Assembly (NCBI GenBank): GCA_021771715.1
Contig: JAETOO010000008.1
Location: 85,190-149,189, forward strand
Source of the DNA: Oscillospiraceae bacterium
Lineage (GTDB): Bacteria; Bacillota; Clostridia; Lachnospirales; Lachnospiraceae
Direction: 5' to 3'
Length of the DNA stretch: 64,000 bases
Shown: piece after piece, positions 1-64,000 of the stretch
How the letters are laid out: the number at the start of each line of letters is the position of its first letter
Numbering within the stretch: the stretch's first letter is position 1
Made by a program: the position numbers and the translations under genes
The notes under the pieces: model-generated
Seen by the model: the letters and a program-made list of their open reading frames with translations, nothing else
Told to the model about the DNA's origin: nothing
Databases searched by the model: none

Positions 1-1096
1 CGACATCCGCCACAGAGTCATTGATCATATGCAGGATTCCGACAATCTTTCCCTCCAGGTCAAGCGACAAAATCCGATTCACCAGCGGAGCCAAATCGTA
101 TTCTCTTTGGCTCGTAGTAACGAGATTTACAAGGATCTCCCCTGTTGTCTCGGCACGACGTAATAGTAAATGGCGCAGAAAACCCTTGTGCGACATTTTG
201 TGGTAGTGCAGCGGCACATCTTCCGCACTCTTCTGCGGGTCATGCGGCGACTCAGCCCACACGGTCTCCTCCTGACCATGTACCGGTTCACCTTTCGCAA
301 TCTCCTGCGGGACATGTGGCAACACGCTCTTCACATCCTCCAGACCGTGCAACGCCTCATTCTTCACGATCTCCTGCAGTCCGTGCGGCAGCACATCCTC
401 TATAGTCTCCTGTGGACCATGCAACGCCTCGTCCCATGCAGTCTCCTGCGGCTCGCGCATCCGCTTATCCTTTGCCGTCTCCTGCTGTCCATGCAGATTA
501 TGTAAGTCCTGCGGGGCATCCAATCCACGAAAATAGTCCAGCACACACCGCAGAATCTCCGTCATATCCCGGTGCACGATCTTGCAGTCTGCGGCGGTCA
601 GTACATCGTAGGTGCTTCCTTTTTTGTGCAAGCCAAGCGACAGCGGGCCGTCCTTGTACTCATCGCCAAAGGAAAATTCCATTTTGTTCCGATATGCGAA
701 TTCCTTCGGGCTGCCCTTGATTCCCTCAAAGCAGTAGTCCGGCTGACTGTTTTCATCAACCTGTCCTGCGGTGACCATCGCGGCATCGAGCAGTTTTTTG
801 ACCTGTGTCTCCTTCATCCGAAGCTGATCTTCGTAGAGCATTGTCTGATACATGCAACCGCCGCAGGCCGGGAAAATGCTGCACAGCGGATCCCGCTTCT
901 CTAAGGGAGAGTTCTCCAACACTTCCAGGAGCCGTCCCTCCGCCTGATTCCTGCGCTTTTTATTGATCACAAACCGCACGCGCTGCCCAGGGATTCCGTT
1001 TTTTACGGTTACTCCCCCCTCATCCGTCAAAACGCGCCCTTTATTTGGAAACTCTACCTCCTGTATAATCCCTTCCAGAATTTCTCCCTTTTTCAT
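1..1096 (-). CDS. rlmD: 23S rRNA (uracil-5-)-methyltransferase, RlmD/RlmCD type, 5' part
   Basis: This is the N-terminal 365 codons of a SAM-dependent RumA-family enzyme that methylates a uracil in 23S rRNA; the 3' end lies beyond the left edge. The ATG at 1096 follows a GGAAGG ribosome binding site. The protein starts with a TRAM-like segment, then shows the iron-sulfur pattern C-x6-CGGC (CSIFPACGGC, about residues 68-77) and the family stretch YRNKMEFSFGDE. Normally the segment ending in VLDYFR runs almost directly into HYHKMSHKGFLRHLLLRR. Here about 105 residues are inserted between them, of which residues 202-296 are eight imperfect 12-residue units of the type HGPQETIEDVLP. Family assignment is firm. 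Whether the enzyme targets one or two uracils cannot be told. Confidence 0.9.
   Translation of the reverse strand, partial: MKKGEILEGIIQEVEFPNKGRVLTDEGGVTVKNGIPGQRVRFVINKKRRNQAEGRLLEVLENSPLEKRDPLCSIFPACGGCMYQTMLYEDQLRMKETQVKKLLDAAMVTAGQVDENSQPDYCFEGIKGSPKEFAYRNKMEFSFGDEYKDGPLSLGLHKKGSTYDVLTAADCKIVHRDMTEILRCVLDYFRGLDAPQDLHNLHGQQETAKDKRMREPQETAWDEALHGPQETIEDVLPHGLQEIVKNEALHGLEDVKSVLPHVPQEIAKGEPVHGQEETVWAESPHDPQKSAEDVPLHYHKMSHKGFLRHLLLRRAETTGEILVNLVTTSQREYDLAPLVNRILSLDLEGKIVGILHMINDSVADV
209..493 (-). repeat. 36-bp in-frame tandem repeat inside the rRNA methyltransferase gene
   Basis: Eight imperfect units of 36 bp, one of them 33 bp, encode units beginning HGxQE: HGQQETAKDKRM, REPQETAWDEAL, HGPQETIEDVLP, HGLQEIVKNEAL, HGLEDVKSVLP, HVPQEIAKGEPV, HGQEETVWAESP and HDPQKSAEDVPL. 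Every unit keeps the reading frame, and the acidic, Gln/Pro-containing character is conserved while third and many first codon positions drift. The array sits between the iron-sulfur part and the catalytic domain. Confidence 0.9.
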
Positions 1097-1358
1097 CCCA
1101 ATTCCTTCCACACGATACACGATACGTATTTTTTATCAAATAATTCATATAGCTCAATAGAACTTTATTTTCTATAAATAATACTTCACATGACTCAATA
1201 AAGCCACATATTTTTTCTAAGATTTCACATAAATTTGTAAAACTGCAGTTTACAGACAATCATCTAAGTAATCATTGCATACAGGTTCAAAATGCCTGCA
1301 AGCAATTTCTTTCACACAATACGTATTTTATCAATGCTGCTTCACCGCACACATGAAA

Positions 1359-1388
1359 ATGAGCAGGTGCCGCCAGACATCTGCTCAT
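1359..1388 (-). terminator. Probable terminator of the acidic membrane protein gene
   Basis: A perfect 8-bp stem (ATGAGCAG pairing with CTGCTCAT) with a 14-nt loop lies 34 bp past the stop codon of the minus-strand gene. It is followed by a short TTTTC run, so the U-tract is weak. The rest of the 1097-1421 gap is AT-rich and shows no gene. Confidence 0.5.
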
Positions 1389-1421
1389 CCTGCAATCCAG
1401 AAAAGTAATAAACCGCTCGCC

Positions 1422-1766
1422 TTACGCTTCCTCAGTCTCTGCGGGCTCTTCTTCAGCCTTCTCCTCGGCCTCTTCCTGTACCGGCTCTTCCTTTTCCTCT
1501 GCCGGCTCCTCAGCTTTTGCCTCGGACTTCTTCTCCTCGTCCATCTCCGGGAAATCATCGTCCTCGAAGAAATCGTCGAAATCATCCTCAAAATCGTCCT
1601 CAAAGTCCTCGAGATAATCCGGAGCGAAGTAACGATATACCGCATACGCGATACCTGCCACTGCCGCTACCGCACCGATAATCGCCAGCACCCAGAGCAC
1701 CGTATTCTTATTCTTGTCCTCGTCTCTCTTTTTCAGAGCATCCAGCAACTCATCAAGCTTTACCAT
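1422..1766 (-). CDS. Single-pass membrane protein with a highly acidic C-terminal tail
   Basis: This 114-residue protein is not assigned to a named family. Residues 1-20 are charged and hydrophilic (MVKLDELLDALKKRDEDKNK). Residues 22-46 form one hydrophobic membrane span. The remaining 65 residues are almost entirely Glu, Asp, Ala and Pro, including a run of repeated EDDFEDDF units. The length and layout match small conserved Clostridial membrane proteins of unknown function. The acidic tail would be expected to face the cytoplasm or bind cations, but that is a guess. The gene is monocistronic, with a hairpin after its stop. Confidence 0.75.
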   Translation of the reverse strand: MVKLDELLDALKKRDEDKNKNTVLWVLAIIGAVAAVAGIAYAVYRYFAPDYLEDFEDDFEDDFDDFFEDDDFPEMDEEKKSEAKAEEPAEEKEEPVQEEAEEKAEEEPAETEEA

Positions 1767-2028
1767 ATTAACACGTCCTTTCCGATCGGGATTTCTGATC
1801 CCGTCTCACATATTTTCCCCGCTCCATTCCTCAATATCTGGCGAAAGCGGGAACTCTTAGAGGTAGTATATCACACTACCGCCAATTTTACTATATCATT
1901 TTTCACAAAATTCGTGACAATTCCATTCCAGTTCCATCCCCGCAGCCATTCTTCTCGTCCGGGTCAGCCAAACGACAGCCTCCTGCATTACCATTTACAT
2001 CCACAGACAGGAACTGCCAAAAACATCC

Positions 2029-2769
2029 TTACTCCGTGTAATACTGCGCCTGCGCGTGCCACAGCTCGTAATATTTTCCGCTTTCATCCGCCACGAGCGC
2101 TTTGTGCGTCCCCTGCTGGATCACTGCCCCCTCGTGAAACACGGCGATCCTGTCACAGAATTTGCACGAGGACAGCCGATGGCTGATGTAGATTGCAGTC
2201 TTGTCCCCCGCGATCTCATTGAACCTGGAGTAGATTTCTGCCTCCGCGATGGGGTCAAGCGCGGCGGTGGGCTCGTCGAGGATGATAAACGGCGCGTCCT
2301 TGTACAGCGCGCGGGCGATGGCGATCTTCTGCGCCTCGCCGCCGGAGACATTCACGCCGTCCCTGTCATACTCTTTATACAGGTAGGTCTCGATCCCGTC
2401 CTGCATTTTTGCCAGCCGTTCCGCAAAGCCCGCTTTCTCCAGGGAATCCATCACCCGCTCGCTGTCGTATGCGGCCCTTGAGGCAACCGTTTCGCCGAGC
2501 TTCAGCGCAAAGAGCTTGAAATCCTGGAATACGACGGAACATAGTAACCTATATTCCGTGTAATTGTACTTGCGAATGTCAATGCCGTTCAGCAGAATCT
2601 TGCCCTCACTCGGATCATACAGACGGCACAGCAGTTTGATAAACGTCGTCTTGCCGCTTCCGTTCATGCCCACAACCGTCAGTGCCGCAGCGAGGAGACT
2701 CAGAACGAGGACCTTCTTTTCTCCCGAGGTCCAGGCGAGCCTTACCATAAACCAGAAGTTCTGCGCCAT
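2029..2769 (-). pseudogene. ABC exporter with in-frame loss of most of its membrane domain
   Basis: The 246-residue frame joins the first about 32 residues of a type IV ABC exporter (MAQNFWFMVRLAWTSGEKK plus the beginning of membrane helix 1) directly to a complete nucleotide-binding domain. That domain has Walker A (GMNGSGKTT, about residues 34-42), Q-loop VVFQDF, signature NVSGGEAQ, Walker B FIILDEP and the switch His in ISHRL. A normal family member has roughly 300-350 residues of membrane helices between these parts. The frame is open and uninterrupted, so the deletion kept frame. It is probably a remnant without transport function; an isolated ATPase role cannot be excluded. No partner exporter gene is adjacent. 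Confidence 0.75.
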
Positions 2770-2865
2770 GTTGTATTTCGGCCTGCGCGCTGTTTCTTTT
2801 TTGTCGGTTCCTTACTCACGGAATCCACCCGCCTTTCCAATTCTGAATATACCACAAAAAAGCAA

Positions 2866-2959
2866 GGGTGTCGCAAAATGCGGCAAATCCACAATGACTG
2901 GTATCTGTGCGATTAATCGTATACCAGTGGTGGTAGTTGCCAGCAATTTTGCAACACCC
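2866..2959 (-). repeat. Nested inverted repeat downstream of pcrA, possible terminator
   Basis: An imperfect outer inverted repeat of about 21 bp (GGGTGTCGCAAAATGCGGCAA on the plus strand, answered by TTGCC...TTTTGCAACACCC) encloses a perfect inner 8-bp one (ACTGGTAT/ATACCAGT). Read on the minus strand, the structure ends in CTTGCTTTTTT, so it can terminate pcrA transcripts. Its two-level symmetry is more than a simple terminator needs. Confidence 0.6.
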
Positions 2960-3000
2960 TCGAATCGTCGTATCCTGGTGATGAATTGAAAAAACTCCTC

Positions 3001-5229
3001 CTACTCCACCTTCGTAAGCTTCGCGAACGAGGCGAACATTTTCTTGACGCCGACGCGGTCGAAGTTGACGCTGACCTCGTAGTCGCGGCCGCCCTCGGTG
3101 ATCGTCTCGACGGTCCCGACGCCGAATTTGATATGGCGTACCCGGTCACCGACGCCGTAGGAGAGCCCGTCGGACTTCTTGACCGCAAACTGCTGGGACA
3201 CGAATGCCTTTGTCTTGAACGTCTCCCGCATCTGGCGGTAGGCAGCGTGCGCCTTCGTCTCCTCGCGCTCCTTCTTCTCCTTCACGGGCGCCTTCTCGCG
3301 CTCACTCTGGGCGAGCAGCTCGTGCGGGATGTCCTCGATGAATCTGGAGACGCGGTTGTAGTGCGTCTCCCCGCGCACCATGCGCTGCCTTGCGCTCGTC
3401 ATGACCAGCGTCCGCATCGCGCGTGTGATGCCGACATAGCAGAGCCGGCGCTCCTCCTCGAGATCCGACGAATCCTCCGAGGAGATGCTCATGTAGCTCG
3501 GGAACATTCCGTCCTCCATGCCCACCATGAAGACGACCGGGAACTCGAGCCCCTTTGCACTGTGCAGCGTCATCATCACGACGTGGTCCGTGTCCTCCTC
3601 GAGGTCGTCGACGTCCGCGACGAGCGCCACCTCCTCCAGAAAACCGTCCAGCGTGGGCTGCTCCGCGGATTCGTCATACGCGGCGGCCTTGTTCAGCAGC
3701 TCGTCGACGTTGGCCATCCGGTCGAGCGCCTCGTCGGTTCCCTCCGCCTGCAGCTCCTTCATGTATCCCGTCTGCTCGATGATATCCTCAATCAGCTCCT
3801 TCACGCTGTAAAACTCCTGCTTGCTGCGCAGCGTCTGGATCATCTGCACGAACGATTGCAGCTTCAGCACGCTCTTCCCCAGACCCGGGATCGTCTCCGC
3901 GGCGCGCAGCGCGTTGAAAAAGCTGATCTCATGCTCCGCGGCGTACGCCTGCACCCGCGTGATCGTCGTCGCGCCGATGCCGCGCTTCGGCACATTGACA
4001 ATCCGACGCACCGCCAGATCGTCCCGCCCGTTCGCGACCGTCTTCAGGTATGCCAGGATATCCTTGATCTCCTTGCGCCCGTAGAAATTGATGCCGCCCA
4101 CGAGCTTGTACGGGACATTCGCGAACAGAAACTTCTCCTCAAACATGCGAGACTGCGCGTTCGTGCGGTACAGCACCGCACAGTCTCCGTACTTCCACAC
4201 GCCGGCGCCTACCTTCGCGCTGATCATGCCCGCGATGTACTCTGCCTCCTCGAAGCCGTTCATGAACTGGTGGAACCGGACCTTCTCTCCGTCCCCGTTC
4301 GCTGTCCACAGCGTCTTCTCCTTGCGCCCTTCGTTGTGCCGGATGATCGCGTTCGCGGTGCTCAGGATGTTCTGCGTCGAGCGGTAATTCTGCTCGAGGC
4401 GGATCACCTTCGCGTCCGGGAAAAACTGCTCGAAATTCAGGATGTTCCCGATATTTGCCCCGCGGAACTTGTAGATCGACTGATCGTCGTCCCCGACCAC
4501 GCAGAGATTCCGGTACTTCGCCGCCAGCAGGCTCACAAGCCGGAACTGCGCCGTGTTGGTGTCCTGATACTCGTCGACCATGATGAATTGAAACCGCTCC
4601 TGGTACATGTCGAGCACCTCCGGGCAGCTCTCGAAGAGCTCCACCGTCCGGAAGATCAAATCGTCGAAGTCGAGCGCGTTGCTGTCATAGAGCTGGCGCT
4701 GGTACAGCTTGTACACCTCCGCGACCTTCTGCTTCCGGAAGTCTCCCTGGGCGCGCAGCGCGTAGTCCTCCGGCGAGAGCAGCTCATCCTTCGCCGCCGA
4801 GATCACCGCCATGAAAAAGCGCTCCCGGTACACCTTCGGATCCAGCTGCAGCTGCTTGCAGATGTCCTTGATGATCGACTTCTGATCGTCGCTGTCGTAG
4901 ATCGTAAAATTGTTCTCAAATCCAATCCGGTCGATATACCGCCGCAGAATCCGCACGCACGTGCTGTGGAACGTCGCGACCCAGACCCCGCCGAGTGCGC
5001 CGCCCAGCATCGCCTCCACCCGGTCGCGCATCTCGCCCGCCGCTTTATTCGTGAACGTAATCGCCATGATGTTCCACGGCTTCACCTGCTTCTCCTCGAT
5101 CAGCCACGCCACCCGGTGCGTCAGCACCCGCGTCTTGCCCGATCCCGCTCCCGCCAGAATCAGCAGCGGCCCCTCGTAGTGGCAGACCGCCTCCTGCTGC
5201 TGCGGATTTAACGTGTCAAAATTAATCAT
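3001..5229 (-). CDS. pcrA: ATP-dependent DNA helicase PcrA/UvrD
   Basis: A 742-residue superfamily 1A 3'-5' helicase used in nucleotide excision repair, rolling-circle replication and removal of RecA or RNA polymerase from DNA. The Q motif and Walker A (GAGSGKT, residues 27-33) are followed by the 2A/2B subdomains, Walker B VDEYQDTN (near residue 217), motif III DDDQSIYKFRGA and motif V/VI (VVMMTLHSAKGLEFPVVF, YVGITRA). The C-terminal tail GDRVRHIKFGVGTV is the PcrA-specific RNA polymerase-interacting Tudor-like segment. The start at 5229 is chosen because AGGAGAG lies just upstream; an upstream extension in frame lacks homology. It follows a 77-residue gene by 10 bp and is probably co-transcribed with it. 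Confidence 0.96.
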   Translation of the reverse strand: MINFDTLNPQQQEAVCHYEGPLLILAGAGSGKTRVLTHRVAWLIEEKQVKPWNIMAITFTNKAAGEMRDRVEAMLGGALGGVWVATFHSTCVRILRRYIDRIGFENNFTIYDSDDQKSIIKDICKQLQLDPKVYRERFFMAVISAAKDELLSPEDYALRAQGDFRKQKVAEVYKLYQRQLYDSNALDFDDLIFRTVELFESCPEVLDMYQERFQFIMVDEYQDTNTAQFRLVSLLAAKYRNLCVVGDDDQSIYKFRGANIGNILNFEQFFPDAKVIRLEQNYRSTQNILSTANAIIRHNEGRKEKTLWTANGDGEKVRFHQFMNGFEEAEYIAGMISAKVGAGVWKYGDCAVLYRTNAQSRMFEEKFLFANVPYKLVGGINFYGRKEIKDILAYLKTVANGRDDLAVRRIVNVPKRGIGATTITRVQAYAAEHEISFFNALRAAETIPGLGKSVLKLQSFVQMIQTLRSKQEFYSVKELIEDIIEQTGYMKELQAEGTDEALDRMANVDELLNKAAAYDESAEQPTLDGFLEEVALVADVDDLEEDTDHVVMMTLHSAKGLEFPVVFMVGMEDGMFPSYMSISSEDSSDLEEERRLCYVGITRAMRTLVMTSARQRMVRGETHYNRVSRFIEDIPHELLAQSEREKAPVKEKKEREETKAHAAYRQMRETFKTKAFVSQQFAVKKSDGLSYGVGDRVRHIKFGVGTVETITEGGRDYEVSVNFDRVGVKKMFASFAKLTKVE

Positions 5230-5239
5230 ATGTCTCTCC

Positions 5240-5473
5240 TCATCCCTCGTCAAACTCTGCAAACACCGTGAAGCCGCTCTCGTCCGTCCGCACCTCGCAG
5301 ACAACGCCGTCAAACACCTTCAGCCGCTCACGGTTCCCAAAATTCGCCGACATCGCGACCGCCGGCTCAATCGTATAATACCAGCTCGAGGGCAGCACCC
5401 CCTCCGTCACATGAATCCTGTCCCCCGGCTTCACGAGCCCTTCCCGCTCCATCTTAAACTCCATTTTCCGCAT
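5240..5473 (-). CDS. Small conserved protein preceding pcrA
   Basis: A 77-residue soluble protein, not recognised. It begins MRKMEFKMEREGLVKPGDR and is rich in beta-strand-type alternation with Trp-Tyr-Tyr (SSWYYTIEPAV) and an acidic C-terminus (VFAEFDEG). The ATG at 5473 has AGGAAGG about 8 bp upstream. It sits 10 bp ahead of pcrA behind a good promoter, so it is the first gene of that operon. No function can be assigned. Confidence 0.7.
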   Translation of the reverse strand: MRKMEFKMEREGLVKPGDRIHVTEGVLPSSWYYTIEPAVAMSANFGNRERLKVFDGVVCEVRTDESGFTVFAEFDEG

Positions 5474-5499
5474 GTTTCTTCATCCTTCCTAACCTATTC

Positions 5500-5528
5500 A
5501 TTCTACCCGATTGCCCCTCCTTTCGCAA
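5500..5528 (-). promoter_or_regulatory. Sigma-A type promoter for the small gene-pcrA operon
   Basis: On the minus strand TTGCGA (5523-5528) and TAGAAT (5500-5505) are separated by 17 bp, followed about 25 bp later by the ATG at 5473. Confidence 0.6.
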
Positions 5529-5588
5529 GCACATTTTTTGAATCGCCGGCGGCAGATGCGCAGGTTTTCAATTATAGTTATTTTTATT

Positions 5589-5617
5589 TTGACATCTGGT
5601 ATTTAAGACTATATAAT
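5589..5617 (+). promoter_or_regulatory. Consensus sigma-A promoter for the DUF1836 gene
   Basis: TTGACA (5589-5594) and TATAAT (5612-5617) are both perfect consensus hexamers with a 17-bp spacer, behind an AT-rich stretch resembling an UP element. The transcript would start near 5624, giving a leader of only about 13 nt. An in-frame ATG at 5616 overlaps the -10 box, so the real start must be the ATG at 5637. Confidence 0.85.
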
Positions 5618-5636
5618 GAGATCTGAGGTGAATTAC

Positions 5637-6248
5637 ATGAACCAGAACTATACGAAACTGCTTGGCGACATCCTGAAGAACATGGCGCATATGGATCATA
5701 TCCGCCCTGCCGAGATTCCCGACATTGATCTGTACATGGACCAAGTCACAAGCTTTATGAACGATCATCTGAAAAATTCCAAACGGTTCGACGACGACAA
5801 GATTCTGACCAAGACGATGATCAATAATTATGCAAAAAATAAGCTCCTGCCGCCGCCGGAGAAAAAGCGGTACACGAAGGAGCACATGTATCTGCTGATT
5901 TTTATTTATTATATGAAGGGCTTCCTGTCGCTTAGCGATATCCAGACGATCCTGCAGCCTGTGACCGACCGCTTCGCAAGCGGGACGGAGACGCCCGGCA
6001 TCGAGGACATCTACGCCGAGGTCTACCGGCTTGGCAAGGAGCACATCGCAGAGATCAGCCGCGACATCATGGAGAGCTTTCACACCGCGGCAAACTCGCT
6101 CAAAGACTATGACGGCGAGGAGCGCGACACCTTGCAGCTCTTCAACTTTATCTGTCTGCTCAGCTTCGACATCTACCTGCGCAAGGAAGTGATCGAGCGG
6201 CTGATCGATGGACTCTCAGAAGACTCCTCCCCCAAAAAAGGCAAATAG
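5637..6248 (+). CDS. DUF1836 domain-containing protein
   Basis: A 203-residue protein of the DUF1836 family, common in Clostridia and of unknown biochemical role. A winged-helix or MerR-like DNA-binding region is suggested by the segment KILTKTMINNYAKNKLLPPPEKKRYTKEHM, which resembles the helix-turn-helix plus wing of MerR proteins, followed by YLLIFIYYMKGFLSLSDIQTIL. It is therefore likely a transcription regulator, but no target is visible. The start at 5637 is chosen for GAGGTG upstream and because the upstream ATG overlaps the promoter. The gene is monocistronic and ends at a strong hairpin. Confidence 0.85.
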   Translation: MNQNYTKLLGDILKNMAHMDHIRPAEIPDIDLYMDQVTSFMNDHLKNSKRFDDDKILTKTMINNYAKNKLLPPPEKKRYTKEHMYLLIFIYYMKGFLSLSDIQTILQPVTDRFASGTETPGIEDIYAEVYRLGKEHIAEISRDIMESFHTAANSLKDYDGEERDTLQLFNFICLLSFDIYLRKEVIERLIDGLSEDSSPKKGK

Positions 6249-6265
6249 CACCGGGCCTTTGACGT

Positions 6266-6302
6266 AATCAGGCGTGCAGCCATTCGCACTGCACGCCTGA
6301 TT
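6266..6302. terminator. Bidirectional terminator between DUF1836 and yerC-like genes
   Basis: A perfect 14-bp stem (AATCAGGCGTGCAG with its complement) and a 9-nt loop lie between two converging genes, 17 bp after one stop and 10 bp after the other. U-runs are short on both sides. Confidence 0.75.
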
Positions 6303-6312
6303 CTCTGCAACC

Positions 6313-6621
6313 TTATTCGGTCTTCGCATCTTCTTTTTCCTTGAGCCGTGAAAACACCATCTCGTAACCGTCGTTGCCGTAGTTCAGCGAACGGTTCACG
6401 CGGCTGATTGTCGCTGTCGATGCCCCCGTCTTTTCCGCAATCTCAAGGTATGTCTTCTTCTCTGTGAGCATATGCGCCACCTCATAACGCTGTGAAAGGG
6501 AAAGCAGCTCATTTACGGTGCACACGTCCTCGAAAAAAAGATAACATTCCTCTTTATCGCGCAGACACAGGATGGCATCAAACAATCCATCCACTGCCTC
6601 TGTTCTGATTTTCTTGCTCAT
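6313..6621 (-). CDS. TrpR-like repressor, YerC/YecD family
   Basis: About 102 residues with the Trp-repressor fold. The helix-turn-helix lies in LSLSQRYEVAHMLTEKKTYLEIAEKTGASTATISRVNRSL, which carries the family signature for YerC/YecD proteins. These proteins lack an established ligand, and several are thought to regulate their own gene. The start at 6621 is preferred because AGGAGAGGA lies 8 bp upstream; a longer frame to 6657 has no ribosome binding site. The promoter region carries a 12-bp inverted repeat (see separate entry), consistent with autoregulation. Confidence 0.88.
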   Translation of the reverse strand: MSKKIRTEAVDGLFDAILCLRDKEECYLFFEDVCTVNELLSLSQRYEVAHMLTEKKTYLEIAEKTGASTATISRVNRSLNYGNDGYEMVFSRLKEKEDAKTE

Positions 6622-6637
6622 ATGCCTGTCCTCTCCT

Positions 6638-6693
6638 GTAATAAAGTAATCACACACACTGCCTATTCTAACACTTTACTTTATTACTGTAAA
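6638..6693 (-). promoter_or_regulatory. Promoter and probable operator of the yerC-like gene
   Basis: On the minus strand TTTACA (6688-6693) and TAGAAT (6665-6670) are spaced by 17 bp. One half-site (6676-6687) lies inside the spacer, and an exact inverted copy GTAATAAAGTAA (6638-6649) lies between the start site and the ribosome binding site. The half-site centres are 38 bp apart. This is a good candidate autoregulatory operator. Confidence 0.7.
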
Positions 6694-6724
6694 GGATAAT
6701 ATTTATGAGCAAAAATGCATATTA

Positions 6725-7039
6725 CTACTTCTCGTCAAACGTCGTGCACTCTGTCTCCTCACAGCGGCACGCTGCTGCCCCGGCGATGTCGACGTGATCG
6801 GCGTGACAGACGCAGCGCTCGTTGTATCTGCAGTGCTCCGCATTGCACTTGATGTCGCTTCTCATCGACGGGCTGCCCATCGAGCTCTTCGCGTTCTCGC
6901 TCTTGCGCTCCACGAAGCTCTCACAGCACGTATCCTGGCAGACCTTCGCGTTCTCGCCTCCTACCTGGATATCGCCTCTGCTGCAATACATCGCATTATT
7001 ATACACACAGCTCTGTGCAGAACAAACCAAACCTGGCAT
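6725..7039 (-). CDS. DUF1540 protein with two cysteine-rich repeats
   Basis: A 104-residue protein with two DUF1540 units: CSAQSCVYNNAMYC...CQDTCCESF and CNAEHCRYNERCVC...CRCEETECTTF. Each has six or more cysteines and a closing aromatic, a pattern expected to bind metal. The family occurs widely in spore-forming Clostridia and its role is unknown. The start at 7039 (MPGLVCSAQSC) is chosen for AAAGGAGGT 7 bp upstream; the longer frame to 7108 lacks a site. A CGGCCG hairpin at 7059-7076 lies in the leader. Confidence 0.85.
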   Translation of the reverse strand: MPGLVCSAQSCVYNNAMYCSRGDIQVGGENAKVCQDTCCESFVERKSENAKSSMGSPSMRSDIKCNAEHCRYNERCVCHADHVDIAGAAACRCEETECTTFDEK

Positions 7040-7149
7040 ACCTGCTACCTCCTTTGATGCGGCCGCACGAACGGCCGGATAATTGCTACGAGGATAGTAT
7101 GCACGCACAGGTCTGATTTTATACCGCGCAAAAGCGAGTCACACTCCGA

Positions 7150-9090
7150 TCAGTTTTTCTTCTCTTCCTCCTGCACCGTCGTCTCGCGCAGTGTTCTGGT
7201 GCGGATTTCCTCCTTGATATTTGTGAGGAATGCGGACAGCTCGGTCTGCCCCTCGTCGCCTGCAAAGCGGCTGCGGACTGCGACCAGCTTCTCTTCCTCC
7301 TCCTTCGCGCCGACGATCAGCATATAAGGCACCTTCATCAGACGCGCATCGCGGATCTTGTAGCCGATCTTCTCCGCGCGGGAGTCGACGCTCGAGCGAA
7401 TGCCCTCCTCATTGAGCTTCGCGTCCACCTGCTTCGCGTAGTCCAGGTACTTGTCGGAAATCGGCAGCACGCGCACCTGCTCCGGCGACAGCCAGGTCGG
7501 GAACGCACCTGCAAAGTGCTCGATCAGGATGCCGATAAAGCGCTCGATCGAGCCGAATGCCACGCGGTGGATCATGATCGGGCGGTGCTTCTCGCCGTCC
7601 GCGCCGATGTACTCGCACTCAAAGCGCTGCGGGAGCTGGAAATCCAGCTGGATCGTGCCGCACTGCCAGGTACGTCCGATGGAGTCCTCCAGATGGAAGT
7701 CGATCTTCGGGCCGTAGAACGCTCCGTCGCCCTCGTTGATCACGTACTCTCTGCCGAGGTCATCCAGCGCACCGCGCAGCGCGTCGGTCGCCATCTCCCA
7801 GTCCTCGTCGCTTCCCATCGAGTTCTCCGGGCGCGTCGAGAGCTCCACGTGGTACTTGAACCCGAACAGCTGATAGACCTCGTCGATCAGCTTTGCCACG
7901 CCCTTGATCTCCTCGCGGATCTGCTCCGGCATCATGAAGATGTGCGCGTCGTCCTGGGTGAAGCAGCGCACGCGCATCAGGCCATGCAGCTGGCCGGACT
8001 TCTCGTGGCGGTGCACCAGTCCGAGCTCGCCCATGCGCAGCGGCAGGTCACGGTAGGAGCGCGGCTCCGACTGGTAGACGAGGATGCCGCCCGGGCAGTT
8101 CATCGGCTTGATCGCAAAATCGGTCTCGTCGATGACTGTCGTGTACATATTTTCCTTGTAGTGATCCCAGTGCCCCGAGGTCTCCCACAGGTGACGGCTC
8201 AGCATGATCGGCGTCGAGATCTCGACGTAGCCTGCCTTGCGGTGGATCTCTCTCCAGTAATCCAGCAGCGTATTTTTCAGGATCATGCCCTTCGGCAGGA
8301 AAAACGGGAAGCCCGGCCCTTCATCGCGCAGCATGAACAATCCCAGCTGCTTGCCGAGCTTTCTGTGGTCACGCTTCTTGGCCTCCTCCATGCGGGTGAT
8401 GTACGCCTCCAGATCTGCCTTCTTGGTAAACGAGGTGCCGTAGATTCTGGTCAGCATCTTGTTCTTCTCGCTGCCTCTCCAGTACGCGCCCGCGAGGCTG
8501 GTCAGCTTGAACGCCTTGACCGGCTTCGTGGTCATCAGATGCGGGCCGGCGCACAGATCCACAAACTCGCCCTGCTGATAGAAGCTGATCTCCGCATCCT
8601 CCGGCAGATCCTCAATCAGCTCCACCTTGTACGGCTCATCCTTCTCCTTGAAATACGCGATCGCGTCCTCTCTCGACTTCGTAAAGCGGGTGATCGGAAG
8701 CGATTCCTTGACGATCTTCTTCATCTCCGCCTCGATCTTTGTGAGGTCGTCGGCGGTCAGCGGCGTCTCGCTGTCGACGTCATAGTAAAAGCCGTCCGCG
8801 ATCGACGGGCCGATCGCCAGCTTGATCGACGGGTACAGGCGCTTGATCGCCTGCGCCATGATATGGGACGTGGTGTGGCGGAACGCGCCTGCGCCCTTCT
8901 CGTCCTCGAATGTCAGAATGTTCAGATTCGCGTCCGCGTCGACAACGGTGCGCAGGTCTACCACCTCGCCGTTGAGCTCGCCCGCCGTCGCGACGCGCGC
9001 CAGTCCCTCACTGATATCCGCTGCGATCTCATAGACCGACATCGGCTGTGCATATTCCTTTGTGGAGCCATCTTTCAATGTGATAATCAT
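7150..9090 (-). CDS. thrS: Threonyl-tRNA synthetase
   Basis: A 646-residue class II synthetase charging tRNA-Thr. In order: an N-terminal TGS domain (residues 1-60), an editing domain with HTTSH (72-76) and CAGPH (180-184) that clears mischarged serine, a catalytic core with MNCPGG (zinc ligand Cys332), DDAHIF (His383) and IMIHRVAFGSIERFIGIL, and a C-terminal anticodon-binding domain. Its length is normal. It starts 1 bp after a 78-residue membrane ORF, and both are downstream of a T-box leader, so expression should rise when tRNA-Thr is uncharged. Confidence 0.97.
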   Translation of the reverse strand: MIITLKDGSTKEYAQPMSVYEIAADISEGLARVATAGELNGEVVDLRTVVDADANLNILTFEDEKGAGAFRHTTSHIMAQAIKRLYPSIKLAIGPSIADGFYYDVDSETPLTADDLTKIEAEMKKIVKESLPITRFTKSREDAIAYFKEKDEPYKVELIEDLPEDAEISFYQQGEFVDLCAGPHLMTTKPVKAFKLTSLAGAYWRGSEKNKMLTRIYGTSFTKKADLEAYITRMEEAKKRDHRKLGKQLGLFMLRDEGPGFPFFLPKGMILKNTLLDYWREIHRKAGYVEISTPIMLSRHLWETSGHWDHYKENMYTTVIDETDFAIKPMNCPGGILVYQSEPRSYRDLPLRMGELGLVHRHEKSGQLHGLMRVRCFTQDDAHIFMMPEQIREEIKGVAKLIDEVYQLFGFKYHVELSTRPENSMGSDEDWEMATDALRGALDDLGREYVINEGDGAFYGPKIDFHLEDSIGRTWQCGTIQLDFQLPQRFECEYIGADGEKHRPIMIHRVAFGSIERFIGILIEHFAGAFPTWLSPEQVRVLPISDKYLDYAKQVDAKLNEEGIRSSVDSRAEKIGYKIRDARLMKVPYMLIVGAKEEEEKLVAVRSRFAGDEGQTELSAFLTNIKEEIRTRTLRETTVQEEEKKN

Positions 9091-9091
9091 C

Positions 9092-9328
9092 TTACGCTTC
9101 CTCCTCTTCCTCTTCTATTCCGCTGCTCTTAGGGTCCGCCGCCTGCGGGCCGTACACATTGTTGCAGAACCGTCCTGTCTTCCTGCGGAACGGCGACGTC
9201 AGCCAGCCGATCAAAATTCCGACCAGCAGGACATCTGCCACCAGCAGCGTCTTCTCTGACGCCGTCCAGGAGGCACATGCAAATTCTTTCAGCTTTTCCT
9301 TCAGCTTTTCCTTCAGATTTTCCTTCAT
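9092..9328 (-). CDS. Small membrane protein between T-box and thrS
   Basis: A 78-residue protein with a good AAAGGAG ribosome binding site upstream of ATG 9328. The first 15 residues are a KEKL repeat (MKENLKEKLKEKLKEFA), residues 26-46 form one membrane span (LLVADVLLVGILIGWLTSPF), and the tail is acidic, ending EEEEEEA. It is not recognised. Its stop is 1 bp before the thrS start codon, so translation of the two is probably coupled and both depend on the same T-box. Confidence 0.65.
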   Translation of the reverse strand: MKENLKEKLKEKLKEFACASWTASEKTLLVADVLLVGILIGWLTSPFRRKTGRFCNNVYGPQAADPKSSGIEEEEEEA

Positions 9329-9417
9329 CCTTTTATGCTCCTTTCTCTTTTCTCTGTCTTACGCTCCCTGCCAGGCGCCTTTTCTATCCCTTTGTAAAAC
9401 CAGGTCATGCACTGCAA

Positions 9418-9470
9418 ATCCACACGGAGCGTTTTGTGTCATAGGAGACGCTGTTTCCTACGACACAAAA
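9418..9470. repeat. Palindromic intergenic repeat, family 1, copy A
   Basis: An 18-bp inverted repeat (TTTTGTGTCATAGGAGAC against GTTTCCTACGACACAAAA, with G-T pairs) is preceded by ATCCACACGGAGCG. It directly abuts the T-run of the T-box terminator. A second copy lies at 15890-15943 with the same flank (ATCCATACGGAGCT) and the same neighbouring hairpin arrangement. Confidence 0.8.
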
Positions 9471-9471
9471 A

Positions 9472-9830
9472 GTCCCTGCAATCCTCATCAAAGGACTGCA
9501 GGGACGAGTCATCATCACTCGCGGTTCCACCCTGGTTGTCTGAAAACGGCCGTCGCACCACGGGCAGCGCGTTTCTCAAACCTCTCGCTTCGACGATAAC
9601 GGGGTCACCGGACCGGATTGGGGCCACTCCGAGGTAGTTTTCAAATGGTTCCGCATAAGGGCTTTCCAGCAGCCGCCCTCTCTCTGGATGCTTCCGCATT
9701 TTACTCTTCTCATCTGCGTGTTGACATATCGTTCAGCCATACCTGAAAGACAAGCCGTACAAATAGCTTGCGCAGCAAACGCGGCTGCGGCTCACCCAGC
9801 GTCCTGACTGAACGGTTACTTTGCTTTTGA
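9472..9830 (-). ncRNA. T-box leader controlling thrS
   Basis: On the minus strand a long leader starts below the promoter at 9839-9866. A stem I candidate is closed by GTTCAGTC and GGCTGAAC (about 9731-9818). Then follow GAAGAGTAAAATGCGG, the AGAGAG stem segment and the T-box core AGGGTGGAACCGCG (9520-9533), which pairs with the uncharged tRNA acceptor end. A terminator hairpin (9472-9505; GTCCCTGCA with TGCAGGGAC, then TTTTT) closes the leader. By known T-box logic, uncharged tRNA stabilises the antiterminator. I could not place the specifier codon with certainty; the thrS gene downstream implies a threonine codon. Confidence 0.9.
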
Positions 9831-9838
9831 TCTTTTTC

Positions 9839-9866
9839 AGTATACCATGTTCCGATCGTTTGTCAA
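9839..9866 (-). promoter_or_regulatory. Sigma-A promoter of the thrS leader
   Basis: TTGACA (9861-9866) and TATACT (9839-9844) with a 16-bp spacer on the minus strand, directly upstream of the T-box leader. Confidence 0.85.
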
Positions 9867-9934
9867 CCGGAAATCCCCAAAAATGTCCGAGTTACCGTTC
9901 AGCTTGGGGCCGAAGTGCGTCTTATTTGGCGCTA

Positions 9935-11845
9935 CTACCCGATCTGCTCCAGATCCTCCAGCCACACCCGCGCGCAGGCGTCGCTTGGCATGCGCAGGTC
10001 ACCGCGGGGCGAGAGGGCGACGCTGCCGACCTTCGGCCCGTCCGGGAGGCAGGAGCGCTTGAACTGCTGCGCGAAGAAGCGGCGGTAGAACGTTCTCAGC
10101 CATTTCAGAATCGTCTCCTGATCGTACCTGCCCGCAAAGGCACACTGCGCCACGCGGTACAGCTTCGACGGCGCATAGCCGAACCGCATCACGTAGTACA
10201 GGAAGAAGTCGTGCAGCTCGTACGGGCCCACGAGATCCTCCGTCTTCTGCGCGATCTGGCCGTTTTCCGGGGGAAGGAGCTCCGGGCTGACCGGCGTGTC
10301 GAGCACGTCACAGAGGATCGCGCTGATCCGCTCCTCCTTGCAGGTGTCCGCGTAAAAGCGCACCAGATGGCGCACCAGCGTCTTGGGGACGGAGCAGTTG
10401 ACCCCGTACATCGACATGTGATCCCCGTTGTAGGTGGCCCATCCGAGCGCCAGCTCCGACAGATCCCCGGTGCCCACCAGGAGGCCGCCCTTCTGGTTCG
10501 CGAGATCCATCAGGATCTGAGTGCGCTCCCTGGCCTGGCTGTTCTCGTACGTCACGTCGTGGACGCTGCTGTCGTGGCCGATATCGCGGAAGTGCTGGTT
10601 CACCGCGTCGCGGATGCTCACCTCGAGCAGCTGTGCGCCCAGCTCTCTCGTCAGCTCGCACGCGTTGCGGTACGTCCGGTCGGTCGTGCCGAAGCCCGGC
10701 ATCGTGACCGCAGTGACCGAGCTGCGCGGCAGCCCGAGCAGGTCGCACGCCTTCACCATCACGAGCAGCGCGAGCGTCGAGTCGAGCCCGCCCGAGATGC
10801 CGACCACGGCGCAGCGGCTCCCCGTGTGCTCCAGCCGCTTTTTCAGCCCCATTGCCTGCATCATCAGGATCTCCTCGCAGCGCTTCTCGCGGTCTTTCCG
10901 TCCCGACGGCACGAACGGCGCCGGGTCAAACCAGCGCGTCAGCTGCGTCTCGCGCGGCTGCAGGTGAAACTCGATCCTCTGGTACCCCGCCGCGTCCGTC
11001 ACAAACGTCGTCATGCGGCGGCGCTCCGCGGTGAGCCTGCGCACATCCAGCTCCGTGTAGACCGCGCCGCAGCCAAAGCGCTCCGACTGCACGAGCACGT
11101 GGCCGTTCTCCGCGATCACGTTGTGGCCGGAGAAGACGAGGTCCTGCGTCGACTCGCCCTCCCCCGCGCTCGCGTAGACGTAGCCGCACAGCAGCCGCGC
11201 AGACTGCCCCGAGATCAGCGCCTCCCGGTACACATTTTTCCCGGTCGCCTCATCGCTCGCGGACAGATTCACGATCACGGTCGCACCGGCCAGCGCGTGG
11301 CCGACGCTCGGCGGGTTCGGCGCCCAGAGATCCTCGCAGATCTCAACGGCCACCGTCAGCTCCCCAAGCTCCTTGCAGCAGAACAGCTGGCTCATCCCAA
11401 ACGGCACCAGCACGCCGCCCACCCGCAAGAGCTCCACCTCCGGGCGGCCCGGCGTAAAATGGCGCAGCTCATAGAATTCATTGTAGTTCGGCAGATTCCG
11501 CTTCGGCACCAGTCCCAGCAGGCAGCCGTCGCAAAGCACCGCGGCCACGTTGTAGAGTTTGCCGTTTTTCTGCCACGGCAGGCCCACAAAGACCAGCGCA
11601 TCCTTTCCCTGCGTGTGGCGCCGGATCTGCTCGAGTCCCCGCTCGGCCTCGCGCAGCAGCGATTCCTGCCAGAACAGATCCCCGCACGTATAGCCCGTGA
11701 TACACAGCTCCGGGAACACCAGAAGCTGCGCTCCCTTCTCACACGCCTCATCGATCATGAGGCAGATATTCTCCACATTGTAGCGACAGTCCGCGACCCG
11801 AATCTTCGGCGTCAGCGCTGCCACCTTCACAAATCCATCCTTCAT
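9935..11845 (-). CDS. nadE: Glutamine-dependent NAD(+) synthetase
   Basis: A 636-residue two-domain enzyme making NAD from nicotinate adenine dinucleotide, ATP and glutamine. The N-terminal nitrilase-type glutaminase has the triad Glu46 (FPELCITGY), Lys114 (VPKRNLPN) and Cys170 (VEICEDLWAP). The C-terminal synthetase has the ATP pyrophosphatase loop SGGLDS (351-356). Length is normal for the long glutamine-using form. The start at 11845 (MKDGFVKVAAL) is preferred because AGGAAG lies about 9 bp upstream and homology begins there. It follows the hslO gene by 148 bp containing tandem repeat copies, and is probably in the same operon. Confidence 0.95.
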   Translation of the reverse strand: MKDGFVKVAALTPKIRVADCRYNVENICLMIDEACEKGAQLLVFPELCITGYTCGDLFWQESLLREAERGLEQIRRHTQGKDALVFVGLPWQKNGKLYNVAAVLCDGCLLGLVPKRNLPNYNEFYELRHFTPGRPEVELLRVGGVLVPFGMSQLFCCKELGELTVAVEICEDLWAPNPPSVGHALAGATVIVNLSASDEATGKNVYREALISGQSARLLCGYVYASAGEGESTQDLVFSGHNVIAENGHVLVQSERFGCGAVYTELDVRRLTAERRRMTTFVTDAAGYQRIEFHLQPRETQLTRWFDPAPFVPSGRKDREKRCEEILMMQAMGLKKRLEHTGSRCAVVGISGGLDSTLALLVMVKACDLLGLPRSSVTAVTMPGFGTTDRTYRNACELTRELGAQLLEVSIRDAVNQHFRDIGHDSSVHDVTYENSQARERTQILMDLANQKGGLLVGTGDLSELALGWATYNGDHMSMYGVNCSVPKTLVRHLVRFYADTCKEERISAILCDVLDTPVSPELLPPENGQIAQKTEDLVGPYELHDFFLYYVMRFGYAPSKLYRVAQCAFAGRYDQETILKWLRTFYRRFFAQQFKRSCLPDGPKVGSVALSPRGDLRMPSDACARVWLEDLEQIG

Positions 11846-11906
11846 TTCCCGCTTCCTCTCCCGACGCGCGTCCGCCATCTGACCCGACACGTGCGCACAA
11901 TTCCTT

Positions 11907-12039
11907 ACCGGCTGCTCCTTTGGGGCAGCTCCCTTGGCTTCTTCACCGTCACCGGCTGCTCTTTTGGGGGCAGTTTCCCTGGCTCTTCCACCGTCACCGA
12001 CTACTCCGCTTCAGCAGCTCCCTGAGCTCCTCAACTGTC
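11907..12039 (-). repeat. 44-45 bp tandem triplication at the 3' end of hslO
   Basis: Three units begin ACCG on the plus strand: 11907-11950 (44 bp), 11951-11995 (45 bp) and 11996-12039 (44 bp). The last unit is the true 3' end of hslO, coding TVEELRELLKRSSR and the stop. The other two lie after the stop. In a shifted frame they would continue as TVEEPGKLPPKEQPV and TVKKPRELPQRSSR before a stop, so a single base loss in the first unit appears to have cut off a repeated tail. Confidence 0.8.
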
Positions 12040-12872
12040 ACCTGATACTTTCTGTTGCAGAACTGACAGTTGACCTCGATCGTCTTCCCGTCCTCGATCA
12101 TCTCCTGCAGGTCCTTCTTCCCGATGCTGATCAGCGCCCGCTCGATCCGCTCACGGGAGCAGTCGCAGCGGTAAGCTGTCTCGACTGTGTCGTTGATCTC
12201 GAGGCCGAACTCCCCGAGCAGCGTCTCCAGAAGCTGCTCCGGCGTCAGCCCCGCATCGAGCATCGCGGTCACGGAGGTCATTTCGGCGAGCTTCTGCTCC
12301 AGGCGGTCAATCACCTCGTCCGAGGTAAACGGCATGAGCTGGATGATGAAGCCTCCTGCCTGCTTCACCGTATTACCCTTATCCATCAGCACGCCGAGCC
12401 CGACGGACGAGGGCACCTGCTCCGACGTCGCAAAATAGTACGTCAGATCGTCGCCGATCTCCCCGGTCTGCAGGTCGCACTGTCCTACATACGGCTCCTT
12501 CAGTCCCAGATCGCGAATCACGCGCAGCATCCCGCGGCCGACGGCTCCTCCCACGTCCAGCTTGCCCTTGTCGTTCGCGTGGATCAGGACCTCCGGGTTC
12601 GTCACGTAGCCCTTCACGTGCGCCGCCGCATCCGCCGTCACCGTCACACCGCCCAGGGGCCCCTCCCCCATGATCTGGAGTGTCAGGATATCCTGCTCCC
12701 CCTTCATCATCGTTCCCATCATCGCTCCCGCCGTCAGCAGCCTTCCAAGCGCTGCCGTAGCCACCGGGCTCGTGTTGTGGTAGAGCCTTGCCTGCTCCAC
12801 CGTCTCCCTCGTCGTCGCCGCGAACGCGCGGATCTGATGGTCCGCCGCAGTCGCCCTCACAATATAGTCCAT
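11994..12872 (-). CDS. hslO: Hsp33 redox-regulated chaperonin
   Basis: A 292-residue holdase chaperone switched on by oxidative unfolding. The N-terminal domain starts MDYIVRATAADHQIRAFAA with the conserved HNTSPVATAALGRLLTAGAMM. The C-terminal zinc centre uses CDC (Cys236, Cys238) and CQFC (Cys269, Cys272), the four cysteines that form disulfides on activation. The ATG at 12872 follows GGAAGAGG. The C-terminus ends within a tandemly repeated 44-45 bp unit. The gene lies 16 bp after the putative metal exporter and before nadE. Confidence 0.95.
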   Translation of the reverse strand: MDYIVRATAADHQIRAFAATTRETVEQARLYHNTSPVATAALGRLLTAGAMMGTMMKGEQDILTLQIMGEGPLGGVTVTADAAAHVKGYVTNPEVLIHANDKGKLDVGGAVGRGMLRVIRDLGLKEPYVGQCDLQTGEIGDDLTYYFATSEQVPSSVGLGVLMDKGNTVKQAGGFIIQLMPFTSDEVIDRLEQKLAEMTSVTAMLDAGLTPEQLLETLLGEFGLEINDTVETAYRCDCSRERIERALISIGKKDLQEMIEDGKTIEVNCQFCNRKYQVTVEELRELLKRSSR

Positions 12873-12888
12873 TGTCCTCTTCCTTTCT

Positions 12889-13740
12889 CTATAGTATCTG
12901 CAATGCTCCCAGCAAAATTCCCGCCAGGGTCCCGCTCACGTACAGCACAAGTGTCAGCCGCAGACTCTCCTTTTTGTCCGGGTTCTCCCGGAACAGCACC
13001 AGCAATCCGGTCCCCGCCCCGCACAGCAGGCCGGAGAACAGCGCGCCGCTCCCGAGGAAGCCGCCGAGATAGAGCTCTGTGATCAGCACCGAGGCCGCGC
13101 AGTTCGGGATCATCCCGACCAGGGAGGCCGTCGCCTCCTCGAGCCCCGGAACGTGCAGGAACGACTGGGTTAGCCCCCGCGCCTGCAGCGATTCCATCAC
13201 AAAGCCGAGCGCCAGCGAGATCACGAACAAAAAGGCCGCGATCTGTGCCGTATGGACAAGCGCCGCCCGGAAAATCCCGTGCTCCTCGCAGTGGCAGTGC
13301 TCGTGGGCACACAGCTGGGGATGCTCCGGGATCTCCTTTCTGCCCCCGCCGATCCGCTCCACGGCCAGGTCGACCAGAAAGCCGACCGCGATGCCGGTCA
13401 GCGCCTTCGCCGCGAGCACTTTGCCGATCACGCCGAGCGGCAGTCCCTCCGATATCATGATCGGCAGCATCTCGTCCGAGGTGGACAAGAACACCGCGAT
13501 CACCGTCCCCGGCGACACAATCCCGCCGGCAAACAGCCCTGCGGCCGCCGCCGAGAAGCCGCACTGCGGCAGAATCCCGATCAGCCCTCCCAGGACCGGT
13601 CCGGCCTTCCCCGCGCGGTAGATCAGCCGCTTCGTGCCCCTGCTCATTTTGTGCTCCGTGTACTCCACTGCCAGATATGACAAAAATAAAAACGGCAGCA
13701 GTTTTATGCAGTCTATGCCTGCGTCAACAAGGATCTCCAT
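12889..13740 (-). CDS. Putative manganese/arsenic-type efflux permease
   Basis: About 283 residues with eight or more membrane spans, of the family annotated as putative manganese transporters (arsenic efflux-like). Two similar halves each carry an I-P-x-C motif: GILPQCGFSAAAAGLFAGG and GMIPNCAASVLITELYLGG. A His/Cys-rich cytoplasmic loop (CAHEHCHCEEHG) between the halves could sense or bind metal. The start at 13740 is taken because AAAGGAG lies upstream. I looked for a yybP-ykoY manganese riboswitch in the leader and did not see one. Substrate remains an inference from family. Confidence 0.75.
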   Translation of the reverse strand: MEILVDAGIDCIKLLPFLFLSYLAVEYTEHKMSRGTKRLIYRAGKAGPVLGGLIGILPQCGFSAAAAGLFAGGIVSPGTVIAVFLSTSDEMLPIMISEGLPLGVIGKVLAAKALTGIAVGFLVDLAVERIGGGRKEIPEHPQLCAHEHCHCEEHGIFRAALVHTAQIAAFLFVISLALGFVMESLQARGLTQSFLHVPGLEEATASLVGMIPNCAASVLITELYLGGFLGSGALFSGLLCGAGTGLLVLFRENPDKKESLRLTLVLYVSGTLAGILLGALQIL

Positions 13741-13839
13741 CCAAAAAAACTCCTTTACTGAAATATCTTGTATCGTACCACACACCGCCATGTTTTTCTA
13801 CTGGAATTTCGCTTTCTTTTTATTGGAGCCTTCTCCCCG

Positions 13840-14127
13840 TAATAGTTCAGCCAACCCGGACGAGAAGAATGCAGGGCCCCCCGAAAGCTCCGAATCGCTC
13901 GTCTACAAGTACTAAGGTCTCAGAAGGCCTGCGCATCTGCCGCTGGCAACTCACAAAATGTGCCTGATGCACATTTTGCTCAGACAGTGCCAGCTAAAAA
14001 TCTTGCATGAAAGCAGGATTTTTACAGATACTCCGACCTCCTGAGACCCAAGTACTTGTAAAGACTCGCTATAGTCGCTTTCCGGGGGCCCTGCATTCTT
14101 CTCTGACAGTGGCTGGCTGAACTGTTA
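13840..14127. repeat. 288-bp cloverleaf-like palindromic element
   Basis: No gene lies in 13741-14242; instead there is a long imperfect inverted repeat. The termini TAATAGTTCAGCC and GGCTGAACTGTTA are inverted. The arms continue with GAGAAGAATGCAGGGCCCCC (plus AAAGC) and, further in, ACAAGTACT and GGTCTCAG against their complements near 14037-14060. In the centre are two adjacent hairpins. Hairpin A (13942-13994) has stems GCTGGCA/TGCCAGC and CAAAATGTGC/GCACATTTTG; hairpin B (13995-14024) has TAAAAATC/GATTTTTA. It sits between the amino acid ABC operon and the metal exporter gene. It could be a MITE-like element or a structured RNA. Confidence 0.85.
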
Positions 14128-14242
14128 CCAGTATGACTGTTCCGTCCCCTTTTTATCCACAGGAAGCTGCATTGAAAGAGGATGCTGCATTTTGCAACAC
14201 TCTCTGTTTTCTCCTGACTCTTTGGCAGGCAATGATTCCCTC

Positions 14243-14983
14243 TCACCCGCGCATAAATCTGCTCAGAAATTCCTTCGTCTTCTGGTTCTGCGGGTTCGTG
14301 AAGATCTGCGCCGGGTCCCCGGACTCCTCGATCACGCCGTCCGCCATATAGACCACCCGGTTCGAGACGTCGCGCGCGAACGCCATCTCGTGCGTCACGA
14401 TGATCATCGTCAGCCCCTCGGACGCAAGCTGCTTCATGACATCGAGCACCTCCCCGACCATCTGCGGGTCAAGCGCCGACGTCGGCTCGTCGAAGAGCAG
14501 CACCTCCGGCTCCATCGCCAGCGCCCGCGCGATCGCGACCCTCTGCTTCTGGCCGCCGGAGAGCTGGCGCGGCTTTGCGTTGATGTACGGCGCCATGCCG
14601 ACCTTCTCCAGATACGCGAGCGCGCTCGCCTTCGCGGACTCCGCATCCTTCTTCATGACCTTGATCTGGCCGATCATGCAGTTCTTCAGGACCGACATAT
14701 TGTTGAACAGATTGAAGCTCTGAAATACCATGCCGACCTTCGCGCGGTACGCGGGCGCATCCGTGTGCGCGTCCGCGATGTTCTCCCCGTGGTACAGGAT
14801 CTCCCCCGTCGTCGGCGTCTCCAGAAGATTCAGGCAGCGCAGCAGCGTCGACTTGCCCGAGCCCGAGGACCCGATGATACAGGTCACATCGCCGGTCGAG
14901 ACCGAAAAATCAATGTCCCGCAGCACGACGTGCTTGCCAAATGCCTTGCTCAGATGATTTACCTTGATGACCTGCTCGCTCAT
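14243..14983 (-). CDS. Polar amino acid ABC transporter ATPase
   Basis: A 246-residue GlnQ/HisP-type ATPase energising uptake of a polar amino acid. It shows Walker [11 protein letters not shown]-loop MVFQSFNLF, signature LSGGQKQR, Walker [15 protein letters not shown] and switch TVTHEM-like IVTHEM. Its start overlaps the stop of the permease gene by ATGA (14980-14983), a mark of translational coupling. With the permease and binding protein upstream it forms a complete importer. The substrate is not readable from sequence; glutamine, cystine or a basic amino acid are all possible. Confidence 0.93.
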
Positions 14984-15774
14984 TCGTCCTCCTCCTTCTT
15001 CTTCTCCTTGTAGCTGTACAGACCGCTCGTGTGCGTCAGCGTGTCGGTCGTCGCGAGATCGTAATTGTCATTCCCGTCCATCTTCTTCTCCCAGAGACGC
15101 AGCAGTCGCGAGCAGGTGAACGTGAGGATGAAGTAGATCACCATCGCGATCGCAAACGACTCAAAATACGTGTACAGCGCACCTGCGACGCTCTTCGTCG
15201 CGTAGAACAGCTCGACAATTCCGATCACGGAGAGCACGCACGTGTCCTTGATGTTGATGATCAGGTTGTTGCCGATCTGCGGCATGATGTTGCGCAGCGC
15301 CTGCGGCAGAATCACATACAGCATCGTCTGGACGTGCGTCATCCCGATCGCCTTGGCGCCCTCGGTCTGGCCCGGGTCGATCGAGAGGATTCCTCCCCGC
15401 ACCGTCTCCGCCATGTACGCGCCGGTGTTGATGGACACGATAAAGAACGCCGCGAACCACATCGACATATTGATGCCGAAGACCGCGGACGAGCCAAAGT
15501 AGATGAACATCGCCTGCGCCATCATCGGGGTGCCGCGGAAGATCTCCACGTAGGCCCCGAGAATGAACCGGACTGCGTGCAGCACCGCCTTCTTGACCAC
15601 ATGATCCTTCTTCTCAATCGGTATCGTCTGGACAATACCGACCGCAAACCCGATCACGCAGCCGATGAACGTGCTGACCAGCGCGATAATCATCGTGTTT
15701 ACCGCGCCCATAACATAGGAACCGCCTCTGGTCTGGATCAGATAGACGATCCGACCGAAAAAATCCTGTGGCAT
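14980..15774 (-). CDS. Polar amino acid ABC transporter permease
   Basis: A 264-residue HisM/GlnP-type permease with about five membrane helices and the EAA-loop region [25 protein letters not shown] that contacts the ATPase. The C-terminus is charged ([10 protein letters not shown]). The ATG at 15774 ([12 protein letters not shown]) is chosen over longer frames because GGGAGGG lies 9 bp upstream. It overlaps the ATPase gene by 4 bp. The binding-protein gene is upstream but separated by 311 bp filled with palindromic repeats. Confidence 0.93.
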
Positions 15775-15889
15775 AACCGTTTTCCCTCCCAATTTTCTTT
15801 CCTCCCGGAGCATATTTGAAACATACCTGCGGCTACCATCATCCGCGGGCATGTTTCAAGTACGCTCCAGGGACTAAAAAAGAGTGCGC

Positions 15890-15975
15890 ATCCATACGGA
15901 GCTTTTTCGTGTCACAGGAGACAAAGTTTCCTATGATACGAAAGGACATGGAAGCCTGTCAAAGCTCCCATGTCC
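15890..15975. repeat. Palindromic intergenic repeat, family 1, copy B, with companion hairpin
   Basis: The 18-bp inverted repeat TTTCGTGTCACAGGAGAC against GTTTCCTATGATACGAAA (15890-15943) is followed by a 12-bp hairpin (15944-15975; GGACATGGAAGC against GCTCCCATGTCC). Copy A beside the thrS terminator has the same order: a GGAC-type hairpin, then the TTTCGT-type hairpin, then GCTCCGTATGGAT-like sequence on the minus strand. Confidence 0.8.
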
Positions 15976-15979
15976 GCCG

Positions 15980-16072
15980 CAGCATGCTCAGTTACAGTTC
16001 AGGCAGGATGCCATGCAAGCTTGCACGGTCTGTCCTCCCATTTTTTTTCATAGCTGAACCGTGAGCATGCTC
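15980..16072. repeat. Palindromic intergenic repeat, family 2, copy A
   Basis: The core CAGGCAGGATGCCAT...GCTTGCACGGTCTGTCCTCCCATTTT is bounded by inverted ends (GTTCAG/CTGAAC and an outer GCATGCTCA/TGAGCATGC). It lies 14 bp after the binding-protein stop codon. A second copy is at 20876-20941. On the minus strand the repeat may form a stem-loop in the transcript between the binding-protein and permease genes. Confidence 0.75.
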
Positions 16073-16085
16073 AAGGTGATCCGTC

Positions 16086-16928
16086 CTACTCCGCGTCGGA
16101 GAGCGGCTGAACGGAGATCGCCTCATCCATCATCTTCGTATAGTCCTCCGGAGTCATCTTCTCGAGGACGCTGTTGATCTCCTCCTGCAGCTTTGTATTT
16201 CCCTTCTGCATCGAGATTCCGATGTTGATCTCCTCCTCCGACACCTCGAACGCTCCGTCCGTATCCGAGAAGTCGAGCAGCTTGAAGTCCGGGTAAGCGA
16301 CACACGCCGCCAGGCCGGTCGGCTGATCCGTCACGACGAGATCGCACTTGTCCGCCTCGAGCGCCACCAGCATCGCCGGAGCCGACTCCTGCGCCGGGAG
16401 AATCTCTGCGTCCGGGATCTGCGGCAGGCAGGTGTCATACCACACCGTGTTCAGCTGGGACGTGCAGGTCGCACCGGCGAGATCTGCAACGCTCGCCGCG
16501 TCCGCGTACGCGCTGTCCGCCTTTGTCAGGGTGATAATCGATGCATAATAATACGGCATCGAGAAATCTACGACCTCCTCGCGCTCCGCCGTGATCGACT
16601 GTCCCGCGATCACGCAGTCCACCGTGCCGGACACCACCGCCGGAACCAGGGAATCCCAGTCCATCTTCACAATCTGCAGCTCATAGCCGAGCTCCTCGCA
16701 GATATGCTTTGCCATCATCACATCGTAGCCGTACGCGTACTCGGAGCTGTCCGCGATCTGCACCGCGCCGTTCGAGTCGTCCGGCTGCGTCCAGTTGTAC
16801 GGCGCGTAGCCGCACTCCATCGCCACCTTGAGCGTCTTTGCCTCCTCGGCAAACGCGCTGCTGCCGACCGTCAGGGCCATCGCTGCCACACAGGCCGCGC
16901 TCACTGCTGCTCTCGTACTTTTCTTCAT
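16086..16928 (-). CDS. Polar amino acid ABC transporter substrate-binding protein
   Basis: A 280-residue family 3 solute-binding protein. The N-terminus MKKSTRAAVSAACVAAMA is a signal peptide with a likely cleavage after SSAFA; no lipobox cysteine is evident, which is unusual for a Gram-positive binding protein. The mature part starts KTLKVAMECGYAPYNW and contains GYDVMMAKHICEELGYELQIVKMDWDSLVPAV, typical of amino acid binders. The start at 16928 has AGGAGG upstream; the longer frame to 17081 has no homology. The gene heads the importer operon. Confidence 0.92.
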   Translation of the reverse strand: MKKSTRAAVSAACVAAMALTVGSSAFAEEAKTLKVAMECGYAPYNWTQPDDSNGAVQIADSSEYAYGYDVMMAKHICEELGYELQIVKMDWDSLVPAVVSGTVDCVIAGQSITAEREEVVDFSMPYYYASIITLTKADSAYADAASVADLAGATCTSQLNTVWYDTCLPQIPDAEILPAQESAPAMLVALEADKCDLVVTDQPTGLAACVAYPDFKLLDFSDTDGAFEVSEEEINIGISMQKGNTKLQEEINSVLEKMTPEDYTKMMDEAISVQPLSDAE

Positions 16929-16982
16929 AATTCGTTCCTCCTCATCACATTCCAAACCTGTAAGTATATCACGCAAAAAGGA

Positions 16983-17014
16983 CAAAGGAACCCTTCGCGT
17001 CTGGAGCTCCTTTG
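16983..17014 (-). terminator. Terminator downstream of lrgB
   Basis: On the minus strand CAAAGGAGCTC pairs with GGGTTCCTTTG (11 bp with some G-T pairs), followed by TCCTTTTTG. It lies between lrgB and the binding-protein gene. Confidence 0.65.
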
Positions 17015-17126
17015 TTCCTCGTCGTTCAACACTATAGCATATCCGCACGGAAAAAACAAAGAGAATTTTCTGTTTTTCCACATTTTTGCAAGTTTATACA
17101 AAGATCGGGAATTTTCCCCTGATTTT

Positions 17127-17819
17127 TTACAGAAATTGTGCAAAAACCGACGCGCCGATCACGGTCAGCAACCCGGCCACCGCGATCGAAAGGCTGCTCA
17201 TCGCGCCCTCGATCTCCCCGAGCTCCATCGCCTTCGCCGTGCCGATCGCGTGCGACGCGCTGCCGAGCGCCACGCCCTTCGCGATCCGCTCCTCGATCCG
17301 AAACACCCGCAGGACCTGCTCGCCGATCACATTGCCGAGGATGCCGGTCACGATGATCACGGCGACCGTCACCGTCACAATCCCGCCGAGCTCCTCCGAG
17401 ATCCCCATGCCGATCGCCGTCGTGATCGACTTCGGCAGAAGCGTCACGTACTGCTCATGGTTCAGCCCGAAAATGACCGCCATCGCAAAGATCGAGACGA
17501 GGCTGGTCAGCACGCCGGAGACCAGCCCCGCCATGATCGCCGCCACATGCTTTTTCAGCAGGGAAAGCTGCTCATACAGCGGCACCGCAAGGCACACCGT
17601 CGCCGGCGTCAGCAGGTAGCCGAGCAGCTTCGCGCCGCTCTCGTACGCCTCATAGTCAATGTCGAAGCCCGCGAGAATCACGATCACCACCACAATCGAG
17701 ACGAGCAGCGGATTGCACAAGGCGACGGGAAAGCGCTTTTTCAGCGCCAGCCCGAATTCGTACGCGAGAATACTCACCATCACGCCGAAAAATGTCGACG
17801 TCGTCAGCAGTTCTCTCAT
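17127..17819 (-). CDS. lrgB: LrgB/CidB family membrane protein
   Basis: A 230-residue polytopic protein of the LrgB family, partner of LrgA. In Bacillus and Staphylococcus such pairs are described as holin/antiholin-like proteins affecting autolysis and as pyruvate transport systems. The segment LNHEQYVTLLPKSITTAIGMGISEELGG carries the family signature PKS(I/V)T. Its ATG overlaps the stop of lrgA (ATGA at 17816-17819). Which of the known roles applies here cannot be decided. Confidence 0.93.
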   Translation of the reverse strand: MRELLTTSTFFGVMVSILAYEFGLALKKRFPVALCNPLLVSIVVVIVILAGFDIDYEAYESGAKLLGYLLTPATVCLAVPLYEQLSLLKKHVAAIMAGLVSGVLTSLVSIFAMAVIFGLNHEQYVTLLPKSITTAIGMGISEELGGIVTVTVAVIIVTGILGNVIGEQVLRVFRIEERIAKGVALGSASHAIGTAKAMELGEIEGAMSSLSIAVAGLLTVIGASVFAQFL

Positions 17820-18205
17820 AGGCTCCTCCTTTGCTGCACATCCTTATGCTTTCGATCCGGGCCGGACCGCCGCAGGACCGCCTGCGTCACGCGCCCGGAC
17901 ACCGCCATGACGAGAATCGTCGAGACGGCAGTGACGGCGATCAGCTCCCAGAAGATCGGGCTGATCCGATCCCAGGACTCCGTCAGCCCCACCGCGGCCG
18001 GGATGAACATCAGCGGCATGATCTCCACGAGGAACGACGCCGTCTCCTTCACCGCCGCAACCGGCAGGATGTGCAGGCACAGTGCGAGCAGCATCAGGAC
18101 GAGCCCATAGATACTCGCGGGGACCGGAAGCGGGAGAAGCGCCCGCAGCACCTCCCCCGCAAAGGATATGGTCAGAATAATCGCAAACTGTTTCACGTAT
18201 CGCAT
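17816..18205 (-). CDS. lrgA: LrgA/CidA family holin-like protein
   Basis: A 129-residue, four-helix membrane protein of the CidA/LrgA family. It contains the family stretch PASIYGLVLMLLALCLHILPV and ends with a basic cytoplasmic tail (RRSGPDRKHKDVQQRRSL). It overlaps lrgB by 4 bp, so the two are translated together. The operon follows argS on the same strand with a 29-bp gap, so some readthrough from argS is likely. Confidence 0.9.
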   Translation of the reverse strand: MRYVKQFAIILTISFAGEVLRALLPLPVPASIYGLVLMLLALCLHILPVAAVKETASFLVEIMPLMFIPAAVGLTESWDRISPIFWELIAVTAVSTILVMAVSGRVTQAVLRRSGPDRKHKDVQQRRSL

Positions 18206-18234
18206 CGCTTCCGCCTCTCCTTGCCCTCTCGCCC

Positions 18235-20013
18235 TTACATCCGCTCCGGAGCGGAGAAGCCGAGCAGGTCAATGCTGGTCTCCAGCACCTCGCGGGTCAG
18301 ATCGAGCAGCTCGATGTAGCTCTTCTGCCGCGCCGCATCCTCCTCTGAGAGGATCTTGGTCTCATGGTAAAAGTGATTCAGCTCATTTGCAAGGTCATAG
18401 ATAAAGGAACAGATCTTGTGCGGAGCACACTCCTCGTACGCCTGCTCAACAGTGCTGTTGAAATTCGTGATGGCGAGCATCAGGCTCTTCTCACTCGCGC
18501 CGACCGGTGCGAGCAGATGGCCCTTCTCCACCGTGCCGCCCTTCTCCTTGTACTTGTTCAAAATCGACTTGATCCGGACAATCGTGTACAGGATGTACGG
18601 GCCCGTGTTGCCCTCAAACGACGTAAACTTGTCCAGGTCGAACACGTAGTCCTTGGACGCCTGATTCGAGAGGTCGCCGTACTTGATCGCGGAGAGGCCG
18701 ACCAGCTTCGCCGTCTGGCGCGCCTCCGCCTCGTCCACCTCGTGGTTCTCCGTGATCTTGCGGAACATCTCTTCCTCGATGTCCGCGATCAGATGCTCCA
18801 GGCGCATCACACCGCCCTCACGCGTCTTGAACGGCTTGCCGTCCTTCCCGTTCATCGTGCCGAAGCCCAGGAATTTGAGCTTCGTATCCTCCTTGACGAG
18901 CCCTGTGCGGCGCGCGCACCGGAATACCTGGATAAAATGCATCTCCTGGCGCTTGTCCACCACGTAGATGATCTGATCCGGGTCGAACAGCTTCCGGCGC
19001 TCGATGATCGTCGCGAGATCGGTCGTCGTGTACAGAGCGGCTCCGTCCGACTTCAGGATGATGCACGGGGGCACCTCCTTCGTGTCCGACTCCTCGGCCA
19101 CGTCCACGATCAGCGCGCCCTGGTCGAGGTAGGCGTAGCCGTCCCGCTTCATCGCATCCACCATCTCCGGTATGTACGGCTGCGCGTCGCTCTCCTTTTT
19201 CCAGAGATCGAACTCGACGTTCAGATTGCCGTAGTTTTTCTTCAGGTCCGCAATCGACACATTCAGGATGTGCTGCCACAGGGCGTGATAGCCGCGCACC
19301 CCGTTCTGCAGCTTCGCGGTCGCCTCGAGCGCCTCCGCGCGGAACTGTTCGTCCGTCTTCGACTTCGCGCTCGCGGTCGGATAGATCTCCTCGAGCTCCG
19401 AGATCGTAAACGGCGCTTCCGCCGGATAGTCCCCCTCGTAGCTCTCGTCGAAGTACACCAGCTCGGGCTGCCGTGCTTTGACCTCGGTGATGATCAGGCC
19501 CATCTGGAGCCCCCAGTCGCCTAGGTGGACATCGCCGATGACCTTGTGCCCCAGGAAGCGGCAGATCCGCTTCACGCTCTCGCCGATGATCGCCGAGCGC
19601 AGGTGCCCGACGTGCAGCGGCTTCGCGACATTCGCCCCGCCGTAGTCGATCACGATCGTCTGCGGCTCCTTCGCCTTCTCGACCGACAGCTGCCCGTCCG
19701 ACTGCATCGCGCGCAGGTACTCTGCCACAAACGCGCCGGAGACGCGCAGGTTGATAAAGCCGGGGTTCACGGCGTCGGCCGTCTCGAAGAGCGCGCTCCC
19801 CTGCAGCCGCTCCACGACCTCCTTCGCGATCATGATCGGAGCCTTCTTGTATTTTTTCGCACCGGCCATCGCGCCGTTGCACTGGTATTCACACAGGTCC
19901 GGCCGGTTCGAAACGCTGACCTTTCCATAGGAAGCCTCGTAGCCGCAGGCTTCGAATGCCGCACAGACCTCCTCGCTGATTACATCCAGGATCTTCTTCA
20001 TATACTCATCCAT
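18235..20013 (-). CDS. argS: Arginyl-tRNA synthetase
   Basis: A 592-residue class I synthetase. The N-terminal Add-1 domain binds the tRNA D-loop; the signature HVGH (residues 134-137, in NVAKPLHVGHLRS) and the helical C-terminal anticodon domain with YDLANELNHFYHETKIL are present. No KMSK is obvious, as is usual for ArgS. ATG 20013 is close to AAAGGG; a second ATG four codons later (MKKILD) is an alternative start. No T-box was seen in the short upstream gap. Confidence 0.96.
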   Translation of the reverse strand: MDEYMKKILDVISEEVCAAFEACGYEASYGKVSVSNRPDLCEYQCNGAMAGAKKYKKAPIMIAKEVVERLQGSALFETADAVNPGFINLRVSGAFVAEYLRAMQSDGQLSVEKAKEPQTIVIDYGGANVAKPLHVGHLRSAIIGESVKRICRFLGHKVIGDVHLGDWGLQMGLIITEVKARQPELVYFDESYEGDYPAEAPFTISELEEIYPTASAKSKTDEQFRAEALEATAKLQNGVRGYHALWQHILNVSIADLKKNYGNLNVEFDLWKKESDAQPYIPEMVDAMKRDGYAYLDQGALIVDVAEESDTKEVPPCIILKSDGAALYTTTDLATIIERRKLFDPDQIIYVVDKRQEMHFIQVFRCARRTGLVKEDTKLKFLGFGTMNGKDGKPFKTREGGVMRLEHLIADIEEEMFRKITENHEVDEAEARQTAKLVGLSAIKYGDLSNQASKDYVFDLDKFTSFEGNTGPYILYTIVRIKSILNKYKEKGGTVEKGHLLAPVGASEKSLMLAITNFNSTVEQAYEECAPHKICSFIYDLANELNHFYHETKILSEEDAARQKSYIELLDLTREVLETSIDLLGFSAPERM

Positions 20014-20067
20014 CCCTTTCGTATTTTCTTCACGTGACGGTAGTATAGCACACCGAGGTGCAGATGC

Positions 20068-20829
20068 TCAATCCCTTTTTTTAAAACATGTGCCCTGCTT
20101 CTCCCGGAAAAACACCGCCAGAAGCGTCACGAGGAAGAACGGCAGCAGAAGGTCGACGTTCAGCGCCCGGTAATATCCGATCGCACAGATCTCGTCGCGA
20201 AAACCTGCGGCTGTCAGGCAGAGGAACACGATCCCGAGCGGGAAAAAAGCAGCGCGCCATTTTCTGGCGGACTGCCGCGAAAAGAGGACGAGTTTTCTGC
20301 GCAGCTGCGCGCGCAGGGCGCGGACGGTCTCATCGCGGCGCAGCTCACCGCACAGGAAGCGGCCGAGACGGCACAGACACAGCACCGAAAAAACGACCGA
20401 GACAGCCAGACCGGCAAGGAGCAGGAGCAGATAGAGGACCGTGGGGACAAACGCGGCGGGCACATAGGGGATGCGCGCGAGCGCGGGGAGCAGGTGGCGC
20501 TCCACCAGATACGGAAACAGCCGCAACAGGACGGCCGCGTTGGAAAACAGGTAGAGCAGGGCCGCAAAGCACACCACGCGCGCGGCGGGACGGCCGATCG
20601 CGGCGCTGATCCGCTCGAACGCTGCCAGGGACGGATGCGGCTGACGCCACGATCTCAGGCACGCCAGCCCGGCCGCGACGGGCAGTCCGCCCGCGGTGAA
20701 GAACAGAACATCCTCCATCCTCCTCGTAACCAGAAGAACCGGATAGAAAAGGCACAGCTTTGCCGTCCAGTCCATAAAAAACAGCCATGTCAGCCGCCCG
20801 AAAGAGCGCTCCCGTCTCACTGCCTGCAT
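20068..20829 (-). CDS. Polytopic membrane protein of unknown function
   Basis: A 253-residue protein, not recognised. About six hydrophobic segments are visible (for example LCLFYPVLLVT, VCFAALLYLFSNAAVLLRLF, YLLLLLAGLAVSVVFSVLCL, LLLPFFLVTLLAVFF), separated by strongly basic loops (LRAQLRRKLVLFSRQSARKWR). The ATG at 20829 has GGAGG 8 bp upstream. It is flanked by argS and a family 2 palindromic repeat. The extreme Arg and Leu content suits a GC-rich, weakly constrained membrane protein. Confidence 0.6.
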   Translation of the reverse strand: MQAVRRERSFGRLTWLFFMDWTAKLCLFYPVLLVTRRMEDVLFFTAGGLPVAAGLACLRSWRQPHPSLAAFERISAAIGRPAARVVCFAALLYLFSNAAVLLRLFPYLVERHLLPALARIPYVPAAFVPTVLYLLLLLAGLAVSVVFSVLCLCRLGRFLCGELRRDETVRALRAQLRRKLVLFSRQSARKWRAAFFPLGIVFLCLTAAGFRDEICAIGYYRALNVDLLLPFFLVTLLAVFFREKQGTCFKKRD

Positions 20830-20875
20830 ATCTGCATTCCTCCATGATTTCTGTTTGATCGGATTGACGAACCTC

Positions 20876-20941
20876 CGTTACAGGCAGGACGCCATATGGC
20901 TTGCACGGCCTGTCTTCCCGTTTTTGTACATGACTGTAACG
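20876..20941. repeat. Palindromic intergenic repeat, family 2, copy B
   Basis: A 66-bp element with perfect inverted ends CGTTACAG/CTGTAACG and internal AGGC/GCCT pairing. The core matches copy A at 15980-16072 closely (GGCAGGAcGCCAT, GCTTGCACGGcCTGTC). The remaining 20830-21074 gap holds only this and the GntR terminator. Confidence 0.8.
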
Positions 20942-20958
20942 AAAATTCGGAAAAGAAA

Positions 20959-20985
20959 AAGGGATATCCCCGTGGATTATCCCTT
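20959..20985 (-). terminator. Terminator of the GntR regulator gene
   Basis: On the minus strand AAGGGATA pairs with TATCCCTT across an 11-nt loop, followed by TTTCTTTT. It lies about 90 bp after the GntR stop codon. Confidence 0.75.
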
Positions 20986-21074
20986 AGTATGCATGATTTG
21001 CTGCTTTCTATACACCAGCATTGGAAGCCGGATCCGAAGCGGATTTCGCACTCAATGTGCCTGTTCCGGGGACC

Positions 21075-21746
21075 TCACTCCCGGCTGCTCAGCTGGTTCA
21101 CGATGTGGTCCCGCTGACGCCTGATGTGGCAGGAGGTCGCCTCGATCGCGAGCTCCTCGTTGTGCTCAGAGAGGCCGCGCACGATCTCCTCATGCTCCTT
21201 GACCAGGATGCTGTGCGACTGGCGGTCCTTCAGGTACTCCATCCGGTAGCGGTACATCTGCTCCCGCAGGTTGTTCAATATCTGCACGAGACGGCCGTTC
21301 CCGGTCGCCAGGTAGATCGCATCGTGGAATTTTACGTCCGCCTGCGCGTACGCGGACACATCATCCCCGTAAAGCGTCTTACGGAACTCCTCGGAGAGCC
21401 GCTTTACCTCCTGCAGCTGCTCCAGCGTGATCCGGCGGCACGCGTTCCGCACCGCGAGCTCCTCCAGTGCCATCCGCACCTCGAGCACGTCCTCCAGATC
21501 CTTCACCGTGATCTCCGCGACGACAGCGCCCTTGCGCGGAATCATCAGCACCAGCCCTTCCAGCTCCAGCTTCCGGATCGCCTCGCGCACCGGCGTGCGG
21601 CTCACGCCGAGCTTCTGCGCCAGATGTATCTCCATCAGCCGCTCCCCCGGCTTCAGCTCCCCGCGCAAAATCGCCTGCCGCAGCGTCTGAAACACCACGT
21701 CCCGCAGCGGCAAATACTCATTCATTTGTAACTGAAACGGATCCAT
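21075..21746 (-). CDS. GntR family regulator, FadR/FCD type
   Basis: A 223-residue regulator with an N-terminal winged helix (LRQAILRGELKPGERLMEIHLAQKLGVSRTPVREAIRKLELEGLV) and a C-terminal all-helical FCD domain containing the metal-binding-type residues in VKFHDAIYLATGN and HEEIVRGL...ATSCHIRRQRDHI. Members usually sense small organic acids. The start at 21746 has GGAGGAGAG upstream. It follows ispE on the same strand, a gene order seen in related Clostridia, so the target is unclear from context. Confidence 0.9.
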   Translation of the reverse strand: MDPFQLQMNEYLPLRDVVFQTLRQAILRGELKPGERLMEIHLAQKLGVSRTPVREAIRKLELEGLVLMIPRKGAVVAEITVKDLEDVLEVRMALEELAVRNACRRITLEQLQEVKRLSEEFRKTLYGDDVSAYAQADVKFHDAIYLATGNGRLVQILNNLREQMYRYRMEYLKDRQSHSILVKEHEEIVRGLSEHNEELAIEATSCHIRRQRDHIVNQLSSRE

Positions 21747-21937
21747 CCTCTCTCCTCCATCGGTATCTCTTCTGCGCGGCGCCCGCACACCGGGCCGTCA
21801 CCGCACCGCTTTTATCTCTCCGCTATACCCGAGCGCACCAGCCGCACATCTCCGGCTACTGCGCACTTCACTGCTTTGCTCCACCTGCAATGTCCCTGGC
21901 CGCTCTACAGTTTCCCCAGCCGCTTCACCGGCACGGT

Positions 21938-22822
21938 CTATTCCCGCTCCGGCCCGCGCGCCTGGAAAAAGCGCGTCAGATAGACGTCCCTGGCCATGCT
22001 GCCCGAGCGCAGCCTGTCGTACGCCGCCTTCGCCTGCTTCCGGTCGTTGAACAGTCCGAACACGGTCGGGCCGCTCCCGCTCATCATCGCGTTGACCGCG
22101 CCGTACTCCAGCATCGCGTCCTTAATTTTCTGGATCACCGGAAACGCCGGGATCGTGACGGTCTCCAGCACATTCCCCATCCGCCCGGCCATCCCGTCAA
22201 AATCTCCGTCCCGGATCGCCTGCACCTGGCCGTCGATGTCAGGATGCGCTTCCAGCTCATTCGCCCGCAGATGTCCGTAGACAAACTTCGTCGACACGTG
22301 GACCTTCGGCTTCGCGAGCAGCACGGTGCACTCCGGCGCGGGCGGCAGCGGTGTCAGCCGCTCCCCGATCCCCTCCGCGAGAGCCGTCCCGCGCATCAGA
22401 CAGTACGGGATATCCGCGCCGAGCTTCACCCCGCGCTGCTGCAGCTCTTCCAAAGAAAAGCCCAGCCGGAACATCCGGTTCATCCCGACCAGCACGGCCG
22501 CCGCGTCCGAGCTGCCGCCCGCAAGCCCGGCCGCCACCGGGATGTATTTCTCCAGGTCAATCGCCACGCCGGAGCGGATTCCGCACTCATCCATCAGAAG
22601 CTTCGCCGCCTTGTAGACCAGATTCTCCGGCCCGGCCGGCAGGTAGCTCAGGTTCGTGCGCACCGAAATTTCCGGCCGGCCGGACTGCACCAGACGGATC
22701 CGGTCATACAGATAGACGCTCTGCATCACCATGCGGAGGTCATGATAGCCGTCCTCCCGCTTCCGGACTACGTCAAGCCCGAGATTTATTTTCGCCATTG
22801 CTTTCAGCTTTAGTTCTCTCAT
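21938..22822 (-). CDS. ispE: 4-diphosphocytidyl-2-C-methyl-D-erythritol kinase
   Basis: A 294-residue GHMP kinase of the MEP isoprenoid pathway, phosphorylating the 2-hydroxyl of CDP-methylerythritol. The N-terminal AKINLGLDV gives the conserved Lys, the ATP loop PVAAGLAGGSSDAAA covers residues 95-109, and GADIPYC holds the catalytic Asp (about 137). The C-terminal glycine motif MSGSGPTVFGLF is intact. The start at 22822 has AGGGG upstream. It lies after the SPOCS/LysM gene. Confidence 0.95.
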   Translation of the reverse strand: MRELKLKAMAKINLGLDVVRKREDGYHDLRMVMQSVYLYDRIRLVQSGRPEISVRTNLSYLPAGPENLVYKAAKLLMDECGIRSGVAIDLEKYIPVAAGLAGGSSDAAAVLVGMNRMFRLGFSLEELQQRGVKLGADIPYCLMRGTALAEGIGERLTPLPPAPECTVLLAKPKVHVSTKFVYGHLRANELEAHPDIDGQVQAIRDGDFDGMAGRMGNVLETVTIPAFPVIQKIKDAMLEYGAVNAMMSGSGPTVFGLFNDRKQAKAAYDRLRSGSMARDVYLTRFFQARGPERE

Positions 22823-22960
22823 TCTGGTTCCCCTATGCATTTTGTATACAATTTATTTTACCTTCCCGCGCCGCTCCTGTCAATCGGCTCGGGCGCATAT
22901 TTTTAAGTTTATGAAATATGATACGATCCGGGGACTCCTTTTCATCAGATTGCACGAAAA

Positions 22961-24532
22961 TCAGCTGATCTGCCTGCTCATATTTTTCATCAGGATCAGC
23001 CGGTCGCCCTTTTTGATCTCCCCGTGCTCCAGTCCGTTCATCTCCGCGATCTGCTCCGGGGTCAGAAAGTACTCCTTCGCGATGTCCCAAAGCGTATCCT
23101 TCTCCTGCACGATGTACCCCGTGATGCCCGGCACCGCCTCGAGGCGCTCCAGCGCGTACTCCTGCTGTGCAACCTCATGGATGCAGACCTGCCTCACCGG
23201 CTGCACGACGAACAGATCCAGATTCACCGCGAGCCGCACCTCAATCTCCTCGCTGTCGGCCATGATCGCGGAGAGCTGATCCATCGACGCGGTCAGCGTG
23301 AACCGGCAGCCCTCGTGCACTCCCGGCACCTCGGCATAGTGGGAGAACGGCACGGTGCCCTCGAGCATGGCATACGGCATCGCGTCGTCCGACGAGATAT
23401 AGAGGATGGAGACCGGCACCGCGCCCTCGATCCGAATCCCGTCCCCCTCGATCCGCGCGCTGTCGATCTTCACGCTGCCGTCCGCGTGGCAGATCTGCAG
23501 AATCCGCGGCTTCGCGCCCTGGATCCGCAGGCGGCCGGATGCCTTGCACTTCGACGCGTTCTTCATGACAAGGCGCTCGTAGATCTCCTCGCTCGTCTCG
23601 AGAACCAGCTCCTTCTCCGGCGAGTAGAGATCCTCGAGAATCTCCGCCTCCTCGTTTCCGTACAGCCGGATCTCCAGCTCCAGCACCCCCTCGAGGTGGA
23701 GCACCCGCAGCTCCCCGTCGGTGTCCTCCTTCGCCGCGAGCTCCGATTGCGAGAGCGAGACCTCGATGTCCGGCACCAGCTCCACGCTGCAGCCGCTGCA
23801 CGCCAGCTCTCCCTCGAACGGGATCACCTGCTCCAGCCACTGGTTCGAGCCCGACTCGTCCTCCGCCTGGTACAGGACAAACAAAAACAGCTTTCCCTGC
23901 ACCAGGAGACGGCCGTCCGCGAGCTGCACACGGCTGCTGCGCAGCCGGATCGTCTCCCAGAGGATCTCGCGGATATCCGGTTTGCCGGACGGAAGCTGCA
24001 TCTCCTCTTTCAGCCTGAGAATGTCCTTCTTGTGCACGGAAAGCTGCATCATCTCGAGCTTTTTGCGGCGCTCACACAGCGCCAGCTGCGTCTGCGCCTC
24101 AACCGCCGCCGACACATCGTAAATCTCGTCGACCGACGCCTCGAAGCCGAGCAGGGCGCGGATCGCCAGCTTCCGCGAATTGATCAGCGCGACATTCAGA
24201 TCCTCTGTCTCGTGGCGCAGCCGGATGTCGTCTCCCGCTTCCAGCCCTTCCATCGAGATGCTCTCGTCAAACGGCAGCTTCGCGTCCAGCCGGTGCAGCC
24301 TGCGCTCCGCCGAGTCGTCCATGTAGAGGATGCTCACCTCCATAAACCCGTCGACAAACAGCTTGCCCGCCTCCGCGCGCGTGTGTTCGATGACGACCCG
24401 CTCCTGACTCTGGACAATCATCCCGACATCCGGCTTCGCGTCCGGCACATTCTGGTCCTCCTCCAGCGTCATCTGGGTCACGACCCGCTTCGCCTGCCTG
24501 CACATATGAATATTTTTCATCAACAGCTCCAT
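22961..24532 (-). CDS. SPOCS (DUF3794) and LysM domain protein
   Basis: A 523-residue protein with repeated SPOCS/DUF3794 segments (for example KPDVGMIVQSQERVVIEHTRAEAGKLFVDGFMEVSILY, and similar stretches near residues 200 and 370) and a C-terminal LysM domain (YIVQEKDTLWDIAKEY...KKGDRLIL). This architecture occurs in Clostridial spore-coat and SpoVID/SafA-like proteins, where SPOCS is thought to mediate assembly at the spore surface and LysM binds peptidoglycan. There is no signal peptide, which fits assembly from the mother cell. The ATG at 24532 (MELLMKNIHMCRQAK) is preceded by AAAGGATGGAG. Confidence 0.85.
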   Translation of the reverse strand: MELLMKNIHMCRQAKRVVTQMTLEEDQNVPDAKPDVGMIVQSQERVVIEHTRAEAGKLFVDGFMEVSILYMDDSAERRLHRLDAKLPFDESISMEGLEAGDDIRLRHETEDLNVALINSRKLAIRALLGFEASVDEIYDVSAAVEAQTQLALCERRKKLEMMQLSVHKKDILRLKEEMQLPSGKPDIREILWETIRLRSSRVQLADGRLLVQGKLFLFVLYQAEDESGSNQWLEQVIPFEGELACSGCSVELVPDIEVSLSQSELAAKEDTDGELRVLHLEGVLELEIRLYGNEEAEILEDLYSPEKELVLETSEEIYERLVMKNASKCKASGRLRIQGAKPRILQICHADGSVKIDSARIEGDGIRIEGAVPVSILYISSDDAMPYAMLEGTVPFSHYAEVPGVHEGCRFTLTASMDQLSAIMADSEEIEVRLAVNLDLFVVQPVRQVCIHEVAQQEYALERLEAVPGITGYIVQEKDTLWDIAKEYFLTPEQIAEMNGLEHGEIKKGDRLILMKNMSRQIS

Positions 24533-24648
24533 ACCTGCCACTCCATCCTTTCTCTGTTCAAATTCCACCGGCCACATGCGTCTCTCCCGGCGATCTGCTC
24601 TGAATCGCCTGCGCTCTCCCTGCTCTTTGCAACACTCTCACCTGCCGC

Positions 24649-25065
24649 CTACTCAATGTTCACATCCTTCTCTCTCGCCTCGATCATCACGACGATGTAG
24701 GGGTAGGACGGGTCCTCGGGCAGGTGCTCCTGCTCGGACGGGCCGGCCAGCTTCGTGCCAAGGTACACCGCGTCCGCATCCTCCGCGCACTCCGTCACGG
24801 AGATACTGTAGCCGCCGGTCTTCTGCCTGCCGTAGCCGCGCACCAGATACAGCACTTCCCCGTCCTCGTACGTCATCCGTATCTCGTTTTCCCGATTCTC
24901 TGCGATTACCTGAAAAAGCGCCTCGGGCAGCTTTCGCTCCTCCACCACCGTAAAGTCCACCGCACTGCGCTCCTGCTCCTCTTTGCCCGCCTTCCCGCAG
25001 CCAAAAAGCAAAAGTGCAGGCAAAATCAAAAGCAGCCAACACCGGATCCCTCTCACCTGCTCCAC
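24649..25065 (-). CDS. PrcB-like lipoprotein
   Basis: A 138-residue lipoprotein. The signal ends in a lipobox LLFGC (Cys23), after which the mature protein would be anchored to the outer face of the membrane. The rest resembles the PrcB C-terminal domain (VEERKLPEALFQVIAENRENEIRMTYEDGEVLYLVRGYGRQKTGGYSISV), a fold linked to protease complexes and cell-envelope functions. The start is GTG at 25065 with CAGGG upstream. It is 116 bp from the SPOCS/LysM gene and may be co-transcribed. Confidence 0.8.
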   Translation of the reverse strand: MEQVRGIRCWLLLILPALLLFGCGKAGKEEQERSAVDFTVVEERKLPEALFQVIAENRENEIRMTYEDGEVLYLVRGYGRQKTGGYSISVTECAEDADAVYLGTKLAGPSEQEHLPEDPSYPYIVVMIEAREKDVNIE

Positions 25066-25163
25066 CAGTCCCTGTGCTTTCTACTATACGTATGACGCAG
25101 GCCCCCGAAGTATTCCGCAAACCGGCCTGATGAAGCGTTCGCCGTTTTTTCTCATTTTTCTAG

Positions 25164-25192
25164 TTGTCATCCGCCGCAAAATTGTATATAAT
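25164..25192 (+). promoter_or_regulatory. Sigma-A promoter of malQ
   Basis: TTGTCA (25164-25169) and TATAAT (25187-25192) with a 17-bp spacer, 68 bp upstream of the malQ start codon. Confidence 0.8.
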
Positions 25193-25259
25193 TGACGAAG
25201 CGGCCTTTGACCAAAGGTCAGCTTCTGTAAATTTTGTCATTGCAAAGGAGATTCTTCTT

Positions 25260-26834
25260 ATGAATACAACGCTTGCTCACACGGAACCGGAGCTGATTAA
25301 AAAGGAAGAGCCGGAGCGCCTCTCTGGCATTCTTGTCCACCCGACTTCCTTCCCCTCCCCGTACGGGATCGGCGATCTGGGACCGGGTGCCTATGAGTTC
25401 ATTGATTTTCTGCACGCATCCGGGCAGCGCCTCTGGCAGGTGCTCCCGCTCGGCCCGACCGGCTTTGGCGACTCCCCGTACCAGGGATTCTCGGCGTTTG
25501 CCGGCCAGCCGCTCATCATCAGCCCCGACAAGCTCGTGAAGCTGAAGCTGCTCACTGAGCAGGATATTCAGGACAGCGAGATGCCTGCGTGGGATCCGCG
25601 CAAGGTTGACTACGGCCCCGCGATCCAGTACAAGACCAGGCTGCTCAAGAAAGCATGGACCGCCTTCTCCCACACGCCGGACAAGACGCTGCTCGAGGAG
25701 TTCGAGCTGTTCTGCGAGGAAGAGCGCTACTGGCTCGACGACTACGCCCTGTTCATGGCCTGCAAGGATCGCCATGAGGGACGCCGCTGGCTCGACTGGG
25801 CGCCGGACATTCTTGACCCGACCGCGGAGACCAAAAAGGCCTACCGCGCCAAGCTCTCCTCGGAAATCAACTACTACTGCTTCGTGCAGTTCATCTTCCA
25901 GAAGCAGTGGATCGAGCTGCGCGACTACGCACACGAGCACGACGTGCAGATCATCGGCGACATCCCGATCTTCGTGTCCCTGGACAGCGCCGACGTCTGG
26001 GCAAACAAAAAGCAGTTCCAGCTCGACACAAAGGGCTACCCGCTCTGTGTCGCGGGCGTGCCGCCTGACTATTTCAGCGCGACCGGCCAGCTCTGGGGCA
26101 ACCCGCTCTACGACTGGGCGTACCACAAAAAGACAGGCTATCAGTGGTGGATCGACCGCATCCGCCGTCAGCTCACCCTGACCGACTACCTGCGCATCGA
26201 CCATTTCCGCGGCTTTGAGGCGTACTGGTCTGTGCCGGCCGACGAGGAGACTGCCATCAACGGCAAGTGGGTCAAGGGGCCCTGCGAGGATCTGTTCCAC
26301 GCGATCGAGAAAGCGCTTGGCGAGAACCTTCCGATCTTCGCCGAGGACCTCGGCATCATTACGCCGGAGGTCGAGCACCTGCGCGACAGCCTTGGCTTCC
26401 CCGGCATGAAGGTTCTCCAGTTCGGCTTCGGCGATCTGAACGACAAAAATTACGTGCCGCATTTTTACACGAATCCGAACTGCATCTGCTACACCGGCAC
26501 CCACGACAACGACACGACGATGGGCTGGTACAAGGAGCAGCCTGAGGTCATCCGCGACCGCATCCGCCGCTACGGCAACACCGACGGCAACCAGGTCAGC
26601 CTCGACTTCATCCGCTTCGCGATGGGCTCCATCGCGCGGTACGCGATCTTCCCGATCCAGGATCTCTTCCTGATGGGCAGCGAGGCACGCATGAACACGC
26701 CGGGAGTCGCCGCGGCCAACTGGGCCTTCCGCTACACGAAGGAGGACCTGAGCGCGGACCGCAGCCAGTGGCTCCTGCGGACCACCAAGCTGTTCGGGCG
26801 GTGTGCCCTCGACGAGGAGGACTACACGCTGTAA
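25260..26834 (+). CDS. malQ: 4-alpha-glucanotransferase (amylomaltase)
   Basis: A 524-residue GH77 disproportionating enzyme that moves alpha-1,4-glucan chains between acceptors, used in glycogen and maltodextrin turnover. Family blocks appear in order: SGILVHPTSFPSPYGIGDLG, RLWQVLPLGPTG, the catalytic nucleophile in RIDHFRGFEAYW, the acid/base in FAEDLGIITPEV and the transition-state Asp in TGTHDNDTTMGW. ATG 25260 follows AAAGGAG; the longer in-frame start at 25164 overlaps the promoter. The gene is alone, with no visible maltose operator. Confidence 0.96.
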   Translation: MNTTLAHTEPELIKKEEPERLSGILVHPTSFPSPYGIGDLGPGAYEFIDFLHASGQRLWQVLPLGPTGFGDSPYQGFSAFAGQPLIISPDKLVKLKLLTEQDIQDSEMPAWDPRKVDYGPAIQYKTRLLKKAWTAFSHTPDKTLLEEFELFCEEERYWLDDYALFMACKDRHEGRRWLDWAPDILDPTAETKKAYRAKLSSEINYYCFVQFIFQKQWIELRDYAHEHDVQIIGDIPIFVSLDSADVWANKKQFQLDTKGYPLCVAGVPPDYFSATGQLWGNPLYDWAYHKKTGYQWWIDRIRRQLTLTDYLRIDHFRGFEAYWSVPADEETAINGKWVKGPCEDLFHAIEKALGENLPIFAEDLGIITPEVEHLRDSLGFPGMKVLQFGFGDLNDKNYVPHFYTNPNCICYTGTHDNDTTMGWYKEQPEVIRDRIRRYGNTDGNQVSLDFIRFAMGSIARYAIFPIQDLFLMGSEARMNTPGVAAANWAFRYTKEDLSADRSQWLLRTTKLFGRCALDEEDYTL

Positions 26835-26929
26835 CGCACGAGCGGCACATCGTCTGCGGCAGGTTTTTTCACAGCACAGTCAACGCATCTGAACGATTTA
26901 CACAGGGGTCCGGCTGGCCCCTGTACATC

Positions 26930-26966
26930 CGCAGGCGGGCCGTCCGGCCTTTGCCTGCGCTTTTTT
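26930..26966 (+). terminator. Terminator between malQ and plsC
   Basis: CGCAGGC pairs with GCCTGCG and the loop has internal GC pairing; TTTTTT follows. The U-run abuts the plsC ribosome binding site (ATGGAGGT), so the hairpin could also attenuate readthrough into plsC. An additional hairpin (CAGGGG/CCCCTG, 26902-26922) lies just before. Confidence 0.75.
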
Positions 26967-26980
26967 ATGGAGGTTACACC

Positions 26981-27715
26981 ATGCTTCGTTTTCTTCTGGT
27001 CGCCCTTTTCGTCATCCTGTTCCTGATCCTCTCGATCCCGGTTTTCCTGGTCGAGTGGATTCTGGGAAAATTCAACCCGCGCGCCCGCGATATCAGCTCG
27101 CTGCGCATCGTCCAGTGGGCGTTCAAGGTCGTCACCTTCCTCTCCGGCACAAAGCTTACCGTGATCGGCGAGGAGCACGTTCCCAGGGACCAGGCGGTCC
27201 TCTACATCGGCAACCACCGCAGCTTCTTCGACATCGTGCTCACGTACGCGCGGTGTCCGAACCTGACCGGCTACGTCGCGAAGAAGGAGATCCTGAAGGT
27301 TCCCCTGCTCTCGCGCTGGATGAAGTTTCTCTACTGCCTGTTCCTCGACCGCACCGACCTGAAGGCCGGGCTGAAGACCATCCTGACCGCGATCGACTAC
27401 GTCAAGAGCGGGATCTCGATCATGATCTTCCCGGAGGGCACCCGCAACAAGAATGCTTCCGAGCTCGACCTGCTCCCCTTCCACGAGGGTTCGTTCAAGA
27501 TCGCGACCAAGACCGGCTGTCCGATCATCCCGGTCACGATCAGCAACTCCTCCGCCATCTTCGAGGATCATTTCCCGCGCATCACGCCGGTCCATGTCAC
27601 GATCGAGTACGGCGCGCCGATCTACCCGAAGGAGCTCACCCGCGAGCAGCAGAAGTTCCTCGGAAAATACGTCCGCGATCTCATGGCGGACACCCTGAAA
27701 CGAAATGCCGCATGA
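26981..27715 (+). CDS. plsC: 1-acyl-sn-glycerol-3-phosphate acyltransferase
   Basis: A 244-residue membrane-associated acyltransferase making phosphatidic acid. An N-terminal hydrophobic helix (residues 4-27) anchors it; the catalytic box NHRSFFD covers 78-84, and the glycerol-phosphate binding box PEGTR covers 151-155. The ATG at 26981 follows GGAGGT. A much longer upstream frame has no homology and overlaps malQ. The stop codon lies inside a terminator hairpin. Confidence 0.95.
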   Translation: MLRFLLVALFVILFLILSIPVFLVEWILGKFNPRARDISSLRIVQWAFKVVTFLSGTKLTVIGEEHVPRDQAVLYIGNHRSFFDIVLTYARCPNLTGYVAKKEILKVPLLSRWMKFLYCLFLDRTDLKAGLKTILTAIDYVKSGISIMIFPEGTRNKNASELDLLPFHEGSFKIATKTGCPIIPVTISNSSAIFEDHFPRITPVHVTIEYGAPIYPKELTREQQKFLGKYVRDLMADTLKRNAA

Positions 27716-27738
27716 CCATCCCGGTCTGCGGCATTTTT
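27703..27738. terminator. Bidirectional terminator between plsC and the AraC gene
   Basis: AAATGCCGCA with its complement, plus inner GACC/GGTC, followed by TTTTT on the plus strand and AAA-derived U's on the minus. The plsC stop codon TGA is part of the stem. Confidence 0.85.
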
Positions 27739-27745
27739 CTGATTC

Positions 27746-28675
27746 CTATTCGGATAGGCCTTGCGTGATTTCCCATCGGACTGCGTTGGCTTCGCGCCTT
27801 TTTTTATATTCCCGCGGCGACAGCCCGCAATACTCCCGGAACACCTTCGAGAAATAGCTCGCGTCCAGGAATCCGCACAGCTCCCCGACCTCCCGGATCG
27901 AGAGCATCGTGTCCTCGAGCAGCCTGCGGGCGTTGTAGATGCGCAGCTCTGTCACATACTGTTTCGGCGACTTTCCCATAAAGGTGTGAAAGCACCGCAG
28001 ACACTCCCGCTTCCCGACAGAGGCGGCCGCCGCGATGTCGTCCAGCCGCAGTTCCTGCGCATAGTGTGCCTTGATGTAGTCGACCATGCAGCGCAGCCGC
28101 ACAATGCTCTTTTTGTCCTCGGTCCTCGGCACGCTGACCGCCGCGGAATTTTCCAGCACCAAAAGGAGCATCCGCGCAAGCAGCTCCCGGACACGGAACT
28201 CGTAGCCCCACGCACCCTCCTGCGCCACAGCAATGCTCTCCTTCAGGTACGACAGGAGCCGCCCCTGCCACTCCACCCGCCGGTCCAACAGCAGGAAAGA
28301 GTTCTCCATGCCGGTCAGCAGCCGGCTGAGGTACTTCTCGTACAGCGTGCTCTCGATGCTCCCGTAGACCAGCGAGGCCTGAAACAGCACATTCGGGAAA
28401 ATCACCTCGGTATCTCCCCACCCCGAGGGCCCGTGCAGCGTCCCCGTGTTGATGAAGATTCCGTTTCCCTCCTCGAGCACGTACGTGTGCCGGTTGATCT
28501 CCACCGTGACGTTCCCCTTCGCGGCGTATCCGATCTCCAGCTCATCGTGCCAGTGCACCGGGTAGGCGCTGTTGCAGTACCGATCCTCATACACGGCAAA
28601 CGGAAACCCCTGCGTGCCGTGCTTCATGTATTCTCTCTGATTGCTGTCGATCTGCGCCTTCTCCATGCTCTCCAA
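27746..28675 (-). CDS. AraC family regulator
   Basis: A 309-residue regulator with an N-terminal cupin-type sensor domain (YPVHWHDELEIGYAAKGNVTVEINR, GIFINTGTLHGPSGWG) and a C-terminal AraC DNA-binding domain (LDDIAAAASVGKRECLRCFHTFMGKSPKQYV, SIREVGELCGFLDASYFSKVFREYCGLSPREYK). The start is probably TTG 28675, five bases after GGGAGGAG; an ATG three codons inside is the alternative. It is divergent from the MFS permease gene and is its likely regulator, sensing a sugar or related ligand. Confidence 0.88.
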   Translation of the reverse strand: MESMEKAQIDSNQREYMKHGTQGFPFAVYEDRYCNSAYPVHWHDELEIGYAAKGNVTVEINRHTYVLEEGNGIFINTGTLHGPSGWGDTEVIFPNVLFQASLVYGSIESTLYEKYLSRLLTGMENSFLLLDRRVEWQGRLLSYLKESIAVAQEGAWGYEFRVRELLARMLLLVLENSAAVSVPRTEDKKSIVRLRCMVDYIKAHYAQELRLDDIAAAASVGKRECLRCFHTFMGKSPKQYVTELRIYNARRLLEDTMLSIREVGELCGFLDASYFSKVFREYCGLSPREYKKRREANAVRWEITQGLSE

Positions 28676-28822
28676 TGCAACTCCTCCCCTTCCTTCTGTC
28701 CATTTTTTTACATTTTCAGTCCCTTTCTTTAAAGAAAAGACATCCGGAAGCTGTTATAGTGTATGGCAAATGCCCCGTCAAAAGGCCCGGGGCAAATCCA
28801 CAAACAGAAAGGAACCGTACCT

Positions 28823-29995
28823 ATGACTACTGTTTTACTGATCGTCATCTACATCGCCTACATCGGTCTTGGCATCCCGGACTCACTCTTCGGCACTGCC
28901 TGGCCGGTCATCTACCGGGATTTTGGACTGCCCGTCTCGTACGCCGGCTTCGTCACCTCTCTCGTCTCGGGCGGAACCATCATCTCCAGCCTGGTCAGCG
29001 CCAGGATCATCCACCGCTTTGGCACCGCGAAGGTCACAGCGGTCAGCACCGCTATGACGGCCGCCGCTCTGCTCGGCTACTCCTTTTCCGGGAATCTGTT
29101 CTGGCTCTGCCTGTTCGCGCTTCCCCTGGGGCTTGGCGCAGGCGCCGTCGACACCGGCCTCAACAACTATGTGGCCGTCCACTACTCGGCCTCCCAGATG
29201 AGCTTCCTGCACTGCTTCTACGGCGTCGGCGTCTCCCTGAGCCCATACCTGATGTCTGCCGCCCTCAAGGGCAACAACAACTGGCACCGGGGCTACCGCA
29301 TCATGTTCTGCTTTCAGGCACTGATCGCCGTCATCATGATTGCTTCGCTGCCGCTCTGGAAAAAGGTGCAGGGCCGCAAGGACACAGGCGACGTGCAGGC
29401 GGACAGCGGACGCGTCGTCAGGATCGCCGAAATGCTGAGAAATCCGGCGATGCGCTTTTCCATGCTCGTCATGGTCGGCTCCTGCGCGATCGAGTCCGTC
29501 TGCCTGGGCTGGGGCAGCACCTTCCTCGTCAACTCGCGGGGCGTCACCCCGGAACGCGCCGCCCGGCTGATCACGCTCTATTTCATCGGCGTCACGCTGG
29601 GACGGTTCCTCTCGGGCGTCCTCTCCGGCAAGTTGCTCCCAATCCGGATCACTCTCATCGGGGAGGGCGTCACGCTGGCCGCGATCCTGCTCGTCCTGCT
29701 CTCCTCCTCCCCGGTCGTCTCCGCCGTCGGCCTTCTGCTGGTCGGGCTCGGGAACGGGCCGGTCTTCCCGAACCTCACGTATCTCGCGCCGATCATGTTC
29801 GGCTCAGACGTCTCGCAGTCCTACATCGGCCTGCAGATGTCCGCCTCCTACGTCAGCATCCTGTCCGCCCCTGTCCTGTTCGGAATCCTGGCGCAGACCT
29901 GGTCGACCGACCTCTTCGCGCCCTTCCTCGCCGTGGCGTTTGCGGTGACGGTAATCTCCACACTGTCCATGAAAAAATCATCGCCGGCCATCTGA
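28823..29995 (+). CDS. MFS transporter
   Basis: A 390-residue major facilitator with about 12 membrane helices, of the fucose permease-like branch (VIYIAYIGLGIPDSLFGTAWP, LPLGLGAGAVDTGLNNYVA, FYGVGVSLSPYLM, LLLVGLGNGPVFPNLTYLAP). Transport substrate is unknown, though this branch often takes sugars. ATG 28823 follows AAAGGAACC; an upstream in-frame start at 28763 has no homology. It diverges from an AraC regulator gene about 150 bp away. Confidence 0.85.
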   Translation: MTTVLLIVIYIAYIGLGIPDSLFGTAWPVIYRDFGLPVSYAGFVTSLVSGGTIISSLVSARIIHRFGTAKVTAVSTAMTAAALLGYSFSGNLFWLCLFALPLGLGAGAVDTGLNNYVAVHYSASQMSFLHCFYGVGVSLSPYLMSAALKGNNNWHRGYRIMFCFQALIAVIMIASLPLWKKVQGRKDTGDVQADSGRVVRIAEMLRNPAMRFSMLVMVGSCAIESVCLGWGSTFLVNSRGVTPERAARLITLYFIGVTLGRFLSGVLSGKLLPIRITLIGEGVTLAAILLVLLSSSPVVSAVGLLLVGLGNGPVFPNLTYLAPIMFGSDVSQSYIGLQMSASYVSILSAPVLFGILAQTWSTDLFAPFLAVAFAVTVISTLSMKKSSPAI

Positions 29996-30014
29996 CACCA
30001 TCACCCCCGCGGAC

Positions 30015-31352
30015 TCATCGGTATAAGCTCTGCACCTTTCCCCTGCAGTGGAAGAACGCGGGGATCAGAAAGCAGTCCGCAAAGAGCCAGGCCAGCGGGC
30101 TTGCCAGGCAGACCCCGGTAAAGCCAAGGAGCGGGACGAGCACGAAGGCGGCCAGCGTGCGCGCGGCCATCTCGAGCGCGCCGGAGGTCACGGCAAACAT
30201 GGAAAAGCCCATGCCCTGGATCGTAAACCGCACCGTGTTCACGAGCGTCAGCAGGCAGTAGAACGCCGTGACCGTGAGCAAAAATTTATAGGTGTACGAG
30301 ATCGCCTGCGCGTTGGACGCATCCAGGAACAGAAGCGCCAGCTTCCGCCCGCACACCACACTGATCACGAAGACCACCACGGAGATCCCAAAGCCGAGCA
30401 GCGCCGCGCTGCGAAGCCCCTTCCCGACGCGCTCCAGACGCCCGGCGCCCATGTTCTGCCCGCTGTACGGGGCCATCGTCGCGCCGAGCGCCTCGAGCGG
30501 GCAGGCCATCAGAGAGTGGATCCGGTTCGCCGCCGTCACGCCCGCGACCGTCAGCGAGCCGAAGCCGTTGATCGCCGCCTGGATCACAATCGAGCCGATC
30601 GCCGTCACCGAATACTGCAGTCCCATCGGAATCCCCATATAGCAGAGTTTCTTTATGTAGGAGCCGCGCACGCGCCATTCCGTCCTCTCCATGTGCAGCA
30701 CCGTGAACTTCCGCCTCACGTACCGCAGGCAGATGAGCCCGGAGACCGCCTGCGAGATCACGGTCGCCAGCGCCGGCCCCTCGACGCTCATGTGACAGCA
30801 CACGATAAATGCGATGTCCAGCGCGATGTTGAGCACCGACGACAGCGCCAGGAACAAGACCGGCGTCCGGCTGTCCCCCAGCGACCTGCAGATCGCCGCC
30901 AGCAGGTTGTAGAGGAAGGTGAACGGGATCCCCAGAAAAATAATCAGAATATACACATATGCATAAGTAAAAATATCCTCCGGCGTGCCCATGAGCCGCA
31001 GAATCGGCCGGCAGAGCACGGAGACTGTCAGCGTGAGGACAACCGCGAAGCCGGCGCACAGCCACACACTGTTTGCCACGTACCTGCGCAGCTCGTCCTC
31101 CCGCTTTGCCCCGAACGTCTGCGACACCGGAATCGCGACTCCGTTGCAGACTCCGGTGCAAAACCCGATCACCAGAAAATTCAGAGATCCGGTGGAGCCC
31201 ACGCCGGCCAGCTGATGCATGCCCAGGAATTTCCCCACAATCATCGTGTCGACCATGCTGTAAAACTGCTGAAACAGCATTCCGAGAAACATCGGCACAG
31301 CAAAACTGACAATCAGCCGAAGCGGACTGCCTTCTGTCATATCCTTTGTCAT
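30015..31352 (-). CDS. MATE family efflux transporter
   Basis: A 445-residue, 12-helix multidrug and toxin extrusion protein with two six-helix halves: the N-terminal half has FAVPMFLGMLFQQFYSMVDTMIVGKFLG and the C-terminal half has LEALGATMAPYSGQNMGAGRLERVGKGL. It begins 6 bp after the stop of the second ABC exporter gene, so it is the third gene of an efflux operon. The substrate is unknown, likely a hydrophobic or cationic compound exported with Na+ or H+. Confidence 0.93.
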   Translation of the reverse strand: MTKDMTEGSPLRLIVSFAVPMFLGMLFQQFYSMVDTMIVGKFLGMHQLAGVGSTGSLNFLVIGFCTGVCNGVAIPVSQTFGAKREDELRRYVANSVWLCAGFAVVLTLTVSVLCRPILRLMGTPEDIFTYAYVYILIIFLGIPFTFLYNLLAAICRSLGDSRTPVLFLALSSVLNIALDIAFIVCCHMSVEGPALATVISQAVSGLICLRYVRRKFTVLHMERTEWRVRGSYIKKLCYMGIPMGLQYSVTAIGSIVIQAAINGFGSLTVAGVTAANRIHSLMACPLEALGATMAPYSGQNMGAGRLERVGKGLRSAALLGFGISVVVFVISVVCGRKLALLFLDASNAQAISYTYKFLLTVTAFYCLLTLVNTVRFTIQGMGFSMFAVTSGALEMAARTLAAFVLVPLLGFTGVCLASPLAWLFADCFLIPAFFHCRGKVQSLYR

Positions 31353-31358
31353 AACTCT

Positions 31359-33131
31359 TTACGCCCTTTCTTTTCCTTCATCCGTGTTCACAAACTGGCT
31401 GTTATAGATTTCCGCGTAGAAGCCGTTTTTCGCGAGCAGCTCCCTGTGCGTGCCCTGCTCCACAATATTGCCGTCGCGCATCACGAGAATCACGTCGGCG
31501 TTGCGGATCGTCGAGAGGCGGTGTGCGACGATAAAGCTCGTCCGCCCCTCCATCATCGCATGGAACGCCTTCTGAATCCGGATCTCGGTGCGCGTGTCGA
31601 TCGACGACGTCGCCTCGTCCAGAATCAGCATCGGCGGCAGGCAGAGCATCACGCGCGCGATGCACAGCAGCTGCTTCTGCCCCTGCGAGAGGTTGCCGCC
31701 GTTCTCCGTGATCTGCGTGTCGTAGCCGTCCGGCAGACGCCGGATAAAGCTGTGCGCGTGGGCTTCCTTCGCGGCGCGGATGACCTCCTCGTCGGTTGCG
31801 TCCGGCCGCCCGGTCCTGATGTTGTCCCGGATCGTGCCGCTGCGCAGCCACGTATCCTGCAGCACCATCCCGTAAGCGCCGCGCACCGTCTCCCGCCGCA
31901 GCGCGCGGATGTCCTCGCCCTCGATCCGGATGGCGCCGCCGTCCACGTCATAGAACCGCATCAGCAGATTGATCAGCGTCGTCTTGCCGCACCCGGTCGG
32001 GCCGACGATCGCGATCATCTGCCCCTTCTTCACCTCCAGATTGAAATCCTGGATCAATTTTTTCTTGGGTGTGTAAGAAAAATCCACGTGGGAGAGGCTG
32101 ACGCGCCCGATCTTTTGCGGCAGCTGCGCGGCCGGCTTTGGATCCGGCTGCTGCGGCTCCTCGTCGATCAGCTCAAAGATCCGCCCCGCGCAGGCGATCG
32201 CGTTCTGCAGCTCCGTGATCACGCCTGAGATCTCGTTGAACGGCTTCGTGTACTGGTTCGCATACGACAGAAACGCCGAGAGCTGTCCGACCGTCAGGAC
32301 GCCGCGCACCGCGGCAAAGGCCCCGGTCAGGCCGACTCCCGTGTACACCAGGCTGTTCACAAAGCGGGTCGCCGGGTTCGTGATCGAGGAGAAGAACGTC
32401 GCCCGCAGCGAATACTTCTGCAGCCGGCCGTTGATCTCGTCAAACCTGCCCTGCACCTTCTGCTCCTGGCCGTAGGCCTGGACGACCTTCTGATTCTCGA
32501 TCATCTCGTTGATCAGCGCCGTCTGCTCCCCTCTCGTCTCCGACTGCAGCCGGAACATCGAGTACGTCCGCTTCGCGATAAAATTCGCGACGACCAGCGA
32601 CACCGGCGTCAGCACCACCACGACCAGCGTGATGCCCGGACTGACCGCGAGCATGAAACACAGCGTGCCCGCGATCGTGACGACACCGGTAAAGAGCTGT
32701 GTAAAGCCCATCAGCAAGCCGTCCGCGAACTGGTCGACGTCCGCGATGATCCGGCTGACCGTCTCCCCGACAGAGTGCGTGTCGAGATATTTGAGCGGGA
32801 GAATCTCGATCTTCCGAAACGCCTCCTCGCGGATCTCCCGCGTCACCGTGTACACAATCTTGTTGTTGCAGACATTCATCACCCACTGCGCGGCGGCCGT
32901 CACCAGAATCGCCGCGAGCATCCTGCGCATGAGCGCGAAGATCCCGGAAAATTCCACCGCGCCCGGCCCGAGGATGTGGTCGATCACCTGCCCCGTCAGC
33001 ACCGGGAGATACAGCGTCAGCGCCACCGACACCACTGCCATCAGCAGCGAGAGCAGCACCCAGAGCCGCTGGGGCCGGATGTAGGACAGCACTTTTTTGA
33101 TGATTGCCTTCTGTCCGCTCTGTTGTTTCAC
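31359..33131 (-). CDS. Heterodimeric ABC exporter subunit, catalytic site with canonical glutamate
   Basis: A 590-residue type IV exporter half: six membrane helices, then an ATPase with Walker A GPTGCGKTT, Walker B MLILDEATSSIDTR (canonical Glu), a switch His in VAHRLST and a degenerate signature LSQGQKQ. The partner (33128-35080) has the complementary pattern, which is the rule for asymmetric exporters such as BmrCD or TM287/288. The start codon is GTG overlapping the partner's stop (GTGA at 33128-33131). Confidence 0.93.
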   Translation of the reverse strand: MKQQSGQKAIIKKVLSYIRPQRLWVLLSLLMAVVSVALTLYLPVLTGQVIDHILGPGAVEFSGIFALMRRMLAAILVTAAAQWVMNVCNNKIVYTVTREIREEAFRKIEILPLKYLDTHSVGETVSRIIADVDQFADGLLMGFTQLFTGVVTIAGTLCFMLAVSPGITLVVVVLTPVSLVVANFIAKRTYSMFRLQSETRGEQTALINEMIENQKVVQAYGQEQKVQGRFDEINGRLQKYSLRATFFSSITNPATRFVNSLVYTGVGLTGAFAAVRGVLTVGQLSAFLSYANQYTKPFNEISGVITELQNAIACAGRIFELIDEEPQQPDPKPAAQLPQKIGRVSLSHVDFSYTPKKKLIQDFNLEVKKGQMIAIVGPTGCGKTTLINLLMRFYDVDGGAIRIEGEDIRALRRETVRGAYGMVLQDTWLRSGTIRDNIRTGRPDATDEEVIRAAKEAHAHSFIRRLPDGYDTQITENGGNLSQGQKQLLCIARVMLCLPPMLILDEATSSIDTRTEIRIQKAFHAMMEGRTSFIVAHRLSTIRNADVILVMRDGNIVEQGTHRELLAKNGFYAEIYNSQFVNTDEGKERA

Positions 33132-35080
33132 CGCAGCTCACCCTCCTTCCCGTCATCGTCCTTTGGGAACTGTGAGTAATACGTTTCCTGGTAGACGCCG
33201 CAGTGCGCGAGCAGCTCCTCGTGCGTCCCCATGCCGACGATCTCGCCGTCGTCCAACACGAGAATCTTGTCCGCGTACTGGATCGTCGACGCGCGCTGGG
33301 AGACGATGAACACCGTCATCTGTCCTGAGAGCCCGCGGATCGCCCGGCGCAGCTTCGCGTCCGTCGCAAAGTCGAGCGCCGACGCGCTGTCGTCGAGAAT
33401 CAGAATCTCCGGATGGCGCACGAGCGCCCGCGCGATCGTCAGCCGCTGCTTCTGGCCGCCGGAGAAATTGCGCCCCTCCTGCTCGACCATCGCGTCCAGC
33501 CCGCCTTTTCCCCCGAAGACCACCTCGTCCGCCTGCGCCGCGTGGATCGCCGCGCGCAGCTCCTCCTCGGTCGCGTGCTCATTGCCCCAGAGCAAGTTCT
33601 CGCGGATCGTCCCAGCAAACAGGACCGCCTTCTGCAGCACGATCGCGACCTTTCCGCGCAGCCTGGCCAGGTCGTACGAGCGGACGTCCATTCCGTCCAC
33701 CTGCACGCACCCGCTTCGCACGTCGTAGAACCGCGGGATCAGGCTGACCAGAGACGTCTTTCCGGAGCCCGTGCCGCCGATGATACCGATCGTCTCGCCC
33801 GGCATCGCCCGGAAGGTGATGTCCGTCAGGGAGTCCGCACCCGCGCCCTTGTAGCGGAAGCAGACGTGCTCAAATGCTACCTTCGGGATGCCATGCGACG
33901 CAGCACCGGACGATTCGTGCAGCGTCGGAGCTGCGGACTGACCATCCGCTGCGGGACGTTCCGGCAAGTCACCCGTCTCTCTGCTATCTCTCATTTCGTC
34001 CGACGTCTGCACTGCAGATTCACTGCCAGCCGTGGGAGAATCCTCCAGGCCAGCGGACTGCTTGCTGTCGGCTGCGATCCGCTGCTCAGTTTCCGCCGCT
34101 CCGTGCTCAGATGGTGCTCCGCTCCCGGATACAATGCTCGGCTCCAGCTCCATGACCGACTCAATCCGGTTGCCGCACGCGATCGCCTTCGTCACGTTGA
34201 TGATCAGGTTCGCGAGCTTCACGAGCTCCACGAGGATCTGCGACATGTAGTTGACGAGCGCCACGACGGCTCCCTGCGTGATCACCCCCGCGTCGACCCG
34301 CACCGCCCCGGTGTACAGCAGCACGAGCAGCCCGCCGTTTACGACGACGTACGTCAGCGGGTTCATCAGCGCCGAGATCCGCCCGGAGAGCACCTGGATC
34401 TTCACGAGCGCCTCGTTGCCCTCCTCGAACGCGCCGATCTCCTGCTCCTCCCTGCAGAACGCGCGGATCACGCGCACTCCCTGCAGATTCTCCCGCGTGA
34501 TCCCGGTCACACGGTCGAGCCGCTCCTGCACCCGCCTGTACAGCGGGATGCTCACGAGCATGATGCCAAACACGATCACGCACAGAATCGGGATCACGAC
34601 CACGAAGATCAGCGCGGCCTTCGCGTCAATCGTGAACGCCATCACCATCGCGCCGAACACGATAAACGGCGAGCGCATAAACAGCCGCAGGAACAGGTTC
34701 ACGCCAGACTGCACCTGGTTGATGTCGCTCGTCATCCGCGTGATCAGCGTCGACGTCCCGCTCACATCCATCTCGGAAAAGGAGAGGCCCAGGATGTGGG
34801 CGAACAGCTCCTGCCGCAGCCGCGCCGCGAAGCCGACCGCCGCCTTTGCCGAGAAATACTGCGCCGTGATCGAGCACACCAGGCCGATCAGCCCGAGCGC
34901 CGCCATCAGAAGACACATCCGCGCGATATACGGCCGGTCCCCTCGCGCGATTCCGACGTCAATAATCCGCGCCATCACGAGCGGCACAAACAGCTCAAAC
35001 AGCGCCTCGAGCAGCTTGAACAGAGGCGCACACACCGATTCCTTTTTGTAGGCTTTCATATACCTAAGAAGCTTCCACAT
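33128..35080 (-). CDS. Heterodimeric ABC exporter subunit with non-canonical Walker B and long linker
   Basis: A 650-residue exporter half. After the six-helix domain comes an unusual about 83-residue Ser/Ala/Glu-rich linker (coded by roughly 33889-34137) before the ATPase domain. That domain has Walker A GGTGSGKTS, signature FSGGQKQR and Walker B ILILDDSASALDF, where the catalytic Glu is replaced by Asp and the switch His by Gln (VSQRAS). These changes mark the degenerate site of a heterodimeric exporter. The start at 35080 (MWKLLRYMKAYKKE) has AAGGAGAGG upstream. The gene heads an operon with its partner and MATE. Confidence 0.92.
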   Translation of the reverse strand: MWKLLRYMKAYKKESVCAPLFKLLEALFELFVPLVMARIIDVGIARGDRPYIARMCLLMAALGLIGLVCSITAQYFSAKAAVGFAARLRQELFAHILGLSFSEMDVSGTSTLITRMTSDINQVQSGVNLFLRLFMRSPFIVFGAMVMAFTIDAKAALIFVVVIPILCVIVFGIMLVSIPLYRRVQERLDRVTGITRENLQGVRVIRAFCREEQEIGAFEEGNEALVKIQVLSGRISALMNPLTYVVVNGGLLVLLYTGAVRVDAGVITQGAVVALVNYMSQILVELVKLANLIINVTKAIACGNRIESVMELEPSIVSGSGAPSEHGAAETEQRIAADSKQSAGLEDSPTAGSESAVQTSDEMRDSRETGDLPERPAADGQSAAPTLHESSGAASHGIPKVAFEHVCFRYKGAGADSLTDITFRAMPGETIGIIGGTGSGKTSLVSLIPRFYDVRSGCVQVDGMDVRSYDLARLRGKVAIVLQKAVLFAGTIRENLLWGNEHATEEELRAAIHAAQADEVVFGGKGGLDAMVEQEGRNFSGGQKQRLTIARALVRHPEILILDDSASALDFATDAKLRRAIRGLSGQMTVFIVSQRASTIQYADKILVLDDGEIVGMGTHEELLAHCGVYQETYYSQFPKDDDGKEGELR

Positions 35081-35216
35081 AGCATTTCCTCTCCTTGTTC
35101 CCGCCTTATCTGCGTACGGTCCCGTCTCCATCCGGCAAACGAACCAGCCTGATATTATACTCTCCCGGTTTTCCCCTGTAAACTCCCCCGGCGAAACTTT
35201 TTCCACTTTTTCGGCC

Positions 35217-36227
35217 TCACTCATTCCAGTTGACCGTGCTGCCCAGCTCTCCGACGAGATTCTGCTCCATGACCATCCGGACCGCCTCCGGGTCCTCGTA
35301 CTGTCCGAGCGCCCACATCAGCTTGGTGATCGCGGCCTCCGTCGTCATGTTGCCGGTCTCGATGACACCGCACGAGAGCACCTGGCGGCCGACCTCGTAG
35401 ACCGTAAAGTCGCTGCCCTCGTAGAGACACTGGCTGCCGACCGCCACGGTCATCCCCGCATCCACCGCGCGCCGGATCGCCTCTGTGAGATTCCGCCTCG
35501 AAAACGGCAGGCCGCCCAGCCCGAAGCCCTCGACGTAGACGCCGCGCACGCCCAGCTCCTGCAGCCTCCCGAAAATGTCCGGGTTCAGCCCCGGGAACAG
35601 TTTCAGCAGAAACACATCCGTGCTGAAGCGGGCCTGCAGTCTGCATACCCCCAGCTGCCGCCCTGACAGCGACGGGTTGATCAGCAGGCCGCCGCTGTTG
35701 ATCCGCGCCGCGTACGGGCAGTCGATGCTCTCAAATGCGTCAAAGCTCCGCGTCCGCACCTTGCTCGCACGCGTCCCCAGGATGATCTTCCGGTTGAACG
35801 CGACGTAGACGCCGGGGCAATGGCTCGCCGCCATGTGGAGCGCCGCGCGGCAGTTCTCCGTCGCGTCGGCGATCGGATTCTCGATCGACACCTGGCTGCC
35901 CGTCAGCACGACCGGGATCTCGATTCGCTGCAGCGCGTACGAGAGCGCCGCAGCCGTGTAGGCGAGCGTATCGGTCCCGTGGATCACGACGATCCCGTCG
36001 TACGCCTTTCGCCGCTCATAGATCCTCCCGGCGAGCTGCGCCCACTCCTCCGGCTGCATGTTGGAGCTGTCCAGCATGAACAGCTCCTCCTCGTCAATCT
36101 CAAAGCCCTCCGTCAGCCCCGCGATCCGGTCCAGAATGTCATTCCCGTGCAGTCCCGGCGCGAGCCCCTTCTCACTGTGCGAGGACGCCAGCGTGCCCCC
36201 GGTACTCAGCATCAATATTCGACCCAT
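35217..36227 (-). CDS. ansA: L-asparaginase, type I
   Basis: A 336-residue cytoplasmic-type asparaginase hydrolysing asparagine to aspartate and ammonia. The two catalytic Thr motifs are intact: TGGTLAS (residues 9-15) and HGTDTLAY (83-90), with the substrate loop LDSSNMQP at 52-59. No signal peptide is present. The ATG at 36227 follows CAGGAGG. It precedes the efflux operon by 137 bp; a link between them is not evident. Confidence 0.95.
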   Translation of the reverse strand: MGRILMLSTGGTLASSHSEKGLAPGLHGNDILDRIAGLTEGFEIDEEELFMLDSSNMQPEEWAQLAGRIYERRKAYDGIVVIHGTDTLAYTAAALSYALQRIEIPVVLTGSQVSIENPIADATENCRAALHMAASHCPGVYVAFNRKIILGTRASKVRTRSFDAFESIDCPYAARINSGGLLINPSLSGRQLGVCRLQARFSTDVFLLKLFPGLNPDIFGRLQELGVRGVYVEGFGLGGLPFSRRNLTEAIRRAVDAGMTVAVGSQCLYEGSDFTVYEVGRQVLSCGVIETGNMTTEAAITKLMWALGQYEDPEAVRMVMEQNLVGELGSTVNWNE

Positions 36228-36383
36228 ATTCAGCAGTTGCCTCCTGTCTGTTTTTTCATCCGTGCCGGAATCCGGCAGACCTATTCTATCATCTTACCTG
36301 AAATAAAAAAAGCCCGCATAGGAAGAATTAAGCCTGATTTGAGCGTCGCGCTTCTGATCACTGCCATGCGTAATTATGCGCGT

Positions 36384-36427
36384 AAAAAATAGCCGTCCTG
36401 CCCGCGCAAAGCTGACGACTATTTTTT
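36384..36427. terminator. Bidirectional terminator between GH27 and asparaginase genes
   Basis: AAAAAATAGCCGTC and GACGACTATTTTTT form a stem with A/U-tracts at both ends. On the minus strand it serves the GH27 gene ending at 36450. Confidence 0.85.
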
Positions 36428-36449
36428 CGTAAAAGATACCCTGGAACGC

Positions 36450-37760
36450 TTACCTCGCCGGTGTCAATTTCACCAGCTTCACGTCATGTGTTCCGATCTG
36501 CGCAGTCAACGCGCACGACTCCTGGCCGCACGGTTCGCCACTCCAGAGGTCTGTCACCTCCTGCACTCCGGCGAGGCCGAGCTTCTCAAAGCTGACGGTG
36601 TACGTCTCCGGCCAGCCTGCCACGTTGAACATCGCGACGTACTGCTCCCCGTGCTCACCCTCCGCCTGCCAGACGATCAGGCCGCCTGCGCGGAGCACCT
36701 GGTGCGCGCCGTGGCTGTGCTTCGTCAGGCCGAGCACCGCGTCGTTCGTGAGCAGGCTCATCGTCCAGTCGTCCGCATCGGTCAGCTCGCAGCCGAGCAT
36801 CAGCGGGGACCGGAAGATACACCAGAGGGAAAACAGCGTCCGCTGCTCTGCCTTTGTCAATCTTGTCTGCCGCTCGGAGAGGCCGTGCTCACAGCCGCGG
36901 ATCGAGATGTGGCCGATCGGGATCATGTCGCAGTCCGGATAGCAGCCCTCCGACACGTACGGGCTCCAACAATCGCAGCGCGTAAACATTTCCATGATAT
37001 TCTCCCAGGAGTCCCAGAGGTCATTTGTGATCCGCCACATGTTTGCATGTTTCCGCAGATGCTCTGCCTGCTCGACCATCGCCGGTCCCGGAGAGAGGCT
37101 CAGCACGATCGCGCGCCCGCTGCGGTCGATTGCCCGGCGCAGCAGCTCGATCTCATCTCCGCCGTACTGCAGCGTGTTCTCGTTCCCCGGCTGCCCGTAC
37201 TTGACGCAGATGTCATCCACCTTGATAAAATCCACACCCCAGGACGCGTACAGCTCGATCAGCGAGTCGTAGTATTCCTGCGCGCCCGGCTTTGTCGCGT
37301 CCACGCCGTACATGTCTGTGTTCCAGCAGCAGATCGAGGCCGGATGCGCCACCTGGCGCGCCGTGTACGTGGTTCCCTTGACCGGCGTATTCTGGTGCAC
37401 CGCCTGGCGCGGGATGCCGCGCATGATGTGGATGCCGAATTTCAATCCGAGGCTGTGCACATACTCCGCGATCGGCCCGAAGCCCTTCCCGTCTGCCGCC
37501 GAGGGAAACCGGTTCGGCGCCGGAATCACACGCCCGTACTCATCCATGCACAGATCCGCAAAGCTGCGGTAGTGACTCGAGTCCGCGGTCGGCTCATACC
37601 ACTGGATATCGCACACGATATACTCCCAGCCATGCTCCCGCAGGTGATTGGCCACAAACTCCGCGTTCTGTCTCAGTTCCTTCTCCGTCACCGCCGCCCC
37701 GTAACAGTCCCAGCTGTTCCAGCCCATCGGCGGATACGGTGCAAATGCATTCTTATCCAT
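36450..37760 (-). CDS. Glycoside hydrolase family 27 alpha-galactosidase-like enzyme
   Basis: A 436-residue (beta/alpha)8 enzyme. The GH27 entry block PPMGWNSWDCYG, the nucleophile region VDFIKVDDIC (Asp182) and the probable acid/base in WRITNDLWDSW (Asp247) are present, followed by the beta-sandwich tail. No signal peptide is seen, so the substrate is likely imported first. Substrate is probably an alpha-galactoside, but beta-L-arabinopyranosidase and alpha-N-acetylgalactosaminidase are also in the family. The start at 37760 (MDKNAFAPYP) has AAAGGAAG upstream. It lies 68 bp after the GH4 gene. Confidence 0.88.
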   Translation of the reverse strand: MDKNAFAPYPPMGWNSWDCYGAAVTEKELRQNAEFVANHLREHGWEYIVCDIQWYEPTADSSHYRSFADLCMDEYGRVIPAPNRFPSAADGKGFGPIAEYVHSLGLKFGIHIMRGIPRQAVHQNTPVKGTTYTARQVAHPASICCWNTDMYGVDATKPGAQEYYDSLIELYASWGVDFIKVDDICVKYGQPGNENTLQYGGDEIELLRRAIDRSGRAIVLSLSPGPAMVEQAEHLRKHANMWRITNDLWDSWENIMEMFTRCDCWSPYVSEGCYPDCDMIPIGHISIRGCEHGLSERQTRLTKAEQRTLFSLWCIFRSPLMLGCELTDADDWTMSLLTNDAVLGLTKHSHGAHQVLRAGGLIVWQAEGEHGEQYVAMFNVAGWPETYTVSFEKLGLAGVQEVTDLWSGEPCGQESCALTAQIGTHDVKLVKLTPAR

Positions 37761-37828
37761 ATCGAATTGACTCTTCCTTTCTGTTATCCGCACAGCACAC
37801 ACCGCACTTGGAGATGCAGGCCAGCACA

Positions 37829-39292
37829 TTACGCCGTGATCTTGCGCGCCGCGCGCTCCGCTGCGACCTCCTCGGGCGTCTTCTCGTGCAGCCGCACCGC
37901 GCCGTGGTAGTCCTTCGTCGGGATCAGCTCGTCGTTCGCGAGGTGCTCCTTCGCCGCGGCGATCGCCTCCTTGTACTGCGGCAGCCACTCCTCCTCGGCC
38001 ACCAGCATCTCATCAATCATCTGCCAGACCTCCGGCGGGTTGCAGACCGCCCCAGTCAGCGGGTCCATCAGCGCCGCCTGCTTCAGCAGATTCACATCTC
38101 CTGCGACTGCGGCCTCGACCGCCAGCTTCTGCACCCAGATCGACTGCGAGCAGACCGCCGCGCAGCCAAGCGGCAGATCGCCGACCTTCGGCACGCTGAT
38201 TCCATTGCCGTCCACGTAGCACGGCACCTCGACCACCGACTCATACGGGAGGTTCGTGATGCAGCCCTCGTTCATGACATTGAAATGGCCGCGGTACTTC
38301 CTCCCGGTCTCGAGCGACTCAATAATGTAGGAGCAGTGCTCATTGCCGCGCTCCGAGCCGTCCAGCTTTTTCGGCTCCTCCTGCAGAATCTTCGGATAAT
38401 CCGTGTCGAACCAGTTGCGCTCCTCGCGCGTCACGCGCAGATAGCCGCCCGTCTCGCCGTTGATCCAGTTGTCGAGGTTGATCCAGTCCTTGATCTCCTC
38501 CGGCCTCTTGCGATACCAGGACACATACTCGGAGAGATGGCCGTTTGACTCGGTCGAGTAGTAGCCGAACCGCTTCAGGATGTCGATCCGCACTTTCTCC
38601 TCCTCGGAAAAACGCGCGTGCGCCTCAAAGCCCGGCAGGAGCTTCGGCAGCATGTCCTCGCCGTTGTGCTTCACGGCGATGTACCACGTCTGGTGGTTGA
38701 TCCCGGCGCAGGTGATGTCGAGCTCCTCCCTCGGGATCCCGAGCACCTCGGCGATCTGCGTCTCGCCGTGGATCTCGCCGTGGCACAAGCCGATCGTGCG
38801 CACCTTGCCGTACTTGTTGCACGCCCAGGTCGCCATCGCGTTCGGGTTCGAGTAATTCAGCATGATCGCGCCCGGCTCCGCCACCTCGCGGATATCCTTG
38901 CAGAAATCGAGCAGCGCCGCGATCACGCGCTGGCCGTACATGATGCCGCCGGTGCATAAGGTGTCGCCGACGCACTGGTCGACGCCGTATTTGAGCGGAA
39001 TCTCGACGTCCTTCTCGAAGCCCTCGAGGCCGCCGATGCGGACACAGTTCACGATGTACCGCGCATTTTTAAAGGCCTCCCTGCGGTCCGTCGTCGCCTG
39101 GATCGTGATCGGGATGTTGTTCGCGTCGAGATCACGCTGGCAGAGCGCGCGCGTGCGCTCCAGATTCGTCGCATTGATGTCGGTAAACGAGATCTCAATG
39201 TCGTGAAATTCCGGCACGGACACGATGTCCGTGAACAGGGTGCGCGCAAAGACGAGGCTCCCCGCGCCGATAAAAGATACCTTGAAGCTCAT
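37829..39292 (-). CDS. Glycoside hydrolase family 4 enzyme with CHG active-site motif
   Basis: A 487-residue NAD- and Mn-dependent glycosidase. The N-terminal Rossmann motif is FIGAGSLVFAR (7-17), the metal site is Cys170-His171 with His200 (INHQTWY), and the base-binding loop is NYSNPNA (146-152). The motif after Cys-His is CHGEIHG, which in GH4 classification falls in the CHG group (alpha-glucuronidases) rather than CHS (alpha-galactosidases) or CHE (alpha-glucosidases). GGAGG lies before the ATG at 39292. An AraC gene is divergent, and GH27 follows. Confidence 0.87.
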   Translation of the reverse strand: MSFKVSFIGAGSLVFARTLFTDIVSVPEFHDIEISFTDINATNLERTRALCQRDLDANNIPITIQATTDRREAFKNARYIVNCVRIGGLEGFEKDVEIPLKYGVDQCVGDTLCTGGIMYGQRVIAALLDFCKDIREVAEPGAIMLNYSNPNAMATWACNKYGKVRTIGLCHGEIHGETQIAEVLGIPREELDITCAGINHQTWYIAVKHNGEDMLPKLLPGFEAHARFSEEEKVRIDILKRFGYYSTESNGHLSEYVSWYRKRPEEIKDWINLDNWINGETGGYLRVTREERNWFDTDYPKILQEEPKKLDGSERGNEHCSYIIESLETGRKYRGHFNVMNEGCITNLPYESVVEVPCYVDGNGISVPKVGDLPLGCAAVCSQSIWVQKLAVEAAVAGDVNLLKQAALMDPLTGAVCNPPEVWQMIDEMLVAEEEWLPQYKEAIAAAKEHLANDELIPTKDYHGAVRLHEKTPEEVAAERAARKITA

Positions 39293-39404
39293 AGCCGTTC
39301 CTCCATTTCTTTTCTGTTGCCGCAGCAATTCCCGGCCGCAGATGTGTTGACTTTGATTTTGCTTTGTTTCTAATTGGGATGATTCTGTCTGCGTTGTATT
39401 TTTG

Positions 39405-39436
39405 ATTATAAAAGATTTCCAGGAACACATGGAAAT
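39405..39436 (-). promoter_or_regulatory. GH4-GH27 promoter with operator-like palindrome
   Basis: On the minus strand TATAAT (39405-39410) has no recognisable -35 at 17 bp. Instead an inverted repeat ATTTCCA/TGGAAAT (39415-39436) covers the -35 position, suggesting an activator-dependent promoter. The 318-bp gap 39293-39610 holds no gene. Confidence 0.55.
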
Positions 39437-39610
39437 GAATGAACACAGAAGGATGCAAATGCAAGATATTGTCGCATTTAATTTTTTGTGGTAAGATGGA
39501 TGCGCAGCAGTTTGAACTTCCTGAGTTCTAATCTTTCTTGTGCTGCTGTGATGACAGGAGAAGAATAACTGCATTGAATGACGATACGAATAAGAACGGA
39601 GCTGTAACGC

Positions 39611-40540
39611 ATGAAAAATTCGCCCATCTGCCAGGACACCGCAATCCAGATCACGGCCTACTACGCCCTCTCCCTGCCGGAGTATCACATGCCGATGCAC
39701 GCGCATCCAAGCTGTGAAATTATGTATGTGACGAGCGGCGGCTGCACGGTGTACTGCGGCGATGAGAGGCTGCCGCTCGGCGCAAATCAGTTTATCTTTC
39801 TCCCGGGAGGCCTTCCGCACCGGCTCGAGATCGAGGCAGGGCATCCGTGCGCAATCCTGAACCTGGAGTTCCGCCGCCAGGAGGGACCGGGCACGATTCC
39901 TCTCGCGGAGCTCGCCTCGCGTTGCCCGGAGGCCGCCGAGCTGCTTTGGTCTACCGGCACCTTCCTCCTCGCCGACGATCTGCGGAACCTGGGTTATGCA
40001 ATGAAAGATCTTATCTCGCAGCTCCAGCAGGAGAAGGAGGACTCCGCCTATCTTCTGCAGCTTCTCTTCTACCGTACCATGCTCGAGCTCGCCTACTGTG
40101 CCCGCCACGACCGCCAGACGGCCGGACTGCTCTATCTGAAAAAGGCCTGCTCCTACATCGAGCAGAACCTGCTCGAGCCGCTCTCCGTCCCCGACATCGC
40201 CGCCCACGCCGGAGTCAACAAGTCGTACCTGCAGCTTCTCTTTTCGCAGTTTCTGGGCTGCCCGGTGGGCAAGTACATCACGCAGAAACGGATGGAGCAG
40301 GCCGCCTTCCTGCTCACCAACAGCTCGCTTGGCATCACAGATGTCGCGTTCTCCTCCGGCTACAACAGCCGGCAGCATTTCGCGCACACCTTTGCGTGCT
40401 GCTACCACATGAGCCCCTCCGCATACCGCAAGCTCCACGCGCGCACCCTCGTCCCGGACACCGAAGGGGCGCAGCTGCTGCTGGATGCGGACGGCCAGAC
40501 ACGGCGGCTCGCGATGAACGCCGAGAATGGCGGATCGTGA
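39611..40540 (+). CDS. AraC family regulator of the GH4-GH27 locus
   Basis: A 309-residue regulator with a cupin sensor (YHMPMHAHPSCEIMYVTSGGCTVYCGDERLPLG, GGLPHRLEIEAG) and a C-terminal AraC helix-turn-helix pair (LSVPDIAAHAGVNKSYLQLLFSQFLGCPVGKYI, GITDVAFSSGYNSRQHFAHTFACCYHMSPSAYRK). It is divergent from the glycoside hydrolase pair and shares their upstream region, so it very likely senses their substrate. Its ATG at 39611 follows GGAG. Confidence 0.9.
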   Translation: MKNSPICQDTAIQITAYYALSLPEYHMPMHAHPSCEIMYVTSGGCTVYCGDERLPLGANQFIFLPGGLPHRLEIEAGHPCAILNLEFRRQEGPGTIPLAELASRCPEAAELLWSTGTFLLADDLRNLGYAMKDLISQLQQEKEDSAYLLQLLFYRTMLELAYCARHDRQTAGLLYLKKACSYIEQNLLEPLSVPDIAAHAGVNKSYLQLLFSQFLGCPVGKYITQKRMEQAAFLLTNSSLGITDVAFSSGYNSRQHFAHTFACCYHMSPSAYRKLHARTLVPDTEGAQLLLDADGQTRRLAMNAENGGS

Positions 40541-40557
40541 AAACGCTTTCCTGACGC

Positions 40558-41811
40558 CTACAAATCCAGACTGTTTGGATTCAGAAGAAAATCCATAATC
40601 CCCATTACTACGATGCCTTGCTCATTGCGCCATAGCTTGATCCGATCCTTTACTACAATGATTTTCTTAAAGGAATCTCCGATATTTACCAGAGATTTTT
40701 GCTCCTGCTGCATTTTCTCGCTGTCAGGAATTGCAAAGGCAGACTGAATATAATACCTCTGATTCCCGCAGTTACAGACAAAATCAACCTCCAACCGCTT
40801 TCGTACAGCCTTCCCGTCCGCCCCTCTCTCCGAATGTTCCACAACTCCGACATCCACGTTGAATCCACGGATAAGCAGTTCATTATAGATAATATTCTCC
40901 ATGATGTGGTTTTCTTCCTGCTGCCGGAAATTGAGCTGAGCATTCCGAAGACCCACATCTGTAAAATAGTACTTGAAGGGAGAAGCAATATATTTTTTCC
41001 CTTTGATGTCATAGCGCTCAGCTTTACTAATGAAGAATGCGTCCAGCAAATATCCGATATATGCTCCTATGGTTTTGTCACTTACCTGGATTCCATTGGT
41101 GCCAAACGTATTCGCCAGCTTCGTTGGATTCGTCAGAGAACCTACTGCCGATGCCAGAATGCTGATCATCGCCGCCATTACACTGTCCCCGCGCAAATTA
41201 TGACGGTCTTCTATATCTTTCAGATACAATTCCTTGCACAGGTCGATCAGATACCTGGATTTCAGCTCATCGGTTTTTCTGCTTAAAATCAGCGGCAACC
41301 CGCCGTAGGTGTAATAGTCCATCCAAGCATCATATTTATCGCCTGGATAGGCGGATACATATTCGGCAAAAGACAGTGGGTAAACCCGAACCTCATCTCC
41401 ACGGCCACGAAATTCTGTCAGCACATCAGAGGAAAGAAATTTGGAATTGCTGCCTGTCACATAAATATCCAGGTTCTCACGTCTGTTCAGGCCATTGAGT
41501 ACACCTTCAAAACCCTTGCAGAGCTGAACTTCATCCAAAAACACATACCACTGACCTTCATCGGTTATTTGCTGTCTGATATACGCGCTTAATTTTTTGC
41601 TGTCGCGCAGTTCCTCATAATCGTCATCATCTAAAGGAACGGTAATAATCCTGGACGCCTCCACTCCTGAATCCAACAGGTATTGGTAAAACAGCTTAAA
41701 CAGTAAATAAGATTTCCCACATCTGCGAATACCTGTAATAACCTTGATCAGGCCATTTTCTTTCCGCTCAATCAGACGGTTCAAATAGATATCTCGTTTG
41801 ATCGATTCCAT
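40558..41811 (-). CDS. AAA+ ATPase with DUF4143 domain
   Basis: A 417-residue archaeal-type ATPase with Walker A GIRRCGKS (about 27-34), Walker B YVFLDEVQ and sensor YVTGSNSKF, then the DUF4143 region ending in a PD-(D/E)XK-like fold (LEVDFVCNCGNQRYYIQSAFAI). The family is widespread in gut bacteria and of unknown role, with suggestions of DNA or toxin-antitoxin links. The gene is lower in GC than its neighbours. The ATG at 41811 follows AAGGAGG. It has its own strong promoter and an operator-like palindrome. Confidence 0.9.
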   Translation of the reverse strand: MESIKRDIYLNRLIERKENGLIKVITGIRRCGKSYLLFKLFYQYLLDSGVEASRIITVPLDDDDYEELRDSKKLSAYIRQQITDEGQWYVFLDEVQLCKGFEGVLNGLNRRENLDIYVTGSNSKFLSSDVLTEFRGRGDEVRVYPLSFAEYVSAYPGDKYDAWMDYYTYGGLPLILSRKTDELKSRYLIDLCKELYLKDIEDRHNLRGDSVMAAMISILASAVGSLTNPTKLANTFGTNGIQVSDKTIGAYIGYLLDAFFISKAERYDIKGKKYIASPFKYYFTDVGLRNAQLNFRQQEENHIMENIIYNELLIRGFNVDVGVVEHSERGADGKAVRKRLEVDFVCNCGNQRYYIQSAFAIPDSEKMQQEQKSLVNIGDSFKKIIVVKDRIKLWRNEQGIVVMGIMDFLLNPNSLDL

Positions 41812-41826
41812 ATCGCCCTCCTTACT

Positions 41827-41893
41827 ACGGGAATTTGTATATTGTCGCAATTTCCCGTAATTGAATTATAGCGACATCCCTTGGAAAAGTCAA
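41827..41893 (-). promoter_or_regulatory. Promoter and operator-like palindrome of the DUF4143 gene
   Basis: TTGACT (41888-41893) and TATAAT (41865-41870) are spaced by 17 bp on the minus strand. Immediately downstream, ACGGGAA and TTCCCGT (41827-41858) form a 7-bp inverted repeat around the start site. Confidence 0.75.
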
Positions 41894-41904
41894 TCAAAAG
41901 CCGC

Positions 41905-42690
41905 TCAGGCGATGTCTTTCTTTGTATAATACAGGAATGCAAACGCGATCCCCGCAGCGCCGTACGCCATCCCGGCCGCGAGATAGCCTGCGTGCAGCGC
42001 GCCGTCCGCGACGATCTGCGCGCCGTCCGTGTAGCCGAACGGGGTGATGTACTTCAGGAACCTTGCCTTCTCTGTCAGGTTCGCCGCGAGGTTCAGGAAG
42101 TAGCACAGCGCCGCGATGCCCAGTCCGAGCCCGGCGCCTCCGCGGCGGAGGGCGGCGGAGATGCCGAAGGTCACGGCGGCAAGCTCCAGCTGCATAAGGA
42201 AATAGCCCGCAAACAGAAGCGCCATCGTACCCACAGGCGCCTCCTCCCCGATCGCCAGAACACTGCCCGCTGTGACTGCGACTGCGGCTCCGTTCAGGAT
42301 CACGAGCTGGACGACGATTGCGAGCAGCTTTTCCAGAACGATCCGCGTCCTTGTGACGGGATGGGTCAGGAGAAACTCGGCCGTGCGCCCCTTCTCCTCC
42401 TTGCACAGCATCTGGCTCGCGGTCAGCGCCGCGTAGAACGCTCCGCCAAGCCCGAGCACGTTCCCGCACTCCACACAGAAGAAGCCCGTAAACTCGCCGA
42501 AATTCAGTTTGTCCATCCCAAATGCCGCGGAGAACACTCCCATATTGGCGAACAGGTTTCCGATCACCTTCATGTCCGCGGCCATCTCCGGGAAAATCAG
42601 GATGCAGACCGCCAGCATGACGGCCACCGCCGCAGTCCAGATGGCAAGAGACGCTCTCCCCTGCCTCAATTCATGTCTCAGAATGACCAT
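41905..42690 (-). CDS. ABC-2 type transporter permease
   Basis: A 261-residue permease with about six membrane helices and the conserved large extracytoplasmic region of ABC-2 subunits (LNFGEFTGFFCVECGNVLGLGGAFYAAL, EEKGRTAEFLLTHPVTRTRIVLEKLLA). The latter cytoplasmic segment is the coupling helix region of this family. Its start lies inside the 3' end of the ATPase gene (20 bp overlap) with AGGAGGG upstream. Export substrate is unknown. Confidence 0.88.
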   Translation of the reverse strand: MVILRHELRQGRASLAIWTAAVAVMLAVCILIFPEMAADMKVIGNLFANMGVFSAAFGMDKLNFGEFTGFFCVECGNVLGLGGAFYAALTASQMLCKEEKGRTAEFLLTHPVTRTRIVLEKLLAIVVQLVILNGAAVAVTAGSVLAIGEEAPVGTMALLFAGYFLMQLELAAVTFGISAALRRGGAGLGLGIAALCYFLNLAANLTEKARFLKYITPFGYTDGAQIVADGALHAGYLAAGMAYGAAGIAFAFLYYTKKDIA

Positions 42691-43561
42691 GCGCTCCCTC
42701 CTCATAATAGTGCCAGAGCACCTCCTCCAGGTCCGGCTCCGTGATCGTGACATCCGTGAGCGGAAGATCCGCCAGCGTCCGAAGCAGGTGATCCGGCCTG
42801 CCGTCGTACAGAAAGCTGACGCCGTCCTCCAGCTGCCGGACATCCCTGATCCGCTCCATCCCGGGCGCTTCCCGGACCCCCTTCACCGTCACACGCCTCG
42901 CATCCGTGTGGCCGATCCGGTCCACGCGGTCGCCAACCAGCAGCCGTCCGTCCCGGAGCACCACCGCGTGGGTACAGTACCGCTGCACCTCCGAGAGCAC
43001 GTGGGAGGAGAGAAACACCGTCGCGCCCTCCCGGTTTCGCTCCGCCAGCAGCGCGAAAAACTCCTTCTGGATCAGCGGGTCCAGGCCGCTTGTCGGCTCA
43101 TCCATGAGGTAGAGCTCCGGCCTGTGCTGCATGGCGCAGACAATCCCGACTTTCTTCCGGTTGCCCAGGGAGAGCTCCTCCACCTTTTTCGACGGGTCAA
43201 GCTCCAGCCGTTCGCACAGCCGTCCCGCCTCCCTGGCGCAGTCTCTCCCGCGCAGCCCGGCGGACAGCCGCAGGATCTCCCTCACCCGCATTCCATCGTA
43301 GAACACGGTCTCTGACGGGAGGTAGCCGATCCGGGAGAGCAGCTCCGTCCCGTGCGCCCGGACGTCCTGTCCGAAGAGCTCTGCCGTCCCGCTCGTCGCC
43401 GTGATCAGCCCCAGAAGAATCCGCATCGTGGTGCTCTTCCCCGCCCCGTTCGGGCCGATGAAGCCGCAGAATTCGCCCTCCTCCACTGACAGGCTCACAT
43501 CCTCAATTCCCCTGTTCTTCCCGTAATATTTCGTCAGCTGCCGCGTCTGTATCGCCTGCAT
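42671..43561 (-). CDS. ABC transporter ATPase, multidrug/antimicrobial type
   Basis: A 296-residue ATPase with Walker A GPNGAGKST, signature LSLGNRKKVGI, Walker B LYLMDEPTSGLDPL and switch SSHVLSE, plus the C-terminal regulatory extension typical of drug and bacteriocin exporters. The ATG at 43561 follows GGGGGAGG and lies inside the 3' end of the TetR gene (59 bp overlap). Together with the permease it forms a self-contained exporter. Confidence 0.92.
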   Translation of the reverse strand: MQAIQTRQLTKYYGKNRGIEDVSLSVEEGEFCGFIGPNGAGKSTTMRILLGLITATSGTAELFGQDVRAHGTELLSRIGYLPSETVFYDGMRVREILRLSAGLRGRDCAREAGRLCERLELDPSKKVEELSLGNRKKVGIVCAMQHRPELYLMDEPTSGLDPLIQKEFFALLAERNREGATVFLSSHVLSEVQRYCTHAVVLRDGRLLVGDRVDRIGHTDARRVTVKGVREAPGMERIRDVRQLEDGVSFLYDGRPDHLLRTLADLPLTDVTITEPDLEEVLWHYYEEGAHGHSET

Positions 43562-44177
43562 CCGCCTCCCCCTTTCTCTGATAAACAGACTTCCAAAACT
43601 GCAGAAGCTTCCGGAAATCCCGCTCCATTTTCTCCACATCCAGCTCGCCCTTCTGCACCATCTCCCACAGGTAGCCCTCCGACGCCCAGTATATCTCGCG
43701 GTACATCATCCGAAGATCCAGCCCCGGGACGAAGCTCCCGGGATCGATCCTCGCGATCGCTCCGGCCGCCTTCCGGTCAAAATGTCTCCGGTAGCTCTCC
43801 TGGACTTCCCCGACAATCTCCGCATCCTTCTCATAAAACGCCTTGACCGCGAAAAACGCCATGTGCGGATATTCCTGTATGATCCGGAATTTCGCCATCA
43901 TCCCGCGCTCCATCATGACAAACAGGTCGCCCGGCTCATAGCACCGGTACTCGGTCAGATACCGCAGCGTGATGTCCGCCGCCTCCTCCCAGAGGAAGAG
44001 GTACAGCTCCCGCTTATTGCGGAAGTAAAAAAACAGCAGCGACTTGCTGATCCCTGCCTCGGCGGCGATTTCCGACATCGGGCTCTTCTTGTACGAATTC
44101 TGCGCAAAGACGCGGAATCCTGCGTTGATGATCCTCTGCTGCTTTTCTTTCGGCAGCTGAAAAAACTTTTCATTCAT
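43503..44177 (-). CDS. TetR family repressor of the ABC-2 exporter
   Basis: A 224-residue regulator. The helix-turn-helix is in GFRVFAQNSYKKSPMSEIAAEAGISKSLLFFYFRNKRELY; the remainder is a ligand-binding helical domain. Its start is ATG 44177, spaced about 7 bp from GAGGTG. The 3' end overlaps the ATPase gene, so regulator and transporter form one transcription unit controlled by the palindrome at 44201-44230. Confidence 0.9.
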   Translation of the reverse strand: MNEKFFQLPKEKQQRIINAGFRVFAQNSYKKSPMSEIAAEAGISKSLLFFYFRNKRELYLFLWEEAADITLRYLTEYRCYEPGDLFVMMERGMMAKFRIIQEYPHMAFFAVKAFYEKDAEIVGEVQESYRRHFDRKAAGAIARIDPGSFVPGLDLRMMYREIYWASEGYLWEMVQKGELDVEKMERDFRKLLQFWKSVYQRKGEADAGDTDAAADEILREEQGN

Positions 44178-44200
44178 CCCCATCACCTCACTGACCGCAC

Positions 44201-44230
44201 CGGTCAACTCTCATTATACCCTGTTGACCG
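44201..44230 (-). promoter_or_regulatory. TetR operator over the exporter promoter
   Basis: A perfect 8-bp inverted repeat CGGTCAAC/GTTGACCG with a 14-bp centre. On the minus strand the -10 box TATAAT (44213-44218) lies in the centre, so repressor binding would block RNA polymerase directly. It is 23 bp upstream of the TetR start codon. Confidence 0.85.
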
Positions 44231-44322
44231 TTTTTGAGAAGACCCATTTTCTACATGAAACGGATCTCTGCTGTCGGACATCGCAGAATTTCTGAACGAT
44301 CCCCAATATCCCAGAAAAAAAT

Positions 44323-44354
44323 GGCAGGAGCGCACCATCTGGCACACTTCTGCC
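44323..44354 (-). terminator. Terminator of the SGNH hydrolase gene and of the sugar cluster
   Basis: On the minus strand GGCAG/CTGCC continues into AGTGTGCC/GGTGCGCT around a 4-nt loop, with seven T's directly after. It lies about 80 bp past the SGNH stop codon. The interval 44231-44322 shows no gene. Confidence 0.8.
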
Positions 44355-44433
44355 GCTGTTGATTCATCCCATCACATTTCTGCTCACTGTCTGCTGTACC
44401 CTGTCACGCTTCTGTCGCTGTGCCACCCTGTTC

Positions 44434-45486
44434 CTATTGAATCTTCTCAATAATCGAGTGGTAAAGCTTTATGTAGTCCGCCTCCAGGTAGTGCAGTCCG
44501 TCGCGCGAGCCGAAGCCGTCCGCCTTCATCTCCTTGTACGTGTTCACGTAGCGCGAGCGGAAGGCCACGTACATCTTCTTGTTGAAGGAGTTGATCGCGG
44601 AATTTTTCACCTTGTAGCCGCGCTTCGCCACCTTCGCGTCGTCCACCGGATTCACCGAGAGGATGTAGAACTTCGTCTTGGGGAAGTTCTTGATCAGCTT
44701 CTTATAATAGGAAATGTAAGACTTCACATTTCCGAGGTCGTTGACGCCGAGCGCCAGCACCACCTTCACGTTCGGGTTCGCCTTCAGGTAATACTTCAGC
44801 TTGACCCCGGCTGTACTCTTGAGCCAGGAGTAGCCCTCGCCGACCTTCGCGATGTAGAGCGTGTCCGCCGGCGCGATCGACTTCTGCATCCCGACCATCC
44901 GGGAATCTCCGACGAAGATATAGTCGCCCTTGAACACCTTCACGACCTTCTTGCCGTCCGCGTTCAGATAGTAGCCGTCCTTCACACAGTTCTTGAGCTT
45001 CACCCCGTCTGCGCCGACGTAATACTTGCCGCCGTCCACCCACTGGTTCTTTGCGATCGCCCCGTCCGCACCGACGTAGTACAGCTTCCCGCTGCGCCGA
45101 ATCCACTTTTTCTGGGCGCGCACGCCATTCTTGTCAAAATAGTAAGACTTTCCATTCTTCTTAATCCAGCTCGACTTGATCCGGACGCCGTTTGCCTTGA
45201 CATAGTACGTCTTCCCGTCCGTCGTGATCATCCGATTCTTCGCCATCAGGCCGCTTTTCAGAAAATAGTAGTACTTTCCGCCGATCTTCAGCCACTGGTT
45301 CTGCGCATACGTCCCGTCCTTCAGACGATATTTCTTTCCGGATCCTGTCTTCACCCACTTGCCGCCCTTTGCGACCGACGCGGCCGGTGTCGCACTGCCC
45401 GCCGCCTGAACCGGAAGCGCCGCAGCCGCACACGCGAGGCACAGAATCAGAAGCAGCACGCGCAGCTTTTTCACACTGTTTGACAA
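44434..45486 (-). CDS. Secreted SGNH/GDSL-type hydrolase with cell-wall-binding-like repeats
   Basis: About 350 residues. A signal peptide (SVKKLRVLLLILCLACAAAALPVQA) is followed by about eight 20-residue aromatic repeats of the choline/glucan-binding type (for example WLKIGGKYYYFLKSGLMAKN, WIKKNGKSYYFDKNGVRAQ). A C-terminal SGNH domain has FVGDSRMVGMQ (nucleophile Ser), ALGVNDLGN and the terminal DGLHY with the catalytic Asp-x-x-His. It probably deacetylates or de-esterifies a surface glycan while held on the wall. The start appears to be TTG 45486, 9 bp after AAAGGGGG. It ends the sugar cluster. Confidence 0.85.
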   Translation of the reverse strand: MSNSVKKLRVLLLILCLACAAAALPVQAAGSATPAASVAKGGKWVKTGSGKKYRLKDGTYAQNQWLKIGGKYYYFLKSGLMAKNRMITTDGKTYYVKANGVRIKSSWIKKNGKSYYFDKNGVRAQKKWIRRSGKLYYVGADGAIAKNQWVDGGKYYVGADGVKLKNCVKDGYYLNADGKKVVKVFKGDYIFVGDSRMVGMQKSIAPADTLYIAKVGEGYSWLKSTAGVKLKYYLKANPNVKVVLALGVNDLGNVKSYISYYKKLIKNFPKTKFYILSVNPVDDAKVAKRGYKVKNSAINSFNKKMYVAFRSRYVNTYKEMKADGFGSRDGLHYLEADYIKLYHSIIEKIQ

Positions 45487-45558
45487 AATTGTAATCCCCC
45501 TTTCAATCCTCTCCACTATACAGCATCCGGGGGCGTTTGTCAAACATTGGGAACGGTC

Positions 45559-46479
45559 TCAGATCTGGTTCCGGTACTCGTTTGCGGAGAGGCCGGTCAG
45601 TTTTTTGAAGACGCGTGAAAAATGGGCCATGTCGAGGAAGCCTACCTGCTCTGCCACGTCGCCGATGCGCAGTGCGGGGTCTGCGAGCAGTTTTTTCGCC
45701 TCCTCGACGCGGATCGTGTTCATCAGCTCCGAGAAGCTCTGTCCGGTGTGGCGGTTCAGAAGCTTGCTCAGGTGCCACTGACTCACGTAGATGTTCTCCG
45801 CCACGTCCGTCAGCGTCACCTTCTGGCGGTAATTTTTCCGCATATAGTCGAGCGCCTTTTTTACGATAAAGCTGCCCGCCGCATTTACGGCCGGTTCCTT
45901 CTCCTCTCTCTGTGCCGCTCCCGCTGCAGCCTTCCCGGGCGCGGCGCCGCCCGCCGAATCCGTCCCAGACGCGGCGCCGGCTGCCGAATCCGTCCCGGAC
46001 ACAGCACCGCCAGCCGAATCCATCCCGGACACAGCACTGCCCGCTGCCATCCCGGCGGTCTCCCCGTCGGGTCTTTCCTCGCCCGTGATTCCCTTTCTCC
46101 TCAGATGGCGCGCCATCGCCTCGACCGCCTCCTCGAGCTCCTCCATATTCGAGGGCTTGAGGAGGAAGCGCGTCACTCCGAGCCGGATGGCCTGCTGCGC
46201 GAGCTCGAAATCGCGGTATCCGGTCAGCACGGTCAGCTCCATATCCTCATACTCCGATTTCATCGCCGCGGCCATCGTCAGCCCATCCATCTTCGGCATG
46301 TAGATATCCGAGAATACCATGTGCGGCCTCAGCCTGCGGATCAGCTCGAGCCCCTCCTGGCCGTTCTCCGCCGTCCCGGCCACCTCGCACCCGTACTTCT
46401 CCCACGGAAGCATCTGGGACAGCCCTCTCACAATAATCGGTTCATCGTCTATAATCACAACTCTGTACAATCCCCGCAC
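45559..46479 (-). CDS. YesN-type response regulator, AraC output
   Basis: A 306-residue regulator: receiver domain 1-120 with phospho-acceptor Asp58 (FSDIYMPKMDG), a linker from about 130 to 200 that contains three 10-residue units of the type GTDSAAGAAS, and a C-terminal AraC helix-turn-helix (VTLTDVAENIYVSQWHLSKLLNRHTGQSFSEL, RIGDVAEQVGFLDMAHFSRVFKKLTGLSANEYR). The start is GTG 46479, 7 bp after GGAG. It follows the permease gene by 19 bp. It pairs with the histidine kinase at 49859-52030 and should control the sugar cluster. Confidence 0.92.
   Translation of the reverse strand: MRGLYRVVIIDDEPIIVRGLSQMLPWEKYGCEVAGTAENGQEGLELIRRLRPHMVFSDIYMPKMDGLTMAAAMKSEYEDMELTVLTGYRDFELAQQAIRLGVTRFLLKPSNMEELEEAVEAMARHLRRKGITGEERPDGETAGMAAGSAVSGMDSAGGAVSGTDSAAGAASGTDSAGGAAPGKAAAGAAQREEKEPAVNAAGSFIVKKALDYMRKNYRQKVTLTDVAENIYVSQWHLSKLLNRHTGQSFSELMNTIRVEEAKKLLADPALRIGDVAEQVGFLDMAHFSRVFKKLTGLSANEYRNQI
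45944..46033 (-). repeat. 30-bp in-frame tandem repeat in the response regulator linker
   Basis: Three near-identical 30-bp units encode GMDSAGGAVS, GTDSAAGAAS and GTDSAGGAAP between the receiver and the DNA-binding domain. A partial unit adjoins. Confidence 0.9.
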
Positions 46480-46498
46480 CTCTTCACTCCGACGCCGG

Positions 46499-47353
46499 TT
46501 ATCCCTTGATCGCCCCGGCCGTGAGCCCCTTTATAATATATTTCTGCAGACATGTGTACACCACAATCACCGGCACGATCACGATCGTCACCGCCGCCGC
46601 CATCAGTCCGTAGTTCGTCCCCTCCATCGCCGTCAGCTCCTTCAAAAGCCGCGTGATCGCCCACTGTGTCTGCAGCCGCAGGAAAAACGTCTGCGTGAAC
46701 AGGTCGTTGTAGCTCCACAGGAACGAGAAGATCGCCACTGTTGCAAAGGAAGGCTTTGCAAGCGGCACCACAATCCTGGTGAAGATCTGGAGCGCGCCGC
46801 ACCCCTCCATGAAGGCCGCCTCCTCGAGCTCCAGCGGAAGGCTGCGGATGTAGCCGGTCAGGACGATGATCGCAAACGACAGGTTCCCCGCAATCTGGGG
46901 AAGCGCACATGCGAACAGCGACATCCATCGGTTGCTGCTGTTCACGATTCCCCACGACGCCTCCATCCGGAACACCGGGACAATCGTCGAGAACGCCGGG
47001 AACATCATGCTCGCCACGACGACGGACATCAGGAACTCTCTTCCCTTAAAATGATACCTCACAAGGGCGAAGGATGCAAGCCCCGCGAACGCCATGACAA
47101 AGACCGTGACGCTTCCCGAGACGATCAGGCTGTTCACATACGCGCCGAGAATCGGCACCCGGTCAAACGCCCGCCTGAAATTCGCGAGGGTAAACAGCTC
47201 CCCGACCGGGAGAGAGAAAGAATTCGCGAGAATCTCATTCTTGACCTTAAACGAGTTCAGCATAACCCAGATCAGAGGGTAGATCGTCGTGAGCGCCCAG
47301 AAAATCAGGACTGCATACACGGGTATCATCCATTTGTTTGATGCTTTTTTCAT
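46499..47353 (-). CDS. Carbohydrate ABC transporter permease, MalG type
   Basis: A 284-residue six-helix permease with the EAA motif ELEEAAFMEGCGALQIFTRIVVPLAKPS. It forms the pair with the MalF-type permease 18 bp upstream. The ATPase of such carbohydrate importers is usually a shared MsmX-type protein encoded elsewhere, and none is present here. The C-terminus reads KYIIKGLTAGAIKG, typical of the family. Confidence 0.93.
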   Translation of the reverse strand: MKKASNKWMIPVYAVLIFWALTTIYPLIWVMLNSFKVKNEILANSFSLPVGELFTLANFRRAFDRVPILGAYVNSLIVSGSVTVFVMAFAGLASFALVRYHFKGREFLMSVVVASMMFPAFSTIVPVFRMEASWGIVNSSNRWMSLFACALPQIAGNLSFAIIVLTGYIRSLPLELEEAAFMEGCGALQIFTRIVVPLAKPSFATVAIFSFLWSYNDLFTQTFFLRLQTQWAITRLLKELTAMEGTNYGLMAAAVTIVIVPVIVVYTCLQKYIIKGLTAGAIKG

Positions 47354-47371
47354 CCCTTTCTTCCTCCTCCA

Positions 47372-48253
47372 TCAATAGTCCTTCTCCTTGAAAATCGCAT
47401 TCACGATGCGCGCCGAGATGATGCCGATCACCACGATCAGGACCGCCAGCGCACAGCCGTAATCGGTATTGCGCGTCTCCACCGAGTGGTAGTACATGTA
47501 CGTGCTGGTCAGCCACGTCGTGTTCTGCGGCATTCCCTTCGGGAACATGATCCACGGGAGGTCAAACACCTTGAGTGCTCCGGTCACGGCGAGAATCACA
47601 CACGTGCACAGCACATTGTGCAGCAGCGGCAGCGTGATGAAGCGGATCCTCTGCCACCGGCTCGCGCCGTCAATCGAGGCCACCTCGTAGAGATCCGACG
47701 GAATATTGTTCAGCCCGGTCAGCAGGATCACAAAGTAGAATCCGACGTACTGCCAGATCACCGGGAGAAACATCGTCGCGAGCGCTCTCCCGTCGGACTT
47801 CCAGTCAATCAGGCTGCCCGAGTAGCCAAACAGTTCCATCAGCTGGTTCACCATCCCCTTGTCGTGCAGGAAGATCAGGTTGAACAGAAGGCCCAGCGCC
47901 GTCGCCGAGATCACGATCGGGAAGAAGTAGACGACGCGGAAAAATTTCGCGCCTACCTGGATCTGGTCGACCAGAATCGCGAGCACAAGCGCCATTCCCA
48001 CCTCAAACACGAGCGTCGCCATCATCAGATACAGCGTATTTTTGAGCGCAATCCACACGTTTTTGTCCTGCACCATTTTGACATAGTTGGCGTACCACGG
48101 GTCGAGCCACCCCTTGCTCGGCGCCGCGAGCCCTCCGATATTCTGAAAGCTGTTCAGGATATTTTTCACAAACGGATAGTGCAGAAACACCACCATAAAC
48201 GCGAACGCCGGGAGCAGAAACAGCGCAAGCGGCTTTTTATTTTTATAGATCAT
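47372..48253 (-). CDS. Carbohydrate ABC transporter permease, MalF type
   Basis: A 293-residue permease with six helices and the EAA motif DLYEVASIDGASRWQRIRFITLPLL. The start at 48253 (MIYKNKKPLALFLLPAF) follows AGAGGAG; the longer frame lacks homology. It lies downstream of the substrate-binding gene, from which it is separated by a hairpin that may reduce its transcription relative to the binding protein. Confidence 0.93.
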   Translation of the reverse strand: MIYKNKKPLALFLLPAFAFMVVFLHYPFVKNILNSFQNIGGLAAPSKGWLDPWYANYVKMVQDKNVWIALKNTLYLMMATLVFEVGMALVLAILVDQIQVGAKFFRVVYFFPIVISATALGLLFNLIFLHDKGMVNQLMELFGYSGSLIDWKSDGRALATMFLPVIWQYVGFYFVILLTGLNNIPSDLYEVASIDGASRWQRIRFITLPLLHNVLCTCVILAVTGALKVFDLPWIMFPKGMPQNTTWLTSTYMYYHSVETRNTDYGCALAVLIVVIGIISARIVNAIFKEKDY

Positions 48254-48305
48254 AGCGGTCTCCTCTCTTTGATGTGCAGCATACTCTGCCATGTTTGCAG
48301 AAAAA

Positions 48306-48343
48306 GGGCTGCAGCAAAACCTTCTCCGTCTTCGCCGCAGCCC
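48306..48343 (-). terminator. Attenuating hairpin between binding protein and permease genes
   Basis: On the minus strand GGGCTGC pairs with GCAGCCC across a long loop, followed by TTTTTC. Such partial terminators commonly give more binding protein than permease from one operon. Confidence 0.65.
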
Positions 48344-48434
48344 CTGATTTTCCGCCTCTGCCAACCCAGGTAAACCCATTACCCTAAACAGCCGTCTCTA
48401 CTTCTGTTCCACTGGCAGTCCGGCAGGCAGCCAT

Positions 48435-49745
48435 TTACTGTGCGTGGTACACTTCCAGTCCCTCTGCAACTGCATCTGCCGCTGCAATCTCTCCGCTCAC
48501 GATCTGCGGCATTCCGTCGAACGTCGATACTCTGCACTCGCCGTTGAAAATATCCTGCACTGCGCCTGTCAGAGATGTCACCCCTGTCATCATCTCCATC
48601 GCCTTCACCTGCAGAGAATTGAATGCTGCCTCATCTACTTCCGGAGCCGCCTTCAGAGCGGATGCCGTGTGCTGTGCAAACTTCGCTACCATCGCATCGC
48701 TCGTCATGTAGGATACGAAGTCGACTGCCGCGTCGCGCTTCGCCTCGTCCTCCCACGCTGCCGTGCTGATGTAATATCCCATAGACAGTCCGCCGATCAG
48801 GTCTGTCGCCTTCCGGTCGCCCTTGCCCGGCACGTACGTAACCGTAAATTTGTCAAGCTTCTCAGCATCCAGCGTCGTCGCATCCTCCGGGTCAGACTGG
48901 CATGCGCCTGCGATGCCGCCTACCTTCCAGGAGCCGTCGATCAAAAATGCCGCCTTGCTCTCGGTGAACATCGCGAACGTCTCATCGTCCGTCGCGGACA
49001 GTGTGTTCTCCGGGAAATAGCCTGCCTCATACAGCGCCTTGATGTCCTCCATGCCTGCTACCCAGCCCTGTCCGATCTCGTCGTCCGCGCTCTCCGGGAT
49101 CGTCAGATGGTTCTCCGGCGTTCCGTTGTTGAAGATTGCGAACTCCCACCAGTAGTGCGGGATATTTCCGAGCGCCGCCGCGATCGGCGTGTAGCCTGCG
49201 TCCTTAATCTTCTGGCAGTCCTCCATGAACTGATCCCAGGTGTAATCCGCCCCCGGCACCGCCACGCCCGCAGCGTCCAGCACCTCTGTGTTGCAGAACA
49301 TCGCCTCCCAGTAGCCGTTGACCGGAACCGCGTACTTCACTCCGTCCACGATAGACGCTGTGATCAGATCGTCATTCATGTTGGCTGCATAATCCGGGTA
49401 TGTCTCGCGGATTGTGTCGATCGGAACGACCTTGCCCGCCTCGATGAAGGAGTTCGCGTCCGCGCCGTTGAAGAAGAACAGGACATCCGGGTCAGCTCCC
49501 GTCTGGAAATCCATCTCCACGCGCGCCTTGAACGTCTCATCCGACGTCGCCGAAGCGTCGTTCACCGTGTTGCCGGTAGCTGCCTCCCACTCGGAGACTG
49601 CATCCTTGAAGTTCTGTGAGTTGCCGTCCTCACCTGCGAACGTCGTCGTCACGTTCAGCTCTGTCCCCTCTGCAAGCGCCGGTACCGCGCCCAGCATCGA
49701 ACACATCATCGCTCCTGCCGTTAAAAATGCCAGCTGTTTTCTCAT
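48435..49745 (-). CDS. Sugar ABC transporter substrate-binding protein
   Basis: A 436-residue family 1 extracellular solute-binding protein. The signal peptide MRKQLAFLTAGAMMCSMLGAVP ends after PALA; the cysteine inside is not in a clear lipobox. The mature protein begins EGTELNVTTTFAGEDGN, with FNGADANSFIEAGKVVPID and YAVPVNGYWEAMFCNTEVLDAAG typical of oligosaccharide binders. It lies between the histidine kinase and permeases. The context with a chitobiose phosphorylase suggests an amino-sugar disaccharide as ligand. Confidence 0.92.
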   Translation of the reverse strand: MRKQLAFLTAGAMMCSMLGAVPALAEGTELNVTTTFAGEDGNSQNFKDAVSEWEAATGNTVNDASATSDETFKARVEMDFQTGADPDVLFFFNGADANSFIEAGKVVPIDTIRETYPDYAANMNDDLITASIVDGVKYAVPVNGYWEAMFCNTEVLDAAGVAVPGADYTWDQFMEDCQKIKDAGYTPIAAALGNIPHYWWEFAIFNNGTPENHLTIPESADDEIGQGWVAGMEDIKALYEAGYFPENTLSATDDETFAMFTESKAAFLIDGSWKVGGIAGACQSDPEDATTLDAEKLDKFTVTYVPGKGDRKATDLIGGLSMGYYISTAAWEDEAKRDAAVDFVSYMTSDAMVAKFAQHTASALKAAPEVDEAAFNSLQVKAMEMMTGVTSLTGAVQDIFNGECRVSTFDGMPQIVSGEIAAADAVAEGLEVYHAQ

Positions 49746-49858
49746 AAAAAATCCTCCCTTTCTTTGTTTCCGGCGATTTCCCTGCCGCCGGTTTCTGTAT
49801 CGGTTATGACTCTATTATGCATCTCATTCTGTATTTTTTGAATAACCAGAGCTGGCAT

Positions 49859-52030
49859 TTATTGTTCTTTTTTGTTCATCTCCCCCGCTGCTGTCTCCTG
49901 TTTTTGTTTCGGTATTGTCAATTTTGCCGTCACTCTTCCGTCCGCGTCCTCCGAGATCGCGAGCCCGCACGGCTCTTTGTACAGGATGCGCAGCCGCTGG
50001 TTGACATTCGCGATCCCCAGGTTCCCGGCAGGCTCCTTTCCCGTCTGGTAGGCCGGATCCAGCAGCCGCGCCACTCTTCTGCGGTCCTCGTCCGTCATTC
50101 CCCCATTGTTCACCGTCTCCAGGTACAGGTACGTCTCGTCGCAGTACCCGCGCAGCCACACCGTCCCCGAGCCGTTCGGCACCACGCCGTGCTCGATCGC
50201 GTTCTCGATCACCGGCTGCAGGATCAGTCTCGGCACCAGGCAGTCCATCAGCTCCTCTGGCAGGTCGATCTCCACCGTCAGCCGCTTTCCCAGCCGCTCC
50301 TTCGTGATATATAGATAGGAATTGACGTACCCCATCTCCTCTGAGAGCCGCACACTCGAGCGCCTGCGGCGGTCCATCGCGGCGTCCAGCATCGTCGAGA
50401 GCGCCCCGATCATCTTCGACACCTTCTCGTTGCCGCCAAGCCGCGCCTCCCAGTTGATGATCTCCAGCGTGTTGTTCATGAAGTGCGGGTTGATGTGCGA
50501 CTGCAGCGCCATGATCCGGGCCTCGCGCAGCGCGATCTCCTCCTGGTAGATCTGGTCAAACTGCCGCTTCAGGTTCGCGGACATCTGATTCATCGAGTCG
50601 CGCAGGTACGTGAACTCTGCGTTCTGAACCGTCTCCCGGACCTGGTAGCCCAGCTCGCCGTGCTCAATGTGGCGCGCTCCGTCGCTCAGCGCCTCGATCG
50701 GGTCTGTCACCTGCCTGCGGAACACGTACAGCATCAGAAGCAGCATCGGAATCAGGCAGAGCAGCATCGCCCCCAGCACGTACTGGTAGCCGTAAAACGG
50801 GTAGCGCGTCACCTCCTTCTGGAGCAGCATCGACGTGTACAGCGTGTAATTGTCCCCGTTCTGCCGGTCCGTGACCAGCAGCCGGTCGCCCAGCCACACG
50901 TAGCCCTTCTTTGCCTCCACCTGGTCCTGCGTCTCCTTTGTCAGGCTTCCGTCGCTCTGTCCTGCCGCGCTGTCGCCACCGGTTTCCGCTGCCGTCTGCG
51001 TGGATGCGCTGCTTCCGCCCGTTTCCGCTGCCGTCTGCGTGGATGCGCTGCTTCCGCTCGTTTCCGCTGCCGTCTGTGCGGATGCATTGCTTCCGCTGTG
51101 GCGGCGCTCCGCCTCCCAGCTGTCCAGCCGCTCGTTCGGGATCAGACGGAGCGCCTCGCCGTTGACCTCCGTGTAGACGCCGTCCGCCATCGGGTACTCC
51201 TTCAGGCTGTTGAAGCAGTAGTCCCGGTTCAGGCCGAACACCAGCGTCCCCCTCGTCTGAAAGCGGCCGTCCAGCAGGTTACGCACCAGATACAGGGTGC
51301 TGCCCCGCTTCAGAAAGCCGGCCCGCGTGCCCAGTGACTCCGCATAGTTCCGCACCACGCTGTGATCGCTCTCCTGGTAATTCCGGATCTGCTGGTAGCT
51401 TCCCTTCCCGTGCTCATTGTACACGCCGTACAGCTCCTGCGCCTCCGCCTCCGGGTCCTCGCCGCCCGCAAACCACAGGATGGCGCAGGAGACCGCGTTG
51501 TTTTTTGTGTACTGTGCAGTCAGGTACTCCTTGTACTCCCGGCTCGCCTTGACGTAGCTCAGCCGGCCGTCCTGGTAGGCCGCGTACGTGGCGAGCAGAT
51601 CCCCGTCGTACGACGCCTGGCGCGACGCCGCGATCGCCCCGTTCAGCCGCTCCACGCAGATCTGCACATTAAACTCAAGCTGATCCCGGAAATTCTGCGC
51701 CGTCATGTCGCTGTGGTTGCTCGCGAGATAGACGCCGAAAATCCCGGTCAGAAACGCAAACGGGATGAGCCAGCAGATCAGCAGCACTCCGATCATGCGC
51801 CAGCGCAGCGACCGCGCGCGGTGGCCGCTCTGTTTCCGTCTGCGCACGCCAGGTACACGCTCCGCCTCCCGGACTTGATTCGCCTTGCGAGGCGTGCACT
51901 CCACCTCCCGGACTTGATCCGCCTTGTGAGGCGTGCACTCCGCCTCCCGGACTTGATCCGCCTTGTGAGGCGTGCGCTCCGCCTCTTGGGAGCATGCTCG
52001 TGCGTCGCACCTCTCGTTGGAATTGTCCAT
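49859..52030 (-). CDS. YesM-type sensor histidine kinase with two tandem-repeat insertions
   Basis: A 723-residue membrane kinase. An unusual cytoplasmic N-terminus carries three 13-residue repeats (residues 17-56), then TM1 (79-103), an extracellular sensor of about 300 residues holding a second 13-residue repeat array (about 312-351), TM2 (around 405-430), HAMP, the HisKA_7TM-like box with His512 (QSHINPHFMNNTLEIIN) and an HATPase domain (PVIENAIEHGV, GNLGIANVNQRL). The start at 52030 follows AAAGG. Its partner is the regulator at 45559-46479. It should sense a sugar or the loaded binding protein. Confidence 0.9.
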   Translation of the reverse strand: MDNSNERCDARACSQEAERTPHKADQVREAECTPHKADQVREVECTPRKANQVREAERVPGVRRRKQSGHRARSLRWRMIGVLLICWLIPFAFLTGIFGVYLASNHSDMTAQNFRDQLEFNVQICVERLNGAIAASRQASYDGDLLATYAAYQDGRLSYVKASREYKEYLTAQYTKNNAVSCAILWFAGGEDPEAEAQELYGVYNEHGKGSYQQIRNYQESDHSVVRNYAESLGTRAGFLKRGSTLYLVRNLLDGRFQTRGTLVFGLNRDYCFNSLKEYPMADGVYTEVNGEALRLIPNERLDSWEAERRHSGSNASAQTAAETSGSSASTQTAAETGGSSASTQTAAETGGDSAAGQSDGSLTKETQDQVEAKKGYVWLGDRLLVTDRQNGDNYTLYTSMLLQKEVTRYPFYGYQYVLGAMLLCLIPMLLLMLYVFRRQVTDPIEALSDGARHIEHGELGYQVRETVQNAEFTYLRDSMNQMSANLKRQFDQIYQEEIALREARIMALQSHINPHFMNNTLEIINWEARLGGNEKVSKMIGALSTMLDAAMDRRRRSSVRLSEEMGYVNSYLYITKERLGKRLTVEIDLPEELMDCLVPRLILQPVIENAIEHGVVPNGSGTVWLRGYCDETYLYLETVNNGGMTDEDRRRVARLLDPAYQTGKEPAGNLGIANVNQRLRILYKEPCGLAISEDADGRVTAKLTIPKQKQETAAGEMNKKEQ
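50980..51096 (-). repeat. 39-bp in-frame tandem repeat in the sensor domain
   Basis: Three 39-bp units encode units of the type SSASTQTAAETGG in the extracellular part of the histidine kinase. Units differ at a few positions only. Confidence 0.9.
51860..51976 (-). repeat. 39-bp in-frame tandem repeat in the kinase N-terminus
   Basis: Three 39-bp units (51860-51898, 51899-51937, 51938-51976) encode EVECTPRKANQVR, EAECTPHKADQVR and the like before the first membrane helix. The following stretch contains a partial unit. Confidence 0.9.
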
Positions 52031-52188
52031 CTGTCTCATCCTTTCTGTCGTAGTCCCTCCATCTGAGCATGCTCAGTCATTCCTGTCCACATCTCGTGAC
52101 ACCAGATTTGTCCGGCATCCAATGCTCACTTGCCGCAGCCTTCCTTTGCAGTCTATGTCATCCGCTTTCCTGTCCTGACCCCACCGTT

Positions 52189-53613
52189 TTACGGATTCAG
52201 CCCCAGGAACTCCTCAAACTGCCTGCACAGCTCTGCCGCCGCGCGCTGCGTGCTCATCTCGCAGAAAATGCGCAGCAGCGGCTCCGTCCCGGAGAACCGC
52301 GCGATGATCCAGCCGCCGTTTCGGAAATACACCTTCACGCCGTCCAGGTACGACACCTTCTCGACCGGCTCCGCCAGCTCGGGCAGCCGCCGCTCTGTAA
52401 ACAGCAGCGTTTTCAGCTCCTCCTTGCGCTGCACCGTGAACTGGTAGGAGCGCTCCTCCATGTAGATGCTTCCGTACTCCTCCTCGATCTCCTTCGCGAG
52501 CTCGGAGAGCCGCTTCCCGGTGACCGCCACCATCTCCACGAGCAGCGATGCCGCGTAGATGCCGTCCTTGCCGTTGATATGGCCGCGCACGGTCAGGCCG
52601 CCCGAGGACTCGCCCCCGATGATCGCCCCTGTCTCCTGCATTTTCGCCGAGATGTGCTTAAAGCCCACCGGCACCTCGTAGCACGTCTCGCCGAACGATT
52701 CCGCCATGCGGTCCAGCACGTGCGTCGTCGCGACATTGCGCACCGCTGGACCGTGCCACCCTCTGTATTTGAGCAGGTAGTAGTACAGCAGCACGAGAAT
52801 GTCGTTCGCGTGCAGGTACTTCCCCGTGTCATCCACGACGCCGAGGCGGTCCGCGTCCCCGTCCGTCGCGATCCCCAGATCACACTCCATCTCGCGCACG
52901 TACGTGCACAGCTCCGTCAGCGCCCCTGCGCTCGGCGCCGGCATCCTGCGCCCGAACAGCGTATCGTGCGCCTCGTGGATCAGGTCGATCTCACAGCGGG
53001 CCGTCGACAGAATCGTTTTCATCGCCGTCTGGCTCACGCCGTACATCGGATCCAGCACGATGTGGAGCCCGCGGTCGCGGATCGCCTGCATGTCGATGTT
53101 CGCGATGATATTGTCGAGGTATTCGTTCAGCGGGTTAAACTCGGTGACATACCCCTCAGCCTTGGCCTGCGCATAATCGAGGTGCGCAATCGGCTCACCC
53201 GACTGCTCGATCGCGGCCGCGTACGCTTCGATCTCGCGCGTCTGCGTCTCGTCCGCGTCGCGCCCGCCGTACGTAAAGACCTTAAACCCATTGTAGATCG
53301 CCGGGTTGTGGCTCGCCGTCACCATCATCCCGTAGTGCAGCTTGTGCTTCTCCACGTAGAACATCACGAGCGGCGTCGGCGAGGAGCGGTTCACGAACAG
53401 CACCTTGATCTGCTCTGCCGCGAACACCTCGCACGCCCACTTGACTGCCTCCTTCGAGAGGAAGCGGCGGTCGTACCCGATCACGATCCCCTCCTGGTCC
53501 ACCTGCTCCCGCTTCATTTTCTCTGACATCGCCTTCGCCAGAAGCTGAATGTTCGCCCTTGTAAATTCGTCTCCGATCACGGCCCTCCAGCCGCCTGTCC
53601 CGAAATGAATCAT
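52189..53613 (-). CDS. Phosphoglucomutase/phosphomannomutase family enzyme
   Basis: A 474-residue alpha-D-phosphohexomutase. It has the phosphoserine loop TASHNP (Ser101), the metal loop DGDADR (251-256), the sugar-binding loop GGESSGG and the C-terminal phosphate loop FSGTEPLLRIFCE. It lies 30 bp downstream of the GH94 gene, so its likely job is isomerising the sugar-1-phosphate released there. The exact substrate (GlcNAc-1-P, Glc-1-P or Man-1-P) is an inference from the neighbour. Confidence 0.9.
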   Translation of the reverse strand: MIHFGTGGWRAVIGDEFTRANIQLLAKAMSEKMKREQVDQEGIVIGYDRRFLSKEAVKWACEVFAAEQIKVLFVNRSSPTPLVMFYVEKHKLHYGMMVTASHNPAIYNGFKVFTYGGRDADETQTREIEAYAAAIEQSGEPIAHLDYAQAKAEGYVTEFNPLNEYLDNIIANIDMQAIRDRGLHIVLDPMYGVSQTAMKTILSTARCEIDLIHEAHDTLFGRRMPAPSAGALTELCTYVREMECDLGIATDGDADRLGVVDDTGKYLHANDILVLLYYYLLKYRGWHGPAVRNVATTHVLDRMAESFGETCYEVPVGFKHISAKMQETGAIIGGESSGGLTVRGHINGKDGIYAASLLVEMVAVTGKRLSELAKEIEEEYGSIYMEERSYQFTVQRKEELKTLLFTERRLPELAEPVEKVSYLDGVKVYFRNGGWIIARFSGTEPLLRIFCEMSTQRAAAELCRQFEEFLGLNP

Positions 53614-53643
53614 AAAAACCCTCCCTTTCCTCCTGCAATACCG

Positions 53644-56043
53644 CTACACTGCGCTTCCCATGATCACGAGCACGTCGTGCTCCTCGCCCGGCGCAAAGGC
53701 TGATACGCGCTCTGCCCTCGCTCCGTCCACATACAGCTCCTTTACCCCCTTCATCACATGCTCCGGATTCCGCACCTTGATGTGATAGACGGCGCCTCTC
53801 CACTTGCGCACCGCGGTGAACCCTTCCCAGTCGGCCGGAATGCACGGGTCAATCAGCAGCTCGTCGAACTGCGGGCGGATTCCGAGCATATAGCGCGTCG
53901 CCGAGAAGTATGCCCAGCCGCCGCTCCCGGTCATAAACGGATGGCGCGCCCTTCCGTACGCCGTGTGGTCCTTTCCCATGATGAACTGGCAGTACGAGTA
54001 CGGCTCCGCCTCCCGGATCTCGATCTGATCATTCTGTCTCGCCGGGCAGAGCGCGTCGTAATACTTCATCGCGCGGTCCCCTCTTCCGAGCCGGCACTCG
54101 GCCGCCCACACCCAGGGATTCGGATGGCTGAAGATCGCCCCGTTCTCCTTGACGCCCGGATAGACGCGCGTCACGAACCCGACCTCCTCGTCCGGCACCG
54201 TGTACGACGGGCCGTTGAGCATCAGGCCGTACGGCGTGTACAGATAGCGGTCCACGTTGTCGAGCGCGCGCTCGCCCTGCTCCTGTGTCGCAGCGCCGCA
54301 GAGCACAGCCCACGCGTTTGACTCCAGATGGAGCTTTCCCTCCGGATCCGTGTGCGTGCCGATCGGCCGTCCGCTCCCCGTGAAGCCGCGCAGGAACCAC
54401 TCGCCGTCCCAGAGCTGCTCCCGGCAGATGCGCTTCACCTGCTCATACATCGATTCGTACCGCTCCACATCCGCCTGCTCCTGCTTCCGCCTCGCGGCCT
54501 CGAGAAAATGCTCCAGCGCCCACACGTGCAGGCAGGACACGAGCGCACTCTCGCCCCCGCCGAGGTTCAGACAGTCGTTCCAGTCGGCGCGCAGCCCCTT
54601 GCAGACTCCGTGTGCTCCGACCTGGCTCGCCGAGAAGTCAAGAATCCGCTTCATGTGCTCGTACACCGTGCCCTCTCCCTCGTCCGCGTAGCCGATGACC
54701 TGATCCAGAAACGCTTCGTCCCCGGTCTCCCGGACGTACTCCATGATCGACGGGATCAGCCAGAGCGCGTCATCCGAGCACGTGTCCTTGAGCCCGTGGA
54801 TCCGCTCGGACGCGTCCGGCACCGGCACAACCGTGGGCGACGTGAACGGCTTCTGCCCGTCATCCGGCTCAAACCACGCCGGGTCAAACAGGTGCAGCCC
54901 GTACCCGGCCGACACCAGCCCGTGCAGCAGCTGCTCAATCCTCTGGCGGCATTTTTCCGGGTTCGAGTGCGGCACGGTCATCGCATCCTGCGCGGTGTCG
55001 CGGTAGCCCAGTCCGGTGCGCCCGCCGACCTCGATGAAGGACGCAAACCGCGAAAACAGGATGTTGATCTCCGCCTGGTACAGATTCCACGTGTTCAGCA
55101 TCGTGTTCATCGCCTCGTTCGGCGTCTGAACCTGCAGCCTCGAAAACTTCTCCTCCCAGTACCCGGCGAGCTTTGACGCCGCGAGATCGACCTGCGCAAA
55201 GTCGGAATACTTCTCCCGGATCGGCAGCGCGTCCTCCCGCCTGCCCTCGCCGAGCAGAAATACCAGGCGAACCTCCTCCCCCGGCGCAAGCGTCAGCCGC
55301 TTCTGGAGCGCCCCGCAGTGGTTCCCGCCCTTCTCGAAGGAGCCGGTGCACGCGCCTGCCTCGACGACAGCCGGGTTCGTCTCCGTCCGGTAATTTCCGA
55401 TAAACCTGTCACGCACGCAGTCAAACCCGTCCGGCTCGAAGCTCGCCGTGAAATACTGGTAGCCAAACTCCTCATAGAACAGATCGTACTCGATCACGCC
55501 GTCCTCGTACGAGGAGCCGGACGCGTACAGGCTCATCTGAAAATTCTGATTGTCCATGTCAATGTGATGGAACGAAAATTCACAGTAGGAAAAGACGCTC
55601 AGAGTTCTCGGCACGTCGGAGCAGTTGCGCAGCTTCACGTCCCAGAGCTCGACCGCGTCGCCCAGCGGGATCAGAAGCCGCATGGACGACTGGATTCCCT
55701 TATAGTCACACTCGTAGACGGAGTACGACATGCCGTGGCGGCACCGGTACTTCGCCTGATCCAGCGGCTTGCCGACCGGCTGCCAAGAAATGCTCCAGTA
55801 ATCTCCGTCCGCGTCGTCCCGGATGTAGACGTAATGGCCGGGCCGGTCCATCGGCACGCCGTTCGGGCGGAACCGGGTGATCCGGTGATACTGCGGCGTC
55901 TTGTAGAAGACGTAGCCGCCGGCGGTATGGTTCACCACCGCGCACAGTTCCTCCACTCCGATATAGTTCGTCCACGAGACCGGGACGTCGACCCGGTCGA
56001 TCACGTACTCGCGGGCCGCGTTGTCAAAATGTCCGTATTGCAT
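53644..56043 (-). CDS. chbP: GH94 N,N'-diacetylchitobiose phosphorylase-like enzyme
   Basis: A 799-residue GH94 phosphorylase. From recall, it matches Vibrio chitobiose phosphorylase over many blocks: SWTNYIGVEELC, HRITRFRPNG, GDYWSISWQPVGKPL, FIEVGGRTGLGYRDTAQDA, HLFDPAWF, SPTVVPVP, IHGLKDTCSDDALWLIP, FVTRVYPGVKENGAIFSHPNPW. The catalytic acid Asp490 sits in GLRADWNDCLN. Cellobiose phosphorylases differ at these blocks. It would cleave chitobiose with phosphate into GlcNAc and alpha-GlcNAc-1-phosphate. The start at 56043 has AAGGAG 9 bp upstream. It heads the 12-kb cluster. Confidence 0.85.
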   Translation of the reverse strand: MQYGHFDNAAREYVIDRVDVPVSWTNYIGVEELCAVVNHTAGGYVFYKTPQYHRITRFRPNGVPMDRPGHYVYIRDDADGDYWSISWQPVGKPLDQAKYRCRHGMSYSVYECDYKGIQSSMRLLIPLGDAVELWDVKLRNCSDVPRTLSVFSYCEFSFHHIDMDNQNFQMSLYASGSSYEDGVIEYDLFYEEFGYQYFTASFEPDGFDCVRDRFIGNYRTETNPAVVEAGACTGSFEKGGNHCGALQKRLTLAPGEEVRLVFLLGEGRREDALPIREKYSDFAQVDLAASKLAGYWEEKFSRLQVQTPNEAMNTMLNTWNLYQAEINILFSRFASFIEVGGRTGLGYRDTAQDAMTVPHSNPEKCRQRIEQLLHGLVSAGYGLHLFDPAWFEPDDGQKPFTSPTVVPVPDASERIHGLKDTCSDDALWLIPSIMEYVRETGDEAFLDQVIGYADEGEGTVYEHMKRILDFSASQVGAHGVCKGLRADWNDCLNLGGGESALVSCLHVWALEHFLEAARRKQEQADVERYESMYEQVKRICREQLWDGEWFLRGFTGSGRPIGTHTDPEGKLHLESNAWAVLCGAATQEQGERALDNVDRYLYTPYGLMLNGPSYTVPDEEVGFVTRVYPGVKENGAIFSHPNPWVWAAECRLGRGDRAMKYYDALCPARQNDQIEIREAEPYSYCQFIMGKDHTAYGRARHPFMTGSGGWAYFSATRYMLGIRPQFDELLIDPCIPADWEGFTAVRKWRGAVYHIKVRNPEHVMKGVKELYVDGARAERVSAFAPGEEHDVLVIMGSAV

Positions 56044-56095
56044 AGGCTCACACTCCTTCTCCTCTGTTGTGCGCAGAGTCACGCTATTTTCTTAT

Positions 56096-56135
56096 AGTAT
56101 AAAAGAACGGACAGGATTTTTCTACTGTCCGTTCT
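56096..56135 (-). promoter_or_regulatory. Terminator/operator palindrome over the chbP promoter
   Basis: A perfect 11-bp inverted repeat AGAACGGACAG/CTGTCCGTTCT (56104-56135) with a 10-nt centre. On the minus strand it is followed by TTTTAT, so it can terminate the upstream acyltransferase transcript, and TATACT (56096-56101) directly after it is a plausible -10 for chbP. The -35 would fall inside the palindrome. The remainder of 56136-56325 shows no gene. Confidence 0.6.
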
Positions 56136-56325
56136 GGGAAAATTTGATTTGTATTGCAGAGATTGTCACAGTTCTGGCATTCAGGACGAGAAGATCCTTC
56201 GGCGGTTGCTTAACTATAAGGCATTAGCTGTTTAAATCATAGCCCAGTTCCTACTACAATCATAATCAATATTCAGCTGAATCATAACCAAGTTTATATC
56301 GGCTTTTTCCAGTGATTTATTGTAG

Positions 56326-57426
56326 TCATCTGCGAGATGCGATACGATTTTTCACGTGTCCGATGCACCAGTGCGCCGCGTCGCGGAGGAAGTAGAGTAC
56401 GGATGCGCCTCCGAGGGAGGCGAGGAAGACCGCGGGGACCACAAGCAGGTAGTAGTAGAAGCGGTCTGGAACGGCCGGGACGCATGGCTTCAGGTAGACC
56501 TTGTAGACGATCTGGTCGAAGATCCAGGAGATCAGGTAGAGGCCGAGCGACACCTTCGAGATGTAGAGCAGCGCCTCCTGCACGAACTGCGGCCATCTGA
56601 CGGGGCGCAGGTGCAGAAGCAGGGTGAACAGCAGGACCGCGGTGATCAGGTTCTCTCCGCCCCAGCTGCAGTTTGTGCCCCAGAGGAAGGTTCCGCCGTA
56701 GCTGCGGTAGTAATTGTAGGCGCCGAAGCCTGCGACCGCGAGCAGCAGAAGCGCCAGGTTCTTCCGTTTGCTGACCGACCAGCCGTACTCCCGCAGATAG
56801 ACCCCGATGAAGTAGTACGTGATCGGGTACATCCCCGTGAAAAACGAGGGCACCAGCTTGTTGTAGTCGTCCCCGGCAGACGGCAGCAGCCACCAGCTGG
56901 GGTCTGTCAGGTTAAAATTGTTCACCAGCTTCGGCAGCAGCGTGAGCGCCGCCATCGTGAGCACCAGTGCTTTTTTCTGGCGCTGATTTTCCAGTCCGTG
57001 GTACGCGAGGTTCAGAAACGGGATCAGCAAAAACAGCCCGATGTACATCTCGATATACCACGAGTAGTTTGCGCCCTTGAACGCGAGGATCGCAAGCAGC
57101 GCCGAATACAGCGTCATCTCTTCCCCCTGCACATACCGCTTGAACAGCAGGCAGGCAATGCTCGCGAGCACGTAGATCTCCAGCGTCTTCCACAGCCCCC
57201 TGTAATACTTCCGCGACAGCCGTTTCTGCCACATCAGAAAGCCGGTCAGGATCATGAACAGCGGAACGCAGGTCATAAACAGCGAGCGGTACATGCACAT
57301 CACCAGCATCTGCCCGCCTGCGACCGTCTGCCCGTAAAAACCGCTGTTCAGCAGAAAGTGCACCGACACCACACTGAAAACCGCCACACAGCGAATCAAA
57401 TCCGCGTTCGGATTCCGCTCCTTCAT
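56326..57426 (-). CDS. Acyltransferase family 3 membrane protein
   Basis: A 366-residue protein with about ten membrane helices, opening MKERNPNADLIRCVAVFSVV, matching the acyltransferase-3 family (the Asp/Arg opening and VSVHFLLNSGFYG where most members have an HxxxR-type motif). Such proteins O-acetylate surface polysaccharides or lipids. The start at 57426 has AGGAGGA upstream. It is downstream of the CmpB-like gene with a 130-bp gap. Acceptor is unknown. Confidence 0.85.
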   Translation of the reverse strand: MKERNPNADLIRCVAVFSVVSVHFLLNSGFYGQTVAGGQMLVMCMYRSLFMTCVPLFMILTGFLMWQKRLSRKYYRGLWKTLEIYVLASIACLLFKRYVQGEEMTLYSALLAILAFKGANYSWYIEMYIGLFLLIPFLNLAYHGLENQRQKKALVLTMAALTLLPKLVNNFNLTDPSWWLLPSAGDDYNKLVPSFFTGMYPITYYFIGVYLREYGWSVSKRKNLALLLLAVAGFGAYNYYRSYGGTFLWGTNCSWGGENLITAVLLFTLLLHLRPVRWPQFVQEALLYISKVSLGLYLISWIFDQIVYKVYLKPCVPAVPDRFYYYLLVVPAVFLASLGGASVLYFLRDAAHWCIGHVKNRIASRR

Positions 57427-57556
57427 AGCTCTGCTCCTCCTGTCATTCACACGACTCTGCGACTGCATAACCGCCCAGCTGTTTCCCCATTCACTCCGCA
57501 CAGCTTCGCGCCACAGATGCCCGTTTCTCCACCACTCCACACCCTAGACTGTCCCG

Positions 57557-58879
57557 TCATTTCACAACCTTCGCCTTGGGATAAATCCGCTTCATCCGCT
57601 CGTCGGGGAAGTGCTCGTCGAGCAGCTCCCCGATCTGCGTCTGCGGTTCACTTCCGCTCTGGCGCGCCGTGTAGCGCACCAGCGCACACGCGGAGATCAT
57701 CATGTTGGCCGACATCAGCACGATCAGCATCCAGGTCAGGGCCGGCCCGATCTTCCTGGGGATCTTCTCGACCCAGTGCGAGAGGAACGGGTAGACGCCC
57801 TTCAGCCAGACGACGGCCGCGATCCCCCAGAAAAAGCAGTACAGCAGGTTGATCCGGCCCGCGAGGTTGAACGGGATCTTGCTGTAATCCCAGAAGGACG
57901 CGCCGAACACGAGCTCGGTGAAGACGCTGCACAGATATTCGTACGTACCGCCGACCACCGTTCCGTAAAAAAAGAGGTAGCGGTCACTTTTATCCTTATA
58001 TTTATAGAGGAAGCCTGTCAGCATCGCGCAGGCCAGTCCCCAGACCACGCTGAACGGCCCGTACACAACGCTGCTCCGGCTCATCCACGTGCCCAGCGAA
58101 AACCGGCAGAACACCGTCTCGACCAGATCCCCCAGGAACGACCCGAGCAGAAACAGCCAGACGATCTTGTAGAAGCCACAGCCCTCCGCGAACCTCGTCT
58201 TCTCCTTCTTCTCCTCGGCGGCCTTCGCCTCCAGGATCTTGCCGGTCTCCAGGTTCGGGTAGTTCCGCTCGAGTCGGCGGCGGATGCTGCGCGTGATCGC
58301 ATTGCCGAACGAGTCCGAGACCATGTGCATGCTCTCCGTGAGCCCGGCCACCCGGTTGACATACCGTCTCCACTTCCACACGACCGCGAGCACGCCGGAC
58401 AAGTCGATACAGAACACAATGCAGAGCACCAACAGCAGGATTCTTCCCAGGTTCTCCGGAATCACGTACACCAGCTCCAGCAGCAGCGTGTTCCCCGCAT
58501 AGAGCACGAACACCGCGCCCACGCCGAACGCCAGCAGATGCTGCAGCGTGATGTAGCCTCCGAATCCAAAGCGGTATTCGCTGTAATCCCGCCACCTGCG
58601 GTGAAAGATATGCTCCAGCACAATGCCGGTCACCACAGTCAGGAAGGAGGCGAGCACCATGCCCCCGACAAACAGAAAGACAGGCTGATCCTTCAGCTCC
58701 ATCAGAAAAATGCTGTCCACAACAGCCGTGACGCCATACACCGGGCACACGGGCAGGCTCAGCACGCCCGTGTTGTAAAACGCCTTCCGCTTGACGGCAG
58801 CCACCGCCACGCCAAGCCCCCAGCCGAGCACCGAATAAATCAGGAACAGCCACAGCAGCTCATAATACGTATACTCCAT
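57557..58879 (-). CDS. Putative ABC-transporter-type membrane protein, CmpB family, duplicated
   Basis: A 440-residue membrane protein annotated in databases as putative ABC transporter permease (CmpB, PF06541 type). Two similar halves are visible: one starting LFLIYSVLGWGLGVAVAAVKRKAFYNTGVLSLPVCPVYGV and one LFLLGSFLGDLVETVFCRFSLGTWMSRSSVVYGPFSVVWG. Both share the G-W/D-x-E and LPVxPVYG/VYGPFSxVWG pattern, so the protein is an internal duplication. No ATPase partner is adjacent. The ATG at 58879 has GGGAAGAGG upstream. Confidence 0.8.
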   Translation of the reverse strand: MEYTYYELLWLFLIYSVLGWGLGVAVAAVKRKAFYNTGVLSLPVCPVYGVTAVVDSIFLMELKDQPVFLFVGGMVLASFLTVVTGIVLEHIFHRRWRDYSEYRFGFGGYITLQHLLAFGVGAVFVLYAGNTLLLELVYVIPENLGRILLLVLCIVFCIDLSGVLAVVWKWRRYVNRVAGLTESMHMVSDSFGNAITRSIRRRLERNYPNLETGKILEAKAAEEKKEKTRFAEGCGFYKIVWLFLLGSFLGDLVETVFCRFSLGTWMSRSSVVYGPFSVVWGLACAMLTGFLYKYKDKSDRYLFFYGTVVGGTYEYLCSVFTELVFGASFWDYSKIPFNLAGRINLLYCFFWGIAAVVWLKGVYPFLSHWVEKIPRKIGPALTWMLIVLMSANMMISACALVRYTARQSGSEPQTQIGELLDEHFPDERMKRIYPKAKVVK

Positions 58880-58945
58880 AATCCTCTTCCCTGCTCCCGC
58901 ACCCAAGCGAATGCAGGATTTTCCCTTTCCTTCTATCCATTGAGT

Positions 58946-58974
58946 AATGTAACATCTCCATACAGGGAAGTCAA
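58946..58974 (-). promoter_or_regulatory. Promoter of the CmpB-like gene
   Basis: TTGACT (58969-58974) and TACATT (58946-58951) with a 17-bp spacer on the minus strand, about 67 bp upstream of the start codon. Confidence 0.7.
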
Positions 58975-59026
58975 TTTAAGAATTTCGAAATATTTTTTGC
59001 CGCAGGCAACCAGCCAGGCCTTCTCC

Positions 59027-62000
59027 TTATTTTGCGTACTTTTTGAAGTTCTCCGCCTGTTCAAGAACCTCTTTATACACATCGTCAATCGTTACTGGAG
59101 GATACTCAAACTCATCAAGCAGAAGAATTAAGTCCACTTGTAGATTCGCCTTTATGTCCTCACGGGTAGACCAGTCGGTGTAACGGGACTTATCATCAAC
59201 GATTACCTTAATCCGTTTGGAAAGTTCAATCATCTTATCGTCAGGGTACTCAAACTCATATTTCTTAGAAACAGCCTTTAAAATATCATAGAACGCCTTT
59301 TCCTCATAGTCGATACCCATTTCTTTAAAGGAGCTTTTCTCCGCCTTAAGCTCAGAAAGGAGCTGTGCAAGCTGCTCCGCAACATCGTCAAGAACCTCAT
59401 TGGCATAAGCCTCGTCACGGCGGCGATTGTTATATTCATCGACTACACGTTTCAGTCTGTCCGAAAACTCCATACCCATAATCTTATTGACCTTCTTAAA
59501 CTCGTCTATTGCCTGAGAGAGGAGTCTTTGCAGTATCTTAATTTTCGTATTGGGTAGCTGAATGGCGTTTATCTTATTCATATATTCATCACTGAAAATA
59601 TCGACAGAAATATGCTTCCCGGTTTCAAACAGCTCCTCAATCCCATCTGACTGGATTGCATCTTCCAGCATTTGACGTACACGGGAATTCATCTGCTCAA
59701 TATCTGGGACGTCGCCTTTTGTAAGTTTGAAAAGGATAGAACGAACAGCACAATAAAAATGTATGTAGTCCTTATCCTCATCGGAGAATTTCTCACTGGA
59801 ACTACAAAGATTAAACGCTTGCTTCATTCTCTTGACAGCAGCCATGAACCGTCTTTCCAATTCTTCTGAGAGCTGCACATACTCAACTGCACGATTTAAG
59901 CAGGCAAGCTGCTCGGTTGGCGAGCCGATAAAGAAATCGCTGCTGTTGAAGTTGTGGAACATCTGGCCGAGAACATCCAACTGGTCTTTGACGATAGTGA
60001 TAGACTGCTCTACACCTTCAAATTCCTCACTCTCAAAGTTCGTGTACTTCTTGAGAGCCATATTCATATTCTTTTTAATGCCGATATAATCAACAATCAA
60101 TCCTTTTTCCTTGCCTTCACACACACGGTTGACACGGGAAATCGTCTGAATAAGCGTATGCTGCTGGATAGGCTTGTCTATATAAATCGTATCAAGCTCA
60201 GGAACATCAAACCCGGTCAGCCACATATCCACCACAATGGCAATCTTGAAATTGGACTTTGGATTTTTGAACTGGCGGTCAAACTCTTTACGGTCGTCTT
60301 TCGTGCCGAGCATATTAAACAGTTCTTTTTCATCGTCCTTATTACGAGTCATAACCAATTTGATTTTCTCCATCGGCTTTAACTCTTTTTTATCCTTTTC
60401 ACTCAAAGTCACGCCGTCATCGCAGATTTTCTTTTCTGTCCACTCCGGTCTGAGTTCCCTGATAATCTTGTATAGGTCATACGCTATAAAACGGTTGGAG
60501 CATACAAACATCGCTTTGCCGGCAACTGTAGCGCCTTCAGCTACACGGGTCTCATAGTGCTCAATGAAATCCTCCGCAACTGTACGAAGCCGGTCAGGAT
60601 CGCCAATGATTACTTCCATATTGGCAACCGCCTTTTGGCTTTCCTCTATCTGATGTTCATTTGCACCCTCACGCTCGCACTGAGCATAGTATTCTTCAAT
60701 CTGCCTTACCTTCTCCTGGTCAAGCGTGACCTTAGCTGCACGACCATCATAAACGAGATTGACGGTAATACCATCACGCACTGCCTCGGTCATTGTATAA
60801 GCATCAACAACAGCGCCGAACACCTCTATCGTGCCATCGACCGGAGTCCCGGTAAAGCCAACATAAGTAGCATTCGGCAGTGAATTGTGCAGATACTTTG
60901 CAAAGCCATAGGTTCTTTCCACACCGGACTCTGTAATTCTTACTTTTTGGTCGAGGTTGATTTGGCTTCTATGTGCTTCATCGGAAATGCAGATAACGTT
61001 TGTCCTATCCGTAAGGAGCTGCAAATCCTCCGTAAATTTCTGAATGGTTGTCAGATATACGCCACCGCTTGCCCTGCCCTGAAGTTCCTGACGAAGTTCC
61101 TCCCGGGACTCAATACTCACAACCGTTTCATCACCGATATATTTCTTTGAGCCTACAAACTGCTTGGAAAGCTGATCGTCAAGGTCAGTTCTGTCTGTGA
61201 TAATCAGAATCGTCGGGGAAGAGAAGTATTTGCTTTTCATCAGCATACGGGTAAGAAACAGCATAGTATAGCTCTTACCACACCCGGTAGCGCCGAAGTA
61301 TGTACCACCTTTTCCGTCTCCTTCCGGACGAAGATGAGCCTTGATATTTTCATAGAGCTTTTTAACCGCAAAAAACTGAGGATAGCGGCATACGATTTTC
61401 AAATCCTTATCAGAGTTGTCCGGGAAGTAGATAAAATCCTTAATCACTTCCAGCAGCCGGTCTTTGCGAAAAAGTCCCTTAATCATCGTCACAAGGGAAT
61501 TGATACCATCCAGTTCTTTATCGTCCGCATTGATTTTTCTCCACGCATAGAAGAAATCATACGGACTAAAGAGAGAACCGTACTTATTGTTTGCTCCGTC
61601 GCTGATTACAACGAAAGCGTTATACTTAAAAATTTCAGGAATGTCTCTGCAATAGCGGACAGTAAGCTGCTTATAAGCGTCCATTATCGTTGTGGTTTCT
61701 TTTACCGCACTTTTAAACTCAAGAACAACAACAGGAATACCATTTACGAACACAATGCCATCGGGAATACGAAGCTGATTGTCAATACCCTCAATTTCAA
61801 ACTGATTGACCACCTTGAAAATATTGTTTTCAGGAGTGTTAAAATCAATAAATTCAATATGCAGGTCTTTCTGCGCCCTGTCCTCACGGTTGAGCGTATA
61901 GCCATTGCAGATATACTTATATACCGCCTTATTCGCCTCGTAAATCGTACCGGAAATGTTCCGCAGCATAAGAATGATACTTTCCACCTCACCTGGTGTA

Positions 62001-62167
62001 ATACCTTCCTTTGCATAGCGGTTATAAAGGTATTGCTTCAAATCGTCAGTGAGCAGAACCTCCGTCCTTTCTCTGTGAATTTGGTCGCCGCTTACATAGA
62101 TGTAACCCTCGTCCTTAAACAACTCCATGATGGACATTTCCAATGCGTGTTCATTAAAATTTGCCAT
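59027..62167 (-). CDS. hsdR: Type I restriction endonuclease subunit R
   Basis: A 1046-residue HsdR. The N-terminal PD-(D/E)XK nuclease has Asp136 (IPDGIVF), Glu150 and Lys152 (VVLEFKSA). The SF2 motor follows with Walker A GATGCGKS (292-299) and DEAH (396-399), then motif VI TISRVNRVCEGKEKG and a helical C-terminal domain that docks on HsdM. All catalytic residues are intact. Its ATG is 4 bp from the next gene's stop. HsdM and HsdS are not in the window and should lie to the right or elsewhere. GC is lower than in the rest. Confidence 0.95.
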   Translation of the reverse strand: MANFNEHALEMSIMELFKDEGYIYVSGDQIHRERTEVLLTDDLKQYLYNRYAKEGITPGEVESIILMLRNISGTIYEANKAVYKYICNGYTLNREDRAQKDLHIEFIDFNTPENNIFKVVNQFEIEGIDNQLRIPDGIVFVNGIPVVVLEFKSAVKETTTIMDAYKQLTVRYCRDIPEIFKYNAFVVISDGANNKYGSLFSPYDFFYAWRKINADDKELDGINSLVTMIKGLFRKDRLLEVIKDFIYFPDNSDKDLKIVCRYPQFFAVKKLYENIKAHLRPEGDGKGGTYFGATGCGKSYTMLFLTRMLMKSKYFSSPTILIITDRTDLDDQLSKQFVGSKKYIGDETVVSIESREELRQELQGRASGGVYLTTIQKFTEDLQLLTDRTNVICISDEAHRSQINLDQKVRITESGVERTYGFAKYLHNSLPNATYVGFTGTPVDGTIEVFGAVVDAYTMTEAVRDGITVNLVYDGRAAKVTLDQEKVRQIEEYYAQCEREGANEHQIEESQKAVANMEVIIGDPDRLRTVAEDFIEHYETRVAEGATVAGKAMFVCSNRFIAYDLYKIIRELRPEWTEKKICDDGVTLSEKDKKELKPMEKIKLVMTRNKDDEKELFNMLGTKDDRKEFDRQFKNPKSNFKIAIVVDMWLTGFDVPELDTIYIDKPIQQHTLIQTISRVNRVCEGKEKGLIVDYIGIKKNMNMALKKYTNFESEEFEGVEQSITIVKDQLDVLGQMFHNFNSSDFFIGSPTEQLACLNRAVEYVQLSEELERRFMAAVKRMKQAFNLCSSSEKFSDEDKDYIHFYCAVRSILFKLTKGDVPDIEQMNSRVRQMLEDAIQSDGIEELFETGKHISVDIFSDEYMNKINAIQLPNTKIKILQRLLSQAIDEFKKVNKIMGMEFSDRLKRVVDEYNNRRRDEAYANEVLDDVAEQLAQLLSELKAEKSSFKEMGIDYEEKAFYDILKAVSKKYEFEYPDDKMIELSKRIKVIVDDKSRYTDWSTREDIKANLQVDLILLLDEFEYPPVTIDDVYKEVLEQAENFKKYAK

Positions 62168-62171
62168 TAGT

Positions 62172-62915
62172 CTATACCTCTCTTACTTCTATCGTGCGTA
62201 TCCTGTAAGCCTCTTTTGTGTTTTCAATTGGATAAAACATATTCTTAAGTGTATCTGGTATTTGCTCGCCATGTATAGAAATATAAACATCCTCCACAAG
62301 ATTTGAAATGAAATAACCAAATGCAAGATCTTCAATTCTATATACAGCATAATGAGGCTTATCATGCTGATTATCACGAGACATCCATGCATCCCAATAT
62401 TTTAAGAACATATCCTTTCCAAAACAAATATTATCTACAATACCAGAACTACGAATCAACTCCTTTTTTATATCCATATTTTTAAGATTTACAGTTTGGC
62501 TTTCAAATGAAAAAACGCCATTAAATATTTTTTTGCCAATTATTTGTCCGTTTTCGGTTGCATTACGAATTGACTCACGACCAATGCGAGTATCTACTCG
62601 TGATTTCACTTCGATTATTCCCAGTACGCATTCTGAGGGCGCAATAATAAAATCATCTTGTTTGAACAAAAGCGGGCAATCCTGTCGATAAACAATAATG
62701 TCTATTTGCTTTGTAATCTGATTTTTATTTACCACAAATCCGGTTCCTACCGATACTTCTTTAGGCAAATGCTGCCGCAATACATGAGAAAGAATTATTT
62801 CTTTATATCGCCCATCTTCACCCCAATGACGATTATCGATAAAGTATCTAACTCTATCCTTGATAGACATTAACTCGTTGGAAATAGATTTTTGATATTT
62901 TATGTAATCAGGCAT
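62172..62915 (-). CDS. DUF6602-like protein with PD-(D/E)XK nuclease fold
   Basis: A 247-residue protein. The core VSVGTGFVVNKNQITKQIDIIVY (Asp72) and ECVLGIIEVKSRVDT (Glu102, Lys104) form a PD-(D/E)XK-like site, matching DUF6602 proteins found in restriction and defence islands. Whether it cuts DNA is untested. It precedes hsdR by 4 bp and follows the next gene by 21 bp, so the three are probably one operon. AT-rich composition matches hsdR. Confidence 0.8.
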   Translation of the reverse strand: MPDYIKYQKSISNELMSIKDRVRYFIDNRHWGEDGRYKEIILSHVLRQHLPKEVSVGTGFVVNKNQITKQIDIIVYRQDCPLLFKQDDFIIAPSECVLGIIEVKSRVDTRIGRESIRNATENGQIIGKKIFNGVFSFESQTVNLKNMDIKKELIRSSGIVDNICFGKDMFLKYWDAWMSRDNQHDKPHYAVYRIEDLAFGYFISNLVEDVYISIHGEQIPDTLKNMFYPIENTKEAYRIRTIEVREV

Positions 62916-62936
62916 ATTGATTTCCTTTCTCAGCTA

Positions 62937-64000
62937 TTACAGTATATCTGCATAATACTTACCGCCAACACATGTGAAAGTTACCTTAGACGGAAATAGA
63001 TTCGTACCCATATTCGCCATTCCGACAACGCAGAAAGCCCATTCACTCAATTCTTCCGGAATTCTAAAACACACCGTGTCTCTATCTTTTAAAATTGTTA
63101 TTGATGGTACAAAATTTTTATCTACTCCAACGGATAACACATCAAATGTCTGGGAACTTTCATGTAACGGCAAGAGAGGTTGTTTCCTCGAATCAGAATA
63201 TACCTTCCTACCCTGTTGATTCAAATATGAATCTTTATCAAAAGAATTTACAGTCTCAATGGGAAGTTTGCATCTTCTTTGATTAAAATACCTTGCTAAC
63301 TGCTCACAAGCAAACGCATTAAAGTATTCGCCTTGCATATCTATGTCTTCTCGAAGCTGTTCAACAGATTCAAAGTGGTTCATAAAATTAAGTAAGGCAT
63401 TGAACAAAACCAAATCATCCGAGTAAATTCCGGAATAAGATTTGTACCAGGCAGGTTGCCACTTACAAATAATCTGATAAAGTTTTTTATAAAGTTCCAA
63501 TTGAACTTCATTCAAACAAAACCAACCTGTACTCAAAATTTTTTTATTGGTACTTTCGTCAAGAGATTTGTATCGTAAAGAATCACATAACCCCTTCAAC
63601 AACTTGGATATGATACCTACCATCATATCTGCTATGCGAAGTCCTGGATACCTCGTAGAATTTGCTTCATCCGAATTGTCCAGTCCTATTTCACGGGCCA
63701 CCTTTAAGGTTTTACTTTCTTCATCTTCTTTGCCCTCTTTGTCGATAATCAAAATGTAATTCTGTATATCTTTTTCTCCTAGATACTTTTTGAAGCCATC
63801 AAAAGGCATATGATAATCCCAATCAAGTTCCGGGCTATCAGAAATATCATCCAATACGAGCAAGATTTTTTGAAATGCGCTCGTTTCTGCCTGCTTTAAT
63901 TTCTGATTTCTTTTATTGCATTCAATTCTATCTCGGAAAAACTTCTTTAATTGCTCTAAAAAGTCTTCGGGTGATTCATAGAGAGACTTGATGATTTCCT
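62937..64000 (-). CDS. Uncharacterised protein, possibly DUF3800-like, 5' end outside window
   Basis: The frame is open to the right edge (at least 354 residues) and lacks its start. Visible features: a hydrophobic strand ending in two acidic residues, KILLVLDDISDSPELDWDY, followed by NYILIIDKEGKEDE and YPGLRIADMMVGIISKLLKG. The LRIADMMVG segment resembles the DUF3800 signature, in which an Asp-bearing helix completes an RNase H-like fold. The C-terminal 200 residues are unique to me. It probably belongs with the restriction genes. Confidence 0.6.
   Translation of the reverse strand, partial: EIIKSLYESPEDFLEQLKKFFRDRIECNKRNQKLKQAETSAFQKILLVLDDISDSPELDWDYHMPFDGFKKYLGEKDIQNYILIIDKEGKEDEESKTLKVAREIGLDNSDEANSTRYPGLRIADMMVGIISKLLKGLCDSLRYKSLDESTNKKILSTGWFCLNEVQLELYKKLYQIICKWQPAWYKSYSGIYSDDLVLFNALLNFMNHFESVEQLREDIDMQGEYFNAFACEQLARYFNQRRCKLPIETVNSFDKDSYLNQQGRKVYSDSRKQPLLPLHESSQTFDVLSVGVDKNFVPSITILKDRDTVCFRIPEELSEWAFCVVGMANMGTNLFPSKVTFTCVGGKYYADIL

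Follow-up and report, generated by a model that had tools for sequence, protein, structure and literature searches.

The window analysed here, a stretch of 64,000 nucleotides from the genome of an Oscillospiraceae bacterium (Lachnospiraceae in the GTDB lineage; contig JAETOO010000008.1), carries a MITE with an unusual, conserved and branched fold-back core, and this is a real finding. The reading which we prefer, with about even confidence, is that the element is a non-autonomous TIR transposon (MITE) of a family producing 8-bp target duplications, whose conserved core likely works as a folded RNA of the minus strand. The element occupies 290 bp and is one base longer at each side than the stretch first marked. 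Its parts are listed below, where A1 denotes the alignment of 33 copies from the same genome.

13839-14128, no strand assigned: whole element, 290 bp, non-autonomous transposon copy; ends set by motif
13839-13853, plus strand: left terminal inverted repeat GTAATAGTTCAGCCA, two mismatches to the family motif GTTACAGTTCAGCCA
14114-14128, minus strand: right terminal inverted repeat GTAACAGTTCAGCCA, one mismatch to GTTACAGTTCAGCCA
13862-14103, minus strand (the likely used strand): conserved fold-back core, columns 11-254 of A1
13862-13888 with 14077-14103, no strand assigned: arms of stem P1; both partners substituted in 22 of 27 pairs
13897-13939 with 14025-14069, no strand assigned: arms of stem P2, which has internal loops; both partners substituted in 20 of 36 pairs
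13942-13994, no strand assigned: branch P3, in which 13942-13947 pairs with 13989-13994; contains hairpin P4
13954-13963 with 13969-13978, no strand assigned: hairpin P4 inside branch P3, pairing in A1
13995-14024, no strand assigned: hairpin P5, adjoining P3, pairing in A1
13889-13896, no strand assigned: unpaired TCCGAATC, 4 of 8 columns invariant in 33 copies and the rest at 73-97%
13979-13988, no strand assigned: unpaired or weakly paired CTCAGACAGT, almost invariant, other species included

The imperfect palindrome consists of three nested arm pairs of 18 nt (89%), 27 nt (96%) and 36 nt (81%). RNA folding of the marked stretch yielded -152.7 kcal/mol, compared with -79.4 ± 5.1 kcal/mol for 200 shuffles (z -14.3). 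According to gene calls made with our own codon-usage script, no gene overlapped the element, and both flanking genes were read on the minus strand. The arm pairs, the fold and the lack of an overlapping gene confirmed the initial annotation of a gene-less palindromic element with inverted-repeat arms. Two abutting perfect hairpins had also been described in its centre; the hairpins at 13954-13978 and 13995-14024 do abut, but the second contains a single mismatch in the window copy.

Searching the own genome (4.18 Mb in 54 contigs) for copies with blastn, as had been proposed, revealed 33 that were full or nearly full, the window copy among them, together with 6 truncated at contig ends and a number of fragments. 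The other full copies were 77-93% identical to the window copy. The 33 copies constitute A1, in which the 3' arm of the copies L040:1970 and L041 is incomplete at its end; the 6 truncated copies and the pieces in L057 were excluded. Contig ends cut the core in L042, L047, L052, L053, L055 and L056, with about 0.3 such copies expected, and these breaks may reflect trouble with the hairpins in sequencing or assembly. Relatives of the element were also found in other species. A covariance model built on the inner core (R1) matched in three of 46 congeners (G043, G024 and G004) and in three of 298 genomes of a further family sample (G263, G311 and G307, the match in the last being shortened). No blastn match was obtained in 40 relatives, of which 24 were congeners; weak matches in relatives may be missed because the search filters were strict. 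The element had no match in the plasmid or phage collections, nor did an exact-pattern scan of named genomes return any, in a set from which records near the window's own genome were possibly left out. The closest named relatives of a protein neighbouring the window element came from Lachnospiraceae genomes (best 73% identity). Rfam models matched neither the element (E up to 5) nor any of ten related loci (E up to 0.5).

The ends of the element are 15-bp inverted repeats of the motif GTTACAGTTCAGCCA, which appeared in no publication of the literature searched. With up to 2 mismatches, this motif had 131 matches, and the reversed motif used as control had 15. When at most 1 mismatch was allowed, the own genome contained 70 occurrences, G043 34, G004 30, G024 8 and G041 6, and 20 of 47 genomes had at least one. 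Elements bounded by pairs of such ends ranged from 30 to 391 bp. Across 34 end pairs (one left end, in L058, being counted twice), the 8-bp flanks agreed at 0.592 as compared with 0.282 for shuffled partners (0 of 2000 shuffles), and agreement at other lengths from 2 to 10 bp was 0.19-0.35. The agreement of the 8-bp flanks far above the shuffled level indicated that the family makes 8-bp target duplications, and exact or near 8-bp duplications were also present in G004, G043 and G041. Among the end pairs were those of four full-length core copies, in which 8, 6, 5 and 3 of the 8 bases were duplicated. No target duplication is seen at the window copy itself, its flanks TTCTCCCC and CAGTATGA agreeing in 1 of 8 bases. 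The family thus shows terminal inverted repeats, short length, no gene over the element, 33 full or nearly full copies and a target duplication of fixed length (8 bp, absent at the window copy), and the proposal of a non-autonomous transposon holds on account of its inverted ends and 8-bp duplications. The initial annotation had further suggested a TA-targeting transposon, as the stretch first marked has TA at either end. This reading is contradicted and barely credible, since the TA is part of the terminal repeat, the duplication is 8 bp long and the 2-bp flanks agreed no better than background (0.191 compared with 0.270 shuffled). The differing end in G004 was considered as the end of another transposon and this was rejected, as locus L252 has the same end outside an extra stem.

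Sixteen end-bounded elements were re-examined. Five held part of the core according to blastn and one by eye (L059, 49 bp); the other 10 had no similarity to the core, yet were predicted to fold. Deletion derivatives that retain these ends but lack most of the core were L057, L059, L060, L066, L069 and L209. Duplicated bases amounted to 8/8 in L057, L059, L066 and L209, 7/8 in L060 and 2/8 in L069. Since target duplications of 7-8 of 8 bases accompany five of these six, the core is dispensable for mobility. In the own genome, further elements with such ends and other cargoes (L061-L065, L067, L068, L070, L071 and L077) had no blastn similarity to the core and look palindromic; elements of G041 with the same ends and other cargoes (L268-L270) were examined at their ends only. 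The transposase search was limited to models of IS256, ISL3 and IS66 and to two loci with a lone end, the loci of G004, G043 and G041 being covered at their ends only. IS256 and ISL3 models were without match, the IS66 transposase model gave one 31-residue match below the cut-off, and the reading frames at the two lone-end loci contained no transposase. The mover of the element is one we infer, because no transposase was found in this limited search; a transposase supplied in trans would move the element.

The evidence for a conserved fold comes from A1, in which 93 pairs were predicted. In these columns, 97.5% of 3051 cells pair, compared with 86.4% in shuffled alignments. Substitutions on both sides of a pair, the covariation asked for initially, affected 55 of 93 pairs, compared with 25.6 after shuffling and 13-22 with partners slid, so that covariation supports the fold. 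The element is neither a single copy nor lacking in relatives, and its stems carry paired substitutions, so that nothing named initially as refuting the annotation applies. The unpaired columns were more often invariant (34 of 56) than the paired ones (64 of 186) in the 33 copies. Eleven copies forming a more divergent subgroup, which was chosen by eye from shared core bases, have ends near background, with on average 7.4 of 18 matching bases at the left compared with 6.9 and 8.7 compared with 7.6 at the right; the other 22 copies reached 10.8 (left) and 13.9 (right) of 18. One of these eleven, the copy at position 1939 of L048, retains its right end at 14 of 18. In the same 11 copies, 41 of 56 unpaired columns were invariant, and the majority base was the one found in the other 22 copies at 53 of 56 unpaired columns. 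In other species the motifs ACTC and CTCAGACA were almost kept and the stems differed. Selection on the bulges is likely, because 41 of 56 unpaired columns are invariant where the ends are near background, and selection acting after insertion would be the simplest reading of these alignments. The core is kept in copies whose ends are no longer recognisable, and the cell thus likely uses it. The supposition that the element is more than a decaying MITE was borne out by the intact core of the 11 copies with ends near background.

An explanation without any function was also weighed, in which the core is ordinary MITE cargo whose stems were matched by template switching and whose copies are alike by gene conversion. 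Gene conversion from copy to copy could indeed cause the likeness of the cores, and the other cargoes with the same ends are palindromic too. However, the bulges are invariant more often than the stems, still so in copies with worn ends, and they are almost invariant in other species; the mobility of elements without the core also speaks against this explanation, which we regard as rather unlikely.

The two strands were compared with control RNAs from the same genus, RNase P RNA (27 sequences) and large SRP RNA (30). For RNase P, 27 of 30 loci were used, L248-L250 being excluded for longer inserts, and the loci came from the 41 of 47 genomes with a match; for SRP RNA all 30 of 30 loci were used, likewise from 41 of 47 genomes. 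The wobble share was defined as G.U among G.U plus A.C in pair columns dominated by Watson-Crick pairs. In the element it amounted to 0.70 (0.57-0.81) on the minus strand and 0.39 (0.26-0.53) on the plus strand. The controls gave 0.88 (RNase P) and 0.95 (SRP) on the true strand, and 0.39 and 0.84, respectively, on the wrong strand. The wobble share is not a clean strand test because SRP read on the wrong strand still reaches 0.84, and the minus-strand value of the element (0.70) lies below both RNase P and SRP. Counting columns on the minus strand resulted in a small excess, 31 with G.U as compared with 23 with A.C. The minus strand was predicted to fold better in 32 of 33 copies and in 13 of 14 relatives, the latter being the full-length rows from 26 matches which include reverse and partial ones. 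Among the controls, the true strand folded better in 26 of 27 RNase P and 30 of 30 SRP sequences. The minus-strand direction was also seen in G024 and G004; in G043 the strands cannot be told apart (minus 18:16, plus 18:13). Much of the folding advantage of the minus strand goes back to traits shared by descent. An RNA on the plus strand is less likely, since the minus strand folds better and the plus-strand wobble share equals that of RNase P on the wrong strand. Choosing the RNA strand by the stability contributed by G.U pairs and tetraloops has a precedent in the L17 downstream element, as described in the available part of PMC2864571.

The initial annotation had likened the interrupted arms to a folded RNA. 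In favour of this, the minus-strand wobble share of 0.70 is nearer to the controls; the mode of substitution in the stems fits less well. Transversional changes made up 0.55 (0.44-0.65) of the double changes in the element, compared with 0.20 in RNase P and 0.03 in SRP. Parsimony gave 85.6 transitional to 81.0 transversional events for the element and 44.6 to 10.0 for RNase P. In unpaired columns, the transversion share of differences was 0.40 in the element and 0.39 in RNase P. Stepwise compensation should lower the share in stems, as in RNase P (from 0.39 to 0.20), whereas copying of one arm onto the other should not, from which we infer arm copying. Judging from this share, the double changes do not look like ordinary RNA evolution. 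Because 55% of the double changes are transversional, the stems probably also change by arm-to-arm copying of DNA, and this would account for transversional pair swaps being as frequent as transitional ones. Against arm copying stand the presence of one-sided intermediates, a share of double changes by distance much like that of RNase P in most bins, a weak clustering of neighbouring double changes (1.20 compared with 1.11) and the low transversional share of hairpin P5 (0.29). According to published proposals, template switching can give rise to RNA stems and preserve them (available part of PMC8794818) and can also make the arms of inverted repeats alike (available part of PMC8604942). As the stems probably also change by DNA arm copying, the covariation is weakened as proof of RNA. 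Part of it is of the kind that DNA arm copying would make, so that the RNA reading is plausible on the minus strand and unproven. Covariation is commonly regarded as the best evidence for a functional RNA; here it is very strong, yet its pattern is unlike that of two RNAs from the same genus. The transversional share of double changes together with the wobble share per strand is suggested as a tree-free check for stems renewed as DNA.

The placement of the copies was examined with the same gene calls. None of 39 copies lay inside a gene; in L034 the start of a called gene overlaps the copy by 91 bp. For 32 copies with both neighbours called, 13 lay between divergent genes, 18 between tandem genes (9 in each orientation) and 1 between convergent genes. 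The 40 core-less elements with the same ends were distributed similarly (29 tandem, 8 divergent, 0 convergent and 3 at an edge), and 38 element-free gaps comprised 27 tandem, 9 convergent and 2 divergent ones. The avoidance of convergent gaps belongs to the transposon family because the core-less elements share it; it is also compatible with a functionless core. A regulatory placement of the core was rejected for the same reason. Among 89 reading frames beside 52 copies, compared only with each other, 23 similar pairs were found, mostly in one group, and no gene family stood beside most copies. The protein beside the window copy, which belongs to the main similar group, is presumably an ABC-transporter ATPase. 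No promoter-like or terminator-like site was found in a scan of the window copy. Visual inspection of the minus-strand consensus had suggested a TTGCAG/TATAGC-like promoter pair, which was rejected, as it is not conserved in A1.

According to the preferred reading, something in the cell would recognise the fold, and selection would then likely keep the bulges after insertion. The used form would probably be minus-strand RNA made by read-through of neighbouring transcription, a source suggested by the varying flanks of the copies and the empty promoter scan of the window copy. Read-through would yield the minus strand in part of the copies only, because the tandem orientation is even (9 and 9). 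The stems would probably also be renewed as DNA, one arm being copied onto the other by template switching on an extruded hairpin. In its widest form, the proposal would be a class of folded RNAs of Lachnospiraceae, transposon-borne and made from the minus strand, which is kept at dozens of loci after the ends wear, with arm-copied stems and selected bulges, so that covariation becomes uncoupled from function; this wider claim is a tentative one. Worn ends together with intact bulges would make the adoption of MITE cores by bacteria testable.

The same core might instead act as DNA, as a hairpin formed upon strand separation or within a cruciform, its bulges being recognised by a protein as in integron attC, with transcription being irrelevant. 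The transversional double changes and few wobbles are in line with this, as are the even orientation to neighbouring genes, the lack of a promoter-like site in the window copy and the six copies cut by contig ends instead of about 0.3, as if a DNA hairpin hindered sequencing or assembly. However, the asymmetry in favour of the minus strand is not expected if the strands are equal, even if such an asymmetry could also arise in single-stranded DNA of one strand, and no recurring protein gene family was seen beside the copies among the 89 reading frames. A core acting as DNA is possible and seems less probable to us than the minus-strand RNA. Like attC sites, in which structure and unpaired features are recognised and one strand is preferred (available parts of PMC2727003 and PMC6393395), the element is an imperfect palindrome; unlike them, it belongs to a family with inverted ends whose transposition leaves 8-bp duplications.

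Structured RNAs found within mobile elements include the omega RNA of HEARO/IscB and the bridge RNA of IS110. The element resembles these systems as a multicopy mobile element with a (here putative) structured RNA and differs from them in having no Rfam match and no recurring gene family among the 89 flanking frames. The bacterial MITEs ERIC/IRU, Correia/NEMIS, RUP, CIR and YPAL are units of about 100-200 bp, several of them with terminal TA, and the RNAs of ERIC and NEMIS were proposed to act on neighbouring mRNA (available part of PMC2229807). Like these units (same part of PMC2229807), the element is small and multicopy, with inverted ends and a target duplication in its family, and a transcript of it would be predicted to form long stem-loops as theirs are. 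It differs from those MITEs, as far as they are described there, in its 290 bp, the 15-bp end GTTACAGTTCAGCCA, the 8-bp duplication and the conserved bulges of its branched core; the 127-bp unit with terminal TA given there for ERIC/IRU (PMC2229807) is not matched by 290 bp and an 8-bp duplication. Among the mobile/repeat sequence candidates (MRSC) described in the available part of PMC11109978, MRSC-65-2 consists of one long stem in which UYCCGG is repeated, and a transposase gene sometimes lies nearby; the authors of MRSC allow the structure to matter as DNA. MRSC are frequently associated with genes for a transposase, integrase, nuclease or helicase. Strong covariation, dozens of copies per genome and inconsistent orientation to genes are shared with MRSC (PMC11109978, same part), whereas the element differs from MRSC-65-2 as characterised there in its branched core within inverted ends, and no linked gene family was seen among the 89 flanking frames, which were compared with each other. 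No description of the element was found in the literature searched, including the available parts of PMC11234323, PMC2229807, PMC11109978, PMC8794818 and PMC2864571.

Further traces of the family were observed. At 2030-2130 of L027 the right part of the element forms a partial tandem duplication, with 6 bases differing from its neighbour over the part compared, 5 of them C to T; right-side duplications of this kind also occur in L031 (copy at 2026) and in L054. Elsewhere in the window, a 39-nt core fragment lies on the minus strand at 5526-5564 (87% identity), and two degenerate end motifs with 3 mismatches each face outwards at 9805-9819 and 9891-9905, 86 bases apart. At 56165-56210 a degenerate end motif is followed by GGACGAGAAGAT, which may be what remains of the element's left part. 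A second element of 75 bp with the same ends and other cargo is located at 15991-16065 and is flanked by an exact 8-bp duplication, CATGCTCA, at 15983-15990 and 16066-16073.
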